From Caldimonas mangrovi (GTDB taxonomy: Bacteria > Pseudomonadota > Gammaproteobacteria > Burkholderiales > Burkholderiaceae_C): a stretch of DNA of 64,000 nt. The notes beneath the pieces were generated by a model. It was not told where the DNA came from. It saw only the letters and a list, made by a program, of their open reading frames with translations, and made no database searches. Below are positions 1 to 64,000 of the stretch, one piece after another (the first letter of the stretch is position 1; each line of letters opens with the position of its first letter). Both the position numbers and the translations under genes were made by a program. The stretch is taken from assembly GCF_023721835.1 (NCBI RefSeq), contig NZ_JAMKFE010000004.1, positions 248,001-312,000 on the forward strand, written 5' to 3'.

Positions 1-977
1 ACCACCTTGGTCTGCATGACTTTCGAGTCCGTGCCGATGCGCATCACGTAGGCGTGGCCGTCGCGCAGCAGCACGGCGCTCTGCGGCAGGGTCATCGCCC
101 GGCCGGTGCCGATGTCGAACTCACCGCGCGCGAACATGCCGGCACGCGCCGGAGTGTCCGGCGGCAGGTCGACGTAGACCAGGCCGTTGCGGGTCTGGAT
201 GTCGACCGCGGGCGAGACGACCCGCAGCCTGCCTTCGATCGTTTCCCCGCCGGCTGGCGTCAGGCGCGCCACCTGCCCGGGCGCCAGCTTTGCCAGCTCG
301 GACGCTGCGACCTCGGCGCGCCATTCCAGCCGGCCGCGGCGAATCAGCCGAAACAGTTCCTGCCCCGCCGGGAGCACGGCACCGACCGTGGCGCTGCGGG
401 CCGAGATCACGCCGTCGTCGGGCGCCAGCACCCGGGTCTGGGCCAGGCGGAGCTGCTGCGTTCTCTCGGCGGCCTGCGCCGCTTCCAGTCTCGCCCGTGC
501 CGTGCGTTCCGCAGTGAGGTACTGCTGGATCTGCTGTGCCGACATCGCACCCGTCGCCTGCAGGCCGTGGGCGCGCCGGGCGTTGTCCTCGGCGTCGGCG
601 AGCGCTGCCTCGAGTTCGGCGACGGCGGCGCGGCTTTGCGCGAGGTCGGCATTCACCGTGTCGGACGCAAAAGCGGCGAGCACCTGGCCGCGCCGGACGA
701 CATCGCCCACGTTGACGTTGACGGCGGCCAGACGCAGGCCGTCGGCCTCGGTGCCGATGCTGGCCTCCTGCCAGGCCGAGATGTTTCCGTTGGCCGAGAT
801 CCTGACGGGCAGCACGGCCGACTGCAGCGTGGCCGCCGCCACGGTCAGTGCGGGCTTCGGCACCGCGACGGCTGCCACGGCTGAAGCTCGACGGGAGGCA
901 TGGACGGCCCATGCGGCGGTGGCGGCGAGGATCACCGCAACGACCACGGCGGCCGCGATGGAACGGGGCTTCTTCAT
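1..977 (-). CDS. RND efflux periplasmic adaptor subunit (HlyD/MFP family), 3' end cut by window
   Basis: Membrane-fusion adaptor that bridges an inner-membrane RND pump and an outer-membrane factor. At least 325 residues are visible, and the reading frame runs open off the left edge. The N-terminus is a single membrane anchor or signal (residues about 6-24, starting MKKPRS). It is followed by a split lipoyl motif (VNVNVGDVVRRGQVLAAF around residue 90), a long helical hairpin (about 105-165), the second lipoyl half and a beta-barrel region. The start at 977 gives a normal Lys-rich signal. It lies 73 bp downstream of the outer-membrane factor gene on the same strand, so the two form an operon. 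The pump gene is expected just beyond the window. Substrate cannot be told from sequence. Confidence 0.9.
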   Translation of the reverse strand, partial: MKKPRSIAAAVVVAVILAATAAWAVHASRRASAVAAVAVPKPALTVAAATLQSAVLPVRISANGNISAWQEASIGTEADGLRLAAVNVNVGDVVRRGQVLAAFASDTVNADLAQSRAAVAELEAALADAEDNARRAHGLQATGAMSAQQIQQYLTAERTARARLEAAQAAERTQQLRLAQTRVLAPDDGVISARSATVGAVLPAGQELFRLIRRGRLEWRAEVAASELAKLAPGQVARLTPAGGETIEGRLRVVSPAVDIQTRNGLVYVDLPPDTPARAGMFARGEFDIGTGRAMTLPQSAVLLRDGHAYVMRIGTDSKVMQTKV

Positions 978-1050
978 CGTTCTGTTCCTTGCTTTCTGCA
1001 CGGCGCATTCGGCCGCCAATTGAGAGATCGGAGGGGGTGGACGGCCTGGG

Positions 1051-2481
1051 TCATGGGGCAGGTTCACGGCCCGCCGCATGCACTGCCGCGGGGGACCAGC
1101 CGCCGCCCAGCGCGCGGTACAGCGCGATCCAGGCCGAGATGCGCTCGCGTTGCAGGTCGGTCGCTGCGCCTCGTGCAGCGACCACGCTGCGGCGCGCATC
1201 CTCGAGCTCGAACAGGCTGGACACGCCGGCGCGATAGCCCGCCTCGGTGGCCTGGTACGAGCGCTCGAAGCCGCTGGCAGCATTCGCAACGCCCTCGCTG
1301 CGCCGGGCCGTGCTGTCCAGCGTGACGAGGGCGGTCTGCACGTCGCGGATCGCTTCACGCAGGCGAGCGGCATAGATCGACGTGGCTGCCTCGTAGCGGG
1401 CGCGGGCCGCTTGCGCGTTGGCGCGGCGTGCCCCGCCGTCGAACAGCGGCAGCGTGACCGTCACGGGGCCGATGCTCCAGACCGTGCCGTCGCTGCTGAC
1501 GCCGCCACTGGCGACACGTGTCGTCCCGATCGTGCCGGCCAGGGCAATGCGCGGCCACCGCTGCGCCTGCGCCTCGGCTGCGTCGGCGCTCGCCGCCACG
1601 ACATCGTGCGCCGCCGCATGGATGTCGGGACGCTGCGCAAGCGCCTGTGCCGGCAAGGCGGTGACGCCGAGTTCGGGCGGCTGCGGCAGCTGAGCCGTGC
1701 CGGTGGCGAGGTCGCGCCGCAATGCGGCCTCGTCGCGGGCGGTCAGGGCACTCAGCGCGCCGACCAGAAGATCGCACCGCGCCCGCTCCCGGATCAGCGC
1801 CACATGGCCTTGCGCAGCGCTGGCATTCGCGAGGTCGGCCGCGGCCGGGGGCCGGAAGCCGGCATTCGCCGCCAGGCTGGTGATCTGCGCCGTGCGCGCC
1901 TGCGAATGGGCGTCCGCCTCGGCCTGCTGTACTTGGGCCTCGCACGCTCGCAGCTCGACATAGGTTGTCGCCACTTCGGCAGCCACCGAGACCCGGGCGT
2001 CATGCCAGTTCGCCAGACTGGACTCGAACCGGGCTTGCGCGGCGTCGGCGGCCGCTCGTCCCGCACCGAAGAGATCCAGTTCCCAGCCGAGTTGCAAGCC
2101 CGCCGAGGCGGTCGTCCCTGGAGACATGCCCAGTTCCGATCGTCCCCGGCTCGCGCTGATGTTCGCGTCAAGCGAGGGCATCAGGTCGGCCCTGCGGGCG
2201 ACGCGTGCGGCGCGTGCATCGGCGATGCGCGCGGAGGCCTGCGCCAAGCTCGGGCTGACCTGTTGCCCGGCCTCGATGAGTCGCAGCATCAGCGGGTCGT
2301 CGAACTGGGCCCACCAGCGGCGCAGGTCGGCGAGCCGGCCGCCGTGCGGCAACGGCGCGTGCCATTGCGCGGCGACGGGCGCTGCGGCGCTGCCCGGCAC
2401 GGGCGTGGTGGGGATCGTCGACGCGCAGCCGGTGAGCAGCGCAGCGGCTGCGACGGCCATGGAGGAAGCGGGTGGAAGCAT
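1051..2481 (-). CDS. NodT/OprM-family outer membrane efflux lipoprotein
   Basis: TolC-like outer-membrane channel of a tripartite RND efflux system, 476 residues, normal family length. The N-terminus is a lipoprotein signal with lipobox LTGC (Cys19), so the protein should be acylated and anchored in the outer membrane. The body shows the two internally repeated outer-membrane-efflux domains rich in Ala/Gln/Arg helices (for example the ARIADARAARVARRADLMPS stretch typical of the family). It is the first gene of the minus-strand operon with the adaptor at 1-977, and is divergent from the MipA gene at 2636. A second in-frame Met (residue 8) is an alternative start but would leave a very short signal. 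Confidence 0.92.
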   Translation of the reverse strand: MLPPASSMAVAAAALLTGCASTIPTTPVPGSAAAPVAAQWHAPLPHGGRLADLRRWWAQFDDPLMLRLIEAGQQVSPSLAQASARIADARAARVARRADLMPSLDANISASRGRSELGMSPGTTASAGLQLGWELDLFGAGRAAADAAQARFESSLANWHDARVSVAAEVATTYVELRACEAQVQQAEADAHSQARTAQITSLAANAGFRPPAAADLANASAAQGHVALIRERARCDLLVGALSALTARDEAALRRDLATGTAQLPQPPELGVTALPAQALAQRPDIHAAAHDVVAASADAAEAQAQRWPRIALAGTIGTTRVASGGVSSDGTVWSIGPVTVTLPLFDGGARRANAQAARARYEAATSIYAARLREAIRDVQTALVTLDSTARRSEGVANAASGFERSYQATEAGYRAGVSSLFELEDARRSVVAARGAATDLQRERISAWIALYRALGGGWSPAAVHAAGREPAP

Positions 2482-2530
2482 GCGGTGACCTTGTCTTGCA
2501 CGGGACAGGACTGTCCGGCCATGCGTCTTT

Positions 2531-2582
2531 CCGAATACTTACCGGCAGGCACAAGCGCCACGCGCTCCCGGTAAGTGTTCGG
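2531..2582. promoter_or_regulatory. 15-bp inverted repeat in the efflux/mipA divergent promoter region
   Basis: CCGAATACTTACCGG at 2531-2545 is repeated in inverted orientation at 2568-2582 (CCGGTAAGTGTTCGG) with one mismatch, separated by 22 bp. The right arm also contains a direct repeat of CGGTAAG at an 11-bp period (2569-2575 and 2580-2586). Direct heptamers at one helical turn are typical of OmpR-family response-regulator sites. The two-component system encoded at 3457-5494 is the obvious candidate. This is inference; no binding has been shown. Confidence 0.55.
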
Positions 2583-2635
2583 TAAGAAGGCCGCGGCGAC
2601 AGTGCAGGCTTTTCAACACCACGCAAGGAATCCAC

Positions 2636-3460
2636 ATGCCGCTAGCGCGTCCGTCCGTCTTGATCTCCCATGGTTCCGCCCTGCGCATGGCGGCATCGGC
2701 GTTCGCCATCGGGGTGTGCACCTGGGCCACTCCGGCGGCTGCAGAGCCGAACGACGGCCAGCCGCCGTCCACGACCTGGTCGCTCGGTCTCGGCGCCGTC
2801 AGCCGGCAGACGCCCTACACCGGCTTCGATCGGGAGAACAAGGCCCTGCCGTTGCTTCATTTCGAGAACAAGTACGTTCGCATCTTCGGGCCCGAAATCG
2901 GATTGAAGCTGCCGAGTCTCGACGTCGGCAGGAACCAGCAACTCGATTTCAGCCTCGTTGCCAAGTACGACGGCAGCGGCTATGAGGACGACGACGCGTC
3001 GATCCTCGACGGCATGAGCAAGCGCAGGGGCGGCTTCTGGGCCGGTGCCAAGGTGGAATGGAACACCGGCCTGGCCGACGTCAGCGCCGAGTGGCTGGGC
3101 GACGCGTCCGGCCACAGCAAAGGGCAACGTTTCAGCCTGGGCGTGGAGCGCACGTGGCGGTTCGGCGAGCGCGTGATGCTCACCCCGCGCCTGGGGGCGA
3201 CGTGGAACGACAAGAAGTACGTCGACTACTATTTCGGCGTCCGCGACAGCGAGGCCCGTGCCGGCCGTGCGGCCTACGAGGGGAAGTCGGGCGTCAACGC
3301 CGAAGCAGGGGTGCGCGGCGTCTACCTGTTCGACCAGCGGCATTCGATGCTCCTCGATCTCGAGGTGTCCAGCCTGGCGAAGGGCATCAAGGACAGCCCG
3401 CTGGTGGATCGCTCGACCGAGAATCGCGTGTTTCTCGGATACCTTTACCGCTTCCGATGA
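2636..3460 (+). CDS. MipA/OmpV family outer membrane protein
   Basis: Outer-membrane beta-barrel protein of the MipA/OmpV family, 274 residues. A signal peptide ends near residue 37 (TPAAA), after which the mature protein shows alternating aromatic/polar strands and finishes with an aromatic-arginine C-terminus (GYLYRFR) typical of barrels. Family members are often next to two-component systems and respond to envelope or antimicrobial stress. Here the stop codon overlaps the start of the response regulator (ATGA at 3457-3460), so the three genes 2636-5494 form one operon. It is divergent from the RND efflux operon across a palindromic site. Confidence 0.88.
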   Translation: MPLARPSVLISHGSALRMAASAFAIGVCTWATPAAAEPNDGQPPSTTWSLGLGAVSRQTPYTGFDRENKALPLLHFENKYVRIFGPEIGLKLPSLDVGRNQQLDFSLVAKYDGSGYEDDDASILDGMSKRRGGFWAGAKVEWNTGLADVSAEWLGDASGHSKGQRFSLGVERTWRFGERVMLTPRLGATWNDKKYVDYYFGVRDSEARAGRAAYEGKSGVNAEAGVRGVYLFDQRHSMLLDLEVSSLAKGIKDSPLVDRSTENRVFLGYLYRFR

Positions 3461-4143
3461 GCCGAATACTCCTGATCGAGGACCACGACCGGCTGGCGCA
3501 GCTGATGTGCCAGGGACTGGCTGCTGCCGGGATCGCCGCCGACGTGATCGGCCGCATCGACGCCGCATGGGCCGCCGTCCAGCGCATGCCCTACCAGGCC
3601 CTGGTTCTCGATCGGGGGTTGCCGGACGGGGACGGCCTGGTGCTGCTGCAGAAGGTGCGCCATGCCGGTCTCGGTGTGCCTTGCCTGGTGTTGACGGCGC
3701 GCGACGCGCTGCACGACCGGGTGGAAGGGCTGGAAGCCGGTGCCGACGACTACCTTCCCAAGCCGTTCGCGATGGACGAGATGGTGGCGCGCGTGCGGGC
3801 GCTGCTGCGCCGCCCGGTGGAGTTCCGTTCGCTCGCGCCGAGCCACGGCGACCTGACGCTGCGCCCCGATGCCGGTGTCCTGTGCTGCGCGGGCGAAAGC
3901 GTCACGCTGGCCCCGGCCGAGATGCACATCATGCTGCTGCTCCTGCGCAAGCCCGAGGAGGTGGTGCGCCGCAGCGCACTGGAGGCTGAAGCCTGGGGGC
4001 TGAACGAGGCGGTGACGCCGAACGCCCTGGACGTGGCGCTCCACCGCATCCGCCGCAAGCTGCTTGCCATCGGCTCGCGCCAGCGCATCGTCAATGTCAG
4101 AGGCCTGGGGTATGCGCTTCGTGAAGATGATGTCGCTGAATAG
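3457..4143 (+). CDS. OmpR/PhoB-family response regulator
   Basis: Two-component response regulator, 228 residues. The receiver domain has the acidic pair in IEDHD (residues 8-9), the phospho-acceptor Asp52 (LVLDRGLPDGDG), Thr80 and Lys102 (DYLPKPF). The C-terminal winged-helix domain (about 130-225) ends in the usual NVRGLGYAL wing. The start ATG overlaps the mipA stop, so translation is coupled. The cognate histidine kinase begins inside its 3' end. Likely target: the inverted repeat between the efflux and mipA genes. Confidence 0.93.
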   Translation: MSRILLIEDHDRLAQLMCQGLAAAGIAADVIGRIDAAWAAVQRMPYQALVLDRGLPDGDGLVLLQKVRHAGLGVPCLVLTARDALHDRVEGLEAGADDYLPKPFAMDEMVARVRALLRRPVEFRSLAPSHGDLTLRPDAGVLCCAGESVTLAPAEMHIMLLLLRKPEEVVRRSALEAEAWGLNEAVTPNALDVALHRIRRKLLAIGSRQRIVNVRGLGYALREDDVAE

Positions 4144-5494
4144 CTTGAGGGTGAAGGTGTTGCTGGCCTACGTGGCCGGCATGGTGCTCAGCTTCACGCT
4201 GCTCGTGGTGGCCGCGGTCGTGATGGTGAAGACCAACGCGCTGGCCCGGATGGATCTGGCCGACGCCGCCGAGGAGCTGGCGCAGAAGGTCCGGTTCGAC
4301 AACGACGGCAAGCCCCTCGGCTTCGACACGAGCGTGGACGATCTGTCCTGGCTGTACGACGGCCCCCAGCGCGAGACCGCGTATCGCATCCTCGACGATG
4401 CGGGGAACGGTGCACATTTCTCGAGTGCCGGAGCGGCGTTCTGGCCGGCCGGCGGAGACGCGCTGCGATTGGCGCGAGGGAGCTTCGACTTCGAGCACGA
4501 CGGCATGACGGTCTACGGGGTCACCGAGCCCTTCGAGCACGGGGGCAGGACGTGGTACCTGCAGTTCGCGGCCACCGCGAGGTTCATGGACCTCCTTCAC
4601 CGCGTGGCCCTGCCGCTCGTCGGGGCGGGCATCACGGTGTTCGGCTTCGTGCTGTTCGTCGCCTTCGGTCTGTGCGCCTACATCACCTTGCGCTACACCC
4701 TGAAGCCCCTGCGGGACGTGTCGGAGTCGGCGGCGGCCATTTCGCCGCGCTCGCTGCATGCCCGGCTGAAGGCGCATGCGGTGCCCTCGGAGATCGCCCC
4801 GCTCGTGGACAGCTTCAACCGAGCGCTGGAACGCCTCGAACACGGCTATCGCGTGCAGCAGGAGTTTCTCGGCAATGCGGCCCACGAGTTGAAGACGCCG
4901 CTGGCGCTGATCCGTGCGCAGATCGAGCTGAAGGAAGACGGCGGCAGCGCTCGCGATGCGCTGTTGAGCGATGTCGAATACATGACGCGCCAGGTGCAGC
5001 AACTGCTGCTGTTGGCCGAAGCGAGCGAGGCGCACAACTACAAGTTCGGCGTCGTCCAGGTGCAGGAGGTGGCGCAGGAGGCTGTGTCGTACCTGCAGCG
5101 CATGGCTGAATCTGCCGGCGTGCGCCTGGCCGTGTTCGCCGCCGCCGAGGGCGAGGTTGCCTGGAGAGCCGATCGTGGCGCATTGTTCACGTTGTTGAAG
5201 AATCTGCTCGAGAACGCCATCCAGCATGCACCCCCGAAAACCTTGGTGACCGTGGAGATCCATGGCGATGCCGTGACCGTGCGGGATCTCGGGCCGGGCG
5301 TCGAGCCGGCGCAGCTGGCGCTGCTGTTCGAGCGCTTCTGGCGCGCCGCACACCGGCGAGACCGCGGCGCAGGGCTGGGCCTGGCCATCTGCCGGGAGAT
5401 CGCCTTGGCGCATGGCTGGCATCTCACGGCCGAGCGGGCCGAGCCTGGACTGCGGTTCCGGTTGTCGAGCATGGACGGTGTACGCGAGGCATAG
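4112..5494 (+). CDS. Sensor histidine kinase (two-component)
   Basis: Inner-membrane sensor kinase, 460 residues from the start used here. A first membrane helix (VLLAYVAGMVLSFTLLVVA) is followed by a periplasmic domain of about 130 residues and a second helix (around residues 165-190). Then come HAMP, a HisKA domain with phospho-acceptor in AAHELKTPLALI, and an ATPase domain with N box (NLLENAIQHA), G1 (DLGPG) and G2 (GAGLGLAI). The gene overlaps the response regulator by 32 nt. Other in-frame starts exist at 4064, 4127 and 4130; 4112 was chosen because it follows a GGGG stretch and gives a short basic N-terminus. Ligand unknown. Confidence 0.9.
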   Translation: MRFVKMMSLNSLRVKVLLAYVAGMVLSFTLLVVAAVVMVKTNALARMDLADAAEELAQKVRFDNDGKPLGFDTSVDDLSWLYDGPQRETAYRILDDAGNGAHFSSAGAAFWPAGGDALRLARGSFDFEHDGMTVYGVTEPFEHGGRTWYLQFAATARFMDLLHRVALPLVGAGITVFGFVLFVAFGLCAYITLRYTLKPLRDVSESAAAISPRSLHARLKAHAVPSEIAPLVDSFNRALERLEHGYRVQQEFLGNAAHELKTPLALIRAQIELKEDGGSARDALLSDVEYMTRQVQQLLLLAEASEAHNYKFGVVQVQEVAQEAVSYLQRMAESAGVRLAVFAAAEGEVAWRADRGALFTLLKNLLENAIQHAPPKTLVTVEIHGDAVTVRDLGPGVEPAQLALLFERFWRAAHRRDRGAGLGLAICREIALAHGWHLTAERAEPGLRFRLSSMDGVREA

Positions 5495-5700
5495 ACGGTG
5501 TTCGGAGCGGTCCGGCCGCGCCGGCACGCTGCCCGGCCCCGTCGCGGGGGCGCAGCGGTGACGTCGAAGGGCCTTGGCCAGGGGCGTACCATGCGCGGCC
5601 GGCGCGTACCGCGGGCCGCCGGCTCGGTCTGGCGAGGCCGGGATGCGCCTGAGTTTTTCCATGGGGCGGCGACGCTGCCTCGTCTGCAGAAGGGGCAGCG

Positions 5701-6828
5701 ATGAGCGATGGGCAGTCCATCGAGTGGGTCGAACGCGGCGAGCCGCAGCGCGCGCGCTGGCGCTCCGAGAGCGGCTCTGCGCCGCCACGTCGCGTGGTCG
5801 TGGCCGACGACACGATGACCGCCGACGCCGCCTACCGCCTGGCGTGCGAGGGCACCGCGCTGCTGTGGCGCGGCGACTTCCAGAACGCACGCCAGCTGTT
5901 GCAGGCGATGGCCCGTCGCGCCGACCGCCGGCCGCGCAAGCCGGCCGCCACGCCGGCCGACGCGTTCCACCTCCACCGCTTGATGCAAAGCCAGCGGGCC
6001 CGCACCTTGGGACTGCTGCTGATGCCGCTCGACGAGCACTACGCCGTCCCGTTGCGACGCGCGCCGGACGTGCGGCGGGCCTGCGAGGAGGCCTACGGGC
6101 CGCCGGACGGCGCCTCGGTCACGTCGCTGCGCGAGCTGCTCGGGTTGGTCGGCGCACACGAGTGGCGCAAGAAGGGCGTGGAGATCCCTGCGTTGCGCGG
6201 CCGCATACACCCGCACTACGGCGTGTTTTCGCCGGTGCGTGGCGAGTATGTCGACCTGGTGGCGAAGGCGCCGTTGCCCGGCAAGGCGCTGGCCTTCGAC
6301 ATCGGCACCGGGACCGGCGTGCTGGCCGCGGTGCTGGCACAGCGCGGCGTGGCCCGCGTGGTGGCGACCGACCAGGACCCGCGGGCCCTCGCCTGTGCGC
6401 ACGAGAACCTGCAGCGGCTGGGGCTGCAGCAGCAGGTCGAGCTGATGCAGGCCGACCTGTTTCCGCCCGGCCGCGCGCCGCTCGTGGTGTGCAACCCGCC
6501 ATGGGTGCCGGCACGGCCCAGCTCGCCGATCGAGCACGCGGTGTACGACCCCGACAGCCGCATGCTGAAGGGTTTTCTGGCCGGGGTGGTGCATCACCTC
6601 GAACCCGACGGCGAGGCCTGGCTGGTGATGTCGGACCTGGCCGAGCACCTGGAGCTGCGCCCCCGCGATGCCTTGGCGCAGGCCATCGACGGGGCCGGGC
6701 TCGTCGTGGTGGGCCGGCTCGACGCACGGCCGCGCCACCCTCGTGCGGTCGATCCGAACGACCCGTTGCACGGCGCGCGCAGCCGCGAAGTCACGTCATT
6801 GTGGCGGCTGGCACTGCGCCCGGACTGA
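5701..6828 (+). CDS. Class I SAM-dependent methyltransferase (HemK/PrmC-like fold)
   Basis: Predicted methyltransferase of 375 residues. Residues about 1-190 are a helical N-terminal region of unknown role. The C-terminal half is a Rossmann methyltransferase with motif I AFDIGTGTGVLA, an acidic ribose-binding residue in VVATDQDPRA, and the catalytic NPPW motif (VVCNPPWVPA) found in N5-glutamine and N6-adenine methyltransferases. The NPPW signature suggests an amide or amino-group acceptor in protein or nucleic acid, but the target is not clear. It has its own AGGGGCAG ribosome site and stands alone, followed by a strong GC hairpin at 6847-6870. Confidence 0.85.
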   Translation: MSDGQSIEWVERGEPQRARWRSESGSAPPRRVVVADDTMTADAAYRLACEGTALLWRGDFQNARQLLQAMARRADRRPRKPAATPADAFHLHRLMQSQRARTLGLLLMPLDEHYAVPLRRAPDVRRACEEAYGPPDGASVTSLRELLGLVGAHEWRKKGVEIPALRGRIHPHYGVFSPVRGEYVDLVAKAPLPGKALAFDIGTGTGVLAAVLAQRGVARVVATDQDPRALACAHENLQRLGLQQQVELMQADLFPPGRAPLVVCNPPWVPARPSSPIEHAVYDPDSRMLKGFLAGVVHHLEPDGEAWLVMSDLAEHLELRPRDALAQAIDGAGLVVVGRLDARPRHPRAVDPNDPLHGARSREVTSLWRLALRPD

Positions 6829-6846
6829 GCGCCCGGCGATGGCACG

Positions 6847-6870
6847 GGCTGCTCCTTGCGCGGAGCAGCC
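6847..6870 (+). terminator. GC-rich hairpin after the methyltransferase gene
   Basis: A perfect 9-bp stem, GGCTGCTCC (6847-6855) with GGAGCAGCC (6862-6870), has a 6-nt loop. It lies 18 nt after the methyltransferase stop. No T-run follows, so it is either a U-tract-less terminator or an mRNA 3'-end stabiliser. Confidence 0.45.
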
Positions 6871-6974
6871 GACGCTACCGGCGTGTCGGGCCTGCGCGTG
6901 CAGCCTCCTGACACCTCGGTGTCAGCGGCGTGGCGGCACCATGGAAGGCCTGTCCTTTCCGCAAGGAGCCGATC

Positions 6975-7727
6975 ATGTCCGAATTCGACAACCGAGTGGC
7001 GCTGGTGACCGGCGCCGGTACCGGCATCGGCGAGGCGATCGCCGAGCACCTGCACCGCCAGGGCGCCTGCGTGTGCATCAGCGACATCCACCCCGAGCGC
7101 GCGGCGTCGGTCGCGCAGCGGCTCGACCCGCAGGGCCGGCGCGTGCTTGCGTGCGGTACCGACGTGCGCGACCCGCAAGCCGTGCAGGCGATGGTCGACG
7201 CCACCGTGGAACGCTACGGCGCACTGCATCTGGCCGTCAACAACGCCGGCGTCACCGGCCCGCACGGCGTGCCGGTGGCCGACCTGCCGCCCGAGGAATG
7301 GCGGCGTGTCATCGAGACCGACCTGGGTGGCGTGTTCCACGGCTTGAAGTACGAGCTGCCGGCCATCGTGCGCAGCGGCGGGGGGGCGGTGGTCAACCTG
7401 TCGTCGGCCAACGGGGTGGTGGGCGTGGCCGGCATCGCCGCCTACACGGCGGCGAAGCACGGCATCATCGGCCTGACGAAGGCAGCCGCGCTGGAGTACG
7501 CGTCGCAGGGCGTGCGACTCAACGCGGTGGGGCCGGGCTACGTCGACACGCCGAAGCTGCAGCAGCTCGACAGCGCCGAGCGCGAGCGGATCGCGGCGGT
7601 GCACCCGCTGGGCCGCATGGCGCAGCCCGAGGAGGTGGCGGAACTGGTGGCCTTCCTGCTGTCGCCGCGCGCGTCCTTCGTGACCGGTGCCATCTACCTC
7701 ATCGATGGCGGGGCGACCGCGCAGTGA
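6975..7727 (+). CDS. SDR-family NAD(P)-dependent oxidoreductase
   Basis: Classical short-chain dehydrogenase, 250 residues. It shows the cofactor motif TGAGTGIG (12-19), the structural NNAG motif (89-92), and the catalytic Ser144/Tyr157/Lys161 set (YTAAK). It ends with the usual [13 protein letters not shown]. Asp37 after the second strand (ISDIHP) favours NAD over NADP. The start at 6975 has an AAGGAG ribosome site 6 nt upstream; a longer reading from 6930 lacks one. The closest general class is 2,5-dichloro-cyclohexadiene-diol/glucose-dehydrogenase-like SDRs; the substrate cannot be assigned. Confidence 0.88.
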
Positions 7728-7744
7728 GCTGCCGCCGGGGGCAG

Positions 7745-7784
7745 TTGACGACGCTCCTACAATTGAATAGCATGATATGCATTC
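7745..7784 (+). promoter_or_regulatory. Promoter with imperfect palindrome upstream of the marR-type gene
   Basis: TTGACG (7745-7750) and TAGCAT (7768-7773) are spaced by 17 bp, giving a good sigma-70 promoter in a GC-rich genome. The -10 element lies inside an imperfect palindrome, GAAT(A)GCAT-GAT-ATGCATTC (7765-7784). An inverted repeat over the -10 box just upstream of a MarR gene is a typical autorepression arrangement. Confidence 0.5.
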
Positions 7785-7802
7785 GATCCGAGAGGAGCCG
7801 CC

Positions 7803-8282
7803 GTGGTGGAAGATGTGGTGAAGGAGCTGGGCCATCTGAGCCTCGGCACGCGCTTGAAGCGCATCGGCGAGACGCTGCAGGCGCAGACGCAGGCGGTGCT
7901 GGCATTGCACGGCTTCGAGCAGCCTGCGGCCTGGTTCCCCATGCTCGCGGCGCTGGATCGGCTGGGGGCTTTGAGCGTGGGCGAGCTGAGCCAGGCGGTG
8001 GGGGTCAGCCAGCCCGTCATCACGCGCTCGCTGCGAGGGCTGGAGGACGACGGCCTCGTGCAGTCGGCGCCGGGCGAGGGCGACCGGCGGGTGCGCCGCG
8101 TGGGGCTGAGCCGCAAGGGTCGCGGTCTGGTGCAGCGCGCCCAGCGCGAAGCGTGGCCTGCCACCGAGGCGGCTGTCGCCCAGGCCTGCGCGGGCCTGAA
8201 GGGCGACCTGCTGGCCCAGTTGGCCGCGCTGGAGGATGCGTTGATCGAGAAGCCGCTGTTGCAGCGTGTGCAGGAGGGCTGA
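7803..8282 (+). CDS. MarR-family transcriptional regulator
   Basis: Winged-helix regulator of 159 residues, starting with GTG behind GAGAGGAG. The DNA-binding domain covers residues about 50-115: LSVGELSQAVGVSQPVITRS is the helix-turn-helix and GEGDRRVRRVGLSRKGR is the basic wing. Flanking helices form the dimer interface. It is the first gene of a two-gene unit with a GNAT acetyltransferase 2 nt downstream, so it probably controls itself and that enzyme through the palindrome at 7765-7784. Confidence 0.9.
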   Translation: MVEDVVKELGHLSLGTRLKRIGETLQAQTQAVLALHGFEQPAAWFPMLAALDRLGALSVGELSQAVGVSQPVITRSLRGLEDDGLVQSAPGEGDRRVRRVGLSRKGRGLVQRAQREAWPATEAAVAQACAGLKGDLLAQLAALEDALIEKPLLQRVQEG

Positions 8283-8284
8283 GC

Positions 8285-8959
8285 ATGTCCGACCTCGACA
8301 GGCCTGTCTGGGCCAGCCTGCGGCATCGACCCGATTGGCGCCTGGGTGACGAGCGCGCCTGGCGCTTCCGGCCCGACATCAACCGTTTCGCCGCGACGCC
8401 CGACGAAAACCCCGAGCACCTGTCGGCGCTGGCCGAACTGGTGCAGCCGGGCGATGACAGCGTGTACCTGCTGCAGGTGCCACCCATCGCCGTGCCGCCC
8501 GGCCTGGAGGCGGTGAAGGCCGCGTCGGGCGTGCAGATGCTGGCGACGCGACAACTGCAGGCCGACGACGGCGTGCAGGTGCTCGGCGTGGCCGACGCGG
8601 CGGAGATGCTGGCACTCGCCACGCTCACGGAGCCCGGCCCCTTCCTTGCGCGCACGCACACGATGGGCCGCTTCATCGGCCTGCGCATCGACGGTCGACT
8701 GGCCGCGATGGCAGGAGAGCGCATGCGCTTTCCCGGCTATGTCGAGGTCAGCGGGGTATGCACCCACCCCGATTTCCGCGGCCGAGGCCTGGCGAGGCGA
8801 CTGTCCGCCGCGGTGACCGCCGACATCCAGCGCCGCGGCGAGCAAGCTTTTCTGCACGCCTGGACGACGAACACCACCGCGATCGCGCTCTATGAAAAAC
8901 TGGGCTTCGAAGTGCGGACGGCGGTGAACGTCTCGGTGCTTCGGCGCCGGCCCGGCTGA
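8285..8959 (+). CDS. GNAT-family N-acetyltransferase (FR47-like)
   Basis: Predicted acetyl-CoA-dependent acetyltransferase, 224 residues. The GNAT domain is in the C-terminal half: VSGVCTHPDFRGRGLARRL carries the (R/Q)xxGx(G/A) acetyl-CoA pyrophosphate loop, followed by the NTTAIALYEKLGFE motif B. The N-terminal ~110 residues are less conserved, as in FR47-like proteins. It follows the MarR gene by 2 nt, which implies co-transcription. Acceptor substrate unknown; a small-molecule amine or amino acid is the family norm. Confidence 0.87.
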   Translation: MSDLDRPVWASLRHRPDWRLGDERAWRFRPDINRFAATPDENPEHLSALAELVQPGDDSVYLLQVPPIAVPPGLEAVKAASGVQMLATRQLQADDGVQVLGVADAAEMLALATLTEPGPFLARTHTMGRFIGLRIDGRLAAMAGERMRFPGYVEVSGVCTHPDFRGRGLARRLSAAVTADIQRRGEQAFLHAWTTNTTAIALYEKLGFEVRTAVNVSVLRRRPG

Positions 8960-9089
8960 GCTGGGGTGCGCCTGGCCTGCTCGGTCCCGACGCTGCCCAC
9001 GCCGATGTGATGGCGTTGGTGGGGTCCTGGCACGGCGCAGGCGGTGCACAGGAGAGGGATCCCAGCCTTCCTGTTGCCGAGCCTGCAGA

Positions 9090-9470
9090 AGACCGCAGGG
9101 GCTGGGGACCCTTGCGGGCCACTCCGAAGCGAGGTCTACGCCCGCTTCAGGTAAATGCTGTCGTTGGCACTTACGTGGTTTGCTCTGCTTACGGCAGTCG
9201 CCTCTCGGATCGTCGATCTCCACGTCGATGCGCCGTCGAAACCGGTCGGCCCCACGAGCCTGCAGACGATGGATCTGCACGCTGGTGGAGCCGGGGGGAA
9301 TCGAACCCCCGTCCGACACACGTCAGCTTCGAGCTTCAGGGTCTTGCGCGACAAGCCGCGCCGAACCCACACGATCATTGGGTGCGCAACTGCGGGCGAC
9401 GAACGAGCCCTCGGTTGTGCGGTGTGACCCAACCTTGCTGGCCGGCCACGAGCCCCTATTGGCGCAGTTC
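9090..9470 (-). ncRNA. ssrA: Circularly permuted (two-piece) tmRNA, beta-type
   Basis: Ribosome-rescue RNA encoded in permuted order on the minus strand. The acceptor piece comes first: T-arm GGGGGTTCGATTCCCCC, then CGGCTCC-A-CCA ending at 9283. An intervening loop follows (9282-9254), and then the coding piece begins with GGGGCCG at 9253. GGGGCCG pairs with CGGCTCC (seven pairs, one G-U), which rebuilds the tRNA-like acceptor stem across the two pieces. The tag reading frame is at 9168-9136 and encodes ANDSIYLKRA. A hairpin at 9117-9093 probably closes the coding piece. The outer ends given are approximate; pseudoknot-rich sequence extends upstream to about 9470. Encoded CCA and tag position rule out an ordinary tRNA. 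Confidence 0.9.
9136..9168 (-). other. tmRNA proteolysis-tag reading frame (ANDSIYLKRA)
   Basis: The mRNA-like segment of the permuted tmRNA: GCC AAC GAC start (Ala-Asn-Asp, the usual proteobacterial beginning), ten codons, then TAG. The C-terminus Lys-Arg-Ala differs from the common Leu-Ala-Ala recognised by ClpX. Confidence 0.85.
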
Positions 9471-9631
9471 CGCGCCGCGGCGGGGCGGTTCTCCGGAATG
9501 AATGATTGAAAACGCGAAATGGACGCAGCGAGCCCGGGCTTCGTCCGCGCACAACCGCACCTCGTTGAGCAGCTTGTACCCAGGACCAGCAGTGGCACAT
9601 GCCGACCTGCGTGCGGTGCACGCGGCGGCGC

Positions 9632-10828
9632 CTATTTGGTGACCAGGCGCAGCGCTGCCGCCGGCAGGCCGGCAGGGGCTGACACCGTCAGTTCCTGGTC
9701 CTGGTGCATCAGGCGGCCGCGGCCGCGCTGCTTGGCGGTGTACAGCGCCCGGTCGGCTTCGAGCAGCATCTCGTCCAGCGTGCGCGCGGGGTCGCCCATC
9801 ACGGCCAGGCCCGCGCTGTAGGCCAGCGGCGCGGCGGTACGGGTTTCGTTGCGCTCGCGTACGGCCTCACGCAGCCGGGCGTCGAACGAGGTCGCCGCGC
9901 CGGCCTCGGCGCGTACCAGCAGCACGCAGAACTCCTCGCCGCCGTATCGGCAGGCCAGCTCGCCCTTGCGCATGCAACTGCGCAGCGCGTCGGCGAACAG
10001 CTGGAGTGCCTGGTCGCCCGCCGCGTGGCCGCCCAGGTCGTTGATCTGCTTGAAGCGGTCGAGGTCGATGATCAGCAATGCCATCGGGTCGCAGTAGCGG
10101 CGTGCTTCGGCGAGGGCCGCCTCAGCGCGCTCGACGAAAGCGCGCCGGTTCAGCAACCCGGTCAACAGGTCGGTCTGGGCCTGGCGCTGCAGTTCGCGCT
10201 CGGCCTCTTCGCGCCAGGCAGCGAGGCTGGCCATCGTCAGCAGTGTGATGACGACCGGGTGCAGCAGGGCGGCGGCCAGGTTGGCCGGGTGCGGTGCGCG
10301 CAGGTGGGGGTAGAGCTCGGTGAAGAAGCCGCCCAGCGCGCCGCGCCAGAGCGTGACGACCGCCAGCACACCGAGGGCGACGAACATCACGCCGCGCCAG
10401 CGCCGGCCGGCGTGCGGTGCCGGCAGCACGACGGAGATGCAGACGGCGATCATCAGCGCTGCCAGCCCGAAATTCGCCCATGCGACCCGGAACGGGTAGC
10501 TGTCGAAACCGGCCCAGTAGCCCACCGGGGTGAGCACCGCGACGGCCCACACGGCCCAGCTGCCGGCACGAGGGGCCAGCCAGTGCTGCATGGCATGCCA
10601 CGAGCACGCGAAGCACAGGCTCAACCACGCCATCCACAGCGAAGAGAAGGTCCGGTCGTCGATCGCCCGCGCGAGCAGGAAGCAGCCCCAGGCGATGGCC
10701 TGCGCGAGGATCGCACCCTGCGCGTAGCGTGCGCCCGGGCTGACGCGCCAGCCCATCAAGGCAGGCATCGCCAGCGACACCGAGAAGACGTTCGCGAGCG
10801 TGACGATGATGAGGGTCTGGACGTCCAT
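9632..10828 (-). CDS. Membrane-bound diguanylate cyclase (GGDEF)
   Basis: Makes cyclic di-GMP from two GTP. 398 residues from the start used: about six hydrophobic helices fill residues 1-200, then a GGDEF domain (about 230-390). The domain shows LIIDLDRFKQINDLGGHAAGD, the active-site GGEEF (CRYGGEEFCVLL) and the terminal LYTAKQRGRGRL. No RxxD inhibitory site was seen five residues before GGEEF. A longer reading frame to 11032 has an Arg/Pro-rich, non-membrane-like extension and was rejected in favour of the Met at 10828, directly before the first helix. The sensory role of the membrane part is unknown. Confidence 0.88.
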   Translation of the reverse strand: MDVQTLIIVTLANVFSVSLAMPALMGWRVSPGARYAQGAILAQAIAWGCFLLARAIDDRTFSSLWMAWLSLCFACSWHAMQHWLAPRAGSWAVWAVAVLTPVGYWAGFDSYPFRVAWANFGLAALMIAVCISVVLPAPHAGRRWRGVMFVALGVLAVVTLWRGALGGFFTELYPHLRAPHPANLAAALLHPVVITLLTMASLAAWREEAERELQRQAQTDLLTGLLNRRAFVERAEAALAEARRYCDPMALLIIDLDRFKQINDLGGHAAGDQALQLFADALRSCMRKGELACRYGGEEFCVLLVRAEAGAATSFDARLREAVRERNETRTAAPLAYSAGLAVMGDPARTLDEMLLEADRALYTAKQRGRGRLMHQDQELTVSAPAGLPAAALRLVTK

Positions 10829-11119
10829 GGCGGGAACAAGGCCCGGGGGCTTTCGGGCGATGATCCGCCGCACGGTGCGGCGGGTCTGTCGGGCAGGTGC
10901 TCGGTTTCTTGTCGGATTTTTGCCTATTTGTGCGGCGAGGCCTCGTCGGCAGGCGATTCGGGCCGGGAAGGGACAGCTGGCGCAAGGAGGTCGGGCATCG
11001 GCGTCCCGGCGCGCCGGAGCCGGCAGGGCCATCGCGTTGCCGAGTCTATCGGCGCGATGTGCCGCGACTGAAGTGCCTGTCAGTGAGGAATAAATTCAGA
11101 TTCAGCGGCGGGCACGGCG
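10829..11119. other. Intergenic region without a recognised gene
   Basis: 291 bp between the diguanylate cyclase and the exporter permease, both minus strand. It should hold the cyclase promoter. I see no convincing small gene, terminator with T-run, or riboswitch consensus here. Confidence 0.5.
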
Positions 11120-12277
11120 TCAGTCGATCGTCTGTCGGTACCGCAGCATCGCGATCGTGCCGACCGCGACCGTGAAGACGGCGATGGCCGCGGCATCGGT
11201 CCAGACGTCCGCCCAGCCGGCCCCCTTGAGCATGATGGCCCGCACGATGCGCACGAAATGGGTCAGGGGAAGCGCCTCGCCGATCCATTGCGCCCAGCGC
11301 GGCATGCCGTGGAACGGGAACATGAAGCCGGACAGCAGGATGTTGGGCAGGAAGTAGAACATCGTCATCTGCATCGACTGCATCTGCGAGCGCGCGATGG
11401 TCGAGAAGGTGAAGCCGACCGCCAGCGTCGCGACGATGAACAGCAGCACGGCCAGCGTGAGCATCGCGAAGCCGCCCATCATCGGCACACCGAACAGCAC
11501 TCGAGCCGCCGCGAAGACGACCAACACCTGCAGGTAGCCGATCAGCGCGTAGGGCAGGATCTTGCCGGCCATCATCTCGGCCGGCCGCACCGGTGTCGCG
11601 AGGAGGTTCTCCAGCGTGCCGCGCTCGCGTTCGCGCGTCATCGCCATCGCCGTCATCATCACCAGCGTCATCGTCAGGATCACGCCCATCAACCCGGGCA
11701 CCACGTTGTAGGCGGTGATGCCTTCGGGGTTGTAGCGGCGGTGCACGCGCAGCTCGAACGGCGCCGCATTCCCCTGCAGCCGGGCCAGCGGGCCGCGCAG
11801 GTCGTGCGCCAGCGCGAGCGACGGCAAGGCGGCCAGCGCGGTGAGCGCCGGCCCGGTCGCCGCGGGGTCGGTGGCGTCGGCATAGACGCCCACCGCGGGC
11901 CGCTCGCCGCGCAGCACCCGTTCGGAGAAGTCGGCCGGGAACACCAGCGCGAACTGCACCCGGCCGGCCGCGATCAGCGCTTCGGCCTCGCGGTCGGTGA
12001 CCTGCGCGGTGACGCGGAAGTAGCCGGTGTTCTCGAGCGCACGCACCACCGAGCGCGCCATCGGCCCGGCGTCGACGTGGACCACCGCGGTCGGCAGGTG
12101 GCGCGGGTCGGCGTTGATCGCATAGCCGAACAGCAACAGCTGCAGGATCGGCACGCCGATCATCATCGCGAAGGTGAGGCGGTCGCGCCGCAACTGCACC
12201 AGCTCCTTGCGCAGCACGGCGACGATGCGGCCCCAGGACAGGCCGCGGGACCGCTCACTGGAAATTGTCTTGCGCAT
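11120..12277 (-). CDS. ABC-2 type exporter permease (YbhS/YbhR-like)
   Basis: Inner-membrane permease, 385 residues. An N-terminal cytoplasmic amphipathic stretch and first helix (MIGVPILQLLLFGYAIN) are followed by a large periplasmic domain (about 55-180). Five further helices come next, including the conserved GLMGVILTMTLVMMTAMAMT and TRERERGTLENLLATPV segments characteristic of ABC-2 permeases. The gene overlaps the ATPase gene by 23 nt. It is last in the unit TetR-adaptor-ATPase-permease. Unlike E. coli ybhGFSR, only one permease is present, so a homodimer is likely. Confidence 0.9.
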   Translation of the reverse strand: MRKTISSERSRGLSWGRIVAVLRKELVQLRRDRLTFAMMIGVPILQLLLFGYAINADPRHLPTAVVHVDAGPMARSVVRALENTGYFRVTAQVTDREAEALIAAGRVQFALVFPADFSERVLRGERPAVGVYADATDPAATGPALTALAALPSLALAHDLRGPLARLQGNAAPFELRVHRRYNPEGITAYNVVPGLMGVILTMTLVMMTAMAMTRERERGTLENLLATPVRPAEMMAGKILPYALIGYLQVLVVFAAARVLFGVPMMGGFAMLTLAVLLFIVATLAVGFTFSTIARSQMQSMQMTMFYFLPNILLSGFMFPFHGMPRWAQWIGEALPLTHFVRIVRAIMLKGAGWADVWTDAAAIAVFTVAVGTIAMLRYRQTID

Positions 12278-13178
12278 GCTCGGTCAGCGCGATGAAGACG
12301 TCTTCCAGCCCGGTGGGCACCGCGGCGGCGCGCCACGGCGCCTGCGGTGCATGCCGGGCCAGCCATTGCGGCAGGTCGGCGCCGCGCGCGGCACTGACGT
12401 GCACCGCGTTGCCGAAGGCCACCACCCTCCAGCGGCCGTCTTGCTGCAGCAACTCGGCGGCGCGCGCCAGGTCGCTGCCGCGCAGCTCCCAGGTCTGCAG
12501 GCCGGCCTGTTCGATCACTTCCTCGGCGGTGCCGGTGGCGAGCAGCCGGCCGTACGAGATATAGGCGAGCCGGTGGCAGCGTTCGGCCTCGTCCATGTAG
12601 TGCGTGCTGACCAGGACCGTGAGGCCCTGCGCGGCCAGCGTGTGGATCTGGTGCCAGAAGTCGCGCCGGGCCTTGGGGTCGACGCCGGCCGTGGGCTCGT
12701 CGAGCAGCAGCAGGTCGGGCTCGTGCAGCATGCAGGCAGCCAGCGCGAGGCGCTGCTTCCAGCCGCCCGACAACGCGCCGGCCAGTTGTGCGCGGCGCGC
12801 GGCCAGGCCGAGCCGTTCGAGCGCCTGGTCGACCACCTGCCGGCGTGTCGGCATGCCGTAGGCGCGCGCGACGAAGTCGAGGTTCTCCTCGATCGTCAGG
12901 TCGTCGTAGAGCCCGAAGCGCTGCGTCATGTAGCCCACGCGCAGCTTGATCTGGCGCGACTCGCGCAACAGGTCGTGGCCGAGGCAGCGGCCTTCGCCGG
13001 CGTCGGGTTCGAGCAGACCGCACAGCATGCGGATGGTGGTCGTCTTGCCGCTGCCGTTGGGACCCAGGAAACCGCAGATCTCGCCGCGCGCCACCTGGAT
13101 GGACACGTTGTCGACGACGGTGCGCCGGCCGAAACGCTTGGTCAGGCCGCGCACGTCGATCGCCGGTTCGCCGTTCAT
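12255..13178 (-). CDS. ABC exporter ATP-binding protein (YbhF-like, single domain)
   Basis: Nucleotide-binding subunit, 307 residues. Walker A is GPNGSGKTT, the signature is LSGGWKQRLALAA, Walker B is DLLLLDEPTAGVD, and the switch His is in VLVSTHYMDEAERC. The C-terminal ~70 residues are the accessory region of drug/sodium-exporter ATPases. E. coli YbhF has two ATPase domains in one chain; this one has only one. The start at 13178 overlaps the adaptor stop (ATGA), so translation is coupled. Confidence 0.92.
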   Translation of the reverse strand: MNGEPAIDVRGLTKRFGRRTVVDNVSIQVARGEICGFLGPNGSGKTTTIRMLCGLLEPDAGEGRCLGHDLLRESRQIKLRVGYMTQRFGLYDDLTIEENLDFVARAYGMPTRRQVVDQALERLGLAARRAQLAGALSGGWKQRLALAACMLHEPDLLLLDEPTAGVDPKARRDFWHQIHTLAAQGLTVLVSTHYMDEAERCHRLAYISYGRLLATGTAEEVIEQAGLQTWELRGSDLARAAELLQQDGRWRVVAFGNAVHVSAARGADLPQWLARHAPQAPWRAAAVPTGLEDVFIALTEHAQDNFQ

Positions 13179-14143
13179 GCGGGCGTTTCCAGGAAGCGCA
13201 CGTCCACCGGCTGACCGGGCTTCAGCGCGTACGCGTCCACGGGGACAGCCTCGACCATGAACACCAGCTTGCTGCGGCTGCTGTTGCTGTAGATCACCGG
13301 CGGGGTGAACTCGGCCTGCGGAGAGATCCAGCGGATGCGCGCGCGCAGGCCGTTCTCGGGGCAGCCGTCGCATCCGACCCGCACTTCCTGGCCGACGGCC
13401 GCGCGCGACAGCGCGGGCTCGGGCACGAAAAAGCGCAGCTTCAGCGCACCGGCCGGCAGCAAAGCGACCACCGGAGCACCGGCTGCGACCCATTCGCCGG
13501 GCCGGTACATCACGTCGAACACCTGCCCGGCCACCGGGGCGCTGCGCTGTTTCTCGCCGGCCTGCCAGTCGGCCAGTGCGGCGTCCGCTTCGGCGGCCGT
13601 CACCTCGGCGGCCGCTGCGGCGATCTCGTCCGGGCGGGCCCCTTGCGTGGCCAGCGCCAGCTGTGCCTCGACTTCGCGCACACGGGCGGCGTCGCGGTCA
13701 CGGGCCGCCACCAGCTCTTCGAGCCGGATCGGCGCGACGAAGCCGTCGTCGACCAGCCGGCGGTTGCGTTCCAGCGCCGAACTCGACCCGGCCAGCGCCG
13801 CCTGGGCCTGTGCCAGTTGCTGCGCGACCGCACGCAGCTCGGCCGGCCGGCGGGCCTTGCGCAGGTTCTGCTCCTGCGCTTTTGCGCGCTCGCTGCGGGC
13901 CCGCGCGGCGGCACCTGCCAGCGCTTCGGCGTCGGCATCGAGCGCATACAGCGGCTGCCCGGGCTCGACACGTTGGCCTCGCTGCACCGCCAGGCGCCGC
14001 AGCGTGCCGGCGCCCGGCGACGCGACGTAGACGAGATCGGCTTCCGCGTAGCCGCTCATGGCCGGCGTTTGCGAGGCGTGGTCGCAGGCGACCAGCAGCA
14101 GCGCCATGCAGGCCAAGGCGGGAAGTGCGGGCTGGTGTGTCAT
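13175..14143 (-). CDS. HlyD-family adaptor lipoprotein of the ABC exporter (YbhG-like)
   Basis: Periplasmic adaptor, 322 residues. The N-terminus ends in lipobox LVAC (Cys near residue 20), so it is probably anchored by lipid instead of a membrane helix. Lipoyl halves (GTLRRLAVQRGQRVEPGQPLYAL and the later PVAGQVFDVMYRPGEWVAAG region) flank a long helical hairpin rich in Ala/Arg/Glu (about 60-190). This is followed by a beta-barrel segment with a C-x2-C pair (GCDGCPENG). It overlaps the upstream TetR gene by 4 nt and the ATPase gene by 4 nt. The role is to link the ABC-2 exporter to a TolC-type channel; substrate unknown. Confidence 0.88.
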   Translation of the reverse strand: MTHQPALPALACMALLLVACDHASQTPAMSGYAEADLVYVASPGAGTLRRLAVQRGQRVEPGQPLYALDADAEALAGAAARARSERAKAQEQNLRKARRPAELRAVAQQLAQAQAALAGSSSALERNRRLVDDGFVAPIRLEELVAARDRDAARVREVEAQLALATQGARPDEIAAAAAEVTAAEADAALADWQAGEKQRSAPVAGQVFDVMYRPGEWVAAGAPVVALLPAGALKLRFFVPEPALSRAAVGQEVRVGCDGCPENGLRARIRWISPQAEFTPPVIYSNSSRSKLVFMVEAVPVDAYALKPGQPVDVRFLETPA

Positions 14144-14793
14144 GGTCGCCCTTTTTCGCTGGGCCCGGACAGGCCGCGCAGGGCCCAGTCCAGGCGGCAC
14201 TCGATCTGCGCGATGTCGGTCGTGAAGACCGACAGTGCTTCGACCAGCGCCGGCGGTGCGACGCCGCGCCGGCCCAGCAGGTGGAACAGCATCACCGGTG
14301 CCGCGGTGGTCGACATCAGGAACAGCATCTGGTGCAGTGGGTCGGCGGCGCTCAACTGGCCGCCCGCCTGTGCACGCCGGATGAGCGCCAGCAGCAGCAC
14401 GGGGTGGCGCTGATCGAGCGTGCGCAGGAAGCGCTGCGCGGCGGCTTCCCCGGCGCTCGCGTCGAGCACCAGGTGCGCGATGAAGGCCCGGTTGTCGACG
14501 ACCCAGCGCACCAGTTGCAGCAGCACCGAGCGCAGCGCGTGCAGTGGGTCCCCGCCGTGGTCCGCGGTGAGCTGCAGCTGCTGGAACATCGGCCCGTAGA
14601 GCCGCTCGATCAGCGCTTCGATGAAGGCTTCGCGGGTGCGGAAGTGGTAGACGAAGGTGCCCAGATTGGCACCGGCACGCTCGGCCACGGCCCGCACCGT
14701 GGTGGCTTTCAGCCCCTGGTCACGTGCAAGGCACAGGCCGGCCTGCAGCAGGCGCTCGCGGGTGCCGGCGTCGGGTTTGCGGGGGGTGGGCAT
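14140..14793 (-). CDS. TetR-family regulator of the ABC exporter (CecR/YbiH-like)
   Basis: 217-residue TetR repressor. The N-terminal helix-turn-helix is residues about 14-60 (TTVRAVAERAGANLGTFVYHF); the rest is the helical ligand-binding domain. It is the first gene of the exporter operon, overlapping the adaptor start by 4 nt, in the same arrangement as ybiH-ybhGFSR of E. coli. A perfect palindrome lies 10 bp upstream of its start and is the probable autoregulatory operator. Confidence 0.9.
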   Translation of the reverse strand: MPTPRKPDAGTRERLLQAGLCLARDQGLKATTVRAVAERAGANLGTFVYHFRTREAFIEALIERLYGPMFQQLQLTADHGGDPLHALRSVLLQLVRWVVDNRAFIAHLVLDASAGEAAAQRFLRTLDQRHPVLLLALIRRAQAGGQLSAADPLHQMLFLMSTTAAPVMLFHLLGRRGVAPPALVEALSVFTTDIAQIECRLDWALRGLSGPSEKGRP

Positions 14794-14802
14794 GCAGGTC
14801 AG

Positions 14803-14820
14803 TTTATACGCTTGTATAAA
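14803..14820. promoter_or_regulatory. Perfect palindromic operator upstream of the exporter tetR gene
   Basis: TTTATAC-GCTT-GTATAAA: 7-bp arms, 4-bp centre, starting 10 bp before the regulator's ATG. The AT-rich sequence stands out in GC-rich surroundings and has the symmetry expected of a TetR dimer site overlapping a promoter. Confidence 0.65.
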
Positions 14821-14969
14821 ACTGTCCAGTGCCGCCTGTCGAAGGCCTGCCGCGGCCGGAGCTCAGCGCTCGTCGTCGCCCGGCGCGTGGCCCGGCATGG
14901 AAGGCGGAGCAAGCGAAGGTGTCCGGCGCTTCGTCGCTTTGTGTCGGCTTCGACACGAAGCGCGGGCGG

Positions 14970-15827
14970 TCAGCGCAGCACGAGCACCGGCACGTCGCTC
15001 ACCCGCAGCAGCGTGCTGGTGGTGCTGCCGAGCAACAGCTGGCGCAAGCGCGAATGGCGGTAGGCGCCGATCACCAGCAGTGCCGGCGCCTGGGCCCGGA
15101 CGAGCGCCGGCAACACCGTCTCCGGCGCGCCGGGTGCCAGCTCGGTCTCGACGACGAGACCCGCCCCCTGCAGCGCGAGGCGGGCTTCCTCGAGCTGGCG
15201 GCGTGCCAGCGTGCTGTCCTCGCCGACCCTGACGACGAGCAAGGGCAGGCCGTGCAGCAGCGGGTCGCGTGCCGCCTGCTCGACGCTGCGCCGCGCGGCA
15301 GGGCTGCCGTCGAAGGCAAACACCGCACGCCGGGGCGCATCGAAGCCCTCGGTGGTGGCGACGAGCACGGGGCGCGCCACCGACCGGATCACCTTCTCGA
15401 CGTGGCGATCGAGATGCACCCTGGACGGCGCGTCGGCGCGATGGTGCTCGCCGAGCACGAAGAGCCGGGCTTGCGGCTGCATTTCGAGCACGGTGTCGAC
15501 GAATTCGCCATGGCGCAGCCGCGCGTCCAGTTCCACGGCGCCCGCGGCGGCTGCACGCTCGCGCGCCGCGGCCAGCAAGCGCCGGCCGGCCTCCCGGGCC
15601 AGCTTGCTGCGTCGCTCATCCTGGTCGCTGAGTTCGCGCAGCAGCGATTCCTGCGCACCCAGTCCGATCGCGCCGCTCAGGTCGCGGGTTTCGGCGCGCT
15701 CGGGGTGGCGCTCGAGCACATGCAGGAATTCCAGCGGCGCGGCGAGCCGCCGCGCCGCCCAGGCGCTCCAGTCGATCACGGCGTCGGTGTTGGCGAGCCC
15801 GTCGATGCAGGCGTAGACAGTGTTCAT
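14970..15827 (-). CDS. Tandem universal stress protein (UspA x2)
   Basis: 285-residue cytoplasmic protein with two Usp domains (about 1-145 and 160-285). The second domain carries VIGAYRHSRLRQLLLGSTT, close to the ATP-binding G-2x-G-9x-G(S/T) motif but with Arg in place of the second Gly. The gene lies 10 bp downstream of a SulP transporter gene and its ribosome site (TGAGGAGG) includes the transporter's stop region, so they are co-transcribed. Usp proteins paired with anion transporters are often thought to modulate them; that is inference here. Confidence 0.9.
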   Translation of the reverse strand: MNTVYACIDGLANTDAVIDWSAWAARRLAAPLEFLHVLERHPERAETRDLSGAIGLGAQESLLRELSDQDERRSKLAREAGRRLLAAARERAAAAGAVELDARLRHGEFVDTVLEMQPQARLFVLGEHHRADAPSRVHLDRHVEKVIRSVARPVLVATTEGFDAPRRAVFAFDGSPAARRSVEQAARDPLLHGLPLLVVRVGEDSTLARRQLEEARLALQGAGLVVETELAPGAPETVLPALVRAQAPALLVIGAYRHSRLRQLLLGSTTSTLLRVSDVPVLVLR

Positions 15828-15837
15828 GCGGGCCTCC

Positions 15838-17316
15838 TCAATGCATCAGCTGTTCGACGGCGCCGGGCTTGTCATGAACCGCGAAGCGGTCGACCAGCGT
15901 CGCACTCGCCTCGTTCAGCCCGATCACCTCGACCTCTGCGCCCTCGCGCTTGAACTTCAGCACCACCTTGTCGAGCGCGCTCACCGCGGTGATGTCCCAG
16001 AAGTGGGCGCGGCTCACGTCGATGACGACCTTCTCGACCACTTCCTTGAAATCGAAGGCGCCGGCGAAGGCTTCGGACGATGCGAAGAACACCTGGCCGA
16101 CGATGCCGTAGGTGCGCACGCGGCCGTCGGCGCTGCTGCTGCGGTCGACGCGCAACACGCGGCCGACCTTGTGCGCGAAGAAGATGCCCGACAGCAGCAC
16201 GCCGACGAACACGCCCTTGGCAAGGTCGTGCGTCGAGACGGTGACCACCACCGTGGCGATCATCACGATCGACGAGCTGGGCGGGTGTTCGCGCAGCTTG
16301 CGCACCGACTCCCAGTTGAAGGTCCCGATGCTGACCATGATCATCACGGCGACCAGCGCGGCCATCGGGATCTGTGCCACCCAGGGGCCCAGGAAGACGA
16401 TGAGGATCAGCAAAAACAGCCCGGCCACGAAAGTCGACAGGCGGCCGCGGCCCCCCGACTTCACGTTGATGACCGACTGGCCGATCATCGCGCAGCCCGC
16501 CATGCCGCCGATGAAGCCGGTGGCGATGTTGGCCACGCCCTGGCCGACGCATTCTCGATTCTTGGCGCTCTGCGTGTCGGTCAGCTCGTCGACGATCGAG
16601 GCGGTCATCATCGATTCGAGCAGGCCGACGACCGCCAGCGTGACCGAGTAGGGCAGGATGACCTGCAGCGTGTGCAGGTCGAGCGGCACGTCGGGCAGCA
16701 GGAACACGGGCAGGCTGTCGGGCAGCTCGCCCATGTCGCCGACGCGGCGGATGTCGAGGTCGAGTGCAATCGCCACGGCAGTGAGCACGACGATGGTCAC
16801 CAGCGGCGACGGCACCGCCTTCGTCAAGCGTGGAAAGCCGTAGATGATCGCCAGGCCGGCCGCCGTCATCGCGTAGACGACCCAGCTGACGTCGGTCAGC
16901 TCGGGCAGCTGCGCGAGGAAGATCAGGATGGCCAGCGCATTGACGAAACCGGTGATCACGGAGCGCGAGACGAAGCGCATCAGCGAGCCGAGCTTGAGCA
17001 CGCCGGCAGCGATCTGCAGCACGCCGGTCAGCAAGGTGGCGGCCAGCAGGTACTGCAGGCCGTGCTCCTTGACGAGCGTGACCATCACCAGCGCCATGGC
17101 GCCGGTGGCGGCCGAAATCATGCCGGGCCGCCCGCCCGTGAAGGCGATGACGACCGCGATGCTGAACGACGCGTACAAGCCGACCTTGGGGTCGACGCCG
17201 GCGATGATGGAAAAGGCGATGGCTTCGGGGATCAGGGCCAGTGCGACGACGAGGCCCGCGAGCAGGTCGCCGCGAATGTTGGACAGCCAGTCTTGGCGGA
17301 AGGACGATGTGTGCAT
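15838..17316 (-). CDS. SulP-family anion transporter with STAS domain
   Basis: Inner-membrane anion transporter (SLC26/SulP), 492 residues from the start used. The N-terminal signature [20 protein letters not shown] and about 10-12 membrane helices (including [18 protein letters not shown]) are followed by a cytoplasmic STAS domain (last ~110 residues; [20 protein letters not shown]). Possible substrates are bicarbonate, sulfate or dicarboxylate; the subgroup cannot be fixed by eye. An upstream in-frame Met at 17355 would add 13 residues; [10 protein letters not shown] at 17316 fits the family N-terminus better. Followed at 10 bp by a universal stress protein gene. Confidence 0.9.
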
Positions 17317-17673
17317 CTGGTGCGCAAGCTGTAGCGGCGCGTGGCGGGTGCGCACCGCATGGGTGGAGGAAGGGCAGGGGACGAGGACGCGGCCGGCGCG
17401 CTGAAGCGGGCGCAGGGCCCGGTATCGCGCTTCAACGCGAAGCGGTGGCGCGCGACGTCAAGGCGGAGCGACGGCGCGGAAGAACCCGCGCGGCAGGCCG
17501 CACCCACGGAAGCAGGCATGGCGGCACGGTGGGACACAGGGGTGTTGCACTGCAGCATTCTAAGTCGCAAAGGTCCGGGTTCGCCGGCAGACCGGTCGGC
17601 CGTGGAATCTTGGCGCCAGCGAACGGCACGCCGCTTGCCTCCGAGCAGGCACTGGTCATCACCCTGCAACACC
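17317..17673. other. Intergenic region between divergent genes
   Basis: 357 bp separating the SulP operon (minus) from the small membrane protein at 17674 (plus). It must hold both promoters. An open frame runs through it in phase with the downstream gene, but it is Arg/Pro-rich and looks non-coding. No RNA element or repeat recognised. Confidence 0.5.
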
Positions 17674-18171
17674 ATGCCCCGAGCCAGCAGTCCCCGCCTT
17701 CATCTGAACGACGACCTCAGGCAGCAGAAGATCGAATGGCGCATCCAGCGGATCGTCTGGCCCTTGATGACACTCCTGCTGCTCGCCATCGTCGCCGGCC
17801 TGCTCGGGCAGGGACCGATCGCTCGCGCACAGGCCGGCTCGGGCGACGCGGGAGTCACGATGGAGTACCACCGCTTCCTGCGCCGCCTGGCGCCGGACAG
17901 GCTGGAGCTGAAACTGCTCGCCTCGTCGGAACGCGTCAGGCTGCACATCGATGCGCGTTACCTCGACGCCGTGGAACTGGAGCGCGTGTTCCCCGAACCC
18001 GAGGCGGTGCTGTCCGGTACAGAGGCGACCACGCTCGAGTTCGCCGGCCGGCCGGGGCACTGGACCGTCGTGCACATCGAGTTGAATCCGCAGGCGATCG
18101 GCACCATCGAAGGCTGGGTGGCAGTGGACCAGCGGGCGCACCAACCGTTCAGCCAGTTCGTCTACCCCTGA
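17674..18171 (+). CDS. Single-pass membrane/secreted protein of unknown function
   Basis: 165 residues. The charged N-terminus (DDLRQQKIEWRIQRIVWP) precedes one hydrophobic helix (MTLLLLAIVAGLLGQGP, about 32-50) and a soluble C-terminal domain of about 110 residues predicted mostly beta. No catalytic motif is visible. It sits 10 bp upstream of a DUF421 (YetF-like) gene, and such pairs of a small membrane-anchored beta protein with DUF421 recur in bacteria, so they probably act together in the membrane. The start was chosen at the Met just before recognisably protein-like sequence; no strong ribosome site is visible. Confidence 0.7.
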   Translation: MPRASSPRLHLNDDLRQQKIEWRIQRIVWPLMTLLLLAIVAGLLGQGPIARAQAGSGDAGVTMEYHRFLRRLAPDRLELKLLASSERVRLHIDARYLDAVELERVFPEPEAVLSGTEATTLEFAGRPGHWTVVHIELNPQAIGTIEGWVAVDQRAHQPFSQFVYP

Positions 18172-18181
18172 TGGAGTCGCC

Positions 18182-18727
18182 ATGGACACCGTACTTCGCA
18201 CCCTGACGATCTACCTGTTCCTGCTGGTGCTGTTCCGCCTGATCGGCAAGCGCACGCTCAGCGAGGTGTCGACGTTCGACTTCATCCTGCTGCTCATCGT
18301 CAGTGAAGCCACGCAGAATGCCTTGCTCGGCGAAGACTATTCGCTGGTCACCGGCATGACGGTGATCCTGACACTGGTGCTGCTGGACCTGGGCTTGTCG
18401 GTCATCAAGAGCGGCTCCAAGAAGATCGAGAAGATCGTCGAAGGCTCGCCGCTGGTGCTGGTCGAGAACGGCAAGGCCTTGCAGGGCAGCCTGAAGATGT
18501 CGCAGGTGACGGAAGACGACATCCTGCAGAGTGCGCGCCTGGCGCATGGCATCGAGCGCATGGACCAGATCAGGTTCGCGGTGCTGGAGTCGAGCGGTGG
18601 CATCTCGGTGGTGCCGGCGTCGTCTCCCGAAACCCAGCCCATCGACCGTCAGGTCGAGCAGGCCTTGCGGCGCCTGCTCGATGAAAAGGCGATGCGGCCG
18701 CAGCCGGCGCGCCCGTCGCAAGCCTGA
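18182..18727 (+). CDS. DUF421 (YetF-like) membrane protein
   Basis: 181 residues with the DUF421 layout: three membrane helices in the first ~80 residues (IYLFLLVLFRLIGKRTLSE; FDFILLLIVSEA; MTVILTLVLLDLGLSVI), then a soluble YetF-type domain (EGSPLVLVENGKALQGSLKM, ARLAHGIERMDQIRFAVLES). Bacillus members affect spores and the envelope, but the biochemical role is unknown. Ribosome site GGAG is 6 nt upstream. Probably co-transcribed with the preceding gene. Confidence 0.88.
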   Translation: MDTVLRTLTIYLFLLVLFRLIGKRTLSEVSTFDFILLLIVSEATQNALLGEDYSLVTGMTVILTLVLLDLGLSVIKSGSKKIEKIVEGSPLVLVENGKALQGSLKMSQVTEDDILQSARLAHGIERMDQIRFAVLESSGGISVVPASSPETQPIDRQVEQALRRLLDEKAMRPQPARPSQA

Positions 18728-18741
18728 ACAGCGCGCCGCGT

Positions 18742-19785
18742 TCAGCCGCAGCCGCGCGCCAGCTCGCGAGTCAGCAACGAAGCGCCGATCTCGCGGCAGC
18801 CGCTCGCGTCCTGGCCCGACCACAGCGGAGAGAAGTCACCGCTGTCGGCTGCCTCGGCCTTGGCGCGCAGCGGGGCGATCGCGCTGGTGGCCAGCGGAAA
18901 GGCCGGCGCCGCCGGGCACATCGGCTGGAGTTCGCGCATCAGCCGGTTCACGATGCCGCGAGCCGGACGGCCGGTGAAGAGGTTGGTCAGCGCCGTGTGC
19001 CGCGCCGCTTCGCTCTTCAGCGCGCGGCGGTGCACGGCGCTGGTGGTCGCTTCGGGGCACAGCAGGTAGGCGGTGCCGACCTGCACGCCGGCCGCACCGA
19101 GCGCCAACGCGGCTGCCACGCCTTGCGCATCGGCAATGCCGCCGGCGGCGACGACCGGGCAGTCGAGTGCCTTGACGAGCTGGCGCACCAGCGCGAGCGT
19201 GCCGACCTGCGTCGTCAAGTCGTCGCTCAGGAACATGCCGCGGTGCCCGCCGGCTTCGACGCCCTGGGCGATCACCACGTCGACACCGCGCTGTGCCAGC
19301 CAGCGGCCTTCGTCGACCGTGGTGGCCGATGCGAGCACCTTGGCGCCCCAGCGGCGCACGCGTGCCAGCAGTTCGTCGCTCGGCAGGCCGAAGTGGAAAC
19401 TGACCACCGGCGGCCGGTAGGTCTCCAGCAGCTCGGCCGCTTCGGCGCTGAAGGGCCGCCGCCCCGGTCCGGCAGGAATGCCGGCCGGGTCGATACCGAG
19501 CTCGCGGTAGTAGGGCGACAGCGCGTCACGCCAACCCGCCTCGCGCCGCTCGTCGGGCGCCGGCGGCGTGTGGCAGAAGAAGTTGACGTTGTACGGCCGC
19601 TCGGTCTGTGCCCGGATGGCTGCCAGCTCCTTCTGCATCGCCTCGGGTGCGAGCATCGCACAGGGCAGCGAGCCGAGTCCACCGGCATTCGACACCGCGA
19701 CGGCCAGCGCGCTGCCCTGCACGCCGGCCATCGGCGCCTGGATGATGGGGTGGTCGATGTTCAGAAGTTCCTGGAGGCGGGTCAT
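18742..19785 (-). CDS. Nitronate monooxygenase (2-nitropropane dioxygenase family)
   Basis: FMN-dependent TIM-barrel enzyme, 347 residues, that oxidises alkyl nitronates. Family marks: the N-terminal IDHPIIQAPMAG, the loop with the putative catalytic His in GVEAGGHRG, the phosphate-binding VVAAGGIADAQGVAAALALG and GVQVGTAYLLCPEA. Length is normal. It is convergent with the DUF421 gene (14 bp gap) and divergent from the ferritin-like gene. Physiological role is probably detoxification of propionate-3-nitronate-like compounds; close homologues sometimes act as enoyl reductases. Confidence 0.9.
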   Translation of the reverse strand: MTRLQELLNIDHPIIQAPMAGVQGSALAVAVSNAGGLGSLPCAMLAPEAMQKELAAIRAQTERPYNVNFFCHTPPAPDERREAGWRDALSPYYRELGIDPAGIPAGPGRRPFSAEAAELLETYRPPVVSFHFGLPSDELLARVRRWGAKVLASATTVDEGRWLAQRGVDVVIAQGVEAGGHRGMFLSDDLTTQVGTLALVRQLVKALDCPVVAAGGIADAQGVAAALALGAAGVQVGTAYLLCPEATTSAVHRRALKSEAARHTALTNLFTGRPARGIVNRLMRELQPMCPAAPAFPLATSAIAPLRAKAEAADSGDFSPLWSGQDASGCREIGASLLTRELARGCG

Positions 19786-19957
19786 GCGGGTCTCCGTCGC
19801 GGCCGTGATCGACGACCACTATAGGCATTTCGCTGCCGCCGTGCTGACGGGCATGCCGGTTGCCGCGACTGAGGTCGAGGCGTCCCGACCACGCCCGGAC
19901 ACATGCGTGCCGGCGTCGCCGGAACGGATTGCAACCCTTGCACCGAAGGAGCCGAAC

Positions 19958-20467
19958 ATGGCGACAGTTGACGACAACCTGATGGACTGGCTGCGCGACG
20001 CGCACGCGATGGAGGAGCAGGCCGAGCGCATGTTCAGCACCACCGCATCGCGCATCGACAACTACCCCGAGATGAAGACGCGGCTCGAGGGCCATGCGCA
20101 GGCCTCGCGGCGGCAGGCCGACATGCTGCGAGTGTGCATCGAAAGGCGTGGCGGCGACCCGTCGGCGCTGAAGGACCTGGCCGCGAAGGCCACTGCGATG
20201 GCACAGGGCCTGAGCGGCATCTTCGTGTCCGATGAGATCGTCAAGGCCGCGATGGCGACCTACACCTTCGAGCACATGGAAATCGCCTCGTACCGCTCGC
20301 TGATCGCGGCGGCCGACGCGGTGGGGGACCAGGAGACACGGCGCGTCTGTGAAAGCCACCTGGCGCAGGAAGAGGAGATGGCCGACTGGCTGGAGCAGCA
20401 GCTGCCGCTGGTGACGCAACAGTTCCTGCAGCGCTCGGCGCGGCCGAACACCACCGCGAAGCACTGA
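19958..20467 (+). CDS. Ferritin-like protein of the YciE/YciF (DUF892) family
   Basis: 169-residue four-helix-bundle protein. Metal-ligand-type Glu/His residues fall in the helices: DAHAMEEQAERMF (helix 1), LEGHAQASRRQADML (helix 2), YTFEHMEIASY (helix 3) and ESHLAQEEEMADWLEQQL (helix 4), the DUF892 pattern. Relatives are stress-induced and bind di-iron. The start at 19958 has a GAAGGA ribosome site; the frame is open further upstream but not protein-like. Divergent from the nitronate monooxygenase gene. Confidence 0.88.
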   Translation: MATVDDNLMDWLRDAHAMEEQAERMFSTTASRIDNYPEMKTRLEGHAQASRRQADMLRVCIERRGGDPSALKDLAAKATAMAQGLSGIFVSDEIVKAAMATYTFEHMEIASYRSLIAAADAVGDQETRRVCESHLAQEEEMADWLEQQLPLVTQQFLQRSARPNTTAKH

Positions 20468-20499
20468 AGCCAGCGACGCAAGCGCTCGCCGGAGACCGC

Positions 20500-21636
20500 G
20501 TGGACGACGAGAGCCGGGCCCCCGGTGCGCAGGCCGCCGCCGGGCGGCTGGTCGAGCTGTGGTTGCAGCAGGACCGTGAGCGTGCCGTGCTGATCCTCGA
20601 CCGCGACGGCACGGTATTGCGCACGCTCGCCGGGGTCGAAGCCGTGCTGGGCTACACCGGGCAGGAGCTCGCCGGCACCAGTGCGTCGGTGATCTTCACC
20701 CCGGAAGATCTTGCGCGCGGGCTCGACCGCCTGGAAATGGACGTGGCGCTGCACATCGGCCATGCCGAGGACGACCGCTGGCACCTGCGCCGCGACGGCA
20801 CCCGCATCTGGGCCAGCGGCACGATGCGTGCGCTGTGGGACGAAGCCGGGCAGCACGTCGGCTTCGTGAAGGCGCTGCGCGACCGCACCGACTCTCGGGC
20901 GACCGTGCAGACGCTGGAAAACCGCGTCGCCGCGCTGGCCCGCGAGCGCGATTCGATGCAGGTTTTTCTGGCCACGCTGGCGCATGAGTTGCGCAACCCG
21001 CTGGCCCCGCTGCTCAACGTCGCGCAACTGCTGCGGTTGCAGGCGGGCACCGGCGAGGCGCCGCCCCACGTGCGCATGATCGAGAACCAGGTGGCGCAGC
21101 TGAAGCGGCTGGTCGACGACCTGGTGGACGTGGCGCGGTTGGAGCACCACAAGCTGCGGCTGCGCCTGCAGTCGGTGGAGCTGCAGGGGCTGGTGCGCCA
21201 GGCAGTCGAGAGCCAGCGTCCCGAGGCACAGCGCAAGCGGCAGTCGCTCGACCTGCTCGTGCCGCCAGAGGCCGTGACGATGGAAGCCGACCCCCAGCGG
21301 TTGGTCCAGGTGATCGTCAACCTGGTCGCCAACGCGATCAAGTACACCGGCGAAGCGGGCCACATCTGGGTGATCGCCAACGTCGACGACCGCGAGGCGG
21401 TGATCCGTGTCAAGGACGACGGGGCCGGCATCGTGCCGGAGATGCTGCCGATGGTCTTCGATCTCTTCACCCAGGAAGTACGCACCGCCGACAGCGCAGG
21501 GACCGGCCTCGGCCTGGGACTGCCGATCGTCAAGGAGCTGGTGTCGCTGCACCATGGGACGGTCGAGGTGCGCAGCGAGGGAGCCGGACGCGGCAGCGAG
21601 TTCACGGTGCGCATCCCGTTGTGGCAGCGCGTCTGA
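20500..21636 (+). CDS. PAS-domain sensor histidine kinase, no partner regulator
   Basis: Soluble kinase of 378 residues, GTG start after GGAGA. A PAS domain (about 25-130, VLILDRDGTVLRTLAGVEAV) with PAC-like tail is followed by a short coiled coil. A HisKA domain comes next, phospho-acceptor in LAHELRNPLAPLL, then HATPase_c with N box NLVANAIKYT, G1 DDGAGI and G2 GLGLGLPIVKEL. There is no membrane helix and no receiver domain. No response-regulator gene is nearby, so it is an orphan kinase. It lies 32 bp after the ferritin-like gene and may be co-transcribed with it. Confidence 0.9.
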   Translation: MDDESRAPGAQAAAGRLVELWLQQDRERAVLILDRDGTVLRTLAGVEAVLGYTGQELAGTSASVIFTPEDLARGLDRLEMDVALHIGHAEDDRWHLRRDGTRIWASGTMRALWDEAGQHVGFVKALRDRTDSRATVQTLENRVAALARERDSMQVFLATLAHELRNPLAPLLNVAQLLRLQAGTGEAPPHVRMIENQVAQLKRLVDDLVDVARLEHHKLRLRLQSVELQGLVRQAVESQRPEAQRKRQSLDLLVPPEAVTMEADPQRLVQVIVNLVANAIKYTGEAGHIWVIANVDDREAVIRVKDDGAGIVPEMLPMVFDLFTQEVRTADSAGTGLGLGLPIVKELVSLHHGTVEVRSEGAGRGSEFTVRIPLWQRV

Positions 21637-21688
21637 ACCCGGCCTGACGTTCGGGGATACTTTCCTCCTTCGACCAGGGAGGAACAAC

Positions 21689-22702
21689 ATGACGATCCGC
21701 AAGTGGCGCCGCGTGTGGGCGGCCGGTGGGCTGGTGCTGGCAATGCACGCCGCGTCCGCGGCCGACACCGGCGAACGCAACTGCCCGCCCAATCCGGTAC
21801 AGCCCGGCGCCGAAGCCGTGCAACGCGCCGCGGCGGGCGCTCGCGACCGCGGCTTCCTGTGGCGCATCGAGCGCGACGGGCGCACGTCGTGGCTCTACGG
21901 CACCATCCATGTGGGCCGCTTCGAGTGGCTGTTCGTCGGGCCGACGGTCAGATCGGCGCTGACCGGCAGCCGCAGCATCGCACTGGAACTCGACATCACC
22001 GACCCCACCGTCGTGCAGCAGTTGCAACAGCTGTCGGCCGGCGCTGTGCCGCTGCCCGACGCCTTGCGGCAGCGGCTGGCCGCGCAGGGCGAGCGCGCCT
22101 GCGTGCCACTGGAACAGCTCGCCAAGCTGCACCCGGTGATGCAGGGGTTGACCTACACGCTGCTCGATGCACGCTGGGACGAACTGCACACCGCCTGGGC
22201 ACAGGAGGTCATGCTGGCCGGTTTTGCCCAGCGCATGCAGCGGCCGATCGTCTCGCTCGAAACGCCGAAGACACAGCTCGACGCACTGATCCCCGACGAT
22301 CCGGCCGCCGTGCAGCGGCTGCTCGAACAGGGGCTGGAACAGCTGGAACAGGGCAAGGCCCGCCCGATGATGCGACGCCTGGCAGCTGCCTGGGAGCGCG
22401 GCGACCTCGACGACCTGGCTGCTTACGAACAATGGTGCGATTGCGTCCAGACCGACGAAGAGCGCGCCTTGATGCAGCGTGTGCAGACGGACCGCAACCC
22501 CGGCATGGCCGATCGCATCGCCGAACTGCACCGCGATGGCGAGGTGTTCGCGGCGGTCGGTGCGCTGCACATGACCGGCGACCACGGGCTGCCGGCGCTG
22601 CTGGCGGCCCGCGGCTTCAAGGTCGAGCGGGTGCGCTTCGACCACGCAAAAACCGCTGCGCCGCAGGGCGCGCAACGTCAGCCGGCAGCGCATCGTCCCT
22701 GA
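21689..22702 (+). CDS. TraB/GumN-family protein, exported
   Basis: 337 residues with a signal peptide (cleavage near HAASA-AD, about residue 24). The TraB/GumN fold is recognisable from the N-terminal LWRIERDGRTSWLYGTIHVG, the Glu in SIALELDI and the C-terminal GALHMTGDHGLPALLAARGF (GxxH...G motif). This family is related to Tiki-type metalloproteases, but bacterial members are mostly uncharacterised. Start supported by AGGGAGG 7 nt upstream. Probably periplasmic. Confidence 0.87.
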   Translation: MTIRKWRRVWAAGGLVLAMHAASAADTGERNCPPNPVQPGAEAVQRAAAGARDRGFLWRIERDGRTSWLYGTIHVGRFEWLFVGPTVRSALTGSRSIALELDITDPTVVQQLQQLSAGAVPLPDALRQRLAAQGERACVPLEQLAKLHPVMQGLTYTLLDARWDELHTAWAQEVMLAGFAQRMQRPIVSLETPKTQLDALIPDDPAAVQRLLEQGLEQLEQGKARPMMRRLAAAWERGDLDDLAAYEQWCDCVQTDEERALMQRVQTDRNPGMADRIAELHRDGEVFAAVGALHMTGDHGLPALLAARGFKVERVRFDHAKTAAPQGAQRQPAAHRP

Positions 22703-22774
22703 CATGCCGTTGCGGGTGTCCGGGCCCGGCGGGCCCTGAAACGGTAGAGTCAGCGCTCCACAGGAGCCCGAACG

Positions 22775-23314
22775 ATGAAGACACTCGCCTGCCTTGCACT
22801 GGCCCTCGGTCTGACCGGCTTGGCGCGAGCCGCGCTGCCCGTGGGCGCGCCGGCGCCGCATTTCACGACCGAAGCGGCGTTGGGCGGCAAGACCTTCAGC
22901 TTTTCGCTGGCCGATGCGTTGCGCGACGGGCCGGTGGTGCTGTATTTCTATCCCAAGGCCTTCACCAGCGGCTGCACGATCGAGGCCCACGCCTTTGCCG
23001 AGGCCACGCCACGCTTCACGGCGCTCGGCGCCCGCGTGGTCGGCATGTCGAACGACGACATCGCGACCCTGCAGCGCTTTTCGGTCGAAGCCTGCCGCGA
23101 CAGGTTCGCGGTCGCGGCCGACCGGGGCGCGCGCATCACGAAGCAATACGACGCAGCCATCGCGTCGCGGCCCGACATGGCCGACCGCATTTCCTATGTC
23201 ATCAGCCCGGCCGGCAAGATCGTGCACGTGCATGCGGGCTCCGACCCCGAGGCGCATGTGCGCAGCACGCTGCAGGCGGTCGAGGCCTGGCGCCGCGCGC
23301 AGCCGGTCAGGTAG
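22775..23314 (+). CDS. Exported peroxiredoxin (AhpC/TSA, BCP-like)
   Basis: 179 residues. The signal peptide ends at GLARA (about residue 19), so the enzyme works in the periplasm. The thioredoxin-fold motif PKAFTSGCTIEAHAF contains the peroxidatic Cys in the PxxxTxxC context. A second Cys lies about 40 residues on (VEACRDRF) and could resolve; the usual BCP resolving Cys five residues after the first is absent. It reduces peroxides, with a periplasmic thiol partner unknown. Ends 8 nt inside the convergent TerB gene. Confidence 0.9.
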   Translation: MKTLACLALALGLTGLARAALPVGAPAPHFTTEAALGGKTFSFSLADALRDGPVVLYFYPKAFTSGCTIEAHAFAEATPRFTALGARVVGMSNDDIATLQRFSVEACRDRFAVAADRGARITKQYDAAIASRPDMADRISYVISPAGKIVHVHAGSDPEAHVRSTLQAVEAWRRAQPVR

Positions 23315-23783
23315 CGCTGCCGCCGGCCTGCTGCGCCCGCATCTTGGCGCTGACGTAGGCGCCGTGGGGGATGTAGAGCAGGTCCGAGATCTTGCGCATC
23401 ACGTGGTTCTCGTGCGCGCTCAGGTGGCCGTCGGCATAGGCGACTTGCCACATGTACTCGATGATGCGGATCTTCTGTTCCATCGAGTAGCCGGCATTGA
23501 TGCGCGACGTGAAGGCGTGGTAGTCGTAGGCGTCGCGGGCGGCGCGCTCGGCCAGTTCGACCAGGCGGTCGATCTCGTCGTCGGCCAGCGAGAACTTGCG
23601 GCGCAGGGCCGCCATGACGGCCTCGCGCTCGGTGGCGGACAGCTCGGGGTCGGAGCGCATCACCTCGACCAGCAGCACCGCAGTGGCGAGCTGCAGCGCG
23701 TGCTCCTGCTCGGCAGGCGTTTCAGCGGGTGGGGCGGGCTTGAGGGCGTCGAACAGGTCTTTCAGGGTGCGCAGCATGGGCAA
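23307..23783 (-). CDS. TerB-family protein (tellurite-resistance TerB domain)
   Basis: 158-residue all-helical protein. The TerB domain (about 25-145) shows acidic metal-binding-type positions (EVMRSDPELSATEREAV; VAYADGHLSAHENHVM), an EF-hand-like pair of repeats. No other ter genes are nearby, so a tellurite role is not implied; isolated TerB proteins are common in betaproteobacteria. It could start at the second Met (23777). The 3' end overlaps the convergent peroxiredoxin gene by 8 nt. Confidence 0.85.
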   Translation of the reverse strand: MPMLRTLKDLFDALKPAPPAETPAEQEHALQLATAVLLVEVMRSDPELSATEREAVMAALRRKFSLADDEIDRLVELAERAARDAYDYHAFTSRINAGYSMEQKIRIIEYMWQVAYADGHLSAHENHVMRKISDLLYIPHGAYVSAKMRAQQAGGSAT

Positions 23784-23856
23784 AGTCCGGGGGGCGGCCG
23801 CAGGCCGGTCTTCGACAGAGTCGGGACCGGGCCCACATGTTCCCTGCCAGCCACGG

Positions 23857-25050
23857 TCAGGCGGTCAGGGCGGCGTCGCCCCGCGGCTGGCGTGGCGCCC
23901 GTGCGAGGCCGAACCAGGGCCGCAGCCACGCCAACCGTCGCACGGCTTCGTACCCCGCGAAGCTGCACGCGAGCGTCAGCGCCACCAGCACCGGCCCCTC
24001 GACGGCCGGCGCCCACTGCCGCGGTGCGAGCACCTGCGTGAAGACGATGATCAGCGTCTGGTGCAACACATAGACCGGGAACACCGCGTCCGTCAGGTAG
24101 CGACGCCACGCGTGGTCGCGGTCCCAGTGCCGGCGGGCATGGCCCAGCAGCGCGACCATCGCACACCACTGCGCCACGGCGAAGATCGCGCCGCGTGCCT
24201 GCCACAGCCACGGCGGCATCGGCTCTGCGAGCCACCCGGTGTAGCGCAGCGCCAGCAATGCCCAGGCCAGCAGCGCAATCGCCAGGGCCGGCCGACGCAG
24301 CGCGGCGAGCCGCTCCCACACGTCGGGCCAGCGGGCAAACGCGGCGCCGAGCAGGAACATGCCGAAATAGGTCGCATGGTTGAACCAGTCGTCGACCAGT
24401 GCATGCGTCGACGGGAACAGCGGCGCCAGTGTCACGCGCCACAGCGCGAGCAGCGCGATCGGTGCCCACAGCAGCGCCGGCCCGTGCAGCAGCCGCGCCG
24501 CACGCGCAGCCGCGGCGTCGAGCGCGTGCGGAAAGCGCTTGACGACAACCCACAGCGCCAGCGTGTAGACCCACAGGTAGGCGACGAACCAGAGGTGGTT
24601 CCAGGTGGGCAGGATCAGGCACTCGCCGTCGTTGCCGCAGAACCCGTCGTGGCCACGAAAGTACAGCCCGAGGAAGTCGAGATAGCTGCCGGCGTAGCCG
24701 AACTTGTGGACGACCTCGAAGTACGGCTGCGGCGGCACCACCAGCAGCATCCCGCACAGCAGCGGCAGCAGCAGCCGCTTCGAGCGGGTGCCGAGCCAGC
24801 CGGGCGCAGGGCCGCGCACGAGCATCAGCGAGGTGGCGGCGCCCGAGATCAGGAACAGCAGCGCCAGCCGCCATGGCGAGCTGAGCAGCATCCAAGGCTC
24901 GAGCCAGGGGCCGGCATGCGGGCTCTTGACATGCCAGTCCCAGCGCACGTAGTACATGCCCACGTGGTAGGCGACCAGCAGCCCGAAGGCGGCGATGCGC
25001 AGCCAGTCGAGGAAGAACAGGCGCGCAGGCGTGGGGGCGGAGGTGTTCAT
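23857..25050 (-). CDS. Acyltransferase family 3 membrane protein
   Basis: 397 residues with about ten membrane helices. The N-terminal FFLDWLRIAAFGLLVAYHVGMYY carries the conserved Arg and His of acyltransferase-3 (OatA/NodX-like) proteins, which move acyl groups onto carbohydrates across the membrane. The C-terminal region includes the family's Y(L)TDAVFPVYVLHQTLII segment. No dedicated substrate gene is adjacent. Upstream lies a LytTR regulator gene on the same strand, 75 bp away. Confidence 0.87.
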   Translation of the reverse strand: MNTSAPTPARLFFLDWLRIAAFGLLVAYHVGMYYVRWDWHVKSPHAGPWLEPWMLLSSPWRLALLFLISGAATSLMLVRGPAPGWLGTRSKRLLLPLLCGMLLVVPPQPYFEVVHKFGYAGSYLDFLGLYFRGHDGFCGNDGECLILPTWNHLWFVAYLWVYTLALWVVVKRFPHALDAAAARAARLLHGPALLWAPIALLALWRVTLAPLFPSTHALVDDWFNHATYFGMFLLGAAFARWPDVWERLAALRRPALAIALLAWALLALRYTGWLAEPMPPWLWQARGAIFAVAQWCAMVALLGHARRHWDRDHAWRRYLTDAVFPVYVLHQTLIIVFTQVLAPRQWAPAVEGPVLVALTLACSFAGYEAVRRLAWLRPWFGLARAPRQPRGDAALTA

Positions 25051-25125
25051 GCCTCCAGCCTAGGCAGGCCGGCCCGGTGCGGCGACAGACGTGGGACGAA
25101 GCGGGTCACGGCCGGGGCGAATGGT

Positions 25126-25827
25126 CTATGCGCCGCCCAGCGCATCGACCAGCGCGGCCCGCCAGGCACGGCTGCACGGCACTTCGGCGCCACTGGCCAG
25201 CACCACGGTGGCGTCGCCTTTGCCGCGTGGCAGCACGCGCACCACCCGATGCAGGTTGACGGCCGCGCCGCGGTGCACGCGCAGGAAGTGGGCCGGCACG
25301 TCGGCCAGCAGCGCGGCCAACGGACGCCGCAGCAGCAGTTCCCGCCCGCCCGCGTGCACGGCGACATAGTTGTCGGCCGCTTCCAGCCATTCGATCTGCT
25401 CGCACGGCACCACATGCAGGCTGCCGCGATCGGCGATGAGCAGCCGCTGCGCGGGCCCGGGCGGAGGTGCCTGCGAGCCGCGCGACTGCAGGCGCTGCAC
25501 GGCGCGGGCCAGCCGCTCGGGCTCCACCGGCTTCAGCAGGTAGTCCACCGCAGCCGCGTCGAAGGCCTGCAGCGCGTAGCGATCGTAGGCGGTGACAAAC
25601 ACGACGGGCGGCGCCGGGTGCGGCAGCGAGGCAGCCACGTCCAGGCCGGTGCAGGCCGGCATTTGCACGTCGAGAAAGATCGCGTCAGGGGCCAGTGCCG
25701 CGACCATCTGCAGCGCCTGCAGCCCGTCGGTCGCTTCGCCGGCCACCTCGATCGCCGGCCAGGCGGCCAGCATGCGGCGCAGCTTCGCGCGCGCCGGCGC
25801 TTCGTCGTCGACGATCAGCACGCGCAC
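25126..25827 (-). CDS. LytTR-type response regulator
   Basis: 233 residues, starting with GTG inside the end of the kinase gene (overlap 13 nt; a second GTG two codons later is possible). Receiver: acidic DDE near the N-terminus, phospho-acceptor Asp in IFLDVQMPACTG, conserved Thr in VFVTAYD and Lys in YLLKPVEPE. The C-terminal LytTR DNA-binding domain (about 130-233) includes IEWLEAADNYVAVHAGGREL and FLRVHRGAAVNL. It forms a two-component pair with the LytS-like kinase immediately upstream. Confidence 0.92.
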   Translation of the reverse strand: MRVLIVDDEAPARAKLRRMLAAWPAIEVAGEATDGLQALQMVAALAPDAIFLDVQMPACTGLDVAASLPHPAPPVVFVTAYDRYALQAFDAAAVDYLLKPVEPERLARAVQRLQSRGSQAPPPGPAQRLLIADRGSLHVVPCEQIEWLEAADNYVAVHAGGRELLLRRPLAALLADVPAHFLRVHRGAAVNLHRVVRVLPRGKGDATVVLASGAEVPCSRAWRAALVDALGGA

Positions 25828-26903
25828 GGCAACTCCACCGTCACGATCACGCCGCCACCGTCGGCCGGCGACAGGCGCAGCGAGGCGGCCTGACCATGCA
25901 GCGCGTCGAGCCTGCGCTGCAAGTTGCCGAGGCCGACGCCGAAGACGACCGGCTGAGCCAGGCGGCCGCCATCGTCGTGCACGCTGAGTTGCAGCCGGCC
26001 GGGCAGTGCCCGGGCACGCACTACGAGGCGGGTCGGTTCGAGCCGCTGCTCGACGACGTGCCGGAAGCAGTTCTCCAGCAAGGGCTGCAACGACAGTGTC
26101 GGCACCGCGCAGGCCCGTGCCGTGTCGTCGACATCCCAGTCGATCGAGACGCGGTCGCCGAAGCGCTCGCACATGATGTCGGCATAGGCCGTCAGCAGCT
26201 GCAGCTCGTCGCCGAGCGCATGCTGCGGGCGTTGGGCCAGGTCGGTGGCGGCGCGCAGCAGCGAGGCCAGGCGCGTGAGCAGCAGGTCGGCGCGGTCCGG
26301 GTCGGTGTGGATCAGCGACGAGACGGTGTTCAGCGCATTGAACAGGAAGTGCGGCTGCAGCTGCTGCGTCAGTTGCAGCAGCTGGGCTTCGCGGGCGAGC
26401 GCCTGCTCGCGCTCGGCCTGCAGCCGGGCGCGTGTCCACGCCAGGTAGGAGCGCGCGCCGAACTGCACCCCGCAGAACAGCAGATAGAAGATCGCGAAGC
26501 GCACGGTTTCGCGGAAAAAGACTGCCGACAGCGGCTCGTGCGGATAGCCCGTGCCGGCCGCTGCATACAGCCCGAGGCGCAGCGCGTGCACCAGCGGCAC
26601 GAAGACCAGCGCCAGGGGGGCGGTGAGCGCCAGCACGGCACCGAACCAGCGTGCCGGACGGTGCAGCCAGCGGTCCATGCGGCCGGCAGCCCGCCATTGC
26701 GCCAGCAGCACCAGGGTGGCCACCAGCGCCGAGCTGCCTTCCTGCGCCAGTGCCCGCCAGATCGCCTGCCAGCCACCCTGCGGGTGGTTCTGCACCTCCG
26801 CCGCCACCATCAGCAGCCAGAAGCCGGCCCAGGCCGCGGCCACCGCCCAGCTCAGCGGGGTGGCGGGGGAGCGCCTGGCGATGTCAATGGCTGCCGGTGG
26901 CAC
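25815..26903 (-). CDS. LytS/YehU-type sensor histidine kinase
   Basis: 362 residues. Four hydrophobic segments in the first ~160 residues form the membrane sensor. The His_kinase domain follows with phospho-acceptor in QLQPHFLFNALNTVSSLIH, then a short HATPase with LQPLLENCFRHVV and GVGLGNLQRRL. This is the AlgZ/LytS class that partners LytTR regulators. It overlaps the downstream regulator (13 nt) and the upstream HxlR gene (20 nt), so all three may be expressed together. Signal unknown. Confidence 0.9.
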   Translation of the reverse strand: MPPAAIDIARRSPATPLSWAVAAAWAGFWLLMVAAEVQNHPQGGWQAIWRALAQEGSSALVATLVLLAQWRAAGRMDRWLHRPARWFGAVLALTAPLALVFVPLVHALRLGLYAAAGTGYPHEPLSAVFFRETVRFAIFYLLFCGVQFGARSYLAWTRARLQAEREQALAREAQLLQLTQQLQPHFLFNALNTVSSLIHTDPDRADLLLTRLASLLRAATDLAQRPQHALGDELQLLTAYADIMCERFGDRVSIDWDVDDTARACAVPTLSLQPLLENCFRHVVEQRLEPTRLVVRARALPGRLQLSVHDDGGRLAQPVVFGVGLGNLQRRLDALHGQAASLRLSPADGGGVIVTVELPCAC

Positions 26904-27294
26904 CGAACAGGCTCCGGGGCATGGCTGATGCAGCCGAGCACGGCGCGGTGCGGGCCCACAGGTCGATCTGGTCGAGGATGGACAGCAGGCTGCGGCCCGC
27001 GTCGGTGAGGCGGTAGACCACGCCGGCCGGAAAGCCTGCGATGTCCTCGCGCACCACCAGCCCGGCGCCGCGCAATTCCTGCAACCGTGCGGTCAACACC
27101 TTGGGCGTCACGCCGGGCAGGCGGCCTTTCAGCTCGCCATGACGCTTGGGCCCGTCGCCCAAATGCCACAGCAGCAGCGCATTCCAGCGGTGGCCCAGAA
27201 ATGCCAGCCAGTGCTCGACGCTGCAGTCTTCGGGGCGGCGGGCTGCCGGCGCATCGGCGCCCGGGGGGTGTTCGAAAGCGGCTGCACGGGCCAT
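26884..27294 (-). CDS. HxlR-family transcriptional regulator
   Basis: 136-residue winged-helix regulator. HxlR signature: CSVEHWLAFLGHRWNALLLW, then LPGVTPKVLTARLQELRGAGLV and the wing GVVYRLTDAGRSL. The start was set at 27294 because the ribosome site AAGGA lies 6 nt before it; the in-frame ATG at 27300 would leave no spacing. It is divergent from the small NTF2-like gene at 27371, a probable target, and its end overlaps the LytS-type kinase start by 20 nt. Confidence 0.88.
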   Translation of the reverse strand: MARAAAFEHPPGADAPAARRPEDCSVEHWLAFLGHRWNALLLWHLGDGPKRHGELKGRLPGVTPKVLTARLQELRGAGLVVREDIAGFPAGVVYRLTDAGRSLLSILDQIDLWARTAPCSAASAMPRSLFGATGSH

Positions 27295-27370
27295 CGCCAT
27301 TCCTTTCCGTTTGGATACCTGCGGTGTGCGGCGCTGGAATGTGGTGCTTCTCGCCCCAGGAACCCGACCG

Positions 27371-27760
27371 ATGACCCGCATCATGGACCCGAAAGATTTC
27401 AATGCGACCTTCGCACGCCTGTACAACGGGCGAGACTTGCGCGGCCTGCTGCAACTGTACGAGCCGCAGGCCGCCCACCTGAATGCACAGACGCGACAGA
27501 CCGACGTCGGACTCGACGCGATCGAGGCGTCGCTGCGCGCGCTGCTGCAGATTCCCGGCCGCATGGTATCGAAGACCAACTGGTGCATCGTCCGCGGCGA
27601 GATCGCGCTGCTGCGCGGCGACTGGAGCATCCACGACGAGCGCGGCGCGGTGCTGGCGGACGGCAGCTCGGTGGAGGTGGCACGGCGCCAGGCCGACGGC
27701 TCCTGGCGCACGCTCATCGATCATGCCGTCGGCGCCAGCGTGGCACGCGTGGCCCGCTGA
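27371..27760 (+). CDS. NTF2-like (SnoaL/DUF4440-type) small protein
   Basis: 129-residue cone-fold protein. The pattern DFNATFARLYNGRDLRGLLQLY (N-terminal helices) followed by alternating strands (ALLRGDWSIHDE, SSVEVARRQADGSWRTLIDHA) matches DUF4440/SnoaL-like proteins. No clear catalytic Asp/His dyad can be assigned by eye. Divergent from the HxlR regulator, which commonly controls its neighbour, so the pair may respond to a small reactive compound. Confidence 0.8.
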   Translation: MTRIMDPKDFNATFARLYNGRDLRGLLQLYEPQAAHLNAQTRQTDVGLDAIEASLRALLQIPGRMVSKTNWCIVRGEIALLRGDWSIHDERGAVLADGSSVEVARRQADGSWRTLIDHAVGASVARVAR

Positions 27761-27778
27761 GGCGGGCTGCCCGAGGGC

Positions 27779-29059
27779 TCAGTGCGCCGGGCGGCGCTGT
27801 TCGGCCAGCAGCGAGCGCTCGGTCAGCAGCGCGCGGGCCAGCGCGGTCTGCCCGGCCTTGTGTGCGGCTGCGACCAGTGTCTGGTCGAGCAGGTCGCGCT
27901 GCGCATGGCTGCCGCCGAAACGGTGCGCCTGGCTGCGGATGGAACGCAACAGATCGACAGCCTGGGCATACCGACCGTCGACGAAGGCGACGACGGCCTG
28001 CGTCGCGGGTGCGCCCGCCTCGCGTGTGAACGCCGCGTTGTCGTCGTCGCGCAGCGCCGCCGCCGCCTGCGCCTCGAGCACCGAGCGCAGCAGGTCGTCG
28101 CGCCCGGCCGCCGCGAAGGCCATCGCCGCGTGCAGGCCGTTGAAGGCATAGTTGCCGGCTTCGGCGGCGGGTGCCCAGCGTTCGGCCAGCGACTGCCAAC
28201 GCGCCCCCACGTCGACGCCGCGCAGTTGCAGCCGCCACAGCAAGGCGCTGCCGTCGATCAGCTCCATCAGCAGCGTCGGCCGGTGACCGTCGATCGGGCC
28301 GTCGAACAGCTCCAGCACGGTGGCGTGGTCACCCAGCTCCAGGTGGTACAGCGCCAGGTGCCACCAGTTGTGCACCGCGAGGAAGCTGTCGCGCTGCCAG
28401 CCGGGGTTGCCGCGCATCCAGCGCACGCCCTCGTCGCGCCGGCCCTGCATTTCCATCACGTGCGCCACGGCATGCTGTGCCCAGCCGTCGGCCGGTTCCA
28501 GTTCCACCGCCTCGCGGCCGTAACGCTCGGCACGCAGGTAGTCGCCTGTTTCCTCCAGGCCGAACGCGTACATCCCCAGCACCGCATGCCAGCCGGGAAC
28601 CTGGCGTGACCACGCCGGGTACACGCGGGCGATGCGGTCGCGCAGCATGCGCGAGTCGCCGGTGAAGAAGTCGATCTGCTGGCCGGCCTGCAATGCCAGC
28701 GCGTCGAGCGGGTACTCGGTGCTCAGGTCTTCCAGCATGCGGCCGGCGGCGCGCCAACGGCCGTCGCACAACTGCTCGATCGCGTGCAGATGGCGCGCTT
28801 CGCGGTCGTTGTGAGGCAAGGTCCGGGCGGCGGCCAGCGCCTCGCGCGCCACCGGCAACCCGGCGGGCTCGGTGCCCAGCAGGTGCAGCCAGCCTCGCAG
28901 CACATGGCCCATCACCAGCTCCGGCGCTGCAGCCAGTGCGGCGTCGGCCGTCGCGACCGGGTCGTGCGAGTAGCAGCGGAACTCGTGCAGGCCGCGCTCG
29001 ATCAGGTCCAGCGCCATTGCATTGCAGCCGGACAGTTCGTACCCTGTGGTGTCTTTCAT
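27779..29059 (-). CDS. TPR-like protein resembling the TTC38 family
   Basis: 426 residues, entirely helical, with TPR-like repeats: ADAALAAAPELVMGHVLRGWLHLLG, YLRAERYGREAVELEPADGW, and the conserved central WMRGNPGWQRDSFLAVHNWW-HLALYHLELGD segment typical of tetratricopeptide repeat protein 38 relatives. No signal peptide or membrane helix. Function unknown in bacteria. Start at 29059 with GAGAGGAAAG ribosome site. It is divergent from an AraC-type regulator gene only about 48 bp away. Confidence 0.85.
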   Translation of the reverse strand: MKDTTGYELSGCNAMALDLIERGLHEFRCYSHDPVATADAALAAAPELVMGHVLRGWLHLLGTEPAGLPVAREALAAARTLPHNDREARHLHAIEQLCDGRWRAAGRMLEDLSTEYPLDALALQAGQQIDFFTGDSRMLRDRIARVYPAWSRQVPGWHAVLGMYAFGLEETGDYLRAERYGREAVELEPADGWAQHAVAHVMEMQGRRDEGVRWMRGNPGWQRDSFLAVHNWWHLALYHLELGDHATVLELFDGPIDGHRPTLLMELIDGSALLWRLQLRGVDVGARWQSLAERWAPAAEAGNYAFNGLHAAMAFAAAGRDDLLRSVLEAQAAAALRDDDNAAFTREAGAPATQAVVAFVDGRYAQAVDLLRSIRSQAHRFGGSHAQRDLLDQTLVAAAHKAGQTALARALLTERSLLAEQRRPAH

Positions 29060-29107
29060 CTTTCCTCTCCTGGGTTGAAGCGCGCAAACGGCGCGCCGGG
29101 GAGAGGC

Positions 29108-30268
29108 ATGATGGCCGTCGGTGCCGGCCAGCACCAAAGCCATCCCGGCAAGAAACCGGACATTTCCGCCATGCTGAAGCTGCCTGCTCCTGCCTTGACC
29201 GTCGCGCTGCTCGCCGTGCCGGACACCACCGCGTCGACCCTGTTCGGCCTGTACGACCTGCTGGTCGGCGCGCGGCGCGACTGGCAGATGCTGGTGCATC
29301 GCGTCGAAGTGGAGCCGCCGGTGCGCGCGCTGATCGTCAGCCGCGATGGGCGGCCGTTGAAGGCCGCCAACGACGTCGAGATCCATCCGCACGCAGGCTT
29401 CGCCGATCCGATCGACGCCGACGTGGTGGTCGTCACCGACCTCGCCATCCCGCCGTGGCAACCGGTCGGCGATCGCTACGACGTCGAGGCGGCGTGGATG
29501 CGACGGCAGCACGAGGCCGGCGCGATGCTGGCGTCGGCCTGCTCGGGTGCAGTGCTGCTGGCGCGCACCGGATTGCTCGCGGGGCTGGAGGGCACCTCGC
29601 ACTGGGGTTACTGCGAAGCACTGCAACGCGAGCACCCCGACACCCGCTGGCAACCCGACAAGGCGCTCGTCGCCACCGGCACCGGGCAGCGGCTGGTGAT
29701 GGCGGGCAGCGGCACCAGCTGGCATGCGCTGGCGCTGTTCCTGATTGCACGCTACATCGGTGCCGAAGAAGCCATGCAGCTCGCGCGTCTGAACCTGCTC
29801 GACTGGAACGCGACCAGCCCGCTGGCATATGCGGCGATGACGCGTACCGGCCAGGTGGCCGACCCGGTGATCGCGCGCTGCCAGGAATGGGCTGCACAGC
29901 ACTACGACAGCGAGGCGCCGGTGGCCGCGATGGTGCAGATGAGCGGCCTGCCGGAGCGCACCTTCCAACGTCGTTTCGTGCAGGCGACCGGGCTCGCGCC
30001 GCTCGACTACATCCACACGCTGCGGCTCGAAGAGGCCAAGCAGATGCTGGAGTCGGGCGACGCGCCGGTCGAGGCTGTCGCGCTGGAGGTGGGCTACCAG
30101 GACGCCAGCTTCTTCGGCCGGCTGTTCCGGCGCAAGATCGGGCTCACGCCCGCGCAGTACCGGCGGCGCTTCGGTGGCCTGGCGCGCCGGCTGGCGGGCG
30201 CGGCGAGCGAGCCGCCCTACACCGTCGCGACGCCGCCGTCGACCAGCAGGTTCTCGCCCAGCACGTAG
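29108..30268 (+). CDS. GlxA-family AraC regulator (DJ-1/PfpI domain + HTH)
   Basis: 386 residues from the start used. The N-terminal class I amidotransferase-like (DJ-1/PfpI) domain covers about 30-210 with the elbow Cys in LASACSGAVLLARTG. The C-terminal AraC HTH pair covers about 275-370 (MVQMSGLPERTFQRRFVQAT; VALEVGYQDASFFGRLFRR). A good GGGGAGAGG ribosome site precedes 29108; the Met at 29171 is an alternative that better matches family N-termini. Divergent from the TTC38-like gene, which it may regulate. Its 3' end overlaps the convergent SDR gene by 52 nt. Confidence 0.87.
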   Translation: MMAVGAGQHQSHPGKKPDISAMLKLPAPALTVALLAVPDTTASTLFGLYDLLVGARRDWQMLVHRVEVEPPVRALIVSRDGRPLKAANDVEIHPHAGFADPIDADVVVVTDLAIPPWQPVGDRYDVEAAWMRRQHEAGAMLASACSGAVLLARTGLLAGLEGTSHWGYCEALQREHPDTRWQPDKALVATGTGQRLVMAGSGTSWHALALFLIARYIGAEEAMQLARLNLLDWNATSPLAYAAMTRTGQVADPVIARCQEWAAQHYDSEAPVAAMVQMSGLPERTFQRRFVQATGLAPLDYIHTLRLEEAKQMLESGDAPVEAVALEVGYQDASFFGRLFRRKIGLTPAQYRRRFGGLARRLAGAASEPPYTVATPPSTSRFSPST

Positions 30269-30966
30269 CTCGAGTCGTCGCTCGCCAGGAACAGCACCGC
30301 CTTCGCGATCTCGTCGTCGCGGCCGAAGCGCTGGGCTGGCACGCCGGCCAGCAACTGCTCGGCCCAGGCCTTGACGGCTTCCGGCGGCAGGCCCAGCTTG
30401 CCGTAGATCGGCGTTTCGACCAGCCCCGGGCTCACCGCGTTGACGCGCACCCCGCGATGGACCAGTTCCGCCGACAGCGAGCGGGCCAGCGAGCGCACGG
30501 CGGCCTTGGTCGCCGAGTAGATGCTCATGCCGGCGATGCCGCGCTCGATCATCGTGGTGGCATTGAGGACCACGCTCGCGGGGTTGCGCAGCAGCGGCAG
30601 CATCGTCTGCACGCTGTGGACGACGCCCTTGAAGTTCACGTCGATCAGGCGGTCGAGGTGGTCGGCGTCGACCTCGGCGATCGGCCGGGGCTGCGCGATG
30701 CCGGCGTTGGCGAACAGCACGTCGAGACCGCCGAACTCGTCTTGCAGGCGCCGCGCGACCGCTTCCATCTCAGTGCGCGACGCGACGTCGGCCCGCAACG
30801 CCAGCGCGGTGGGCCCGAGCAGGGCCGCCGCCTGCGCAACCCGGCCTTCGTCTTGCCCGGTGATCGCGACGCGTGCGCCTTCCTGCTGGAACAGCCTGGC
30901 GGTCGCCAGGCCGATGCCGGTGGTGCCGCCGGTGATGAGGGCGGTCTTGTGATTCAGTCGTCCCAT
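30217..30966 (-). CDS. SDR-family oxidoreductase
   Basis: 249-residue short-chain dehydrogenase: cofactor loop TGGTTGIG (12-19), NAG motif (87-89), Tyr150 and Lys154 (YSATK), C-terminal LGENLLVDGG. The position normally held by the catalytic Ser (13 before Tyr) is Thr137 (VVLNATTMIER), a conservative change. Divergent from a TetR regulator with a palindromic operator between them, so it is very probably that regulator's target. This matches many betaproteobacterial SDR/TetR pairs induced by carbonyl or quinone compounds. Confidence 0.88.
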   Translation of the reverse strand: MGRLNHKTALITGGTTGIGLATARLFQQEGARVAITGQDEGRVAQAAALLGPTALALRADVASRTEMEAVARRLQDEFGGLDVLFANAGIAQPRPIAEVDADHLDRLIDVNFKGVVHSVQTMLPLLRNPASVVLNATTMIERGIAGMSIYSATKAAVRSLARSLSAELVHRGVRVNAVSPGLVETPIYGKLGLPPEAVKAWAEQLLAGVPAQRFGRDDEIAKAVLFLASDDSSYVLGENLLVDGGVATV

Positions 30967-31009
30967 GGGGTGTTCCTGTCGAAGAGTGAAGAGGGTGTCG
31001 GCATATATG

Positions 31010-31035
31010 TACCGATCGGTATTAAATATACCGAT
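31010..31035. promoter_or_regulatory. Overlapping palindromes in the SDR/tetR divergent promoter
   Basis: TACCGATCGGTA (31010-31021) is a perfect 12-bp palindrome. It overlaps a second perfect inverted repeat, ATCGGTAT-TAAAT-ATACCGAT (31015-31035). The AT-rich block lies between divergent SDR and TetR genes and is the likely operator and promoter region for both. Confidence 0.65.
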
Positions 31036-31077
31036 GAGTACAATATTCGTCAACTCGATCCTGGTGACGAAAAGCGT

Positions 31078-31692
31078 ATGAGCGGATTGCGCGGAAGGCC
31101 GCGAGCCTTCGACGAGGACCAAGCGCTGGAGAACGCGCTGCGGGTGTTCTGGAAGCACGGCTTCCAGGGCGCGGCGCTGAGCGAGTTGACCGAGGCGATG
31201 GGCTTGAGCAAGCCCAGCCTGTATGCCGCGTTCGGCGACAAGGAGCAGCTCTACCTGAAAGCCTTGGCGCGCTACCGCGACGAGCGGCTGGCGCCACCGG
31301 TGCGGGTGCTGTCGGCCGAAGGCGAGGGGCGTGCGGCCGTCGAGGCTTATCTGAGATCGATGGCCAAGCTGTTTGCCGATCCGGCGATGCCCGGCGGCTG
31401 CTTCATCGTCAACGGGCTGGCGGACACCGGCGGGACGACAACGCCGCCCGGTGTGCAGCAGGCATTGCAGGACGCATTGCGGGGGGCCGAACGCCTGCTG
31501 CGCCAGCGCATCGAACAGGCCGCCCGCGACGGCGAGCTGCCGGTCGAGGCCGCACCGGCGCAGCTGGCGGGGCTGTTCGTTTCGGTGCTCTGCGGCCTGG
31601 CGGTGCAGGCGAAGAGCGGCGAACCGTTGAGCAAGCTGCGCCGGGTCATCGACAGCGCGATGGCCGCGTGGCCGGCTGCACCCCGCGGCTGA
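31078..31692 (+). CDS. TetR/AcrR-family transcriptional regulator
   Basis: 204 residues. N-terminal HTH: RPRAFDEDQALENALRVFWKHGFQGAALSELTEAMGLSKPSLYAAFGDKEQLY (about 7-58), the YxAFGxKExLY type. The C-terminal domain is the TetR_C class with FADPAMPGGCFIVNG, which contains the conserved Cys of this subfamily. Divergent from the SDR gene across the double palindrome at 31010-31035. Likely represses both genes until a reactive ligand binds. Confidence 0.92.
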   Translation: MSGLRGRPRAFDEDQALENALRVFWKHGFQGAALSELTEAMGLSKPSLYAAFGDKEQLYLKALARYRDERLAPPVRVLSAEGEGRAAVEAYLRSMAKLFADPAMPGGCFIVNGLADTGGTTTPPGVQQALQDALRGAERLLRQRIEQAARDGELPVEAAPAQLAGLFVSVLCGLAVQAKSGEPLSKLRRVIDSAMAAWPAAPRG

Positions 31693-31696
31693 AGCG

Positions 31697-32293
31697 TCAG
31701 CCGCGTTGGCGCCGGCGACGAGCGGCCAGGCCGCACAGCCCGAGGCCTGCGGCCATCAACGCATAACTCCCGGGCTCCGGCACCGCGCTGACGCCGACCA
31801 CCAGGTCGTCGTAGTCCGCGTCCGGGCCGCCGTCGTCGAAACCCAGCACGTACTGGAAGCTGCCATACCGCGTCTGCACCGGGGCGGCACCGTCGCCGAA
31901 GATCGCGAACTCCGAGCGCAGGCGGCCGTTGACGACCACGGATTCGCGGTCGTCGCCGGCGCTGGCGAAGCCGAACTGCAGCAGGGCCGTGCTGTCGAGC
32001 GTCTGCGCCAGTACGTCGCCGGGCGACGAAGCGGCCGTGAAAGCGTCGCCGGCCACGCCGAACAGGTTGGCTCGCCCGGCTTCCGAGCCGAGGAAGGTGT
32101 AGCGCACGGTGGCGCCGGCCGGCGCGACGAGGGCACCGAAAGCGAAGCGCTCGTCGTCGAGACTGGACACCACGTCGAAGCCGGCCGCGGCACCGCCGGG
32201 GCGATCGATGACGAGTTCGAGCGATGCGGCAGGCGAAGCGCCGCAAAGGCCGGCGCACAAGGCCGCGCCGAAAGCTGTATGCCGGATCGACAT
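31697..32293 (-). CDS. PEP-CTERM sorting-domain protein
   Basis: 198-residue exported protein: signal peptide (about 1-24), a beta-rich domain containing the Asp-rich segment GFDDGGPDADYDDLVVGV, and a C-terminal sorting signal. The signal consists of the motif VPEPGS, a hydrophobic helix (YALMAAGLGLCGLAA) and the basic tail RRRRQRG. Such proteins are processed by exosortase (EpsH/XrtA) and delivered to the cell surface or extracellular matrix. No exosortase is in this window. The DxDxDxDD-like run may bind calcium. The start at 32293 gives a normal signal peptide. Confidence 0.88.
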   Translation of the reverse strand: MSIRHTAFGAALCAGLCGASPAASLELVIDRPGGAAAGFDVVSSLDDERFAFGALVAPAGATVRYTFLGSEAGRANLFGVAGDAFTAASSPGDVLAQTLDSTALLQFGFASAGDDRESVVVNGRLRSEFAIFGDGAAPVQTRYGSFQYVLGFDDGGPDADYDDLVVGVSAVPEPGSYALMAAGLGLCGLAARRRRQRG

Positions 32294-32362
32294 GAGAGGA
32301 GGCTCCTGGTGATCGTGCCGCAGGACGGGCATGAAGCGCAGGAGCATGAGGGCGGGCCGTTG

Positions 32363-32391
32363 CCCGCATTGCAAGCAGGTGCAATGGCGGG
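32363..32391 (-). terminator. Strong hairpin between the GspE-type gene and the PEP-CTERM gene
   Basis: CCCGCATTGCA (32363-32373) pairs with TGCAATGGCGGG (32380-32391; one bulged G) around a 6-nt loop. It lies about 140 nt beyond the stop of the minus-strand ATPase gene. No T-run follows, so its terminator role is uncertain. Confidence 0.35.
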
Positions 32392-32531
32392 CTAGCGGCG
32401 TGCGGCTTTGCAACGCGGGGCGGGAACGCCGGCTGCTGGGCCGGAGGCCGAAACGGCCGCCCACGGGCCGTTCCGTTGCAACCCGGCACGCGAGACGCGC
32501 CCGCTTGCCGGTGGGCACCGTCGCGCGGACG

Positions 32532-35093
32532 CTACGCGTTGCTGGTCGAACGCACTTCCGTCAGCGTGGTGACACCCTGCAGCACCTTCTCGATGCCGTC
32601 CTGCCGCAGCGTGCGCATGCCTTCGCGGATGGCCTGGTGCATCAGCTGCTCGGCGCGCGCGCCCGTCTGCACCAGCCGCCGCAATTCGCTCGACGCCACC
32701 ATCAGCTCATGCAGGCCGGCACGGCCCTTGAAGCCGGTGTTGCCGCACTTCGCGCACCCGGGGCTGTGGTGATGCGCCAGCCGGCCGTCGCGGCCGTAGC
32801 GCTGCACCCAGCCCGACAGCACGCGTTCGCGGTCGAACTGAGGGTCGTCGGTGGGGCACACATGCAGGTAGTCGGCCAGCAGTTCCTCCACCTCTTCCTC
32901 GGTGGCCGGGCGGGTCTGGCGGCATTCGTTGCACAGCCGCCGCACCAGGCGCTGCGCGATGATCGCGAGCAGCGAATCGGCGAAGTTGAACGGGTCCATA
33001 CCCATGTCGAGCAGGCGCGTGACGGTTTCGGGCGCGCTGTTCGTGTGCAACGTCGACATCACCAGGTGGCCGGTGAGCGAGGCCTCGACCGCGATCTTCG
33101 CGGTCTCCTCGTCGCGGATCTCGCCGACCATGATCACGTCCGGATCGGCGCGCAGGAAGGCGCGCAGCGCCTTCGCGAAGGTCCAGTCGATCTTCGGATT
33201 GACCTGCACCTGGCGCAGCCCGGGCTGGGTGATCTCGACCGGGTCTTCGGCCGTCCAGATCTTGCGCTCGGGCACGTTGATGAAGCTCAGCGCCGAGTGC
33301 AGCGTGGTGGTCTTGCCCGAGCCGGTGGGGCCCACACACAGCACCAGGCCATAGGGGCGCTCGACCGCTTCCTTCAGGTGCTTCAGGTTGTGCTCGGACA
33401 GGCCCAGCTTCTCCAGCGGCAGCGGCTTGGCGCTGGCGAGGATGCGCATCACGACGTCCTCGAGGCCGTTGTTGGTCGGGATGGTGGCCACGCGCAGCTC
33501 GAGCTTCTGGTTCGAGACGAAGCGCGAGAAATTGATCTTGCCGTCCTGCGGCTTGCGGCGTTCGGAGATGTCGAGGTCGCACATGATCTTGATGCGCGAG
33601 ATCAGCGCGTTGCGGTAGGTGTGGGGCAGTTCCAGGTAGTTCTGCAGCAGCCCGTCCTTGCGGAAGCGCACCTTGACCTTCTCGCGCCCCGGGTAGCTCT
33701 CGATGTGGATGTCGGAGACGCCTTGCCCGTGCGCCTCGACGATCATGTTGTTCAGCAGCCGCACCAGCGAGTTGTCGGACTGCTCGATCTGCGCCTCTTC
33801 CTCGTCGCCGGAGCTGTCCTTTTCCAGCGACTCGATCAGCTTGCCGGTGTCCATCGGCTCCATCTCGAGCAGGCCGGTCGCGTCGATCGTGCCGCGGCTG
33901 GTCCAGACATCGGCGCCGAGCTTCTCGTACGAGGTCTGCACGGCTGTGGCCAGCGAGCCGAACTGGGCCAGCGCCGGGATGATCTTGAGCTGGCTGATGA
34001 ACTCCAGTTCCTCGAGCGCATCGCGCCGCGAGGGGTCTTCCAGGGCGACCACCAGGCGGCCGCTGCGCAGGATCAGCGGCAGCGCGTTCAGCCGCGCAGC
34101 CACCGCGAACGGCACCTTGCGCAGCGCTTCCAGGTCCACCGGGAACTGCGCCACGTCGACCAGCGGGTAGCCCATCTTGTGCGCCAGCGCGGTCTGCAGG
34201 TCCTGGCGCGACACCAGCGCTTTCTGCACCAGCAGTTCGCCCAACGGCGTCGAGCGGTCGGTCTTCTGCTGGGACAGCGCCTCCTTCAACTGCTTGTCGT
34301 CGATCAACCCGAGCGAGACCAGCGCCTCGCCGATGCGCACCATCGGCATGCGCGACTGCTGGTCGAGCGCTGCGACGAGCTTTTCGGGCGTGACGATCTT
34401 GCTCGTGACGAGAATGTCGCCCAGCTTGCGATCGCGCATCTCCTGTTGCTGCGCAGCCGCTTCCTCGACCTGGTCGGAGGTGGTCGCGTTCTGCGCCACC
34501 AGCAACTCGCCGATGCGCGCGCCGACCTCGACCGATCGGTAGGCATGGCGCGGCACGAACAGCCGCGCGACGCCGCCTTGCTCGTCGGCGGGCGGGAACA
34601 GGAACAGGCCGTCGTCGGTCTCGACATGCCCGACCGTCTCGCCTTCGATGTCCGCGCCGGAAGTCGCGTGCGCCCGGAACGGCATGCGTGGGCGCAGATC
34701 GAGCATGTCGGCATGCGGGTCGTTGCGCGCAATGCCGATCGGCCGCAGCACCTCCAGCACGCGCAGCGCCTTGAAGTGGGCGAACTGCACCGGCATCGTC
34801 GTGCGCGCCGGCGGAACCTGGATGTGCACCACGCTCTCGTCGGGCACGAAGAAGATCAGCCGGCCGGCCATCTGACGGCCGTTCAGCCCTTCGATCTCGC
34901 AGCGCAGCGGCTGCTGCTGCTCGGTGGCTTCCGGGTAGGCACCGAACGGCGGCGTCGGCCAGCGGAAGGCGGCGTGGCGCGTCTTCTCCCGCGCGGTGGA
35001 GCCGGCGTGCGGCGTGGCACGCGCTGCGGGCAGTTCGTCCAGCGGCATCGGCAGGGTCGGGTCGATCAGCGGCAGCGGCTCGGTGGAGGACAT
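32532..35093 (-). CDS. GspE/PilB-type secretion/pilus assembly ATPase with long N-terminal region
   Basis: 853-residue hexameric ATPase of the type II secretion/type IV pilus class. An N-terminal region (about 1-150) carries an unusual beta domain (CEIEGLNGRQMAGRLIFFVP). Next come two T2SE N-terminal domains (about 185-270 and 290-420; KMGYPLVDVAQFPVDLEAL). The ATPase core has Walker A GPTGSGKTTT, Asp box IWTAEDPVEI, Walker B VIMVGEIRDEETA and a His box. A zinc tetracysteine (CNEC...CAKC) lies near the C-terminus. It is longer than typical PilB (about 570), and no other assembly genes are adjacent. Divergent from two diguanylate cyclases. Could power a pilus or secretion process under c-di-GMP influence. 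Confidence 0.87.
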   Translation of the reverse strand: MSSTEPLPLIDPTLPMPLDELPAARATPHAGSTAREKTRHAAFRWPTPPFGAYPEATEQQQPLRCEIEGLNGRQMAGRLIFFVPDESVVHIQVPPARTTMPVQFAHFKALRVLEVLRPIGIARNDPHADMLDLRPRMPFRAHATSGADIEGETVGHVETDDGLFLFPPADEQGGVARLFVPRHAYRSVEVGARIGELLVAQNATTSDQVEEAAAQQQEMRDRKLGDILVTSKIVTPEKLVAALDQQSRMPMVRIGEALVSLGLIDDKQLKEALSQQKTDRSTPLGELLVQKALVSRQDLQTALAHKMGYPLVDVAQFPVDLEALRKVPFAVAARLNALPLILRSGRLVVALEDPSRRDALEELEFISQLKIIPALAQFGSLATAVQTSYEKLGADVWTSRGTIDATGLLEMEPMDTGKLIESLEKDSSGDEEEAQIEQSDNSLVRLLNNMIVEAHGQGVSDIHIESYPGREKVKVRFRKDGLLQNYLELPHTYRNALISRIKIMCDLDISERRKPQDGKINFSRFVSNQKLELRVATIPTNNGLEDVVMRILASAKPLPLEKLGLSEHNLKHLKEAVERPYGLVLCVGPTGSGKTTTLHSALSFINVPERKIWTAEDPVEITQPGLRQVQVNPKIDWTFAKALRAFLRADPDVIMVGEIRDEETAKIAVEASLTGHLVMSTLHTNSAPETVTRLLDMGMDPFNFADSLLAIIAQRLVRRLCNECRQTRPATEEEVEELLADYLHVCPTDDPQFDRERVLSGWVQRYGRDGRLAHHHSPGCAKCGNTGFKGRAGLHELMVASSELRRLVQTGARAEQLMHQAIREGMRTLRQDGIEKVLQGVTTLTEVRSTSNA

Positions 35094-35332
35094 GGGCAAC
35101 CTCGTTTTCGTGGGACACGCGCAAGCACGCGCGCAAGTCCGGTGCCTGCCACTATGCCGGGCCCGGCAAGAGGCCAAGCCTGCAGAAGCGGCGGCCTTGC
35201 GCCGCATTTCTCGCTAAACGCCGGTGGGCCCGCGCCTTGCTGGTGCGTGACGGGGTTGGCATACTGCAGCCACTTCGGCGGGGGCCGCCCGCCATTTCCG
35301 CCTGCCATTCCCTACAGAGCGTCTTTCTCCCC

Positions 35333-36541
35333 TTGGATCTTTCCATTGTCTCGATCACGAGTGCCGTCCTGGGATTCGTCCTGGCCGCGCTGCTCGGTCT
35401 CACGATCCGCTGGGTGCCGGACAGTGACGGCGCCCAATACTGGGCCCTGGCGTTCGTGCCGTTGGGCGTCGGCAGCGCACTGGTCGGGCGCAGCGAGTCG
35501 TTGCCGGCGCTGCTGCTGGTATTGCGCGAGCCCATTTTGCTGACCGGCTACGGCCTGCTGCTGATCGGGCTGCGCCAGTACCTGCGGCGCTCGCGGCCGT
35601 GGGCGCTGGCCGGCAGCGTCGTGCTGGCCAGCCTGGTGGTCAACGCATTCTTCACCGCCGTCGTGCCCAGCCCGGAGGTGCGCATGAACGTGCGCACCAT
35701 CGGCATCTTCGTGCTGATGACGGCGGCACTGCTGGCGCTGCGGCATGTGTCCGGCAGCACGCTGCGCGAGGTACGTCTGTATCTGCAGGCCGGCTTCGGC
35801 ACGGTCGCGGCGCTGGCGCTGGCCCGTACCATGGTGTCGGTGCTGCCGCTGCCGCTCGACGCCGCGCTGGTGCAGCACCTGACCGCGATCGCAGGGGCGG
35901 TCACCACCATCATGCTGCTGGCCGTCGTGACCGGGTTGGCGCTGCTGATGACCGCGCGCATGAACGAGGCGCTGGCCCGGCTGACGGTGCGCGATCCGTT
36001 GACCGGCATCTTCAACCGGCGCGGCATCGAAGAAGCTGCCGCCACGACACTGTCGTTCGCGCGCCGGATCGGACGGCCGATCGCGCTGCTCGCGTGCGAT
36101 CTGGACCATTTCAAGGCGGTCAACGACAGCCATGGCCACGCCCGGGGGGACGACGTGCTGAGGTCCTTCGCGCAGCTGCTCACCGAGCACTTCCCGTCGG
36201 CCGATCCGGTCGGCCGCCTGGGCGGCGAAGAGTTCGTCGTGCTGCTGCCCGGCACCGACGACGAACAGGCCTACGCGGCCGCCGAACGGCTGCGCATGCA
36301 CATCGAGCAGCATGCCTTTCGCCTGCCGGACGGCCAGTCGTTGCGCCTGAGCGTCAGCATCGGCGTGGCCGTGCAGGCACAAGCCGACACCCACTGGGAC
36401 GACCTGCTGCGCCGTGCCGACAAGGCGCTCTACCAGGCGAAGGCGGCCGGGCGCAACTGCACCGTCGCCGCGCCGGCCGGCGCCCCCGGCACCGGCGCGG
36501 CCGCTCCCGGCTGGCGTGCCGAAGCAGGGGGAGCAGCGTGA
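35333..36541 (+). CDS. Membrane diguanylate cyclase (GGDEF), first of a tandem pair
   Basis: About 402 residues. Six or seven hydrophobic helices (residues 1-215) are followed by a GGDEF domain. The domain has LLACDLDHFKAVNDSHGHARGDD, the active site GRLGGEEFVVLLPGT and ends with ALYQAKAAGRNC. It should make cyclic di-GMP. The start is uncertain: TTG at 35333 leads directly into the first helix. Upstream in-frame starts (35237 TTG, 35243 GTG) would add a basic, unlikely segment. The stop overlaps the next cyclase gene's GTG (GTGA at 36538-36541), so both are translated together. Confidence 0.85.
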   Translation: MDLSIVSITSAVLGFVLAALLGLTIRWVPDSDGAQYWALAFVPLGVGSALVGRSESLPALLLVLREPILLTGYGLLLIGLRQYLRRSRPWALAGSVVLASLVVNAFFTAVVPSPEVRMNVRTIGIFVLMTAALLALRHVSGSTLREVRLYLQAGFGTVAALALARTMVSVLPLPLDAALVQHLTAIAGAVTTIMLLAVVTGLALLMTARMNEALARLTVRDPLTGIFNRRGIEEAAATTLSFARRIGRPIALLACDLDHFKAVNDSHGHARGDDVLRSFAQLLTEHFPSADPVGRLGGEEFVVLLPGTDDEQAYAAAERLRMHIEQHAFRLPDGQSLRLSVSIGVAVQAQADTHWDDLLRRADKALYQAKAAGRNCTVAAPAGAPGTGAAAPGWRAEAGGAA

Positions 36542-37824
36542 TCGACTCGCTGGTGCTCGGGCCCCCGCAATACTGGGGCCTGACCTTCGTCTTCAGCCTG
36601 TTGCTGTTGATCGCCGCGGTGCTGCTGTGGGTGCTGGGCCGTCTGGTCGACGCACCGGGGCCCCGGTTGTGGGGCGCTGCGGCCGTGATCGTGTTCGCCG
36701 GCATGGTGCTGGCCGGCAGCCAGATGCAGGGCACGCTGCCGTGGCAGCGCGGGCTCTATGTGCTCGGCGACGCCTTGCTGGTGCTCGGCATCGGGCTCAT
36801 CGGCGAAGGTCTGCGGCGCTTCTGCGGTCGCCGGCCGAGCCTGGCCTGGGTGGCGATCCTGGTCGCGGCGCAAGGCGCGCTCGGGCTGGCCCTGGAAGTC
36901 ACCGGCCAACCGCTTGCCAACAGTGTCGCCACCTCGGTGCTGATCACCGGGTTGTGGCTGTGGATCGCCTGGATCGCGATTCGCCACACACGGCGCGGCT
37001 TCCACGGGTTGTTCGTCGGCCTGATGCTGTGCGCCATCGTCGAGGCGGCCGGCTGGGCCTGGCGTGGTGGCATCCTGGCCGCTGCCGGTGCCGGCGACCC
37101 AAGCGCGGTGATCGCCTACGCCAATGCGGTGCTGGTGGCGTTTGCCTTCGTGTCGACCGGCGCACTGGTGCTGCTGTATGTGCTGCTGGTCAATTTTCGG
37201 CTGGCCGAGCAGTTGCGCGCGAAGGCCGTGCGCGACCCGCTGACCGGTGCGTTGAACCGGCGCGGTTTCGAGGAATGCACCGGTCGCCTGGCGTCGCTGT
37301 CGGCCGAACTGGGACAGTCCGTGGCGGTGCTCATGCTGGACGTCGACCACTTCAAGCAGGTCAACGACGAACACGGCCACCATGCCGGCGACCTGGTGCT
37401 GAAGGCCCTGGCGCAACTGGTGCAACGGGCCAAGCGCGAGACCGACGTGTTCGCGCGACTCGGCGGCGAGGAGTTCTGCCTCGTGCTGCCCGGCACCGAC
37501 GTGCCCGGTGCGCGGGTGTTCGCCGACCGGCTGCGACGCAGCTTCGAGACGCTGGAGATCGACACCGGCCGCAGCTTTCTCAGCTGCACGATGAGCGTCG
37601 GTGTCGCGTATGCGTCGGCGACCGCCCTGCGCCAGGGCCAGGTCGACGTGCTCGACCTGCTGCACCAGGCCGACGAGGCACTCTACGAGGCCAAGCGTGC
37701 CGGTCGCAATCGGGTGCGCTTCTATGCTTCGCCCGATGTGGTCTCGAGCCGGCTCGATTCGCGCTTGTTCGCGTCGAGCAGCGTGTTCGACACGATGGGC
37801 AATGGCACCAGGTCGCGCGGTTGA
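36538..37824 (+). CDS. Membrane diguanylate cyclase (GGDEF), second of a tandem pair
   Basis: 428 residues, GTG start preceded by GGGGAGCAGC. The membrane part has about six helices (residues 15-215, e.g. VFSLLLLIAAVLLWVLG). The GGDEF domain has MLDVDHFKQVNDEHGHHAGD, active site ARLGGEEFCLVLPGT and ALYEAKRAGRNRV. Architecture and motifs closely match the gene just upstream, pointing to an old duplication with divergence of the membrane sensor. Both active sites look intact. Confidence 0.88.
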   Translation: MIDSLVLGPPQYWGLTFVFSLLLLIAAVLLWVLGRLVDAPGPRLWGAAAVIVFAGMVLAGSQMQGTLPWQRGLYVLGDALLVLGIGLIGEGLRRFCGRRPSLAWVAILVAAQGALGLALEVTGQPLANSVATSVLITGLWLWIAWIAIRHTRRGFHGLFVGLMLCAIVEAAGWAWRGGILAAAGAGDPSAVIAYANAVLVAFAFVSTGALVLLYVLLVNFRLAEQLRAKAVRDPLTGALNRRGFEECTGRLASLSAELGQSVAVLMLDVDHFKQVNDEHGHHAGDLVLKALAQLVQRAKRETDVFARLGGEEFCLVLPGTDVPGARVFADRLRRSFETLEIDTGRSFLSCTMSVGVAYASATALRQGQVDVLDLLHQADEALYEAKRAGRNRVRFYASPDVVSSRLDSRLFASSSVFDTMGNGTRSRG

Positions 37825-37873
37825 GCGGACCTCCCCCGCACGATCGCACCGACTTGCCCAGCGTGGCCGCGCG

Positions 37874-38077
37874 TTATTCGTCCTGCTCGGCGTAGTGCCG
37901 CCACTGCCGCATCGCACCACGCATCAGCGCGACCTGGCGCTCGAAGCGCGGGCAGGCCTGGCACACCTGCATGTGCAGGCGCACCGCCACGCGTTCCAGC
38001 CAGGGCAGGTCGCGGTCTTCGCGCGCCAGCACGAGGCGGACGACTTCTCGGCAGGTGCGACGCAGCGGGTACTTCAT
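37874..38077 (-). CDS. Small zinc-finger anti-sigma factor
   Basis: 67-residue protein with the putative zinc-finger motif H-x3-C-x2-C (HMQVCQACPRFERQ) characteristic of the anti-sigma (zf-HC2) family. There is no membrane helix, so it would be a soluble, possibly redox- or metal-sensing anti-sigma. Its ATG overlaps the sigma factor stop (ATGA at 38074-38077), the usual sigma/anti-sigma coupling. It probably holds the ECF sigma inactive until copper or another stress is sensed; the inducer is inferred from the divergent bufferin genes. Confidence 0.85.
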   Translation of the reverse strand: MKYPLRRTCREVVRLVLAREDRDLPWLERVAVRLHMQVCQACPRFERQVALMRGAMRQWRHYAEQDE

Positions 38078-38655
38078 GAGACCTGAACTCCGAACCATTT
38101 GATCTGCAGACACTCGCGCAGGCGCATGCGTGCCCGGTGCAGCATGACCCACAGATTGGTCGAGGTGATGCCCAGATCCTTACAGATCTCGGCGCTGTCC
38201 AGCTCCAGCCACTCGCGCATCAGGAACACCCGGCCCAGCTGGTTGGGCAGGTGCTCCACACAGGCTTCGAGCACTTCGATGAACTGGCGCTGCTTCAGCA
38301 CGCTTTCGGGGTCGCCCCACTCGGGCGGCGGCTCGCGGAAATGACCGTCGGCGGCGAACAGCAGGTCTTCGAGCCCGTCGCTGCCATCTTCGTCGGCCGG
38401 CTCCCAGCTGCATTCGCGGCTGTGCCGGCGCATCTGGTCGACGACCTTGTGCTTGAGGATGCCCACCAGCCAGGTCTTCAGCTGCGAGCGGCCACCGAAG
38501 GCCCTGGGCTTTTCCAGGGCGGCGACCAAGGTCTCGGACACCGCGTCCTCGGCCCACGCGTCGTTGCGCAGCTGCAGCCGGGCGAACCGCAGCAGCTGCG
38601 GCCGCAACGCTTCGACCTCGCGCGAGAAGTCGGGCAATGGGGGCGGCATCTGCAT
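38074..38655 (-). CDS. ECF-type RNA polymerase sigma factor
   Basis: 193 residues. Region 2 ([28 protein letters not shown], then [19 protein letters not shown]) and region 4 ([21 protein letters not shown], then the [29 protein letters not shown]) are both complete. A variable acidic linker lies between them. The Met at 38655 was chosen; longer frames lack protein-like sequence, and a second Met two codons on is also possible. Co-transcribed with the zinc-finger anti-sigma gene and divergent from the bufferin genes. Confidence 0.9.
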
Positions 38656-38690
38656 TTTCAGGAAGTCACCAGTGGAAGCAGGTGCGCCAG

Positions 38691-38720
38691 TGTAAGGAAG
38701 TTCTCGGTCCCTGCGACAGA
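38691..38720 (+). promoter_or_regulatory. Candidate ECF promoter for the bufferin operon
   Basis: TGTAAGG (38691-38697) and CGACAGA (38714-38720) are separated by 16 bp, lying about 75 bp upstream of the precursor start. The GTAA-type -35 and CGA-type -10 resemble ECF promoters. The divergent gene encodes an ECF sigma factor, making self-linked control plausible. Assigned by eye from one sequence only. Confidence 0.4.
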
Positions 38721-38795
38721 CGGTCGTCGAGCGGCAGCGCGTGCATGCGGTGCCGCGGATCGACGGATCCACCATGTCTACCCAGGAGAGATTTC

Positions 38796-39086
38796 ATGAA
38801 TCAAAAGCAACTCGTTTCATCCGCGCTGGCTTCCGTGATGGCGCTCGGCCTCGTTTCCGGCGCCGCTGCGGCCGACGACAACAAGGGCAAGGAGAAGTGC
38901 TACGGCATCGCCAAGGCCGGCCAGAACGACTGCGCCAATCTCGCCGGCACCCATTCGTGTGCGGGCCAGTCCAAGGCCGACATGGACGCCGGCGAGTGGA
39001 AGTACGTCGCCAAGGGCACGTGCAAGCAGATGGGCGGCCTGTCGTTGGCCGAGGCCAAGGACAAGACCGCGATGATGAAGAAGTGA
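38796..39086 (+). CDS. bufA: Bufferin-type RiPP precursor (DUF2282, BufA)
   Basis: 96 residues: a signal peptide (about 1-26, ending GAAAA) followed by a small hydrophilic core with four cysteines (Cys35, Cys46, Cys55, Cys76) in [16 protein letters not shown] and GTCKQMGG contexts. This is the DUF2282 pattern. Family members were recently recognised as exported peptides whose cysteines are modified by a DUF692 enzyme and which bind copper (bufferins). Here the maturase, partner and a DoxX gene follow directly. An ECF sigma/anti-sigma pair lies upstream on the other strand. Metal specificity in this organism is inference. Confidence 0.88.
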
Positions 39087-39098
39087 TCGGGGCGGGGC

Positions 39099-39977
39099 GT
39101 GAACGTGCGCAGCACAGGCACCCCGCCGCAGGCCGGCATCGGCCTGCGGCAGCCACACTACCGCGAGGTGCTGCAGCGCACGCCGTCGCTGGGCTTTGTC
39201 GAGGTCCACTCGGAGAACTTCTTCGCCGACGGCGGCGCCGCGTTGGCGGTGCTGCACGACGCACGCGCGCGTTACGACGTGAGCCTGCACGGCGTCGGCC
39301 TGTCGCTCGGCTCCGCTGCCGGGCTCGACCCCTGGCACCTGGAGCGGCTGGCTCGCCTGGTCGAGCGCATCGAGCCGGTGCGGGTGTCCGACCATGCGAG
39401 CTTTGCGCGCGCACCGCGGCGCGCGCACGAGGCGCCGGTGCATGCCAACGATCTGCTGCCGGTGGCGTTCACGCCGGCGTCGCTGGCGCTGATGGCCGCC
39501 AACGTGCAGCAGGTGCAGGAGCGGCTGCGCCGGCCGCTGGCGGTCGAGAACCTGTCGGCCTACCTCGCCTGGGCCGACGACAGCCTGACCGAGCCGCAGT
39601 TCTTCGCCGAGCTGTGCCGCCGCACCGGCTGCGCGATGCTGCTCGACGTCAACAACCTGATGGTCAACGCACTCAACGCCGGCGAGGCCGACCCGGTGGC
39701 GAGCTGCTGCCGGTTCGTCGACGCCTTGCCGCCCGGCATCGTCGGCGAAATCCATCTGGCCGGCTATTGCGAGCTGGACGACATCGTGATCGACGACCAC
39801 GGCAGCCGCGTGCGTCCCGGCGTGTGGGCGGTCTACCGCCATGCGCTGCAACGCTTCGGTGCGGTGCCGACGTTGGTCGAATGGGACACCGGCCTGCCGG
39901 CGCTCGACGTGTTGCTCGGCGAAGCGGCACTCGCCGACGCCTGCCTCGACCGCTGCGCCGCGAAGGAGCCGGCATGA
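39099..39977 (+). CDS. bufB: MNIO-family (DUF692) bufferin maturase, BufB-like
   Basis: 292 residues, GTG start behind GGGGCGGGG. A TIM-barrel multinuclear iron oxidase. Metal-binding-type residues sit in [70 protein letters not shown] and LVEWDTGLP, all family signatures. It is expected to oxidise cysteines of the BufA precursor into heterocycles before export. Lies 12 nt after bufA and overlaps the next gene by 4 nt (ATGA). Confidence 0.9.
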
Positions 39978-40783
39978 GTGCCGACGACGCCGTGCGACGC
40001 GAGGCCTTGCGCCAGCAACTGCTGCTGCGCACCTTGATGCACGACGCGCCTGCCACGGCGCTGGGCGGCTGGGTGCGCCAGGGCGGCGCGAGCCGCGACC
40101 GCGCGGTGCTCGCCTATCGGGCCAACGCGTCGGCCAGTGCCGAACGGGCGCTGGCCGGTGCCTATCCCACCGTGCAGGCCATGCTGGGCGAAGAGAACTT
40201 CGCGCAGCTTGCCCGCGCCGCATGGCGCCGCCAAGCACCCGAACGGGGCGACCTGGCGCAGTGGGGGGCCCACCTGCCCGCGATGCTGGAAACCGACGTG
40301 CAGTGGCACGAGTGGCCTTATCTGCCCGATGCGGCGCGCCTGGACTGGGCGGTGCATGGGGCCGAGCAGGCCGCCGCCGACCGCTTCGACGCCGGTTCAC
40401 TGCAGTGCCTGGGCCTGCACGAGCCGCAGGCGTTGCGGCTGCAGCTGCAGCCACCGGTCGCGCTGCAGGTGTCCGGCCACCCGATCGTCACGATCTGGCT
40501 GGCCCACCATGGCGGCGCCGACTTCGCGGCGGTGCGCGAGGCACGCGCCCGGCGGCGCGGCGAAGCGGCGCTGGTGCATCGCGTCGGCTGGCGTGCGCAG
40601 GTGGTCGCACTGGACGCCGCCACGCAGCGCTTCATGCAGGCGCTGCTCGATCACAAGACGCTGGCCGCTGCCCTGGAGATGGCCGGCGCCGATTTCGAGT
40701 TTCAGGCCTGGCTGGTGCGCGCGCTGCAGCTCGGCTGGCTGTCACGTGTCGAACCCGTTGCCGAAAAAGAGAGGCTTCCATGA
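39974..40783 (+). CDS. bufC: DUF2063/HvfC-BufC family partner of the MNIO enzyme
   Basis: 269 residues. The N-terminal DUF2063 domain (about 10-105) includes [42 protein letters not shown] and [17 protein letters not shown]. The C-terminal half is a less conserved helical/beta region ending in a winged-helix-like segment. In MNIO systems this protein is thought to recruit the precursor peptide to the maturase. Start overlaps the bufB stop and its own stop overlaps the DoxX start, so the cluster is tightly coupled. Confidence 0.88.
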
Positions 40784-41253
40784 ACACCCTTGCCACCCGG
40801 ATCGCCCCGCTGTGGGCTCGTTTCGTGACCGCGCTCGAATCGCTGCAGCCCGCGGCGCAGCTCGTCGCGCGGCTGTACATCGCCCAGGTCTTCTTCCTGT
40901 CGGGCCTGACCAAGCTGCGCGACTGGGAGATCACCGTCGCGCTGTTCACCGACGAATACCACGTGCCGCTGCTGAGCCCCGAAACAGCGGCCGTGTTCGG
41001 CACCGGCGGTGAGCTGGTGTTGCCGGTGCTGCTGGCGCTGGGCCTGGGCGGGCGCTTCGCGGCGCTCGGGCTGTTCGTCGTCAATGCAGTGGCGGTGGCC
41101 AGCCTGCCGGACATTCCCGAGGCCGCGCTGCAGCAGCACGTGTTCTGGGGCAGCCTGCTGCTCGGCCTGTCGCTGTGGGGTCCGGGCCGCTGGTCGGCCG
41201 ACCGGCTGCTGCTGCGCAACTGGCCGGCACTCGGCGCGGCGCGCGCAGCGTGA
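40780..41253 (+). CDS. DoxX-family membrane protein of the bufferin cluster
   Basis: 157 residues, four membrane helices. The DoxX signature is in the first part (LVARLYIAQVFFLSGLTKLRDWEITVALF), followed by helices around GELVLPVLLALGLGGRFAALGLFVVNAVAVA and VFWGSLLLGLSLWG. DoxX proteins recur at the end of DUF2282-DUF692-DUF2063 clusters and are proposed to act in membrane redox linked to the peptide. ATGA overlap with the preceding gene and AGAGGC ribosome site. Confidence 0.88.
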   Translation: MNTLATRIAPLWARFVTALESLQPAAQLVARLYIAQVFFLSGLTKLRDWEITVALFTDEYHVPLLSPETAAVFGTGGELVLPVLLALGLGGRFAALGLFVVNAVAVASLPDIPEAALQQHVFWGSLLLGLSLWGPGRWSADRLLLRNWPALGAARAA

Positions 41254-41308
41254 CCCCCGGGGGCTGCCGACAGCCCCTACACTCGGTCACCGCACGACAG
41301 GTGACACC

Positions 41309-41863
41309 ATGTCCGAAACGCCCACGCTCGCGGCCCACTACGCCTGGATGGCCCGCTACAACCGGTGGATCAACGAACAGCTGTATGCCGCTGCTGCGCG
41401 CCTGGACGACGCCGAGCGCAAGCGCGACCGCGGCGCGTTCTTCGGCTCGATCCACCGCACGCTGAACCACCTGTTCGTTGCCGACAAGATCTGGCTCGGG
41501 CGTTTTGCGGCGTTCGGGCCCGCGTTCCCCATGCTGAGCGACGAAGTGCTCGCGCTGCCAGAATTCACCGGACTCGACATGCAGCTGTTCACCGACTTCG
41601 ACGCGATGCGCCAGCACCGCGAGACGATGGACGCCGCGATCGTCGCGTTCGCGCAGGCCCTGACGCCCGACATCGTCGCGATGCCGATGCGCTACGCCAA
41701 CACCCGGGGCCTGCAGCGCAGCCACCCCTTCTGGCAGGCGCTGAGCCATTTTTTCAACCATCAGACGCACCACCGGGGGCAGGTGACGACGCTGCTGATG
41801 CAGGCGGGTATCGACCCCGGCGTGACGGACCTGATCGTCCTGGCCGACGCCGCAGACCACTGA
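41309..41863 (+). CDS. DinB-family protein
   Basis: 184-residue four-helix-bundle protein. The metal-binding histidine triad typical of DinB/YfiT proteins is visible: His54 (TLNHLF) and the pair in SHFFNHQTHHRGQVTTLLMQ. Relatives are thiol-dependent transferases or damage-inducible proteins; the thiol partner here is unknown. It lies 55 bp after the DoxX gene and 9 bp before the ynjB-like gene, so it could belong to either unit. Confidence 0.87.
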   Translation: MSETPTLAAHYAWMARYNRWINEQLYAAAARLDDAERKRDRGAFFGSIHRTLNHLFVADKIWLGRFAAFGPAFPMLSDEVLALPEFTGLDMQLFTDFDAMRQHRETMDAAIVAFAQALTPDIVAMPMRYANTRGLQRSHPFWQALSHFFNHQTHHRGQVTTLLMQAGIDPGVTDLIVLADAADH

Positions 41864-41872
41864 AAGACATTC

Positions 41873-43063
41873 ATGCGCCTGTCACGCCGCACCCTGCTCG
41901 CCGTTCCCGCCGTGATCGGCCTGCCCGCCTGGACGCAGCGTGCCGAATGGCCGGGCATCGAAGCGGCAGCGCGCGGGCAGACCGTCTACTTCAACGCCTG
42001 GGCCGGCAGCGAGCGCATCAACGCCTATCTGCAATGGGCTGCAGCCGAGCTGCGCACGCGCCACGGCGTGACCCTCGAACACGTGAAGATCGCCGACGCC
42101 GCCGAGGTGGTGCGCCGCGTGCGTGCCGAGAAGGACGCAGGCAAGACCAGTGGCGGGTCGGTCGACGCGGTGTGGATCAACGGCGAGAACTTCCTTGCGA
42201 TGAAGCGCGACAAGCTGCTGTTCGGCCCGTTCGCCGAGCAACTGCCGAACCACGCCTTCGTCGACACGCAGGGCAAGCCGACTACCACCGTGGACTTCTC
42301 CGAGCCGGTCGAAGGCCTGGAGGCCCCGTGGGGCATGGCCCAGCTCACGTTCTATGGCGACGGCCGGCGCGTGCCGCAGCCTCCGCGCAGCGTGCAGGAG
42401 CTGGCGGATTTCGTGCGCCGCCATCCCGGCCGCTTCACCTATCCCAAGCCGCCGAACTTTCATGGCACCACCTTCCTGAAGCAGGTGCTGCTGGAGCTGA
42501 GCAGCGACCGCGAGCCGCTGTACCGGCCGGTGCCGCCGGCGAATGCCAGCGCCGTCACCGCGCCGTTGTGGGCCTGGCTGGACGCCGTGCACCCGGCGCT
42601 GTGGCGCCAGGGCCGTGCCTTCCCGGCCAACGACGGCGCCTTGCGGCAGATGCTGGCCGACGGCGAGTTGCTCATCGCGCTGACCTTCAACCCCAACGCG
42701 GCGGCCAACCACGTCGCCGAGCGGCAGTTGCCGTCGACCACCGTCAGCTGGCAGCACCGCGCGGGCACGATCGGCAATACGCACTTCATCGCCATCCCGT
42801 TCAACGCGCGCTCGCGCGAGGGGGCACAGGTGGCGATCAATTTCCTGCTGTCGCCGCTGGCGCAGGCTCGCAAGGCCGACATCCGGTACTGGGGCGACCC
42901 GACCGTGCTGGCGACACACGCGTTGCCGGCGGGCGAACGCAAGCTGTTCGACGCCGCGCGCGCGCCCGGCATGGTGGCCGAACCGGCGCCGGCGCTGCCC
43001 GAGCCGCATGCGTCCTGGGTCGAAGCGATCGAGCGCGAATGGACGCGTCGTTACGGCGCGTGA
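41873..43063 (+). CDS. ynjB: ABC transporter substrate-binding protein (YnjB-like)
   Basis: Periplasmic binding protein, 396 residues. The N-terminus contains a twin-arginine motif (SRRTLLAVPAVIG), suggesting Tat export. The mature part is a family 1/6-type solute-binding fold (TVYFNAWAGSERINAYLQW; VDAVWINGENFLAMK) resembling E. coli YnjB. It is first in the unit ynjB-ynjC-ynjD-ynjF-reductase. The E. coli transporter has no firmly known substrate. The stop overlaps a possible GTG start of the permease gene. Confidence 0.85.
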   Translation: MRLSRRTLLAVPAVIGLPAWTQRAEWPGIEAAARGQTVYFNAWAGSERINAYLQWAAAELRTRHGVTLEHVKIADAAEVVRRVRAEKDAGKTSGGSVDAVWINGENFLAMKRDKLLFGPFAEQLPNHAFVDTQGKPTTTVDFSEPVEGLEAPWGMAQLTFYGDGRRVPQPPRSVQELADFVRRHPGRFTYPKPPNFHGTTFLKQVLLELSSDREPLYRPVPPANASAVTAPLWAWLDAVHPALWRQGRAFPANDGALRQMLADGELLIALTFNPNAAANHVAERQLPSTTVSWQHRAGTIGNTHFIAIPFNARSREGAQVAINFLLSPLAQARKADIRYWGDPTVLATHALPAGERKLFDAARAPGMVAEPAPALPEPHASWVEAIEREWTRRYGA

Positions 43064-44688
43064 GCTGGCGGCCGGCGACCGCGGCGGGCCTGCGGACGCT
43101 GATCGTCGCGGTGTTCCTGCTGCCGCTCACCGCAGCCGTCGGCCTCGGCCTCGGGCAGGCGCTGCAGGCTGGCGCATGGCCCGCTCTGTGGCGTGACCGG
43201 CAGTTCGCGCCGGCCTGGGCCGTGAGCGTGTGGATCGGAGCTGCGAGCAGCGCACTGTCGCTGGCGATCGTCTGGTGGGCCGTGCCACGGCTGCACGCCG
43301 GCCCGGCCTGGCCGCGGTTGCTGCGCCTGCTCGGGCCGGCGCTGGCGGTGCCGCACGTGGCGTTCGCCGTCGGTTTCGCGTTGCTGTGGATGCCCAGCGG
43401 CGTGCTCGCGCGCCTGTGGGCGCCGGCCGCCGGCTGGGCCTGGCCGCCGGACGTGGCAACCGTGCAAGACCCGTGGGGCTTGGCCCTGATCGCGGCGCTG
43501 GTGTGCAAGGAAGTGCCCTTCCTGCTGTGGAACGTCGCCGCGCTGCTGGCGCAGGCCGGCGCCGGCGCGCAATGGCAGCAGCAGCGGCAGGTCTGCGCGT
43601 CGATGGGCTATGGACGCATCGCGGCCTGGCGGCACGTGCTGTGGCCCCAGTTGATGCCACGCCTCGCATGGCCGCTCGCCGCGGTGCTGGCGTACGGGCT
43701 CACGGGGGTCGACATGGCGCTGGTGCTCGGGCCGACGACGCCGCCCACGCTCGCGGTGCTGGCCTGGCAGTGGCTGCTCGATCCCGATGCCGACCTGCAG
43801 GCGCGGGGCGGGGCGGCGGTGTGCGTCCTGTCGTTGAGCTGGGTCGTGATGATGGGCGCGGCATGGGGTCTGGCCAGGGCGCTGGGTCGCGTGGCACGCG
43901 GGCAGCGTGCGTCGGGGCGGCGCGGCGCGGTGGACGGCGGGGCATCCGGGGCTGCGGCATGGACGGCACTGGCGGCGCTTTACGCGGCGGTGGCTGCGAC
44001 CTTGCTGTTCGTGTCGGTCGCGGGCGTGTGGAGTTTTCCATCGCTGTTGCCGCAGGCGTGGACGCTGGACGCCTGGGGCCGCGCACTGGCCAGCGGCGGC
44101 AGCGTCGGGACCACCTTCACGCTCGCGCTGGCATCGTCGTGCGCCGCGATGGCGCTGGTTGTCGGCTGGATGGAAACCGCGCCGGCACGGTGGGACACCG
44201 GTGCAGCACCGGCGGTCTACGCGACCATGGTGCTGCCGTCGCTGCTCGTCTCGCTGGGCCTGTACCGGCTCGCGCTCGCCTGCGACCTCGACGGGCGCTG
44301 GGCCGGCGTCTGGTGGGCCCATACCCTGTTCGCCGCGCCCTACGTGTGGGTCGCGCTGGCACCGGCATACCGCGCTTACGACGAGCGCTACCGTTGGACG
44401 GCTTGTTCGCTCGGGCGCAGCACCTGGTCGCACCTGTGGCAGGTCAAATGGCCGATCCTGCGCACGCCGATCGCCGCGGCGCTGGCGGTCGGCTTCGCGG
44501 TCAGCGTGGCGCAGTACCTGCCGACGCAGTTCGTCGGGGCTGGCCGCATCGCGACGGTCACCACCGAGGCCGTCACGCTGGCCTCGGGTGGCCAGCGCAG
44601 CCTGCTGGCTGCCTTCGCCGCCTTGCAGTCCGTCCTGCCGCTGCTGGCCTTCGGTGCCGCCACAGCCGTCGGGAGGCGCACCCCATGA
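43039..44688 (+). CDS. ynjC: ABC transporter permease, two fused halves (YnjC-like)
   Basis: 549 residues with about twelve membrane helices arranged as two homologous permease halves. Each half carries an EAA-type loop for ATPase contact: CASMGYGRIAAWRHVLWP (about residue 190) and ACSLGRSTWSHLWQVKWP (about residue 455). This fused layout matches E. coli YnjC. Start uncertain: ATG 43039 overlaps ynjB by 25 nt, and GTG 43060 would form a GTGA overlap. The stop overlaps the ATPase gene start. Confidence 0.87.
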   Translation: MDASLRRVSWRPATAAGLRTLIVAVFLLPLTAAVGLGLGQALQAGAWPALWRDRQFAPAWAVSVWIGAASSALSLAIVWWAVPRLHAGPAWPRLLRLLGPALAVPHVAFAVGFALLWMPSGVLARLWAPAAGWAWPPDVATVQDPWGLALIAALVCKEVPFLLWNVAALLAQAGAGAQWQQQRQVCASMGYGRIAAWRHVLWPQLMPRLAWPLAAVLAYGLTGVDMALVLGPTTPPTLAVLAWQWLLDPDADLQARGGAAVCVLSLSWVVMMGAAWGLARALGRVARGQRASGRRGAVDGGASGAAAWTALAALYAAVAATLLFVSVAGVWSFPSLLPQAWTLDAWGRALASGGSVGTTFTLALASSCAAMALVVGWMETAPARWDTGAAPAVYATMVLPSLLVSLGLYRLALACDLDGRWAGVWWAHTLFAAPYVWVALAPAYRAYDERYRWTACSLGRSTWSHLWQVKWPILRTPIAAALAVGFAVSVAQYLPTQFVGAGRIATVTTEAVTLASGGQRSLLAAFAALQSVLPLLAFGAATAVGRRTP

Positions 44689-45335
44689 GCCTCGTGATCC
44701 GCGGCGTCCGCCTCGCGCTCGGCATGTCGACGCTGGTCGACGGGCTGGATGCCGAGGTCGGCCCCGGTGAAGTGCTGGCAGTGATGGGCCCCAGCGGCGC
44801 CGGCAAGTCGACGCTGCTGGCCTGGCTGTGCGGCACGCTGCACGACGGCGTGCAGGCCGTCGGCAGCGTCACGCTCGAAGGCCGCCGCATCGACACACTG
44901 CCGCTGGCGCAGCGGCGCGTGGGCATCCTGTTCCAGGACGACCTGCTGTTCCCGCACATGAGCGTGCTCGACAACCTGTTGTTCGCGGTGCCACCGGGCC
45001 GCGGCGTCGAACGCATCGCAGCGGCAGAGGCCGCGCTCGCAAAGGCCGAACTCGCCGGCTACGGCCCACGCCGGCCGGCCAGCCTGTCCGGCGGCCAGCG
45101 TGCGCGCGTCTCGGTGTTGCGGGCCCTGCTGGCACGGCCGCAAGCGCTGTTGCTCGACGAACCGTTCTCGCGGCTCGATGCCGGCACGCGCGCGCGCTTT
45201 CGGCGCTTCGTGTTCGGTCAGGTGCGCGAACTGGGCATCCCGACCGTGCTGGTCACGCATGATCCGGCGGACGTGCCGGCCGGCGCACGGGTGGTGGAAC
45301 TGGCGGTACCAGAAGGGGAGGGGCGCGATGCTTGA
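44685..45335 (+). CDS. ynjD: ABC transporter ATP-binding protein (YnjD-like)
   Basis: 216 residues, a single ATPase domain: Walker A GPSGAGKST, Q-loop ILFQDDLLFPHMS, signature LSGGQRARVSVLRALLA, Walker B ALLLDEPFSRLD and switch His in VLVTHDPAD. Overlaps ynjC by 4 nt (ATGA) and the phosphatidyltransferase gene by 8 nt. Together with 41873 and 43039 it forms a complete importer. Confidence 0.9.
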   Translation: MSLVIRGVRLALGMSTLVDGLDAEVGPGEVLAVMGPSGAGKSTLLAWLCGTLHDGVQAVGSVTLEGRRIDTLPLAQRRVGILFQDDLLFPHMSVLDNLLFAVPPGRGVERIAAAEAALAKAELAGYGPRRPASLSGGQRARVSVLRALLARPQALLLDEPFSRLDAGTRARFRRFVFGQVRELGIPTVLVTHDPADVPAGARVVELAVPEGEGRDA

Positions 45336-45939
45336 CCGCCACCTGCTCGCCCGCCTGCGCCCGGTGCTCGACGCGGCAGGGCAATGGCTCGGCGCTCGCG
45401 GCGTTGCAGCAGATCACGTGACCTGGACGGCCTTCGGCCTCGGCGTCGCGGCCGCCACGGCGATTGCGAGCGGCGCCTTTCTCGGGGGGCTCGCGTTGCT
45501 GTGGCTCAGCCGCGCGCTCGACGGGCTGGACGGTTCGGTCGCACGCTCAGGGACGCCGACCGACCGCGGTGCCTTCCTCGACATCACGCTCGATTTCCTG
45601 TTCTACGCCAGCATCCCGCTGGCCTTCGCACTGGCCGACCCGCCCGCCAACGCGCTGCCGGCGGCGGTGCTGCTCGCAGCCTTCATCGGCACCGGCAGCA
45701 GCTTTCTCGCTTATGCGGTGCTGGCGGCCAAGCGCGGGCTCGCCAGCACGGCCTACCCCGACAAGGGCTTCTATTACCTCGGTGGCCTGACCGAGGGCAG
45801 CGAGACGCTGCTGTGCTTCAGCCTGATGTGCCTGTGGCCGCAGTATTTCGCGGGGTGGGCCTACGGCTTTGCGACGCTGTGCGGGCTGACGATCGCGACC
45901 CGCATCGCGGCCGGATGGCACGCCTTTGCCGACCGATAA
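45328..45939 (+). CDS. ynjF: CDP-alcohol phosphatidyltransferase family protein (YnjF-like)
   Basis: 203 residues, about six membrane helices. The catalytic motif reads DGLDGSVARSGTPTDRGAFL followed by DITLD: both metal-binding Asp pairs are present, but the spacer after AR is seven residues instead of the usual eight. It would transfer a phosphatidyl group from CDP-diacylglycerol to an alcohol acceptor. E. coli keeps ynjF beside ynjBCD (with ynjE between); ynjE is absent here. The acceptor is unknown and could be the transported compound, which is inference. Confidence 0.87.
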   Translation: MLDRHLLARLRPVLDAAGQWLGARGVAADHVTWTAFGLGVAAATAIASGAFLGGLALLWLSRALDGLDGSVARSGTPTDRGAFLDITLDFLFYASIPLAFALADPPANALPAAVLLAAFIGTGSSFLAYAVLAAKRGLASTAYPDKGFYYLGGLTEGSETLLCFSLMCLWPQYFAGWAYGFATLCGLTIATRIAAGWHAFADR

Positions 45940-45946
45940 GGAGGCC

Positions 45947-48109
45947 ATGATGTCTGCCCAACGTCTGCTGTTGTGGCTGCTGCTGGCTGTTGCGGTGGTC
46001 TTGTTCTTCGCGCTCGACTTGCAGCGCTACTTCAGCCTCGAGCAGCTGAAACACAGCCAGGCGCGCCTGGCCGAGCTGTACGCCGAGCACCCGTGGCGGG
46101 TCGGCGGCGGCTATTTCCTCGTGTACGTTGCCGTCACGGCGCTGTCGCTGCCCGGTGCGGCGATCATGACGCTGGCCGGCGGCGCCGTCTTCGGCCTGCT
46201 CGCCGGCACGGTGATCGTGTCGTTCGCGTCGACGCTCGGCGCCACGCTGGCCCTGCTCGCGTCGCGCTACCTGTTGCGCGACGTCGTGCAGCGCCGCTTC
46301 GGCCCGCGCCTCGCGCAGATCGACCGCGGCATCGAGCGCGAAGGCGCGTTCTATCTGTTCACGCTGCGACTGGTGCCGCTGGTGCCGTTTTTCGTCATCA
46401 ACCTGCTGATGGGGCTGACGGCGATGAAGGCCCGCACCTTCTTCTGGGTCAGTCAGCTCGGCATGCTGGCGGGCACCGTGGTGTACGTCAACGCGGGCAC
46501 CCAGCTGGCGAAGATCGAGTCGCTGCGCGGCATCCTGTCGCCGCAGATCGTCGGCTCCTTCGTGCTGCTTGGCGTCTTTCCGCTGCTGGCCAGGAAGGTG
46601 ATCGACGCCTGGCGGCGGCGGCGCGTCTATGCCCGCTGGGCGGGGCGCAAGCCGGAGCGCTACGACCGCAACCTGGTCGTGATCGGCGCCGGCGCGGCCG
46701 GGCTGGTGTCGGCCTACATCGCCGCCGCCGTGAAGGCCAAGGTCACGCTGGTCGAGTCGCACAAGATGGGCGGCGACTGCCTCAACTACGGCTGCGTGCC
46801 GAGCAAGGCGCTGATCCGTTCGGCCAAGCTGGCGCACCAGATGCGGCACGCCTCGCGCTACGGGCTGCGCGACACGGCACCGGCGCTGGACTTCACCGAG
46901 GTGATGGCCCGGGTGCACCGCGTGATCCGCGACGTCGAGCCGCACGACTCGGTCGAGCGCTACACCGGGCTCGGTGTCGACGTGGTCGAGGGCCGCGCGA
47001 AGATCGTCGACCCGTGGACGGTGGAGATCGCCACCCAGGCCGGCGAGACGCAGCGGCTGACGACCCGCGCCATCGTCATCGCGACCGGGGCCGAGCCCTA
47101 CGTGCCGCCGCTGCCTGGTATCGACGCGGTCGATTGCCTGACCTCCGACACGTTGTGGACGCTGGCCGAACTGCCGTCGCGCCTGGTCGTGCTGGGGGGC
47201 GGGCCGATCGGCTGCGAGCTGGCGCAGGCCTTTGCACGACTCGGTTCGCAAGTCACGCAAGTCGAGATGGCGCCGCGGCTGCTGGCCAAGGAGGACGAGG
47301 ACGCGGCCCTGGTGGTGCGGCAGTCGCTGGAACGTGACGGCGTGCAGGTGCTGACGGGCCACCGGGCGCTGCGCTGCGAACGTGACGGCGGCACGCGGTG
47401 GCTGGTGGTCGAGCACGAAGGCGCGCCCCGGCGCATCGCGTTCGACCGGCTGCTGTGCGCCGTCGGCCGCAAGCCGCGGCTCACCGGTTTCGGCCTGGAA
47501 GAACTGGGCATTCCCGTGCAACGCACCGTCGAGACCGACGACTACCTGGCCACGCTGTACCCCAACATCTATGCTGCCGGCGACGTCGCCGGGCCCTACC
47601 AGTTCACCCACACCGCGGCGCACCAGGCCTGGTATGCGGCTGTCAACGCGCTGTTCGGCAGCGTGCGCCGGTTCAAGGTCGATTATTCGGTGATCCCGTG
47701 GTGCACCTTCACCGACCCCGAGGTGGCGCGCGTGGGCCTCAGCGAGCAGGACGCACGCGAGCAGGGCCTCGACGTCGAGGTGGTGCGCTACGACATCGGC
47801 GACCTCGACCGCGCCATCGCCGACGGTGCCGCACACGGCTGGGTCAAGCTGCTGACCGCCCGTGGCAGCGACCGCATCCTGGGCGCCACCATCGTCGGCG
47901 AACATGCCGGCGACCTGCTCGCCGAATACGTGCTGGCCATGAAGCATGGCCTGGGGCTGAACAAGATCCTCGGCACCATCCACACGTACCCGACGCTCGC
48001 CGAGTCGAGCAAGTACGTCGCGGGCGCGTGGAGGAAGGCGCACCAGCCGGTCGCCTTGCTGCGCTGGGTCGAGCGCTTCCATACCTGGCGGCGGAGGGCC
48101 GGCGCATGA
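45947..48109 (+). CDS. Fusion of TVP38/TMEM64 (DedA-like) membrane domain and flavin disulfide reductase
   Basis: 720 residues. The N-terminal ~225 residues form a TVP38/TMEM64 membrane domain (LSLPGAAIMTLAGGAVFG; FTLRLVPLVPFFVINLLMG). The rest is a class I FAD/NAD disulfide oxidoreductase: FAD motif VVIGAGAAGLVSA, redox pair GGDCLNYGCVPSK (Cys-x4-Cys), NAD motif VVLGGGPIGCE, second FAD motif YAAGDVAG and terminal catalytic His-Glu (HTYPTLAES). It lacks the HMA domain and C-terminal vicinal cysteines of mercuric reductase. AAGGAGG precedes the start by 6 nt; it is 7 nt after ynjF. Substrate unknown. Confidence 0.9.
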   Translation: MMSAQRLLLWLLLAVAVVLFFALDLQRYFSLEQLKHSQARLAELYAEHPWRVGGGYFLVYVAVTALSLPGAAIMTLAGGAVFGLLAGTVIVSFASTLGATLALLASRYLLRDVVQRRFGPRLAQIDRGIEREGAFYLFTLRLVPLVPFFVINLLMGLTAMKARTFFWVSQLGMLAGTVVYVNAGTQLAKIESLRGILSPQIVGSFVLLGVFPLLARKVIDAWRRRRVYARWAGRKPERYDRNLVVIGAGAAGLVSAYIAAAVKAKVTLVESHKMGGDCLNYGCVPSKALIRSAKLAHQMRHASRYGLRDTAPALDFTEVMARVHRVIRDVEPHDSVERYTGLGVDVVEGRAKIVDPWTVEIATQAGETQRLTTRAIVIATGAEPYVPPLPGIDAVDCLTSDTLWTLAELPSRLVVLGGGPIGCELAQAFARLGSQVTQVEMAPRLLAKEDEDAALVVRQSLERDGVQVLTGHRALRCERDGGTRWLVVEHEGAPRRIAFDRLLCAVGRKPRLTGFGLEELGIPVQRTVETDDYLATLYPNIYAAGDVAGPYQFTHTAAHQAWYAAVNALFGSVRRFKVDYSVIPWCTFTDPEVARVGLSEQDAREQGLDVEVVRYDIGDLDRAIADGAAHGWVKLLTARGSDRILGATIVGEHAGDLLAEYVLAMKHGLGLNKILGTIHTYPTLAESSKYVAGAWRKAHQPVALLRWVERFHTWRRRAGA

Positions 48110-48143
48110 GGCGGCTCGCCGTGGCGGCCGACCCGGCATCGCG

Positions 48144-49253
48144 ATGAAACGGCTGCTGTTGCTCGGTGCCGGCCACAGCCATCTCGCGGTGCTGCAGGCC
48201 CTTGCGGCCGGGCCATGGGCCGGTGTGCATGCCACGCTGGTATCGCCGCAGCGGCACCAGATCTACACCGGCATGCTGCCCGGCTGGGCCGCGGGCCACT
48301 ATGCGCTGGACGAATGCCGCATCGACCTGCTGCCGCTGGTGCGCGACGGACACATCGAGTGGCTGCAGCGCAGCGCGGCTGCCATCGAGGCCGATGCCCG
48401 CCAGGTGCGGCTGGACGACGGCCACGTACTCGGCTACGACGTGCTGAGCGTCGACGTCGGCTCGGTGTCGCCGTGCGACGCGATCGACGGCGCCGCCGAA
48501 CATGCGCTGGCGCTGCGGCCGCTGGAACGGCTGGTGGCGCAATGGGACCGGGTCGCGCGGTCGGCAGCGCGCGGCGAGGCGGTCGTCGTCGTGGGCGGCG
48601 GGGCCGGCGGTGCCGAGCTCGCGATGGCGCTGCGCCACCGCCTGCCGTCACGCGCCCCGGTGGTGCTGGTGAGCGGCGGGCAGGGGCCCGTGCCGGGCTA
48701 CCCGCCGGCCACACGCCGTCGGGTGCGGCAGCAACTGGAGCGGCTCGGTGTCGCGTGCCATGACGCCGCCTGCACGCACATCGGGCCGCGCGAACTCGCG
48801 CTGTCCACCGGCGCCTTGCTGCAGCACGGTGTCGTGCTGCTGGCGGTGGGCGCTGCGGCGCCCCCGTGGCTGCGCGCCAGCGGGTTGAAACTGACGCACG
48901 ACGGGTTCATCGCCACCGGAGCGACCCTGCAGTCGGTGTCGCACCCGGAGGTGTTCGCCGCAGGCGACGTGGCCACGCGGATCGACTGCCCGCACCCGAA
49001 GAGCGGCGTCTACGCCGTGCGCGCGGGGCCGCCGCTCGCGCGCAATCTGCACGCCTGGCTGGAAGGGCGCGTCCCACACCGCTACCGGCCGCAGCGGCGG
49101 TCGTTGAACCTGCTGTCGTGCGGCGAGCGCTATGCGATCGCGTCGTGGGGGCGCTGGTGCTGGGCGGGTCGCTGGGTGTGGCGCTGGAAGGACCGCATCG
49201 ACCGGGCCTTCGTCGAGCGCCACGCCGCTACAGGTCGCGCGGCCGGAAGGTGA
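48144..49253 (+). CDS. FAD-dependent oxidoreductase (NDH-2-like, related to SelD-linked flavoproteins)
   Basis: 369 residues. Two dinucleotide-binding motifs, LLLGAGHSHLAVLQAL at the N-terminus and VVVGGGAGGAELAMALRHR (about residue 155), and the second FAD motif VFAAGDVATRID. The N-terminal GAGHSHxxVL and the HQIYTGMLPGWAAGHY segment are characteristic of the flavoprotein that is fused to selenophosphate synthetase in some bacteria. No selD is present here. It follows the reductase fusion by 34 nt and is the last gene of the unit. Its 3' end overlaps the convergent tolA gene by 26 nt. Confidence 0.87.
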   Translation: MKRLLLLGAGHSHLAVLQALAAGPWAGVHATLVSPQRHQIYTGMLPGWAAGHYALDECRIDLLPLVRDGHIEWLQRSAAAIEADARQVRLDDGHVLGYDVLSVDVGSVSPCDAIDGAAEHALALRPLERLVAQWDRVARSAARGEAVVVVGGGAGGAELAMALRHRLPSRAPVVLVSGGQGPVPGYPPATRRRVRQQLERLGVACHDAACTHIGPRELALSTGALLQHGVVLLAVGAAAPPWLRASGLKLTHDGFIATGATLQSVSHPEVFAAGDVATRIDCPHPKSGVYAVRAGPPLARNLHAWLEGRVPHRYRPQRRSLNLLSCGERYAIASWGRWCWAGRWVWRWKDRIDRAFVERHAATGRAAGR

Positions 49254-50118
49254 TCTCGATCGGGGAAGGCACGCGGCCGTTGTCGTCGCGCGGCAGCGTC
49301 TGCGCCTTCTCGATGGCGCGCAGGACGGCCTCGTCCCACTCGGCGTTGCCGCTCGGCTTCACCAGGCGCGAAGTGAGGATCTTGCCGTCGGGGGCTGCCG
49401 TCACCACCACTTCGGCGACGATGTTGCCGACCGATGTGTCGGTGAACACGATATGCGGCCGGATGTGCGCCTTCAACTTGCCCGCGTAGCTGGGCGACGG
49501 CGAGCCGGCAGCGCCGCCTTGCGCCACGCCGGTCTGTTGCGTGCCGGTGCCGGCCTGGTTCATCAGCCGCTGCAGGCGCTCTTCGCGCTGGGCCTGCAGG
49601 CGTTTCTCCTGCTCCTGGGCCAGGCGTTTGCGCTCGGCTTCTTCCTTGGCCTTGCGCTGCTCGTCGAGCTTGCGCTGTTCGGCCAGCTTGCGCTTCTCGG
49701 CCTCTTCCTGCTTGCGCTTTTCTGCTTCCTCACGCTTGCGCTGCTCTTCCTTCTCACGGCGCTCGGCCTCTTCGCGCTTTTCCTTTTCACGCCGCTCGCG
49801 TTCTTTTTCGAGCGCGATCTCGGCCGAGCGGTCGGGTTCCTGGCGCTCGACCGGCTGCGGCGGCTTGGGCGGCACCGGTTTTTCCTCGACGACCGGCTTG
49901 GGCGGCGGCTCGGGTTCGGGCGCCGGTGCTGCAGCCTGCGGCACGGCAGCCCACAGCTCGGCCTCGACGGCGTCGGGCTCGCTCGATTTCCAGTTCACGC
50001 CGATGGCCAGGCCGGCCACCAGCAGCACGTGCATCAGCAGCGCGAGCAGCAGCCCGCGCCCGCGCCGGTCGGGCGCCGGCGGCATCAGGTCGTCTCGGCT
50101 GTGGGTGAAAGCGTTCAT
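49228..50118 (-). CDS. tolA: Cell envelope integrity protein TolA
   Basis: 296 residues. One N-terminal membrane anchor (LLLALLMHVLLVAGLAIGV, about 13-31), a Pro-rich stretch (about 50-85), and a long charged coiled coil of Lys/Glu/Arg/Ala (about 90-200). The C-terminal TolA/TonB domain (HIRPHIVFTDTSVGNIVAEV, last ~95 residues) contacts outer-membrane partners. It works with TolQ and TolR, encoded just upstream, to energise outer-membrane invagination at division. Notably tolB and pal do not follow; the next gene is convergent. Confidence 0.93.
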   Translation of the reverse strand: MNAFTHSRDDLMPPAPDRRGRGLLLALLMHVLLVAGLAIGVNWKSSEPDAVEAELWAAVPQAAAPAPEPEPPPKPVVEEKPVPPKPPQPVERQEPDRSAEIALEKERERREKEKREEAERREKEEQRKREEAEKRKQEEAEKRKLAEQRKLDEQRKAKEEAERKRLAQEQEKRLQAQREERLQRLMNQAGTGTQQTGVAQGGAAGSPSPSYAGKLKAHIRPHIVFTDTSVGNIVAEVVVTAAPDGKILTSRLVKPSGNAEWDEAVLRAIEKAQTLPRDDNGRVPSPIEITFRPRDL

Positions 50119-50143
50119 GCCGGTACTTCGGTGTTCGCGAGGC

Positions 50144-50569
<426 letters not shown>

Positions 50570-50571
50570 GG

Positions 50572-51279
50572 TCAGTGCACTCCCGGCTGGCCCGGCACGC
50601 CGGGGGCGTGGCCGATGTTGCGGTGCAGGATGTTGGAGAACTCCTCGATGAAGGTCTCCAGCTTGATGGCGATGCGGTCGATGTCGCGGGCGAAGCGGTT
50701 GTAGGCGACCACCGCGGGAATCGCCGCGAACAGGCCGATCGCGGTGGCGACCAGCGCCTCGGCGATGCCGGGTGCGACGGTGGCCAGCGTCACCTGCTGA
50801 AGGTTGGCCAGGCCTGTGAAGGCGTGCATGATGCCCCACACGGTGCCGAACAGGCCGATGTAGGGGGCCACCGAGCCGACGGTCGCCAGGAAGGACAAGT
50901 GCGATTCCACTGCGTCGAGCTCGCGCTGGAAGCTCGCGCGCATCGCGCGGCGCGCGCCGTCGAGCAGTGCGCCGGCGTCGTTCACGCGACGTTCGCGCAG
51001 CTTCAGGAACTCGCGCATGCCGGAGGCGAAGATGCGCTCCATCGGCCCGCCCTTGCGGGGGCTGTCGGACGCCAGGTTGTACAGGTCGTTGAGGTTGCGG
51101 CCCGACCAGAACTCGCGCTCGAACTCGTCGTTCAGACCCCGCACGCGGCCCAGGCCGAAGTACTTGCCGAAGATGATGGTCCAACTCGCCAGCGACATCA
51201 CCAGCAGCAGCACCATCACCAGCTGCACGATCAAGCTCGCGTGCAGCACCAGTTGAACGATCGACAAGTCCTGATTCAT
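50572..51279 (-). CDS. tolQ: TolQ, MotA/TolQ/ExbB-family proton-channel subunit
   Basis: 235 residues with three membrane helices: about 12-37 (LVLHASLIVQLVMVLLLVM), about 135-160 (LSFLATVGSVAPYIGLFGTVWG, the conserved channel helix) and about 170-195 (EALVATAIGLFAAIPAVVAYN). The start overlaps the ybgC stop by 4 nt. Standard TolQ length and signature. Confidence 0.95.
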   Translation of the reverse strand: MNQDLSIVQLVLHASLIVQLVMVLLLVMSLASWTIIFGKYFGLGRVRGLNDEFEREFWSGRNLNDLYNLASDSPRKGGPMERIFASGMREFLKLRERRVNDAGALLDGARRAMRASFQRELDAVESHLSFLATVGSVAPYIGLFGTVWGIMHAFTGLANLQQVTLATVAPGIAEALVATAIGLFAAIPAVVAYNRFARDIDRIAIKLETFIEEFSNILHRNIGHAPGVPGQPGVH

Positions 51280-51698
51280 GTAGTTGTTTCCTGAAGGATC
51301 TCTGCGGGAAGACGCCGCGGCCGGAATGTCGCCGCGTCGACGCAGCCGATTTTGATATCGCCCTCGGCCAGCAAGCATCCATCGCGCCACGCCTGCTGTG
51401 CGATCACCATCGACGCCTTGCCCGCCTCGCGCACCTCGACGGTGATCTGCAGCAGGTCGTCGAGCCGCGCCGGTAGCACGTAACGCACGGCAGTATGGAC
51501 CACGATGAACACCGCGCCGGTTTCCTGCCGCATGCGCTCCTGGCTGTAGCCCCGCTCGCGCAGCCACTCGGTGCGGGCCCGCTCGAAGAACTTCAGGTAG
51601 TTCGCATAGAAGACGACGCCGCCGGCATCGGTGTCTTCCCAGTAAACGCGCACCGGGAAGGCATAGGGTCGAGCCGGCTGGCTCCAGGGGTCGGTCAT
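51276..51698 (-). CDS. ybgC: Tol-Pal-associated acyl-CoA thioesterase YbgC
   Basis: 140-residue hot-dog-fold thioesterase. The active-site Asp lies in VYWEDTDAGGVVFYANYLKFFERARTEW, the YbgC/4-hydroxybenzoyl-CoA thioesterase signature. It hydrolyses short-chain acyl-CoA or acts on phospholipid-related substrates. It is the first gene of ybgC-tolQ-tolR-tolA, with an ATGA overlap into tolQ. Confidence 0.93.
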   Translation of the reverse strand: MTDPWSQPARPYAFPVRVYWEDTDAGGVVFYANYLKFFERARTEWLRERGYSQERMRQETGAVFIVVHTAVRYVLPARLDDLLQITVEVREAGKASMVIAQQAWRDGCLLAEGDIKIGCVDAATFRPRRLPAEILQETTT

Positions 51699-51751
51699 GC
51701 AGCGAAGGTGGCACCGGCGAGCGGCCGGCGCAGGCAGACGAAAACAGCGAA

Positions 51752-52138
51752 TTATCGCTGCGAGCGGGCGTAGACCGCGCCCCACAGCGGGTGGCCGGCC
51801 TCGGACTTGCTCAGCGCAAAGCCCGCATCGGCACCGCGGGCCGCCCGGAAAGCGGCCTCGCACTGCGCAGCGCGCTGGCTGGTGCAGTAGATGAACGCCA
51901 GGTACTTGTGCGCCGCCGCCCGGTCCTTCGCCGATGTCAACCCGGCCTGCACCGCTTCGTTCAGGCGCTTCTCGGCCTGCGGGTACTGGCCATCCTCGTA
52001 GGCCCGGATGCCGGCCAGCAGCGCCCCTTCCGCAGGGCGTTCGGCCAACTCGGTGATGCCCATCGTCTGGGCCGGCATCTGCGCGCAACCGCCCAGCAGC
52101 ACCGACAAAGCGGTCGCCAATATCCACAGCAGTCTCAT
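51752..52138 (-). CDS. TssQ-like T6SS-associated lipoprotein
   Basis: 128 residues. Lipoprotein signal with lipobox LLGGC (Cys18), then TPR-like helices (GIRAYEDGQYPQAEKRLNEAVQAGL and AHKYLAFIYCTSQRAAQCEAAFRAA). This matches the small TssQ family found next to Ser/Thr kinases in betaproteobacteria. It overlaps the kinase stop by 4 nt, so the two are translationally coupled. No structural type VI secretion genes are in the window, so the link to T6SS rests on family naming only. Confidence 0.78.
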   Translation of the reverse strand: MRLLWILATALSVLLGGCAQMPAQTMGITELAERPAEGALLAGIRAYEDGQYPQAEKRLNEAVQAGLTSAKDRAAAHKYLAFIYCTSQRAAQCEAAFRAARGADAGFALSKSEAGHPLWGAVYARSQR

Positions 52139-53790
52139 GATCCGAACTTGTGTCTGATGGTCACGGGTTGCCCAGACGTGACGTTGACCGTCACGCTGTG
52201 CGGCGGGAAGGCGTCGTTGCGCACGGTGATCGTGTGCCGGCCCTCGGACAGCGTCAGCGAGCCCAGCGGCGGCACGGTGCCGGCCGGCGCGCCATCGACC
52301 TCGACATGTCCCCAGGGGCTGATCGCCAGGTGGACCTGGCCGGTGGCGACCGCAGCAGGGGCGGCGGAACTCGCGCCGGCGCGATTCGCCTCGCGCTCAC
52401 GCGCACGGCGCTCGCGGGCGCTCTCGACGGGGGGCTTCGCCGCCGCTGCCGGCGCGGCAGGCGCCGTTGCCGTCGGCAACACCGCCGCCGAGGCGGGGTC
52501 GGTCGTCGCTTCGGCCACCACGACGTCGGAGGCGGCCACTGCCGGGGCCACCAGCGTTTCGGCTGCGTCGAGCGCCATCGAGGCTGGCAGTTCGGCGGCC
52601 GAGGCGGCCTCGGCCACCAACGGAGCGCTCTCGGTCGCGACGGGCTCCACCGGTGCGGGCTCGTCGAACATGCCGGCGAGGTTGACGACCGTGGTCAGGG
52701 CCACCACCACCGCTGCGGCGACGGCGAGGGCGCGGCGCTTGCGGCGCGAGCGGCGGGAGTCGGCCTCGAGTTCATCCTGCTGAGCCGCTTCTGCCTGTTC
52801 GTCGAGCCAATGGCGCAGCTCGCGCGACAACACGCGTGCCGAGCGGTAGCGGTGATCGGGCTCCTTCTCCATCGCCCGGGCGGCGATCAGCGACAGCGCC
52901 GTCGGCACCGACGGATTCACCTCGTGAGCCGGTGCCGGCGTGCGCGTGGCCACCGCGGTGGCGATTTCGGTCAGCGTTGCGCCGGTGAAGGGCTTGGTGC
53001 CGGTCAGCAGTTCGTAAAGCACCACACCGAGCGAGAACACGTCGCCGCGCCGGTCCACCGGCGCGTGGCGCACCTGCTCGGGTGCCATGTAGTAGGGCGA
53101 GCCGGCGGCGAAATCGTCAAAGCCCGAGCCGTCCTGCTGGCTGGCGACGCGGGCGATGCCGAAGTCCAGCACCTTGGGCTGCGTGCGTCCGACCATGAAG
53201 ATGTTGGCTGGCTTCACGTCGCGGTGCACCACGCCCTTGGAATGCGCATACGACAGCGCGTCGGCAATGCGGCGCACCAGCAGCGCGGCTTCGACCGGGG
53301 TCGGGCGCCAGCCTTCCTTCAGCAGCTGGCGCAAATCCTTGCCCTTGAGCAGCTCCATCGCGATGTACGCGCCTTGCGGGCTGGTGCCGGCATCGAACAC
53401 CGTGACGATGTGCGGGTGGTTCAGGCCCGCGGCGGCGCGGGCCTCGTTCAGGAACATCGCGTTGAACTGCTCGCGCGCTTCCGGCGAAAGCTCGAGGCTC
53501 AGCGTCTTGATGGCGACCAGGCGCGACAGCAGGGGGTCTTGTGCGGCGTACACGGTGCCCAGCCCGCCTTCGCCGAGCCGGTACTTCAGCGCGTAGCGGC
53601 CGATGTGGCCGATGGTCGGCAGGTCGTGCTCCTGCACCGGGTCCAGGATGGAAGAGTCGCCGGCGTCGGAGCCGAGCGGAACCGGGGCGCTGAAGCGGCT
53701 GTCGTCGTGACGCGACCGGCCCAGGGCGGCACGCTCGGCCTCGAGGGCCTGTTCGGGCGTCATCGCGAAGACGGTCTTCTGGAATTCCAC
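52135..53790 (-). CDS. Membrane Ser/Thr protein kinase with PEGA-like C-terminal domain
   Basis: 551 residues. The cytoplasmic Hanks kinase domain covers about 65-330: Gly loop LGEGGLGTVYAA, Lys in LVAIKTLS, catalytic loop VVHRDVKPANIF, DFG (VLDFGIARV) and SPYYMAPEQ. A basic stretch (RRSRRKRR), one membrane helix (LAVAAAVVVALTTVVNLAGM, about 355-375) and an Ala/Pro/Val-rich linker follow. A periplasmic PEGA-type beta domain (HVEVDGAPAGTVPPLGSLTL) ends the chain. All catalytic residues are present. Coupled to the TssQ-like lipoprotein, which may be its periplasmic partner. Confidence 0.9.
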   Translation of the reverse strand: MEFQKTVFAMTPEQALEAERAALGRSRHDDSRFSAPVPLGSDAGDSSILDPVQEHDLPTIGHIGRYALKYRLGEGGLGTVYAAQDPLLSRLVAIKTLSLELSPEAREQFNAMFLNEARAAAGLNHPHIVTVFDAGTSPQGAYIAMELLKGKDLRQLLKEGWRPTPVEAALLVRRIADALSYAHSKGVVHRDVKPANIFMVGRTQPKVLDFGIARVASQQDGSGFDDFAAGSPYYMAPEQVRHAPVDRRGDVFSLGVVLYELLTGTKPFTGATLTEIATAVATRTPAPAHEVNPSVPTALSLIAARAMEKEPDHRYRSARVLSRELRHWLDEQAEAAQQDELEADSRRSRRKRRALAVAAAVVVALTTVVNLAGMFDEPAPVEPVATESAPLVAEAASAAELPASMALDAAETLVAPAVAASDVVVAEATTDPASAAVLPTATAPAAPAAAAKPPVESARERRAREREANRAGASSAAPAAVATGQVHLAISPWGHVEVDGAPAGTVPPLGSLTLSEGRHTITVRNDAFPPHSVTVNVTSGQPVTIRHKFGS

Positions 53791-53900
53791 GGTGGCAGCT
53801 TAGACCAAGCGATAGGGGGGCTCAATAACGGGAAGCGTGACAAAAGCCCCGCAAATCGGCCCATTGGGTAACTTGCTGTGACGATCCGCGTCTTGACGCT

Positions 53901-55082
53901 TTAGCGAAGAAGTTTTTCGAGCCGGTCAACTGCTTCTTCCAGCAGGTCCATCCGGCTGGCATAGGACAGGCGGAGGTAGCGTTGCGTGTCCGCTGTGCCG
54001 AAGTCGCGCCCGGGCGTCACCGCCAGCTGTGCCCGCTGCATCAGGTCGAACACGAAGTCCCAGCTGCTGGCGTGATGCGCTGAGCAGTCGGCCCAGGCAT
54101 AGAAGGCGCCGTCGGGCAGGACCGGCACGCGCAGGCCGAGCCGCTCCAGCGCCGGCACCAGGAAGTCCCGCCGCGCCTTGAATTCGCGGCGGCGGCGTTC
54201 GTACTCGGCCAGACTCTCGGCCTCGAAGCAGGCCAGGGCCGCGTGCTGCGCGACGGCGGACGGGCAGATGTAAAGGTTCTGCGCGAGCTTCTCGACCACC
54301 GGCACCAGTTCGTCCGGCACCACCAGCCAGCCCAGCCGCCAGCCGGTCATGCTGAAGTACTTCGAGAAGCTGTTGACGGTGATCACGTCGTCGCCCAGCG
54401 CCAGCGCACTGTGGCCATAGGTGTCGTCGAAGCTGAGGCCGAGGTAGATCTCGTCCACCATCGTCACGCCGCTGCGAGCGCGTACCTGCTCGGCGATGCG
54501 TCGCATCTCGTCCGGGTGGATCGACGTGCCGGTGGGGTTGGACGGCGACGCCAGCAGCACGCCGCGCGTGCGTTCGCCCCAGGCCTTCTCGACACATGCC
54601 GCCGTCAGCTGGAAGCGCGCATCGGGGCCGCTCGGGACCATCACCGCCCGGCCGTGTGCCGCGGCGACGAAATGCCGGTTGCACGGGTAGCTCGGGTCCG
54701 GCATCAGGATCTCGTCGCCGGCGTCCACGAGCGCCAGGCAGGCGAGCTGCAGCGCACCCGAGGCACCGGCCGTCAGCACGATGCGCCGGGCCGGCACCGC
54801 CACGCCGAAGCGCTCGGCGTACCAGGTGCTGATGCGTTCGCGCAGCGCTTCCAGCCCGAGGGCCGGCGTGTACTGCGTCAGGCCGCCGCGCACGCAGCGC
54901 TCGGCGGCTTCCTGCACCAGCGGCGGTGCGGTGAAGTCGGGTTCGCCGATGTTCAGGTAGATCATCGGCCGGCCGCCCTGCGCGGGGTCGCACACGGGGC
55001 TGCGTGCGATCTCGGCGGCGGCCTTCGCGCACTCCATCACGTAGAACGGCTCGATGAGCCCGGTACGCGCAGCGAGTTTCAT
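53901..55082 (-). CDS. Pyridoxal-phosphate-dependent aminotransferase (class I/II)
   Basis: 393 residues, fold type I. The PLP lysine is in VNSFSKYFSMTGWRLGW (about residue 236). Other marks: IYLNIGEPDFTAPP near the N-terminus, LTAGASGALQLACLAL, NPTGTSIHPDEM and the terminal RLSYAS. It resembles aspartate/alanine-type transaminases. It follows nusB on the minus strand by 18 nt and may be read through from the rib operon. Specific amino donor cannot be assigned. Confidence 0.88.
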   Translation of the reverse strand: MKLAARTGLIEPFYVMECAKAAAEIARSPVCDPAQGGRPMIYLNIGEPDFTAPPLVQEAAERCVRGGLTQYTPALGLEALRERISTWYAERFGVAVPARRIVLTAGASGALQLACLALVDAGDEILMPDPSYPCNRHFVAAAHGRAVMVPSGPDARFQLTAACVEKAWGERTRGVLLASPSNPTGTSIHPDEMRRIAEQVRARSGVTMVDEIYLGLSFDDTYGHSALALGDDVITVNSFSKYFSMTGWRLGWLVVPDELVPVVEKLAQNLYICPSAVAQHAALACFEAESLAEYERRRREFKARRDFLVPALERLGLRVPVLPDGAFYAWADCSAHHASSWDFVFDLMQRAQLAVTPGRDFGTADTQRYLRLSYASRMDLLEEAVDRLEKLLR

Positions 55083-55099
55083 GACGGTGGGCGCGCGTG

Positions 55100-55591
55100 T
55101 CAGCGGCGGGCGTTGCGCGCGGCCTCGACCTCCACCGGGCGCAGGTCGACCGCGGCCTTGTCGAGCACGCCGTTGACGTACTTGTGGCCGTCGGTGCCGC
55201 CGAAGCTCTTGGCCAGCTCCACCGCTTCGTTGATCGCCACCTTGTACGGCACGTCGATGCAGTGCTTCAGCTCGTACGCGCCGATCATCAGCACCGCATG
55301 CTCGACCGGCGACAGCTCGGTGGTCTTGCGGTCGACGTGGTGGGTCAGGATGGCGTCGAGGTCGGCCGCTTCGCGGATGCAGCCGTGCAGCAGGGCGTCG
55401 AAGTGCGCGCGGTCGGCCTTGTCGTAGCCTTCGATCTCGCGCACGTGCGCCTCGATCTCGCCGGCGTCCGAGCCGGACACCAGCCACTGGTACAGGCCCT
55501 GCAGCGCCAGCTCGCGCGAGCGACGGCGTGCCGATTTCTGCGGCGCGCGCTTCGCGGCCGGCTTGGCCGGGTTCTTTTCAGGAGAGGTCAC
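55100..55591 (-). CDS. nusB: Transcription antitermination factor NusB
   Basis: 163-residue helical RNA-binding protein that helps form rRNA antitermination complexes. Signature segments: [19 protein letters not shown] near the N-terminus and [33 protein letters not shown] near the C-terminus. The basic Lys/Ala N-terminal extension (about 1-20) is common in betaproteobacteria. Overlaps the ribH stop by 4 nt; ribH-nusB is a widespread gene pair. Confidence 0.95.
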
Positions 55592-56052
55592 GACAAATCT
55601 TCCAACAGGTTCGCCATCTCGACCGCCACCCGGGCGGCGTCACGGCCTTTTTCCTCGACACGGGCCCAGGCCTGCGCTTCGTTCTCGACGGTGAGGATGG
55701 CATTGGCCACCGGCACCTGGTAGTCGAGCGATACACGCGTGACGCCGGCCCCGCTTTCGTTGGCGACGAGCTCGAAGTGATACGTCTCGCCGCGGATGAT
55801 GCAGCCCAGCGCGATCAGCGCGTCGAAGCGCTCGCCGTCGGCCAGCGCTTGCAGCGCCAGCGGCACTTCCAGCGCACCCGGCACCGTCACGTGCTGGATG
55901 TGCTTGGACGCCACGCCGAGATCATGCAGCTGCGCCAGGCAGTTTTCGGCCAGCTTGCCCGTGATGGCTTCGTTGAAGCGCGCCTGGACGATGCCGATGC
56001 GCAGGTCCTTGCCGTCGAGAGATGGGGCCTGGCCTTTGTCAGCGCCTTGCAT
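55588..56052 (-). CDS. ribH: 6,7-dimethyl-8-ribityllumazine synthase
   Basis: 154 residues. Condenses 5-amino-6-ribitylaminouracil with dihydroxybutanone phosphate in riboflavin synthesis; forms icosahedral or decameric shells. Family marks: [57 protein letters not shown] with the catalytic His, and [12 protein letters not shown]. In the minus-strand operon ribD-ribE-ribB-ribH-nusB. Confidence 0.95.
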
Positions 56053-56088
56053 GGGAAGTCCTTCGAGAGAGGAAAGAGGCAGAGCGCT

Positions 56089-57204
56089 TCAACGCGGCTC
56101 CGGCCCGAGAAAACCAGTCACTTCAAAACCATAGCCGGCCACCATGCTGGGCATGCGGCGCGGGCTGCCGAGCAGCCTCATGCGCGCCACGCCGAGGTCG
56201 CGCAGGATCTGCGCCCCGATACCGTAGGTGCGCAGGTCCATCTGGCCGCGCGCCGCGGGCCGCGGCACCGCGTCGTCGCGGAAGTGGTCGAGCAGGTCGT
56301 CGACCGACTCGCCGCAGTTGAGCAGCACCGCCACCGCGGCCGGCTCCTGCTGCAGCCGCGCAAGCGCCTTGCCCAGCGGCCACGAGTGCTGGCATTCGCC
56401 GGCGTCGAGCAGGTTGAACACCGACAGCGGCTCGTGCACTCGCACCAGCACCTCGTCGGCTTCTTTCCACCGGCCCTTCACGAGCGCCAGATGCAGGCCC
56501 TCGGAGCGGTCGCGGAAAGCAACGCACCGGAACTCGCCATGAGGCGTGCACAACGTCCGCTCGCCGGCGCGCTCGATCAGCGACTCGTTGCGGCTGCGGT
56601 ACTCGATCAGGTCGGCGATCGTGCCGATCTTCAGGCCATGCTCGCGCGCGAAGATGTCGAGATCCGGCAACCGCGCCATCGTGCCGTCGTCGTTCATGAT
56701 CTCGCAGATCACGGCGGCCGGTGTCAAGCCCGCCATCCCGGCCAGGTCGCAGCCCGCCTCGGTGTGGCCGGCGCGCATCAGCACGCCGCCTTCCTGGGCC
56801 TGCAGCGGGAAGATGTGGCCCGGCTGGACCAGGTCGCTGGCCTTGGCTTCCTTGGCGACGGCCACCTGCACGGTGCGCGCGCGGTCGGCCGCCGAGATGC
56901 CGGTGGTCACACCGGTGGCAGCCTCGATCGAGACCGTGAACGCGGTGCCGTGCTTGGTGCCGTTGCGGCTTGCCATCGGCGGCAGTTGCAGCCGCTCGCA
57001 GCGGTCTTTCGTGAGCGTCAGGCAGATCAGGCCACGGCCGTGCTTGGCCATGAAGTTGATTGCCGCTGGCGTCACGTGTTCGGCCGCCAGCACCAGATCG
57101 CCTTCGTTTTCACGATCTTCTTCATCGACAAGCACGACCATCCGGCCGGCAGCCAGCTCGGCAATGATCTCGGGAACGGGGGAAATCGGCATGATGGGCG
57201 CCAT
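56089..57204 (-). CDS. ribB: 3,4-dihydroxy-2-butanone-4-phosphate synthase with degenerate GTP cyclohydrolase II tail (RibBX type)
   Basis: 371 residues. The N-terminal RibB domain (about 1-205) is intact: [30 protein letters not shown], and [13 protein letters not shown], which supply the Mg-binding Glu and His. The C-terminal ~160 residues align with GTP cyclohydrolase II but lack its zinc cysteines. The motif after RVHE reads [12 protein letters not shown] with no GD-x8-C-x-C, and the RQEGRGIGL substrate motif is also missing. So the tail is catalytically dead (the RibBX arrangement) and another ribA is needed elsewhere. Starts at 57222, 57204 and 57192 are all possible. Confidence 0.9.
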
Positions 57205-57228
57205 TGTAGGTGGGCGCCCCAAGGGCGT

Positions 57229-57861
57229 TCAGGTGTTGGGGGCGGTTCCCGCACTCAGCATGCGCTCGACGTAGCGCGCGATCAGGTCGACTTCCAGGTT
57301 GACGCGGCTGCCCGGCTGCAGCGTGCCGAGCGTGGTGTTCTGCACCGTGTGCGGGATCAGGTTGATGCTGAACTCGCAGCCTTCGGGCTGGTCGGCGATG
57401 CGGTTGACCGTCAGGCTGACGCCGTTGACGGTGATCGACCCCTTGTACGCCAGGAAGCGGCCCAGTTCCCGCGGCGCCAGCACCCGCAGCTCCCATGATT
57501 CGCCCACGGGCGCGAAATGCGTCACGCTGCCCAGCCCGTCGACGTGCCCGCTGACCAGGTGGCCGCCCAGCCGGTCGTGCGCGCGCAGCGCTTTTTCCAG
57601 GTTGACAGGGCCCGGGTCGGCCAGGCCGGCGGTCTTCGACAGGCTTTCGGCCGAGATCTCGATCGTGAACGTATGCCGTTCGCGATCGAAGCTCGTGACG
57701 GTCATGCAGGCGCCGTTGAGGGCGATGCTGTCGCCGAGCTGAACGTCGTTGAGGAAGCCGGGCGGCGCCTCGATCGACAGGCGCTTACCGTGCCCGGAGC
57801 TGCTGCCGAGTGTGGAAACGGAACGAATGTGGCCGAGGCCGATGACGATGCCGGTGAACAT
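57229..57861 (-). CDS. ribE: Riboflavin synthase alpha chain
   Basis: 210 residues, two tandem lumazine-binding beta-barrels (about 1-97 and 98-200). Marks: MFTGIV at the N-terminus, [17 protein letters not shown] in the first barrel and [15 protein letters not shown] in the second, and [12 protein letters not shown] at the junction. Dismutates two lumazines to riboflavin and the ribitylaminouracil. Between ribD and ribB on the minus strand. Confidence 0.95.
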
Positions 57862-57897
57862 GGGCGAGATTGTCGCAGGCGCGGGCGTCGGTGACGC

Positions 57898-59004
57898 TCA
57901 GAACCGGTCGCGCCCGGGGGGACGCGCGCGGATGCGCAGGTCCGGACCGATGCGCTCGATCTCCAGGAACTCCAGCTGCGGCGCGTCACGCAACGCGACC
58001 AGGGGGCCGAAGTCCAGCATGTCCCGCCCGCGCCCCAGGAGTCGGGGCGCCAGATACACCAGGTACTCGTCGACCAGGTCTTCACGCACGAAGGAGCCGT
58101 TGAGCTTGTGCCCGGCCTCGACATGCAGCTCGTTGACGCCCCGTGCGGCCAGATCGTTCAGCATCGCCAACAGATCGACCTTGCCATGGGGATTCGGCAG
58201 GCATGCGACCTCCGCTCCGGTCGCGCGCAAGGGGCCGGCGCGCGCGGTCTCCTCGCTTGCGGCGTAGACGAGCACGTCACCGGGGGGCTGCAGGATGCGG
58301 GCCGACGCCGGTGTCTGCAGGCGCGAGTCGACCACCACGCGCAGCGGCTGCCGGGGCGTCTCGACTTCACGCACGTCCAGGCGCGGGTCGTCCTCGAGCA
58401 CCGTGCCGATGCCGGTGAGCAGCGCACCGGCGCGCGCCCGCCACTGGTGGCCGTCCGCGCGCGCTTCGGGCGAGGTGATCCACTGGCTGGTGCCATCGTC
58501 CAGGGCCGTGCGGCCGTCCAGCGATGCGGCGATCTTCATGCGCACCCAGGGACGCCGACGCACCATGCGCGAGAAGAAGCCCAGGTTCAGCTCGCGCGCT
58601 TCGTCGGCCAGCAGTCCGACATCGACCTGGATGCCGGCCGCGCGCAGGCGCTCGATGCCGCGGCCCGCCACGAGCGGATTGGGGTCGGCCACCGCAACCA
58701 CCACTCGGGCAACGCGAGCTGCCACCAGCGCATCGGCGCACGGTGGCGTGCGGCCGTGGTGAGAACACGGTTCAAGCGTGACGTAGGCTGTCGCTCCTTC
58801 TGGCGAGCGGCCCATTTCTCGTGCGATTTCCAGCGCGGCGGCTTCTGCATGGGCCTGGCCAACTGCCCTCGTGTGCGCCGCGATCCTCACGCCATCGGGC
58901 AGCACCAACACACAACCTACGGCGGGGTTGGGCGGGCAAAGCAACTGCGCGTTGCGCGCCTCGCCGAGCGCTTGACGCATTCCAGCAACATCGGACTCGC
59001 TCAT
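57898..59004 (-). CDS. ribD: Bifunctional riboflavin deaminase/reductase RibD
   Basis: 368 residues. The N-terminal deaminase domain (about 1-145) has zinc ligands in GQAHAEAAAL and TLEPCSHHGRTPPCADAL. The C-terminal reductase domain (about 150-365) has RPWVRMKIAASLDGRTALDDG, SQWITSPEARADGHQWRA and NELHVEAGHKLNGSFV. Performs the deamination and side-chain reduction steps. First gene of the rib operon. MSESDVAG at 59004 was preferred over the Met at 59055. No FMN riboswitch consensus is visible upstream. Confidence 0.92.
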   Translation of the reverse strand: MSESDVAGMRQALGEARNAQLLCPPNPAVGCVLVLPDGVRIAAHTRAVGQAHAEAAALEIAREMGRSPEGATAYVTLEPCSHHGRTPPCADALVAARVARVVVAVADPNPLVAGRGIERLRAAGIQVDVGLLADEARELNLGFFSRMVRRRPWVRMKIAASLDGRTALDDGTSQWITSPEARADGHQWRARAGALLTGIGTVLEDDPRLDVREVETPRQPLRVVVDSRLQTPASARILQPPGDVLVYAASEETARAGPLRATGAEVACLPNPHGKVDLLAMLNDLAARGVNELHVEAGHKLNGSFVREDLVDEYLVYLAPRLLGRGRDMLDFGPLVALRDAPQLEFLEIERIGPDLRIRARPPGRDRF

Positions 59005-59141
59005 GGCGTGAATTGTTTCTCGGCTTGTGGAAGGTGCGAGGGCGGCGGGCGCCATTCGTCACACGACGAGGACCAGTCGTCGCGCTCGAATTGTGAGGCT
59101 TCCGGGGCAGGACTACAGTCGCACCAACCCAGAAGGTGACC

Positions 59142-59690
59142 ATGAAAAGCAAACCATCTGCCGGCTTCACGCTGATCGAGGCACTCGTGGTGATCAGCAT
59201 TACCGCGATTCTCGTGGCTATCGGCGTGCCCAGCTTTCAGAGCTTCGTCGCGGGGCGTGCGGTAATCGGACAGGTCAGCGAAGTGGCCAGTGCGTTGCGC
59301 CTGGCCCGCGCTGAAGCCATCAAGCGCGGGGCCCCCGTCACGGTCTGCCGGACAGAAGACCCGCAGGCCGAAACGCCCGCCTGTGCGGCGGATGGCGACT
59401 GGGCCACCGGGTGGGTCGTTTTTGTCGATCGTGGCGCCACCGGCGTGGTCGACGATACCGACGTCGTGGTGCAGGTACACGACGCGGTTGTCAACAGCGG
59501 CGGCATCACGCGGGTCGGTACGACGGCCATTACCTTTCTTGCCAGTGGCGTGGCAGTGGGGGCCGCCGGCAGCTTCATGTTCCGCCCCACCGTTCCCGAG
59601 GGCACCGACGACTACACCCGTTTGAGCCGTCTGGTGTGTGTCAATTTCGTCGGCTCCACGCGCATGGCCGATGGCGAGGTGTGCGTATGA
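59142..59690 (+). CDS. fimT: Type IV minor pilin FimT/FimU (GspH family)
   Basis: 182 residues. A prepilin leader (cleavage G-FTLIEALVVI, with Glu at +5) leads into the N-terminal helix. The GspH/FimT domain follows with RLARAEAIKRGAPVTVCRT and paired cysteines. It is the first gene of the minor-pilin operon that primes type IV pilus assembly. Start at 59142 with AGAAGG 7 nt upstream; the GTG at 59136 is too close to that site. ATGA overlap with pilV. Confidence 0.9.
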   Translation: MKSKPSAGFTLIEALVVISITAILVAIGVPSFQSFVAGRAVIGQVSEVASALRLARAEAIKRGAPVTVCRTEDPQAETPACAADGDWATGWVVFVDRGATGVVDDTDVVVQVHDAVVNSGGITRVGTTAITFLASGVAVGAAGSFMFRPTVPEGTDDYTRLSRLVCVNFVGSTRMADGEVCV

Positions 59691-60256
59691 GCATGAATCG
59701 GCGAACCGTGTCCGTCGGCGCCCTGGGGCGCGCCAGAGGCGCCAGCTTGATCGAGGTGCTCGTCGCCATCCTGATCCTGTCGTTCGGCATGCTGGCCATG
59801 GCGGGCCTGCATGCGGTGGCGTTCAAGTACGGCAAGATGTCGCAATTCCGGGGGGTGGCGACCCAACTGGCGATCGACCTGTCCGACCGCATGCGGGCCA
59901 ACGTGACCGGCGCCATTGCCGGGCAGTACGTGTACACCGAGGCCTACGATCGCGAAGCGGAGGCCGTCACGATACCGACGTGTGCCGACACGACCCGCTG
60001 CACCAGCGCCGAAATGGCGGCACTCGACCTGGCACAGATGCGCAACACGGTGCGTCTGGCACTGCCCGGAGGGGCGCTGTTCGTGCAGCAGGATGCGGCC
60101 GCCGCAAACGTCTACAACATCTGGGTGCTGTGGCTGGACCCGGAGGCGCCGGGCAGTGACGAAGACAGCGACGCCGCCTCCTTCTCCTCGCAATGTGACG
60201 GCATAGATGCCGACGCGCCGCTGCCGCAATGTATGCCGATGAGGATCGCGCTATGA
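59687..60256 (+). CDS. pilV: Type IV minor pilin PilV
   Basis: 189 residues. The class III leader cleaves after RARG, giving ASLIEVLVAILIL (Ala in place of the usual Phe at +1, Glu at +5). The PilV signature LAMAGLHAVAFKYG and DLSDRMRAN follow, then a Cys-containing C-terminal domain. Overlaps fimT (ATGA) and pilW (ATGA). Part of the priming subcomplex with PilW, PilX, FimU and PilE. Confidence 0.9.
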   Translation: MSMNRRTVSVGALGRARGASLIEVLVAILILSFGMLAMAGLHAVAFKYGKMSQFRGVATQLAIDLSDRMRANVTGAIAGQYVYTEAYDREAEAVTIPTCADTTRCTSAEMAALDLAQMRNTVRLALPGGALFVQQDAAAANVYNIWVLWLDPEAPGSDEDSDAASFSSQCDGIDADAPLPQCMPMRIAL

Positions 60257-61146
60257 GCAAGCCCGTGCCGGTTTCCCTCCTGCGCCGGTCGGCTGGCCGC
60301 AGCCTGCTCGAGATCCTCGTCTCGCTCGCGATCGCCGCGGTCATCCTCGGGGCGATCCTGATCGCCGTGTCCGGCACCGGTTTGTCCGGTCGCAAGCACG
60401 ACGCGCAGTCTCGCCTGACCGATGAGGGGCAGATCGCGATGAGCCTCGTGACGCAGCACCTGCGCATGGCCGGCTTCTGGCAGCCCGACTCGGCCGTGCC
60501 TTCGCTCGACACGTCGGCCGGCATGCTGTTCGGTTGCCGCGATGGTTTCAGCAATCCGGATGTCGCCGACGTCGCCAGCCTTGCCTGCGGCGGTGGTGGC
60601 GACAACGATGCCATCGTCGTGCGCTACGACGGGACGCAGCCCGGCGGAGTGGTGCGAGATTGCCTGGGTGCCACGGCTGTGCCGGCCGGGGCCTGGGTGG
60701 ACAACCGCTTCTACGTGGCGGTGAGCCCGGCGACCGGCAACCCGGCCCTGTATTGCCGTGGCAATGGCGGCGGCGGCCCGGAAGTGCTGGTCGACAACGT
60801 CGAGAGCATGCGCATTCGCTACGGTGTGGCTGCCGTCAACAACGATATTCCTTCCGGCCCGACGCTCTTCGACCCCCCGGCTTTCACCGGCGAATCGGTT
60901 CGCTACCTCGAAGCCGATGAGCTGGCCGCATGCACGGTGGGGTCGTTGGCAGCGAACTCCTGGTGCGCCGTCACGAGCGTCCGCCTGTGCCTGGTCCTGC
61001 GCACCGACGACAACGCGGCCGACCAAGCCGGCACGCCGTACATCGACTGCGACGGCAACACTGCGACGCAGGCCGACCAACGCATCCGGCGCGCGATGGT
61101 CACGACGATCAGCCTGCGCAATCGCACGTCCGTCGTGAATCCTTGA
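60253..61146 (+). CDS. pilW: Type IV minor pilin PilW
   Basis: 297 residues. The leader ends SAG, mature start RSLLEILVSLAIAAVILGAI with Glu at +5 (Arg at +1 is atypical). The PilW body has LRMAGFWQPDS and several paired cysteines (GCRDG, SLACGG, DCLGA, YCRGN, SWCAV, CLVL, DCDGN). It joins the pilus-tip complex with PilV, PilX and PilY1. Start overlaps the pilV stop. Confidence 0.9.
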   Translation: MSKPVPVSLLRRSAGRSLLEILVSLAIAAVILGAILIAVSGTGLSGRKHDAQSRLTDEGQIAMSLVTQHLRMAGFWQPDSAVPSLDTSAGMLFGCRDGFSNPDVADVASLACGGGGDNDAIVVRYDGTQPGGVVRDCLGATAVPAGAWVDNRFYVAVSPATGNPALYCRGNGGGGPEVLVDNVESMRIRYGVAAVNNDIPSGPTLFDPPAFTGESVRYLEADELAACTVGSLAANSWCAVTSVRLCLVLRTDDNAADQAGTPYIDCDGNTATQADQRIRRAMVTTISLRNRTSVVNP

Positions 61147-61162
61147 AACCAAAGGCATGCAG

Positions 61163-61780
61163 ATGAACGCTTCGACACCGCGGTTCGCCGCACATCGAAA
61201 CCGGGCGGGCCGCCCGGTCGGGCGCCAGTCGTCCAGGGGCGTGGTGCTGGTCATTGCGCTGATCCTGGTCGTGGTGATCGGCGTCAGCTCGGCGGTCGCT
61301 ATTCGCACATCGCTGTTCGGCGACATGGTCAGCCAGAACATGCGTGCGCAGAACCTCGCGTTCCAGTCCGCCGAACTGGCGCTTCGCTACTGCGAGGGCG
61401 AGGTGCACCGCGTCATCATGGCGGAAGAGGAACTCGGTATCGCCGTGATCTATGGCGGAACCGAAGACGAGTGGCGCAACGAGACCAACTGGGAAGCTGC
61501 AAATGCGGTGCCCGACGATTTTCTGGGTGACAACCTCAGCTATGCGGTGACGCCGCAGTGCATGGTCAAGCAGATCAACTATCTGGATGCCTTCGGTAGC
61601 GCGTCTCCCAAGCCGGATTCGAAATCGCCCCTTGATCAGGGCGGCTTCCCCGTCGAAGAGGTGAAGCTGTTCCGCATCACGGCGCGTGGCTACAGCCCCG
61701 ACTTCCGACGCGACGACGATGGGCTGGCGGTGGCAGGTGCGATGGCCACTGTTCAGTCGACCATCCGGGCCTTGCCATGA
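61163..61780 (+). CDS. pilX: Type IV pilus assembly protein PilX
   Basis: 205 residues. The N-terminal segment QSSRGVVLVIALILVVVIGV is a PilX-type membrane helix, without the Glu5 and usual leader of true pilins, as known for PilX. LAFQSAELALRYCEGEV is the family's conserved helix extension. The start at 61163 has AAAGG 7 nt upstream; the ATG at 61157 is too close. The stop overlaps the first possible pilY1 start. Confidence 0.87.
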   Translation: MNASTPRFAAHRNRAGRPVGRQSSRGVVLVIALILVVVIGVSSAVAIRTSLFGDMVSQNMRAQNLAFQSAELALRYCEGEVHRVIMAEEELGIAVIYGGTEDEWRNETNWEAANAVPDDFLGDNLSYAVTPQCMVKQINYLDAFGSASPKPDSKSPLDQGGFPVEEVKLFRITARGYSPDFRRDDDGLAVAGAMATVQSTIRALP

Positions 61781-64000
61781 AGCGACTTCCGCCCAGCAAA
61801 CCGCTCGATTCCCAGACAAGGATGAGTGACATGAACGCCTCGACCAAACAAGCGCCCCGCCGCGTCGCGACGGGTCGTGCCGTCACCGTGCTGGCGGCCG
61901 TGCTGAGCGGCCTGCAAGCCGTGCCGGCATGGGCCGCACCGTCACAGATGCCGTTCCTCACGCGCACGTCCAACCCGGCGCATCCGAACATCGTCTACAC
62001 CCTGGACGATTCGGGTTCCATGCAATGGCAGTTCATGCCGGACTCGTCGCTGCCGAACAACGTCGAGAGCTACAGCATGGCGTTCCATCACCAGGATCGC
62101 CGTGCACGGGTGCTGTCGGACAACTCCAGCTACAACCCGCAGGTCATTCCGACCCGCACGAACGACCTGATCGCCGCCCGCATGCGCTCGCCGGCCTGGA
62201 ATACGGTCTACTACAACCCGGAGATCCGTTACCACCCCTGGTACAGCGCAGACGGCACGCAGTTCGAGCCGGCGAATCCTCGAGCAGCGTGGATCTACCC
62301 GACCAACCGCCCGGCTGTCGGGACCAGCACCCAGCAGACCAATGCCATCAACAACGGGCTGGCAGTCAACCTGATCGGCGAGATCGAAGCACCCTCGACG
62401 GTCGAGTGGTGCCGCTCCAATCGCAACGGGAATGCCAACAACACGGGCACCGGTGATGCGAACCGGACCGGCGCGACCTGCGGCACGCTGTCCGGCCAAG
62501 AACGGTATGCGCCGGCTACGTACTACCTGCTGAACGGCGCGAACAACAACTACACCAATTTCACACGCTACAGGATCATGGACGCGACCTCGTTCACGCG
62601 GGGTCCTGGACGCACCGACTGCAGCGTGTCGGGCAGCACCGCGACGTGTACCCAGGCTCAGGAATACCAGAACTTCGCGAACTGGTTCACCTACTACCGT
62701 ACACGGCAGTTTCTCGCGCTGGGAGCTTCAAGCCAGGCGTTTGCCGGGCTCGAAGCGGATGCGGGCCTGCGCGTCGGCTACGGCAAGATCAACAAGGGCC
62801 AGACGACGGTCGATGGCCGCGCGAGCACCGGCACGCTGGAGCGCGGCGTGCGACGGTTTACCGGCACCGACCGGGAAGCCTTCTTCACGTGGCTACATGG
62901 TCAAGGTTGGAGCACGCAGGGCACGCCGTTGAAGCGCGCGATGGACGACATCGGTCAGTATTACTCGTGGACCGACTCTCGTGGCGCTTGGGGCAACACG
63001 CCGGGCACCACCGATACCTCGGCCGCGCTGGAATGCCGCAAGTCGTACCACATCCTGATGACGGACGGCTATGCCAACGAAACCGGCGGCGCTCGCAGTT
63101 CCAGCCGCACCGGGGATTTCGACGGCGTGAGCGGCCCGACGGTCACCGGCCCGGGAGGCGCCAGCTACCAGTACACGCCCTCCCGGCCCTACATGAGCGC
63201 CGGTGGCGGCACCTTGGCCGATCTGGCGATGTACTACTGGAACCGCGACCTGCACGGGACCTTGGGCAACCGCGTGCGACCCGACGCGACCAACCCGGCA
63301 TTCTGGCAGCACATGGTGAACTTCACCGTGGGTCTCGGCGTCGGTGGCACGCTAACCTACCCGGACGATCTGGCCGCCATCACGGCCGGCACCGAGGACT
63401 GGCCGACGGTGCAAAACAACCATCCCACGACGGTGGACGATCTGTGGCATGCCGCGGTCAACAGCCGGGGCCGCTACCTCAGTGCACGCGACCCCGAGCA
63501 GTTCGCCAGCGCCTTGAGCGGCATCCTGCAGGAGATCATCGACCGTGAGGCCAGCGAGGGGGGCGTGGCTGCGGCGGCCGCCACGCTGCAAGCCGGCAAC
63601 CGCAAGTACGTGCCGACCTATCGTACAGGGGCCTGGACGGGCAACCTGACGGCCTACGAACTCGACGCGAGCGGGCAACAGCTGGGAGAAGTCTGGAATG
63701 CCGAAGCGGCGCTGCCGGCCCACGCCGACCGGAACATCTTCGTCGGTACACGTGGCACGGCGGCGCCGCGCGCCGTCGAGTTCACCTGGGACACCCTGCC
63801 AGCCGCGATGCGCACGGAACTCGGCGCAGGGGCTTCGGCCGCACTGGTGAACTATCTGCGAGGAGACGCGAGCCAGGAAGGCACCACCTACCGGCGCCGC
63901 AACGCGCGCCTCGGCGACTTCGTGAATTCGCAGCCGCTGTATGTAGGCGGGCTGGTCGACATGCACTACCAGAACCTGCCCACGGGCACCGCCGGTCGCG
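61777..64000 (+). CDS. pilY1: PilY1, type IV pilus tip adhesin/assembly factor (3' end beyond window)
   Basis: 741 residues visible, frame open to the right edge. A signal peptide ends at PAWA (about residue 53 from the first Met). A von Willebrand A-like domain follows, with the MIDAS motif DDSGS (YTLDDSGSMQW) and a later KSYHILMTDGYANE strand. The segment LQAGNRKYVPTYRTGAWTG marks the start of the C-terminal beta-propeller (Neisseria PilC-like) domain. Start uncertain: 61777 gives an ATGA overlap with pilX; 61822 or 61831 would follow an ACAAGG site and still keep the signal peptide. Likely tip adhesin and mechanosensor. Confidence 0.9.
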   Translation, partial: MKRLPPSKPLDSQTRMSDMNASTKQAPRRVATGRAVTVLAAVLSGLQAVPAWAAPSQMPFLTRTSNPAHPNIVYTLDDSGSMQWQFMPDSSLPNNVESYSMAFHHQDRRARVLSDNSSYNPQVIPTRTNDLIAARMRSPAWNTVYYNPEIRYHPWYSADGTQFEPANPRAAWIYPTNRPAVGTSTQQTNAINNGLAVNLIGEIEAPSTVEWCRSNRNGNANNTGTGDANRTGATCGTLSGQERYAPATYYLLNGANNNYTNFTRYRIMDATSFTRGPGRTDCSVSGSTATCTQAQEYQNFANWFTYYRTRQFLALGASSQAFAGLEADAGLRVGYGKINKGQTTVDGRASTGTLERGVRRFTGTDREAFFTWLHGQGWSTQGTPLKRAMDDIGQYYSWTDSRGAWGNTPGTTDTSAALECRKSYHILMTDGYANETGGARSSSRTGDFDGVSGPTVTGPGGASYQYTPSRPYMSAGGGTLADLAMYYWNRDLHGTLGNRVRPDATNPAFWQHMVNFTVGLGVGGTLTYPDDLAAITAGTEDWPTVQNNHPTTVDDLWHAAVNSRGRYLSARDPEQFASALSGILQEIIDREASEGGVAAAAATLQAGNRKYVPTYRTGAWTGNLTAYELDASGQQLGEVWNAEAALPAHADRNIFVGTRGTAAPRAVEFTWDTLPAAMRTELGAGASAALVNYLRGDASQEGTTYRRRNARLGDFVNSQPLYVGGLVDMHYQNLPTGTAGR

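Follow-up and report, generated by a model that had tools for sequence, protein, structure and literature searches.

A probable phage-derived second tmRNA gene, circularly permuted, beside the standard ssrA of Caldimonas mangrovi

Which tmRNA serves a bacterium whose chromosome carries a two-piece gene with an atypical peptide tag, and what becomes of the proteins so tagged? These questions are raised by a locus in the window, the whole 64,000-nucleotide stretch of Caldimonas mangrovi DNA analyzed here (assembly GCF_023721835.1, contig NZ_JAMKFE010000004.1, positions 248,001 to 312,000 of the forward strand). The first-pass annotation read a permuted two-piece tmRNA on its minus strand, with a tag ending in Lys-Arg-Ala. 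The explanation that fits best, and that we regard as likely, is a second, phage-derived and structurally intact two-piece tmRNA that exists beside a normal one-piece tmRNA, would use the host SmpB and would probably give its tagged proteins an altered fate.

Structure and covariation of the permuted gene

A complete circularly permuted tmRNA gene occupies window positions 9379-9056 on the minus strand and encodes the tag ANDSIYLKRA. ARAGORN calls a permuted tmRNA with this tag at 9045-9375, and the Rfam model tmRNA_permuted (RF04321) aligns along its whole length (positions 1-213 of 213) to 9343-9136 with 94.1 bits (E = 6.3e-17), above its gathering score of 47. The annotation had placed both ends correctly on the minus strand: the CCA of the first piece stops at 9283, and 9253 is the first base of the GGGG that opens the coding piece. 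The comparison with beta_tmRNA (RF01850) that it had proposed gave a match to the window gene (78 bits, E = 9.5e-24), but one below the gathering score of 84. The lack of such a hit, which the annotation had listed as counting against its reading, applies only by half. The genes of Roseateles YR242 (L070), Variovorax KK3 (L075) and viral contig L134 score 84.7-84.9 with this model, just above gathering. Structure was compared in an alignment of five sequences (A2) consisting of the window gene, three from Variovorax and one from Roseateles. The gene is organized as follows:

9388..9410, minus: putative leader block, conserved, upstream, GGGCTCGTTCGTCGCCCGCAGTT; GGGC/GCCC pairing possible
9283..9379, minus: acceptor piece, transcribed first, ends in CCA, 5' end approximate (ARAGORN, RF04321, alignment A2)
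9294..9310, minus: T-arm, GGGGG-TTCGATT-CCCCC, invariant in 5/5 sequences
9287..9293, minus: 3' half of the acceptor stem, CGGCUCC, partner of 9253-9247, with a compensatory change at one pair
9254..9282, minus: intervening sequence, a 29-nt hairpin predicted to be absent from the mature RNA, with two compensatory pairs (helix 4)
9056..9253, minus: coding piece with the 5' half of the acceptor stem, pseudoknot-type stems and the tag frame, 3' end approximate (ARAGORN, RF04321, alignment A2)
9247..9253, minus: 5' half of the acceptor stem, GGGGCCG, G.U as third pair (sequence and covariation)
9139..9168, minus: tag frame ANDSIYLKRA, TAG at 9138-9136 (ARAGORN; homologous tags in four further genomes)
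9124..9150, minus: stem CTGAAGC / GCTTCGG around the tag end (helix 6), which we take to be P5-like, 100% paired in the five sequences with 6/7 pairs invariant
9061..9106, minus: 3' pseudoknot-type stem CCCAGCC / GGCTGGG with an inner hairpin (helix 8), one compensatory pair

The acceptor stem is rebuilt across the break, as had been proposed. CGGCUCC (9293-9287) and GGGGCCG (9253-9247) form seven base pairs with the pieces in reversed order; the stem is 100% paired in all five sequences, and the one compensatory change is a pair that is G-C in the window and A-U in the four relatives. The third position is a G.U pair (G9251.U9289). A G3.U70 pair is a mark of alanine tRNAs. The ARAGORN reading of the tag frame runs from the resume codon through ANDSIYLKRA to the TAG stop, the organization of a permuted tmRNA. 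The C terminus is Lys-Arg-Ala and not the Leu-Ala-Ala or Ala-Ala of the LAA (C-motif-1) class. No sigma-70-like promoter was found at 8950-9700, and no riboswitch at 8950-9640. Elsewhere in the window, at 56992-57095 on the plus strand, the Rfam model V_AS9 scores 54.3, slightly above its gathering score of 50; this match falls within a predicted long open frame and is perhaps spurious.

Nine proposed helices were scored in the alignment. They keep 98.9% of paired cells at pairwise identities of 76.9-93.5% among the five sequences. Two-sided pair changes number 5, compared with a shuffled mean of 1.4, and this count was reached in 0/500 shuffles. Sliding the partners gave 0-1 two-sided changes, a comparison biased in favor of the proposed structure, which was drawn from the same five sequences. 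Further pair types, one of five measures, are not significant (12 versus 10.8 shuffled, reached in 55/500). Helices with two-sided changes are the acceptor stem formed across the break, the hairpin of the spacer (at two pairs), the T-arm-adjacent helix and the 3' pseudoknot-type stem, helix 8, where one pair is A-U in the window and G-C in the four relatives. The tag frame is open and followed by a stop in 5/5 sequences. Its variable sites comprise 4 synonymous and 3 non-synonymous, conservative differences, too few for a test with five sequences. The tag end is part of helix 6, and nucleotide conservation there therefore does not serve the peptide alone.

The standard tmRNA and the close relatives of the permuted gene

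A standard tmRNA in one piece is also present in the window genome; it lies at G000:C1:162065-162423, scores 203.7 bits and has the tag ANDERFALAA. The first-pass annotation had implied a lone permuted ssrA of the kind that characterizes a bacterial lineage, and had listed an additional, standard ssrA among the findings that would count against its reading. The standard gene refutes the idea that the permuted gene is the resident ssrA; it does not refute the permuted gene itself, which is apparently a sporadic, phage-derived second copy. The permuted gene is thus not the sole ssrA of the genome, which has one SmpB and one SspB. Its contig is 422,513 bases long, with the nearer end 165 kb away from the gene, and the genome is 99.99% complete and 0.08% contaminated.

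Permuted genes are infrequent among related genomes. RF04321 was searched against 399 family genomes, the window genome included, at E <= 1e-9. Nine exceeded the cut-off, of which ARAGORN classified five as standard (dropped) and four as permuted: the window genome, G199 (ANDERFLAAA), G257 (ANQDVYHVEQMPLAA) and G380 (ANAITTAKNAIAKAMASSKKSVALDAAFA). All four permuted carriers have a standard tmRNA as well. Hits over the cut-off were obtained in 3/60 genomes, namely the window genome, G055 (permuted) and G014 (standard according to ARAGORN); the G055 gene is a classical beta permuted gene within the order and has the tag ANDERFALAA. None of eight same-genus genomes has a permuted hit over the cut-off. 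Four of the eight same-genus loci were fetched, and ARAGORN reports standard genes there, two with an overlapping permuted call that was discounted. Such overlapping permuted calls, in L011, L015 and L024, were set aside for an implausible 23-residue tag beside a standard gene. When the DNA of the window gene was searched against 399 genomes of the order (E <= 1e-12), only the window genome matched. The MarR-GNAT stretch gave short matches in 7/8 same-genus relatives, the longest alignment being <90 bases.

Close relatives of the gene were found elsewhere. An exact-pattern scan of 84,980 named species genomes recovered nine loci, exact matching being a procedure that misses others. Four of them share 76.9-82.5% identity with the window gene and carry the tags ANDSIYLKQA (Variovorax WDL1), ANDSFYLKQA (Variovorax KK3), ANDSFYLKQAT with an added T (Variovorax WS11) and ANESLYLKQA (Roseateles YR242). 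The five genes thus have one tag type, AN(D/E)S(I/F/L)YLK(Q/R)A, one with an extra T. Because the four relatives end in -LKQA or -LKQAT, the Lys-(Gln/Arg)-Ala end is inherited and is not a sequencing error. The -KRA end called by ARAGORN is therefore real, and the reservation about a sequencing error that had accompanied its first report is excluded. A standard tmRNA with a tag ending in LAA is present in 7/7 genomes of loci L070-L076, and all five genomes of the clade hold such an additional standard gene. In the genus Variovorax, that of WS11, the permuted gene occurs in 3/101 genomes at 80-81% identity.

The DNA common to the five loci in BLAST is the gene and ~40 upstream bases (window about 9048-9417); WS11 and WDL1, the sole exception, also share flanks. 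GNAT and GGDEF genes neighbor the window copy, a sigma-54 activator the Roseateles YR242 copy, a LuxR/PAS regulator and a weakly hydrolase-like gene the WS11 copy, and a RES/Xre toxin-antitoxin pair the KK3 copy. The differing neighbors and the absence of common flanks, except between WS11 and WDL1, indicate that the gene has come to lie at unrelated sites.

Toxin-antitoxin genes recur near permuted second tmRNAs. The RES/Xre pair of KK3 (L075:4748-5847) is directly downstream of the tmRNA, a BrnA antitoxin gene occupies the same position in Stenotrophomonas DE0483 (L073:705-992), and ParE/Phd-YefM genes are located ~1.7 kb away in WDL1 (L074:174-808). This proximity could reflect chance or mobile-element cargo; it was not adopted as a functional clue, since no such gene was found beside the window copy. 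In Roseateles YR242 the frame adjoining the tmRNA (L070:3612-5081, minus strand) matches pentatricopeptide (PPR) repeats with E = 2.3e-19. PPR repeats are unusual in bacteria.

Relationship to viral tmRNA genes

Three pattern scans of IMG/VR recovered permuted tmRNAs of broadly this type on 66 viral contigs. ARAGORN assigned a tag to 62/66 of these loci and none was obtained for 4/66. There are 42 distinct viral tags, of which 37 end in Ala-Ala and 32 in Leu-Ala-Ala. The ARAGORN tags of L076, L094 and L166 look mis-started, and that of L166 is read here as ANESTFLKAA.

The IQ-TREE phylogeny covers 63 sequences, with identical rows merged (L112 equals L101 over the compared stretches). Neither tree includes L100 or L131, which are truncated, and the second also omits L097. 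The five chromosomal genes form a clade with an ultrafast bootstrap (UFBoot) value of 100 in IQ-TREE. This clade belongs to a 12-member group (UFBoot 87) together with L134, L166, L121, L138, L078, L101 and the G380 phage region, a position among permuted genes from tailed-phage contigs. The nearest sister differs by tree, being L134 plus L166 in IQ-TREE (UFBoot 53) and L138 in FastTree (0.87), and in both trees the nearest genes to the window clade are viral. The one classical beta permuted gene included falls just outside a wider group holding the window clade in IQ-TREE and in the other half of the tree from that clade in FastTree.

Phage structural genes lie within ~4 kb of several of these tmRNAs: terminase genes in L134 and L166, portal and major head protein genes in L138, and terminase, portal and major head protein genes in G380. 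The L134 tag is ANESTFLKVA, and the peptide endings can plausibly be ordered -LKAA, then -LKVA, then -LKQA and -LKRA. In G380 (L047 / L062) and L138 the permuted tmRNA is situated between the portal and major head protein genes. The G380 tag is unusually long, and tRNA-Met, tRNA-Ser and tRNA-Arg genes are nearby. The phage gene at L166:2591-2896 (minus strand) has the shortest spacer noticed, only 3 nt from CCA to GGGGGTG.

A leader motif, which is outside the data used for the trees, is shared with five viral contigs. T[CT]GTCG-N2-5-GCAGT, a form loosened after a stricter one gave 4/77, is found upstream of 9/79 permuted tmRNAs, and the reversed motif of none. The carriers are the window, the three Variovorax genes and viral contigs L101, L112, L121, L134 and L166. 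Of the five motif-bearing viral contigs, four belong to the 12-member group; the fifth, L112, matches L101 exactly over the compared stretches. The motif had no match in Roseateles, L138, L078 or G380.

Among the neighbors tested, no phage structural genes were found around the window gene. Ten window proteins have Pfam matches of transport, regulatory or metabolic types; six of these match only PHROG families labeled 'unknown', 'other' or 'moron', and none matches a head, tail or packaging family. By the genes tested, the window gene does not lie in a phage or prophage; by sequence it groups with genes on phage contigs. A plasmid origin found no support, as no match was obtained in 72,556 plasmid records. 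In phage records the only match was a short T-arm/acceptor stretch in five Pseudomonas phages.

Tag fate, alternative readings and known systems

The full tag, A-ANDSIYLKRA, has 11 residues, as does E. coli AANDENYALAA. AANDENY is described as the SspB-interacting fragment of the ssrA tag (PMC12373786), and the front of the window tag, A-A-N-D-x-x-Y, matches this SspB-tethering part. The SspB-binding half is thus probably retained, judging from the peptide sequence. According to PMC9382460, the terminal three residues LAA are critical and common. That account gives as an exception the Mollicutes, with NYAFA read mainly by Lon, and reports that a DAS+4 tag, without LAA but with the SspB part kept, was degraded when SspB was supplied. 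The window tag ends without the Leu-Ala-Ala that ClpX and ClpA read, and proteins carrying it would therefore probably be degraded otherwise than those carrying the resident tag. Slower SspB-dependent degradation, ClpX recognition in the manner of C-motif-2, another protease or no degradation are all possible fates.

It is doubtful, though less so than the readings weighed below, that the tag is simply a normal ClpX signal of the C-motif-2 class, so that ClpXP would degrade tagged proteins and ClpA would not. Among the C-motif-2 examples tabulated in PMC9775585 are MuA RRKKAI, YbaQ RAKKVA and PaaA HARKVA. Lys at -3 with Ala at -1 is shared by the window tag, three of the four relatives (LKQA), L134 (LKVA) and L166 (LKAA). 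ClpA is not known to recognize this class. The likeness spans two or three residues, however, the listed motifs are more basic further back, and one relative ends in LKQAT.

The remaining alternatives concern the gene itself. A decaying relic, that is, a phage tmRNA left after prophage loss and no longer made or used, would suit its sporadic occurrence (in the order, 1/399 genomes at E <= 1e-12, the window's own; in Variovorax 3/101), the finding of no phage structural genes around it and the finding of no promoter-like site at 8950-9700. We consider this reading unlikely, since 98.9% of paired cells are kept at 76.9-93.5% identity with 5 two-sided changes against 1.4 in shuffles, and the tag frame is open with its stop in 5/5 sequences. 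Much less probable is an ordinary, vertically inherited permuted ssrA of the betaproteobacterial beta_tmRNA lineage acting as the main tmRNA of the genome. The RF01850 match (E = 9.5e-24) speaks for it, as does G055 with a classical gene in the same order that IQ-TREE places just outside the wider group; it is refuted by the standard ssrA, and the sub-gathering RF01850 score, the 0/8 permuted same-genus genomes and the viral nearest genes in both trees also argue against it. A sequencing or assembly error in a frame that really encodes LAA, or a contaminant contig, has next to no probability. The ending is unusual, with 37/42 distinct viral tags ending in AA, but -LKQA or -LKQAT in four other genomes refutes an error, and the position of the gene 165 kb inside its contig, in a genome of such completeness and low contamination, speaks against a contaminant.

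The likely reading, a phage-derived second tmRNA, suggests the following course. Transcription would give a single precursor, from which the 29-nt hairpin that separates the CCA end from the coding piece would be excised, and the two pieces would be held together via the acceptor stem and the neighboring helix. On the simplest reading trans-translation would then take its ordinary course: after alanine charging and loading with the only SmpB of the host, the RNA would rescue ribosomes that have stalled, with translation resuming on the tag, and add A-ANDSIYLKRA. Tagged proteins might then undergo slow SspB-dependent degradation, be recognized by ClpX via the basic C-motif-2-like end, or pass to another protease. 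More tentatively, the cell may have two tmRNAs and two tags, a resident LAA tag and a phage-derived one with an SspB handle and an -LK(Q/R)A end. The second channel would rescue ribosomes and either spare the chains from ClpA and fast ClpXP or route them to another protease, and it would have been kept by several Burkholderiales after phage loss. If expressed, the gene places two rescue tags with different C termini naturally in one bacterium, and an old question could then be put to the test in vivo: how the benefit of trans-translation divides between ribosome rescue and tag-directed degradation. The locus also suggests that phage tmRNAs may settle in chromosomes beside standard ssrA, where such second genes would escape annotation that assumes one gene per genome.

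The window gene resembles RF04321 and RF01850 genes in gene order, the acceptor stem across the break, the T-arm and the location of the tag-frame end within a stem. It differs in being a second gene beside a standard ssrA, in its LKRA rather than LAA tag and in its sub-gathering RF01850 score. Phage two-piece tmRNAs such as that described for phage Melnitz (PMC9004378) are permuted ssrA of the phage type, as in the window; unlike them, the window gene is chromosomal, with no phage structural gene and no riboswitch found nearby. The same account counts 133 unique phage tmRNA structures, with 53 classed as two-piece by ARAGORN. Second or third ssrA genes, sometimes plasmid-borne, are described for some genomes in PMC4131195, whose passages on these alleles describe no permuted second copies with one non-LAA tag in common. 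In the article text covered by the literature search, no description of the clade or of its shared -LK(Q/R)A tag was found. PMC11915505 lists 11,946 permuted sequences, and its database may contain this clade.

Pseudomonas phage SM1 (KU245542.1) also has a permuted gene, and its T-arm/acceptor stretch is 94.6% identical to that of the window gene over 37 bases. The SM1 gene differs in an intervening sequence of about 112 nt, a tag that ends in LAA and a position outside the 12-member group of the window gene. It lies where the phage record has no annotation (L040, record positions 54041-54461) and encodes the tag ANDTSFDVRLAA; an overlapping standard-form ARAGORN call with the tag ATEGVYLELL was discounted. 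The 37-base stretch is common to four other phage records.
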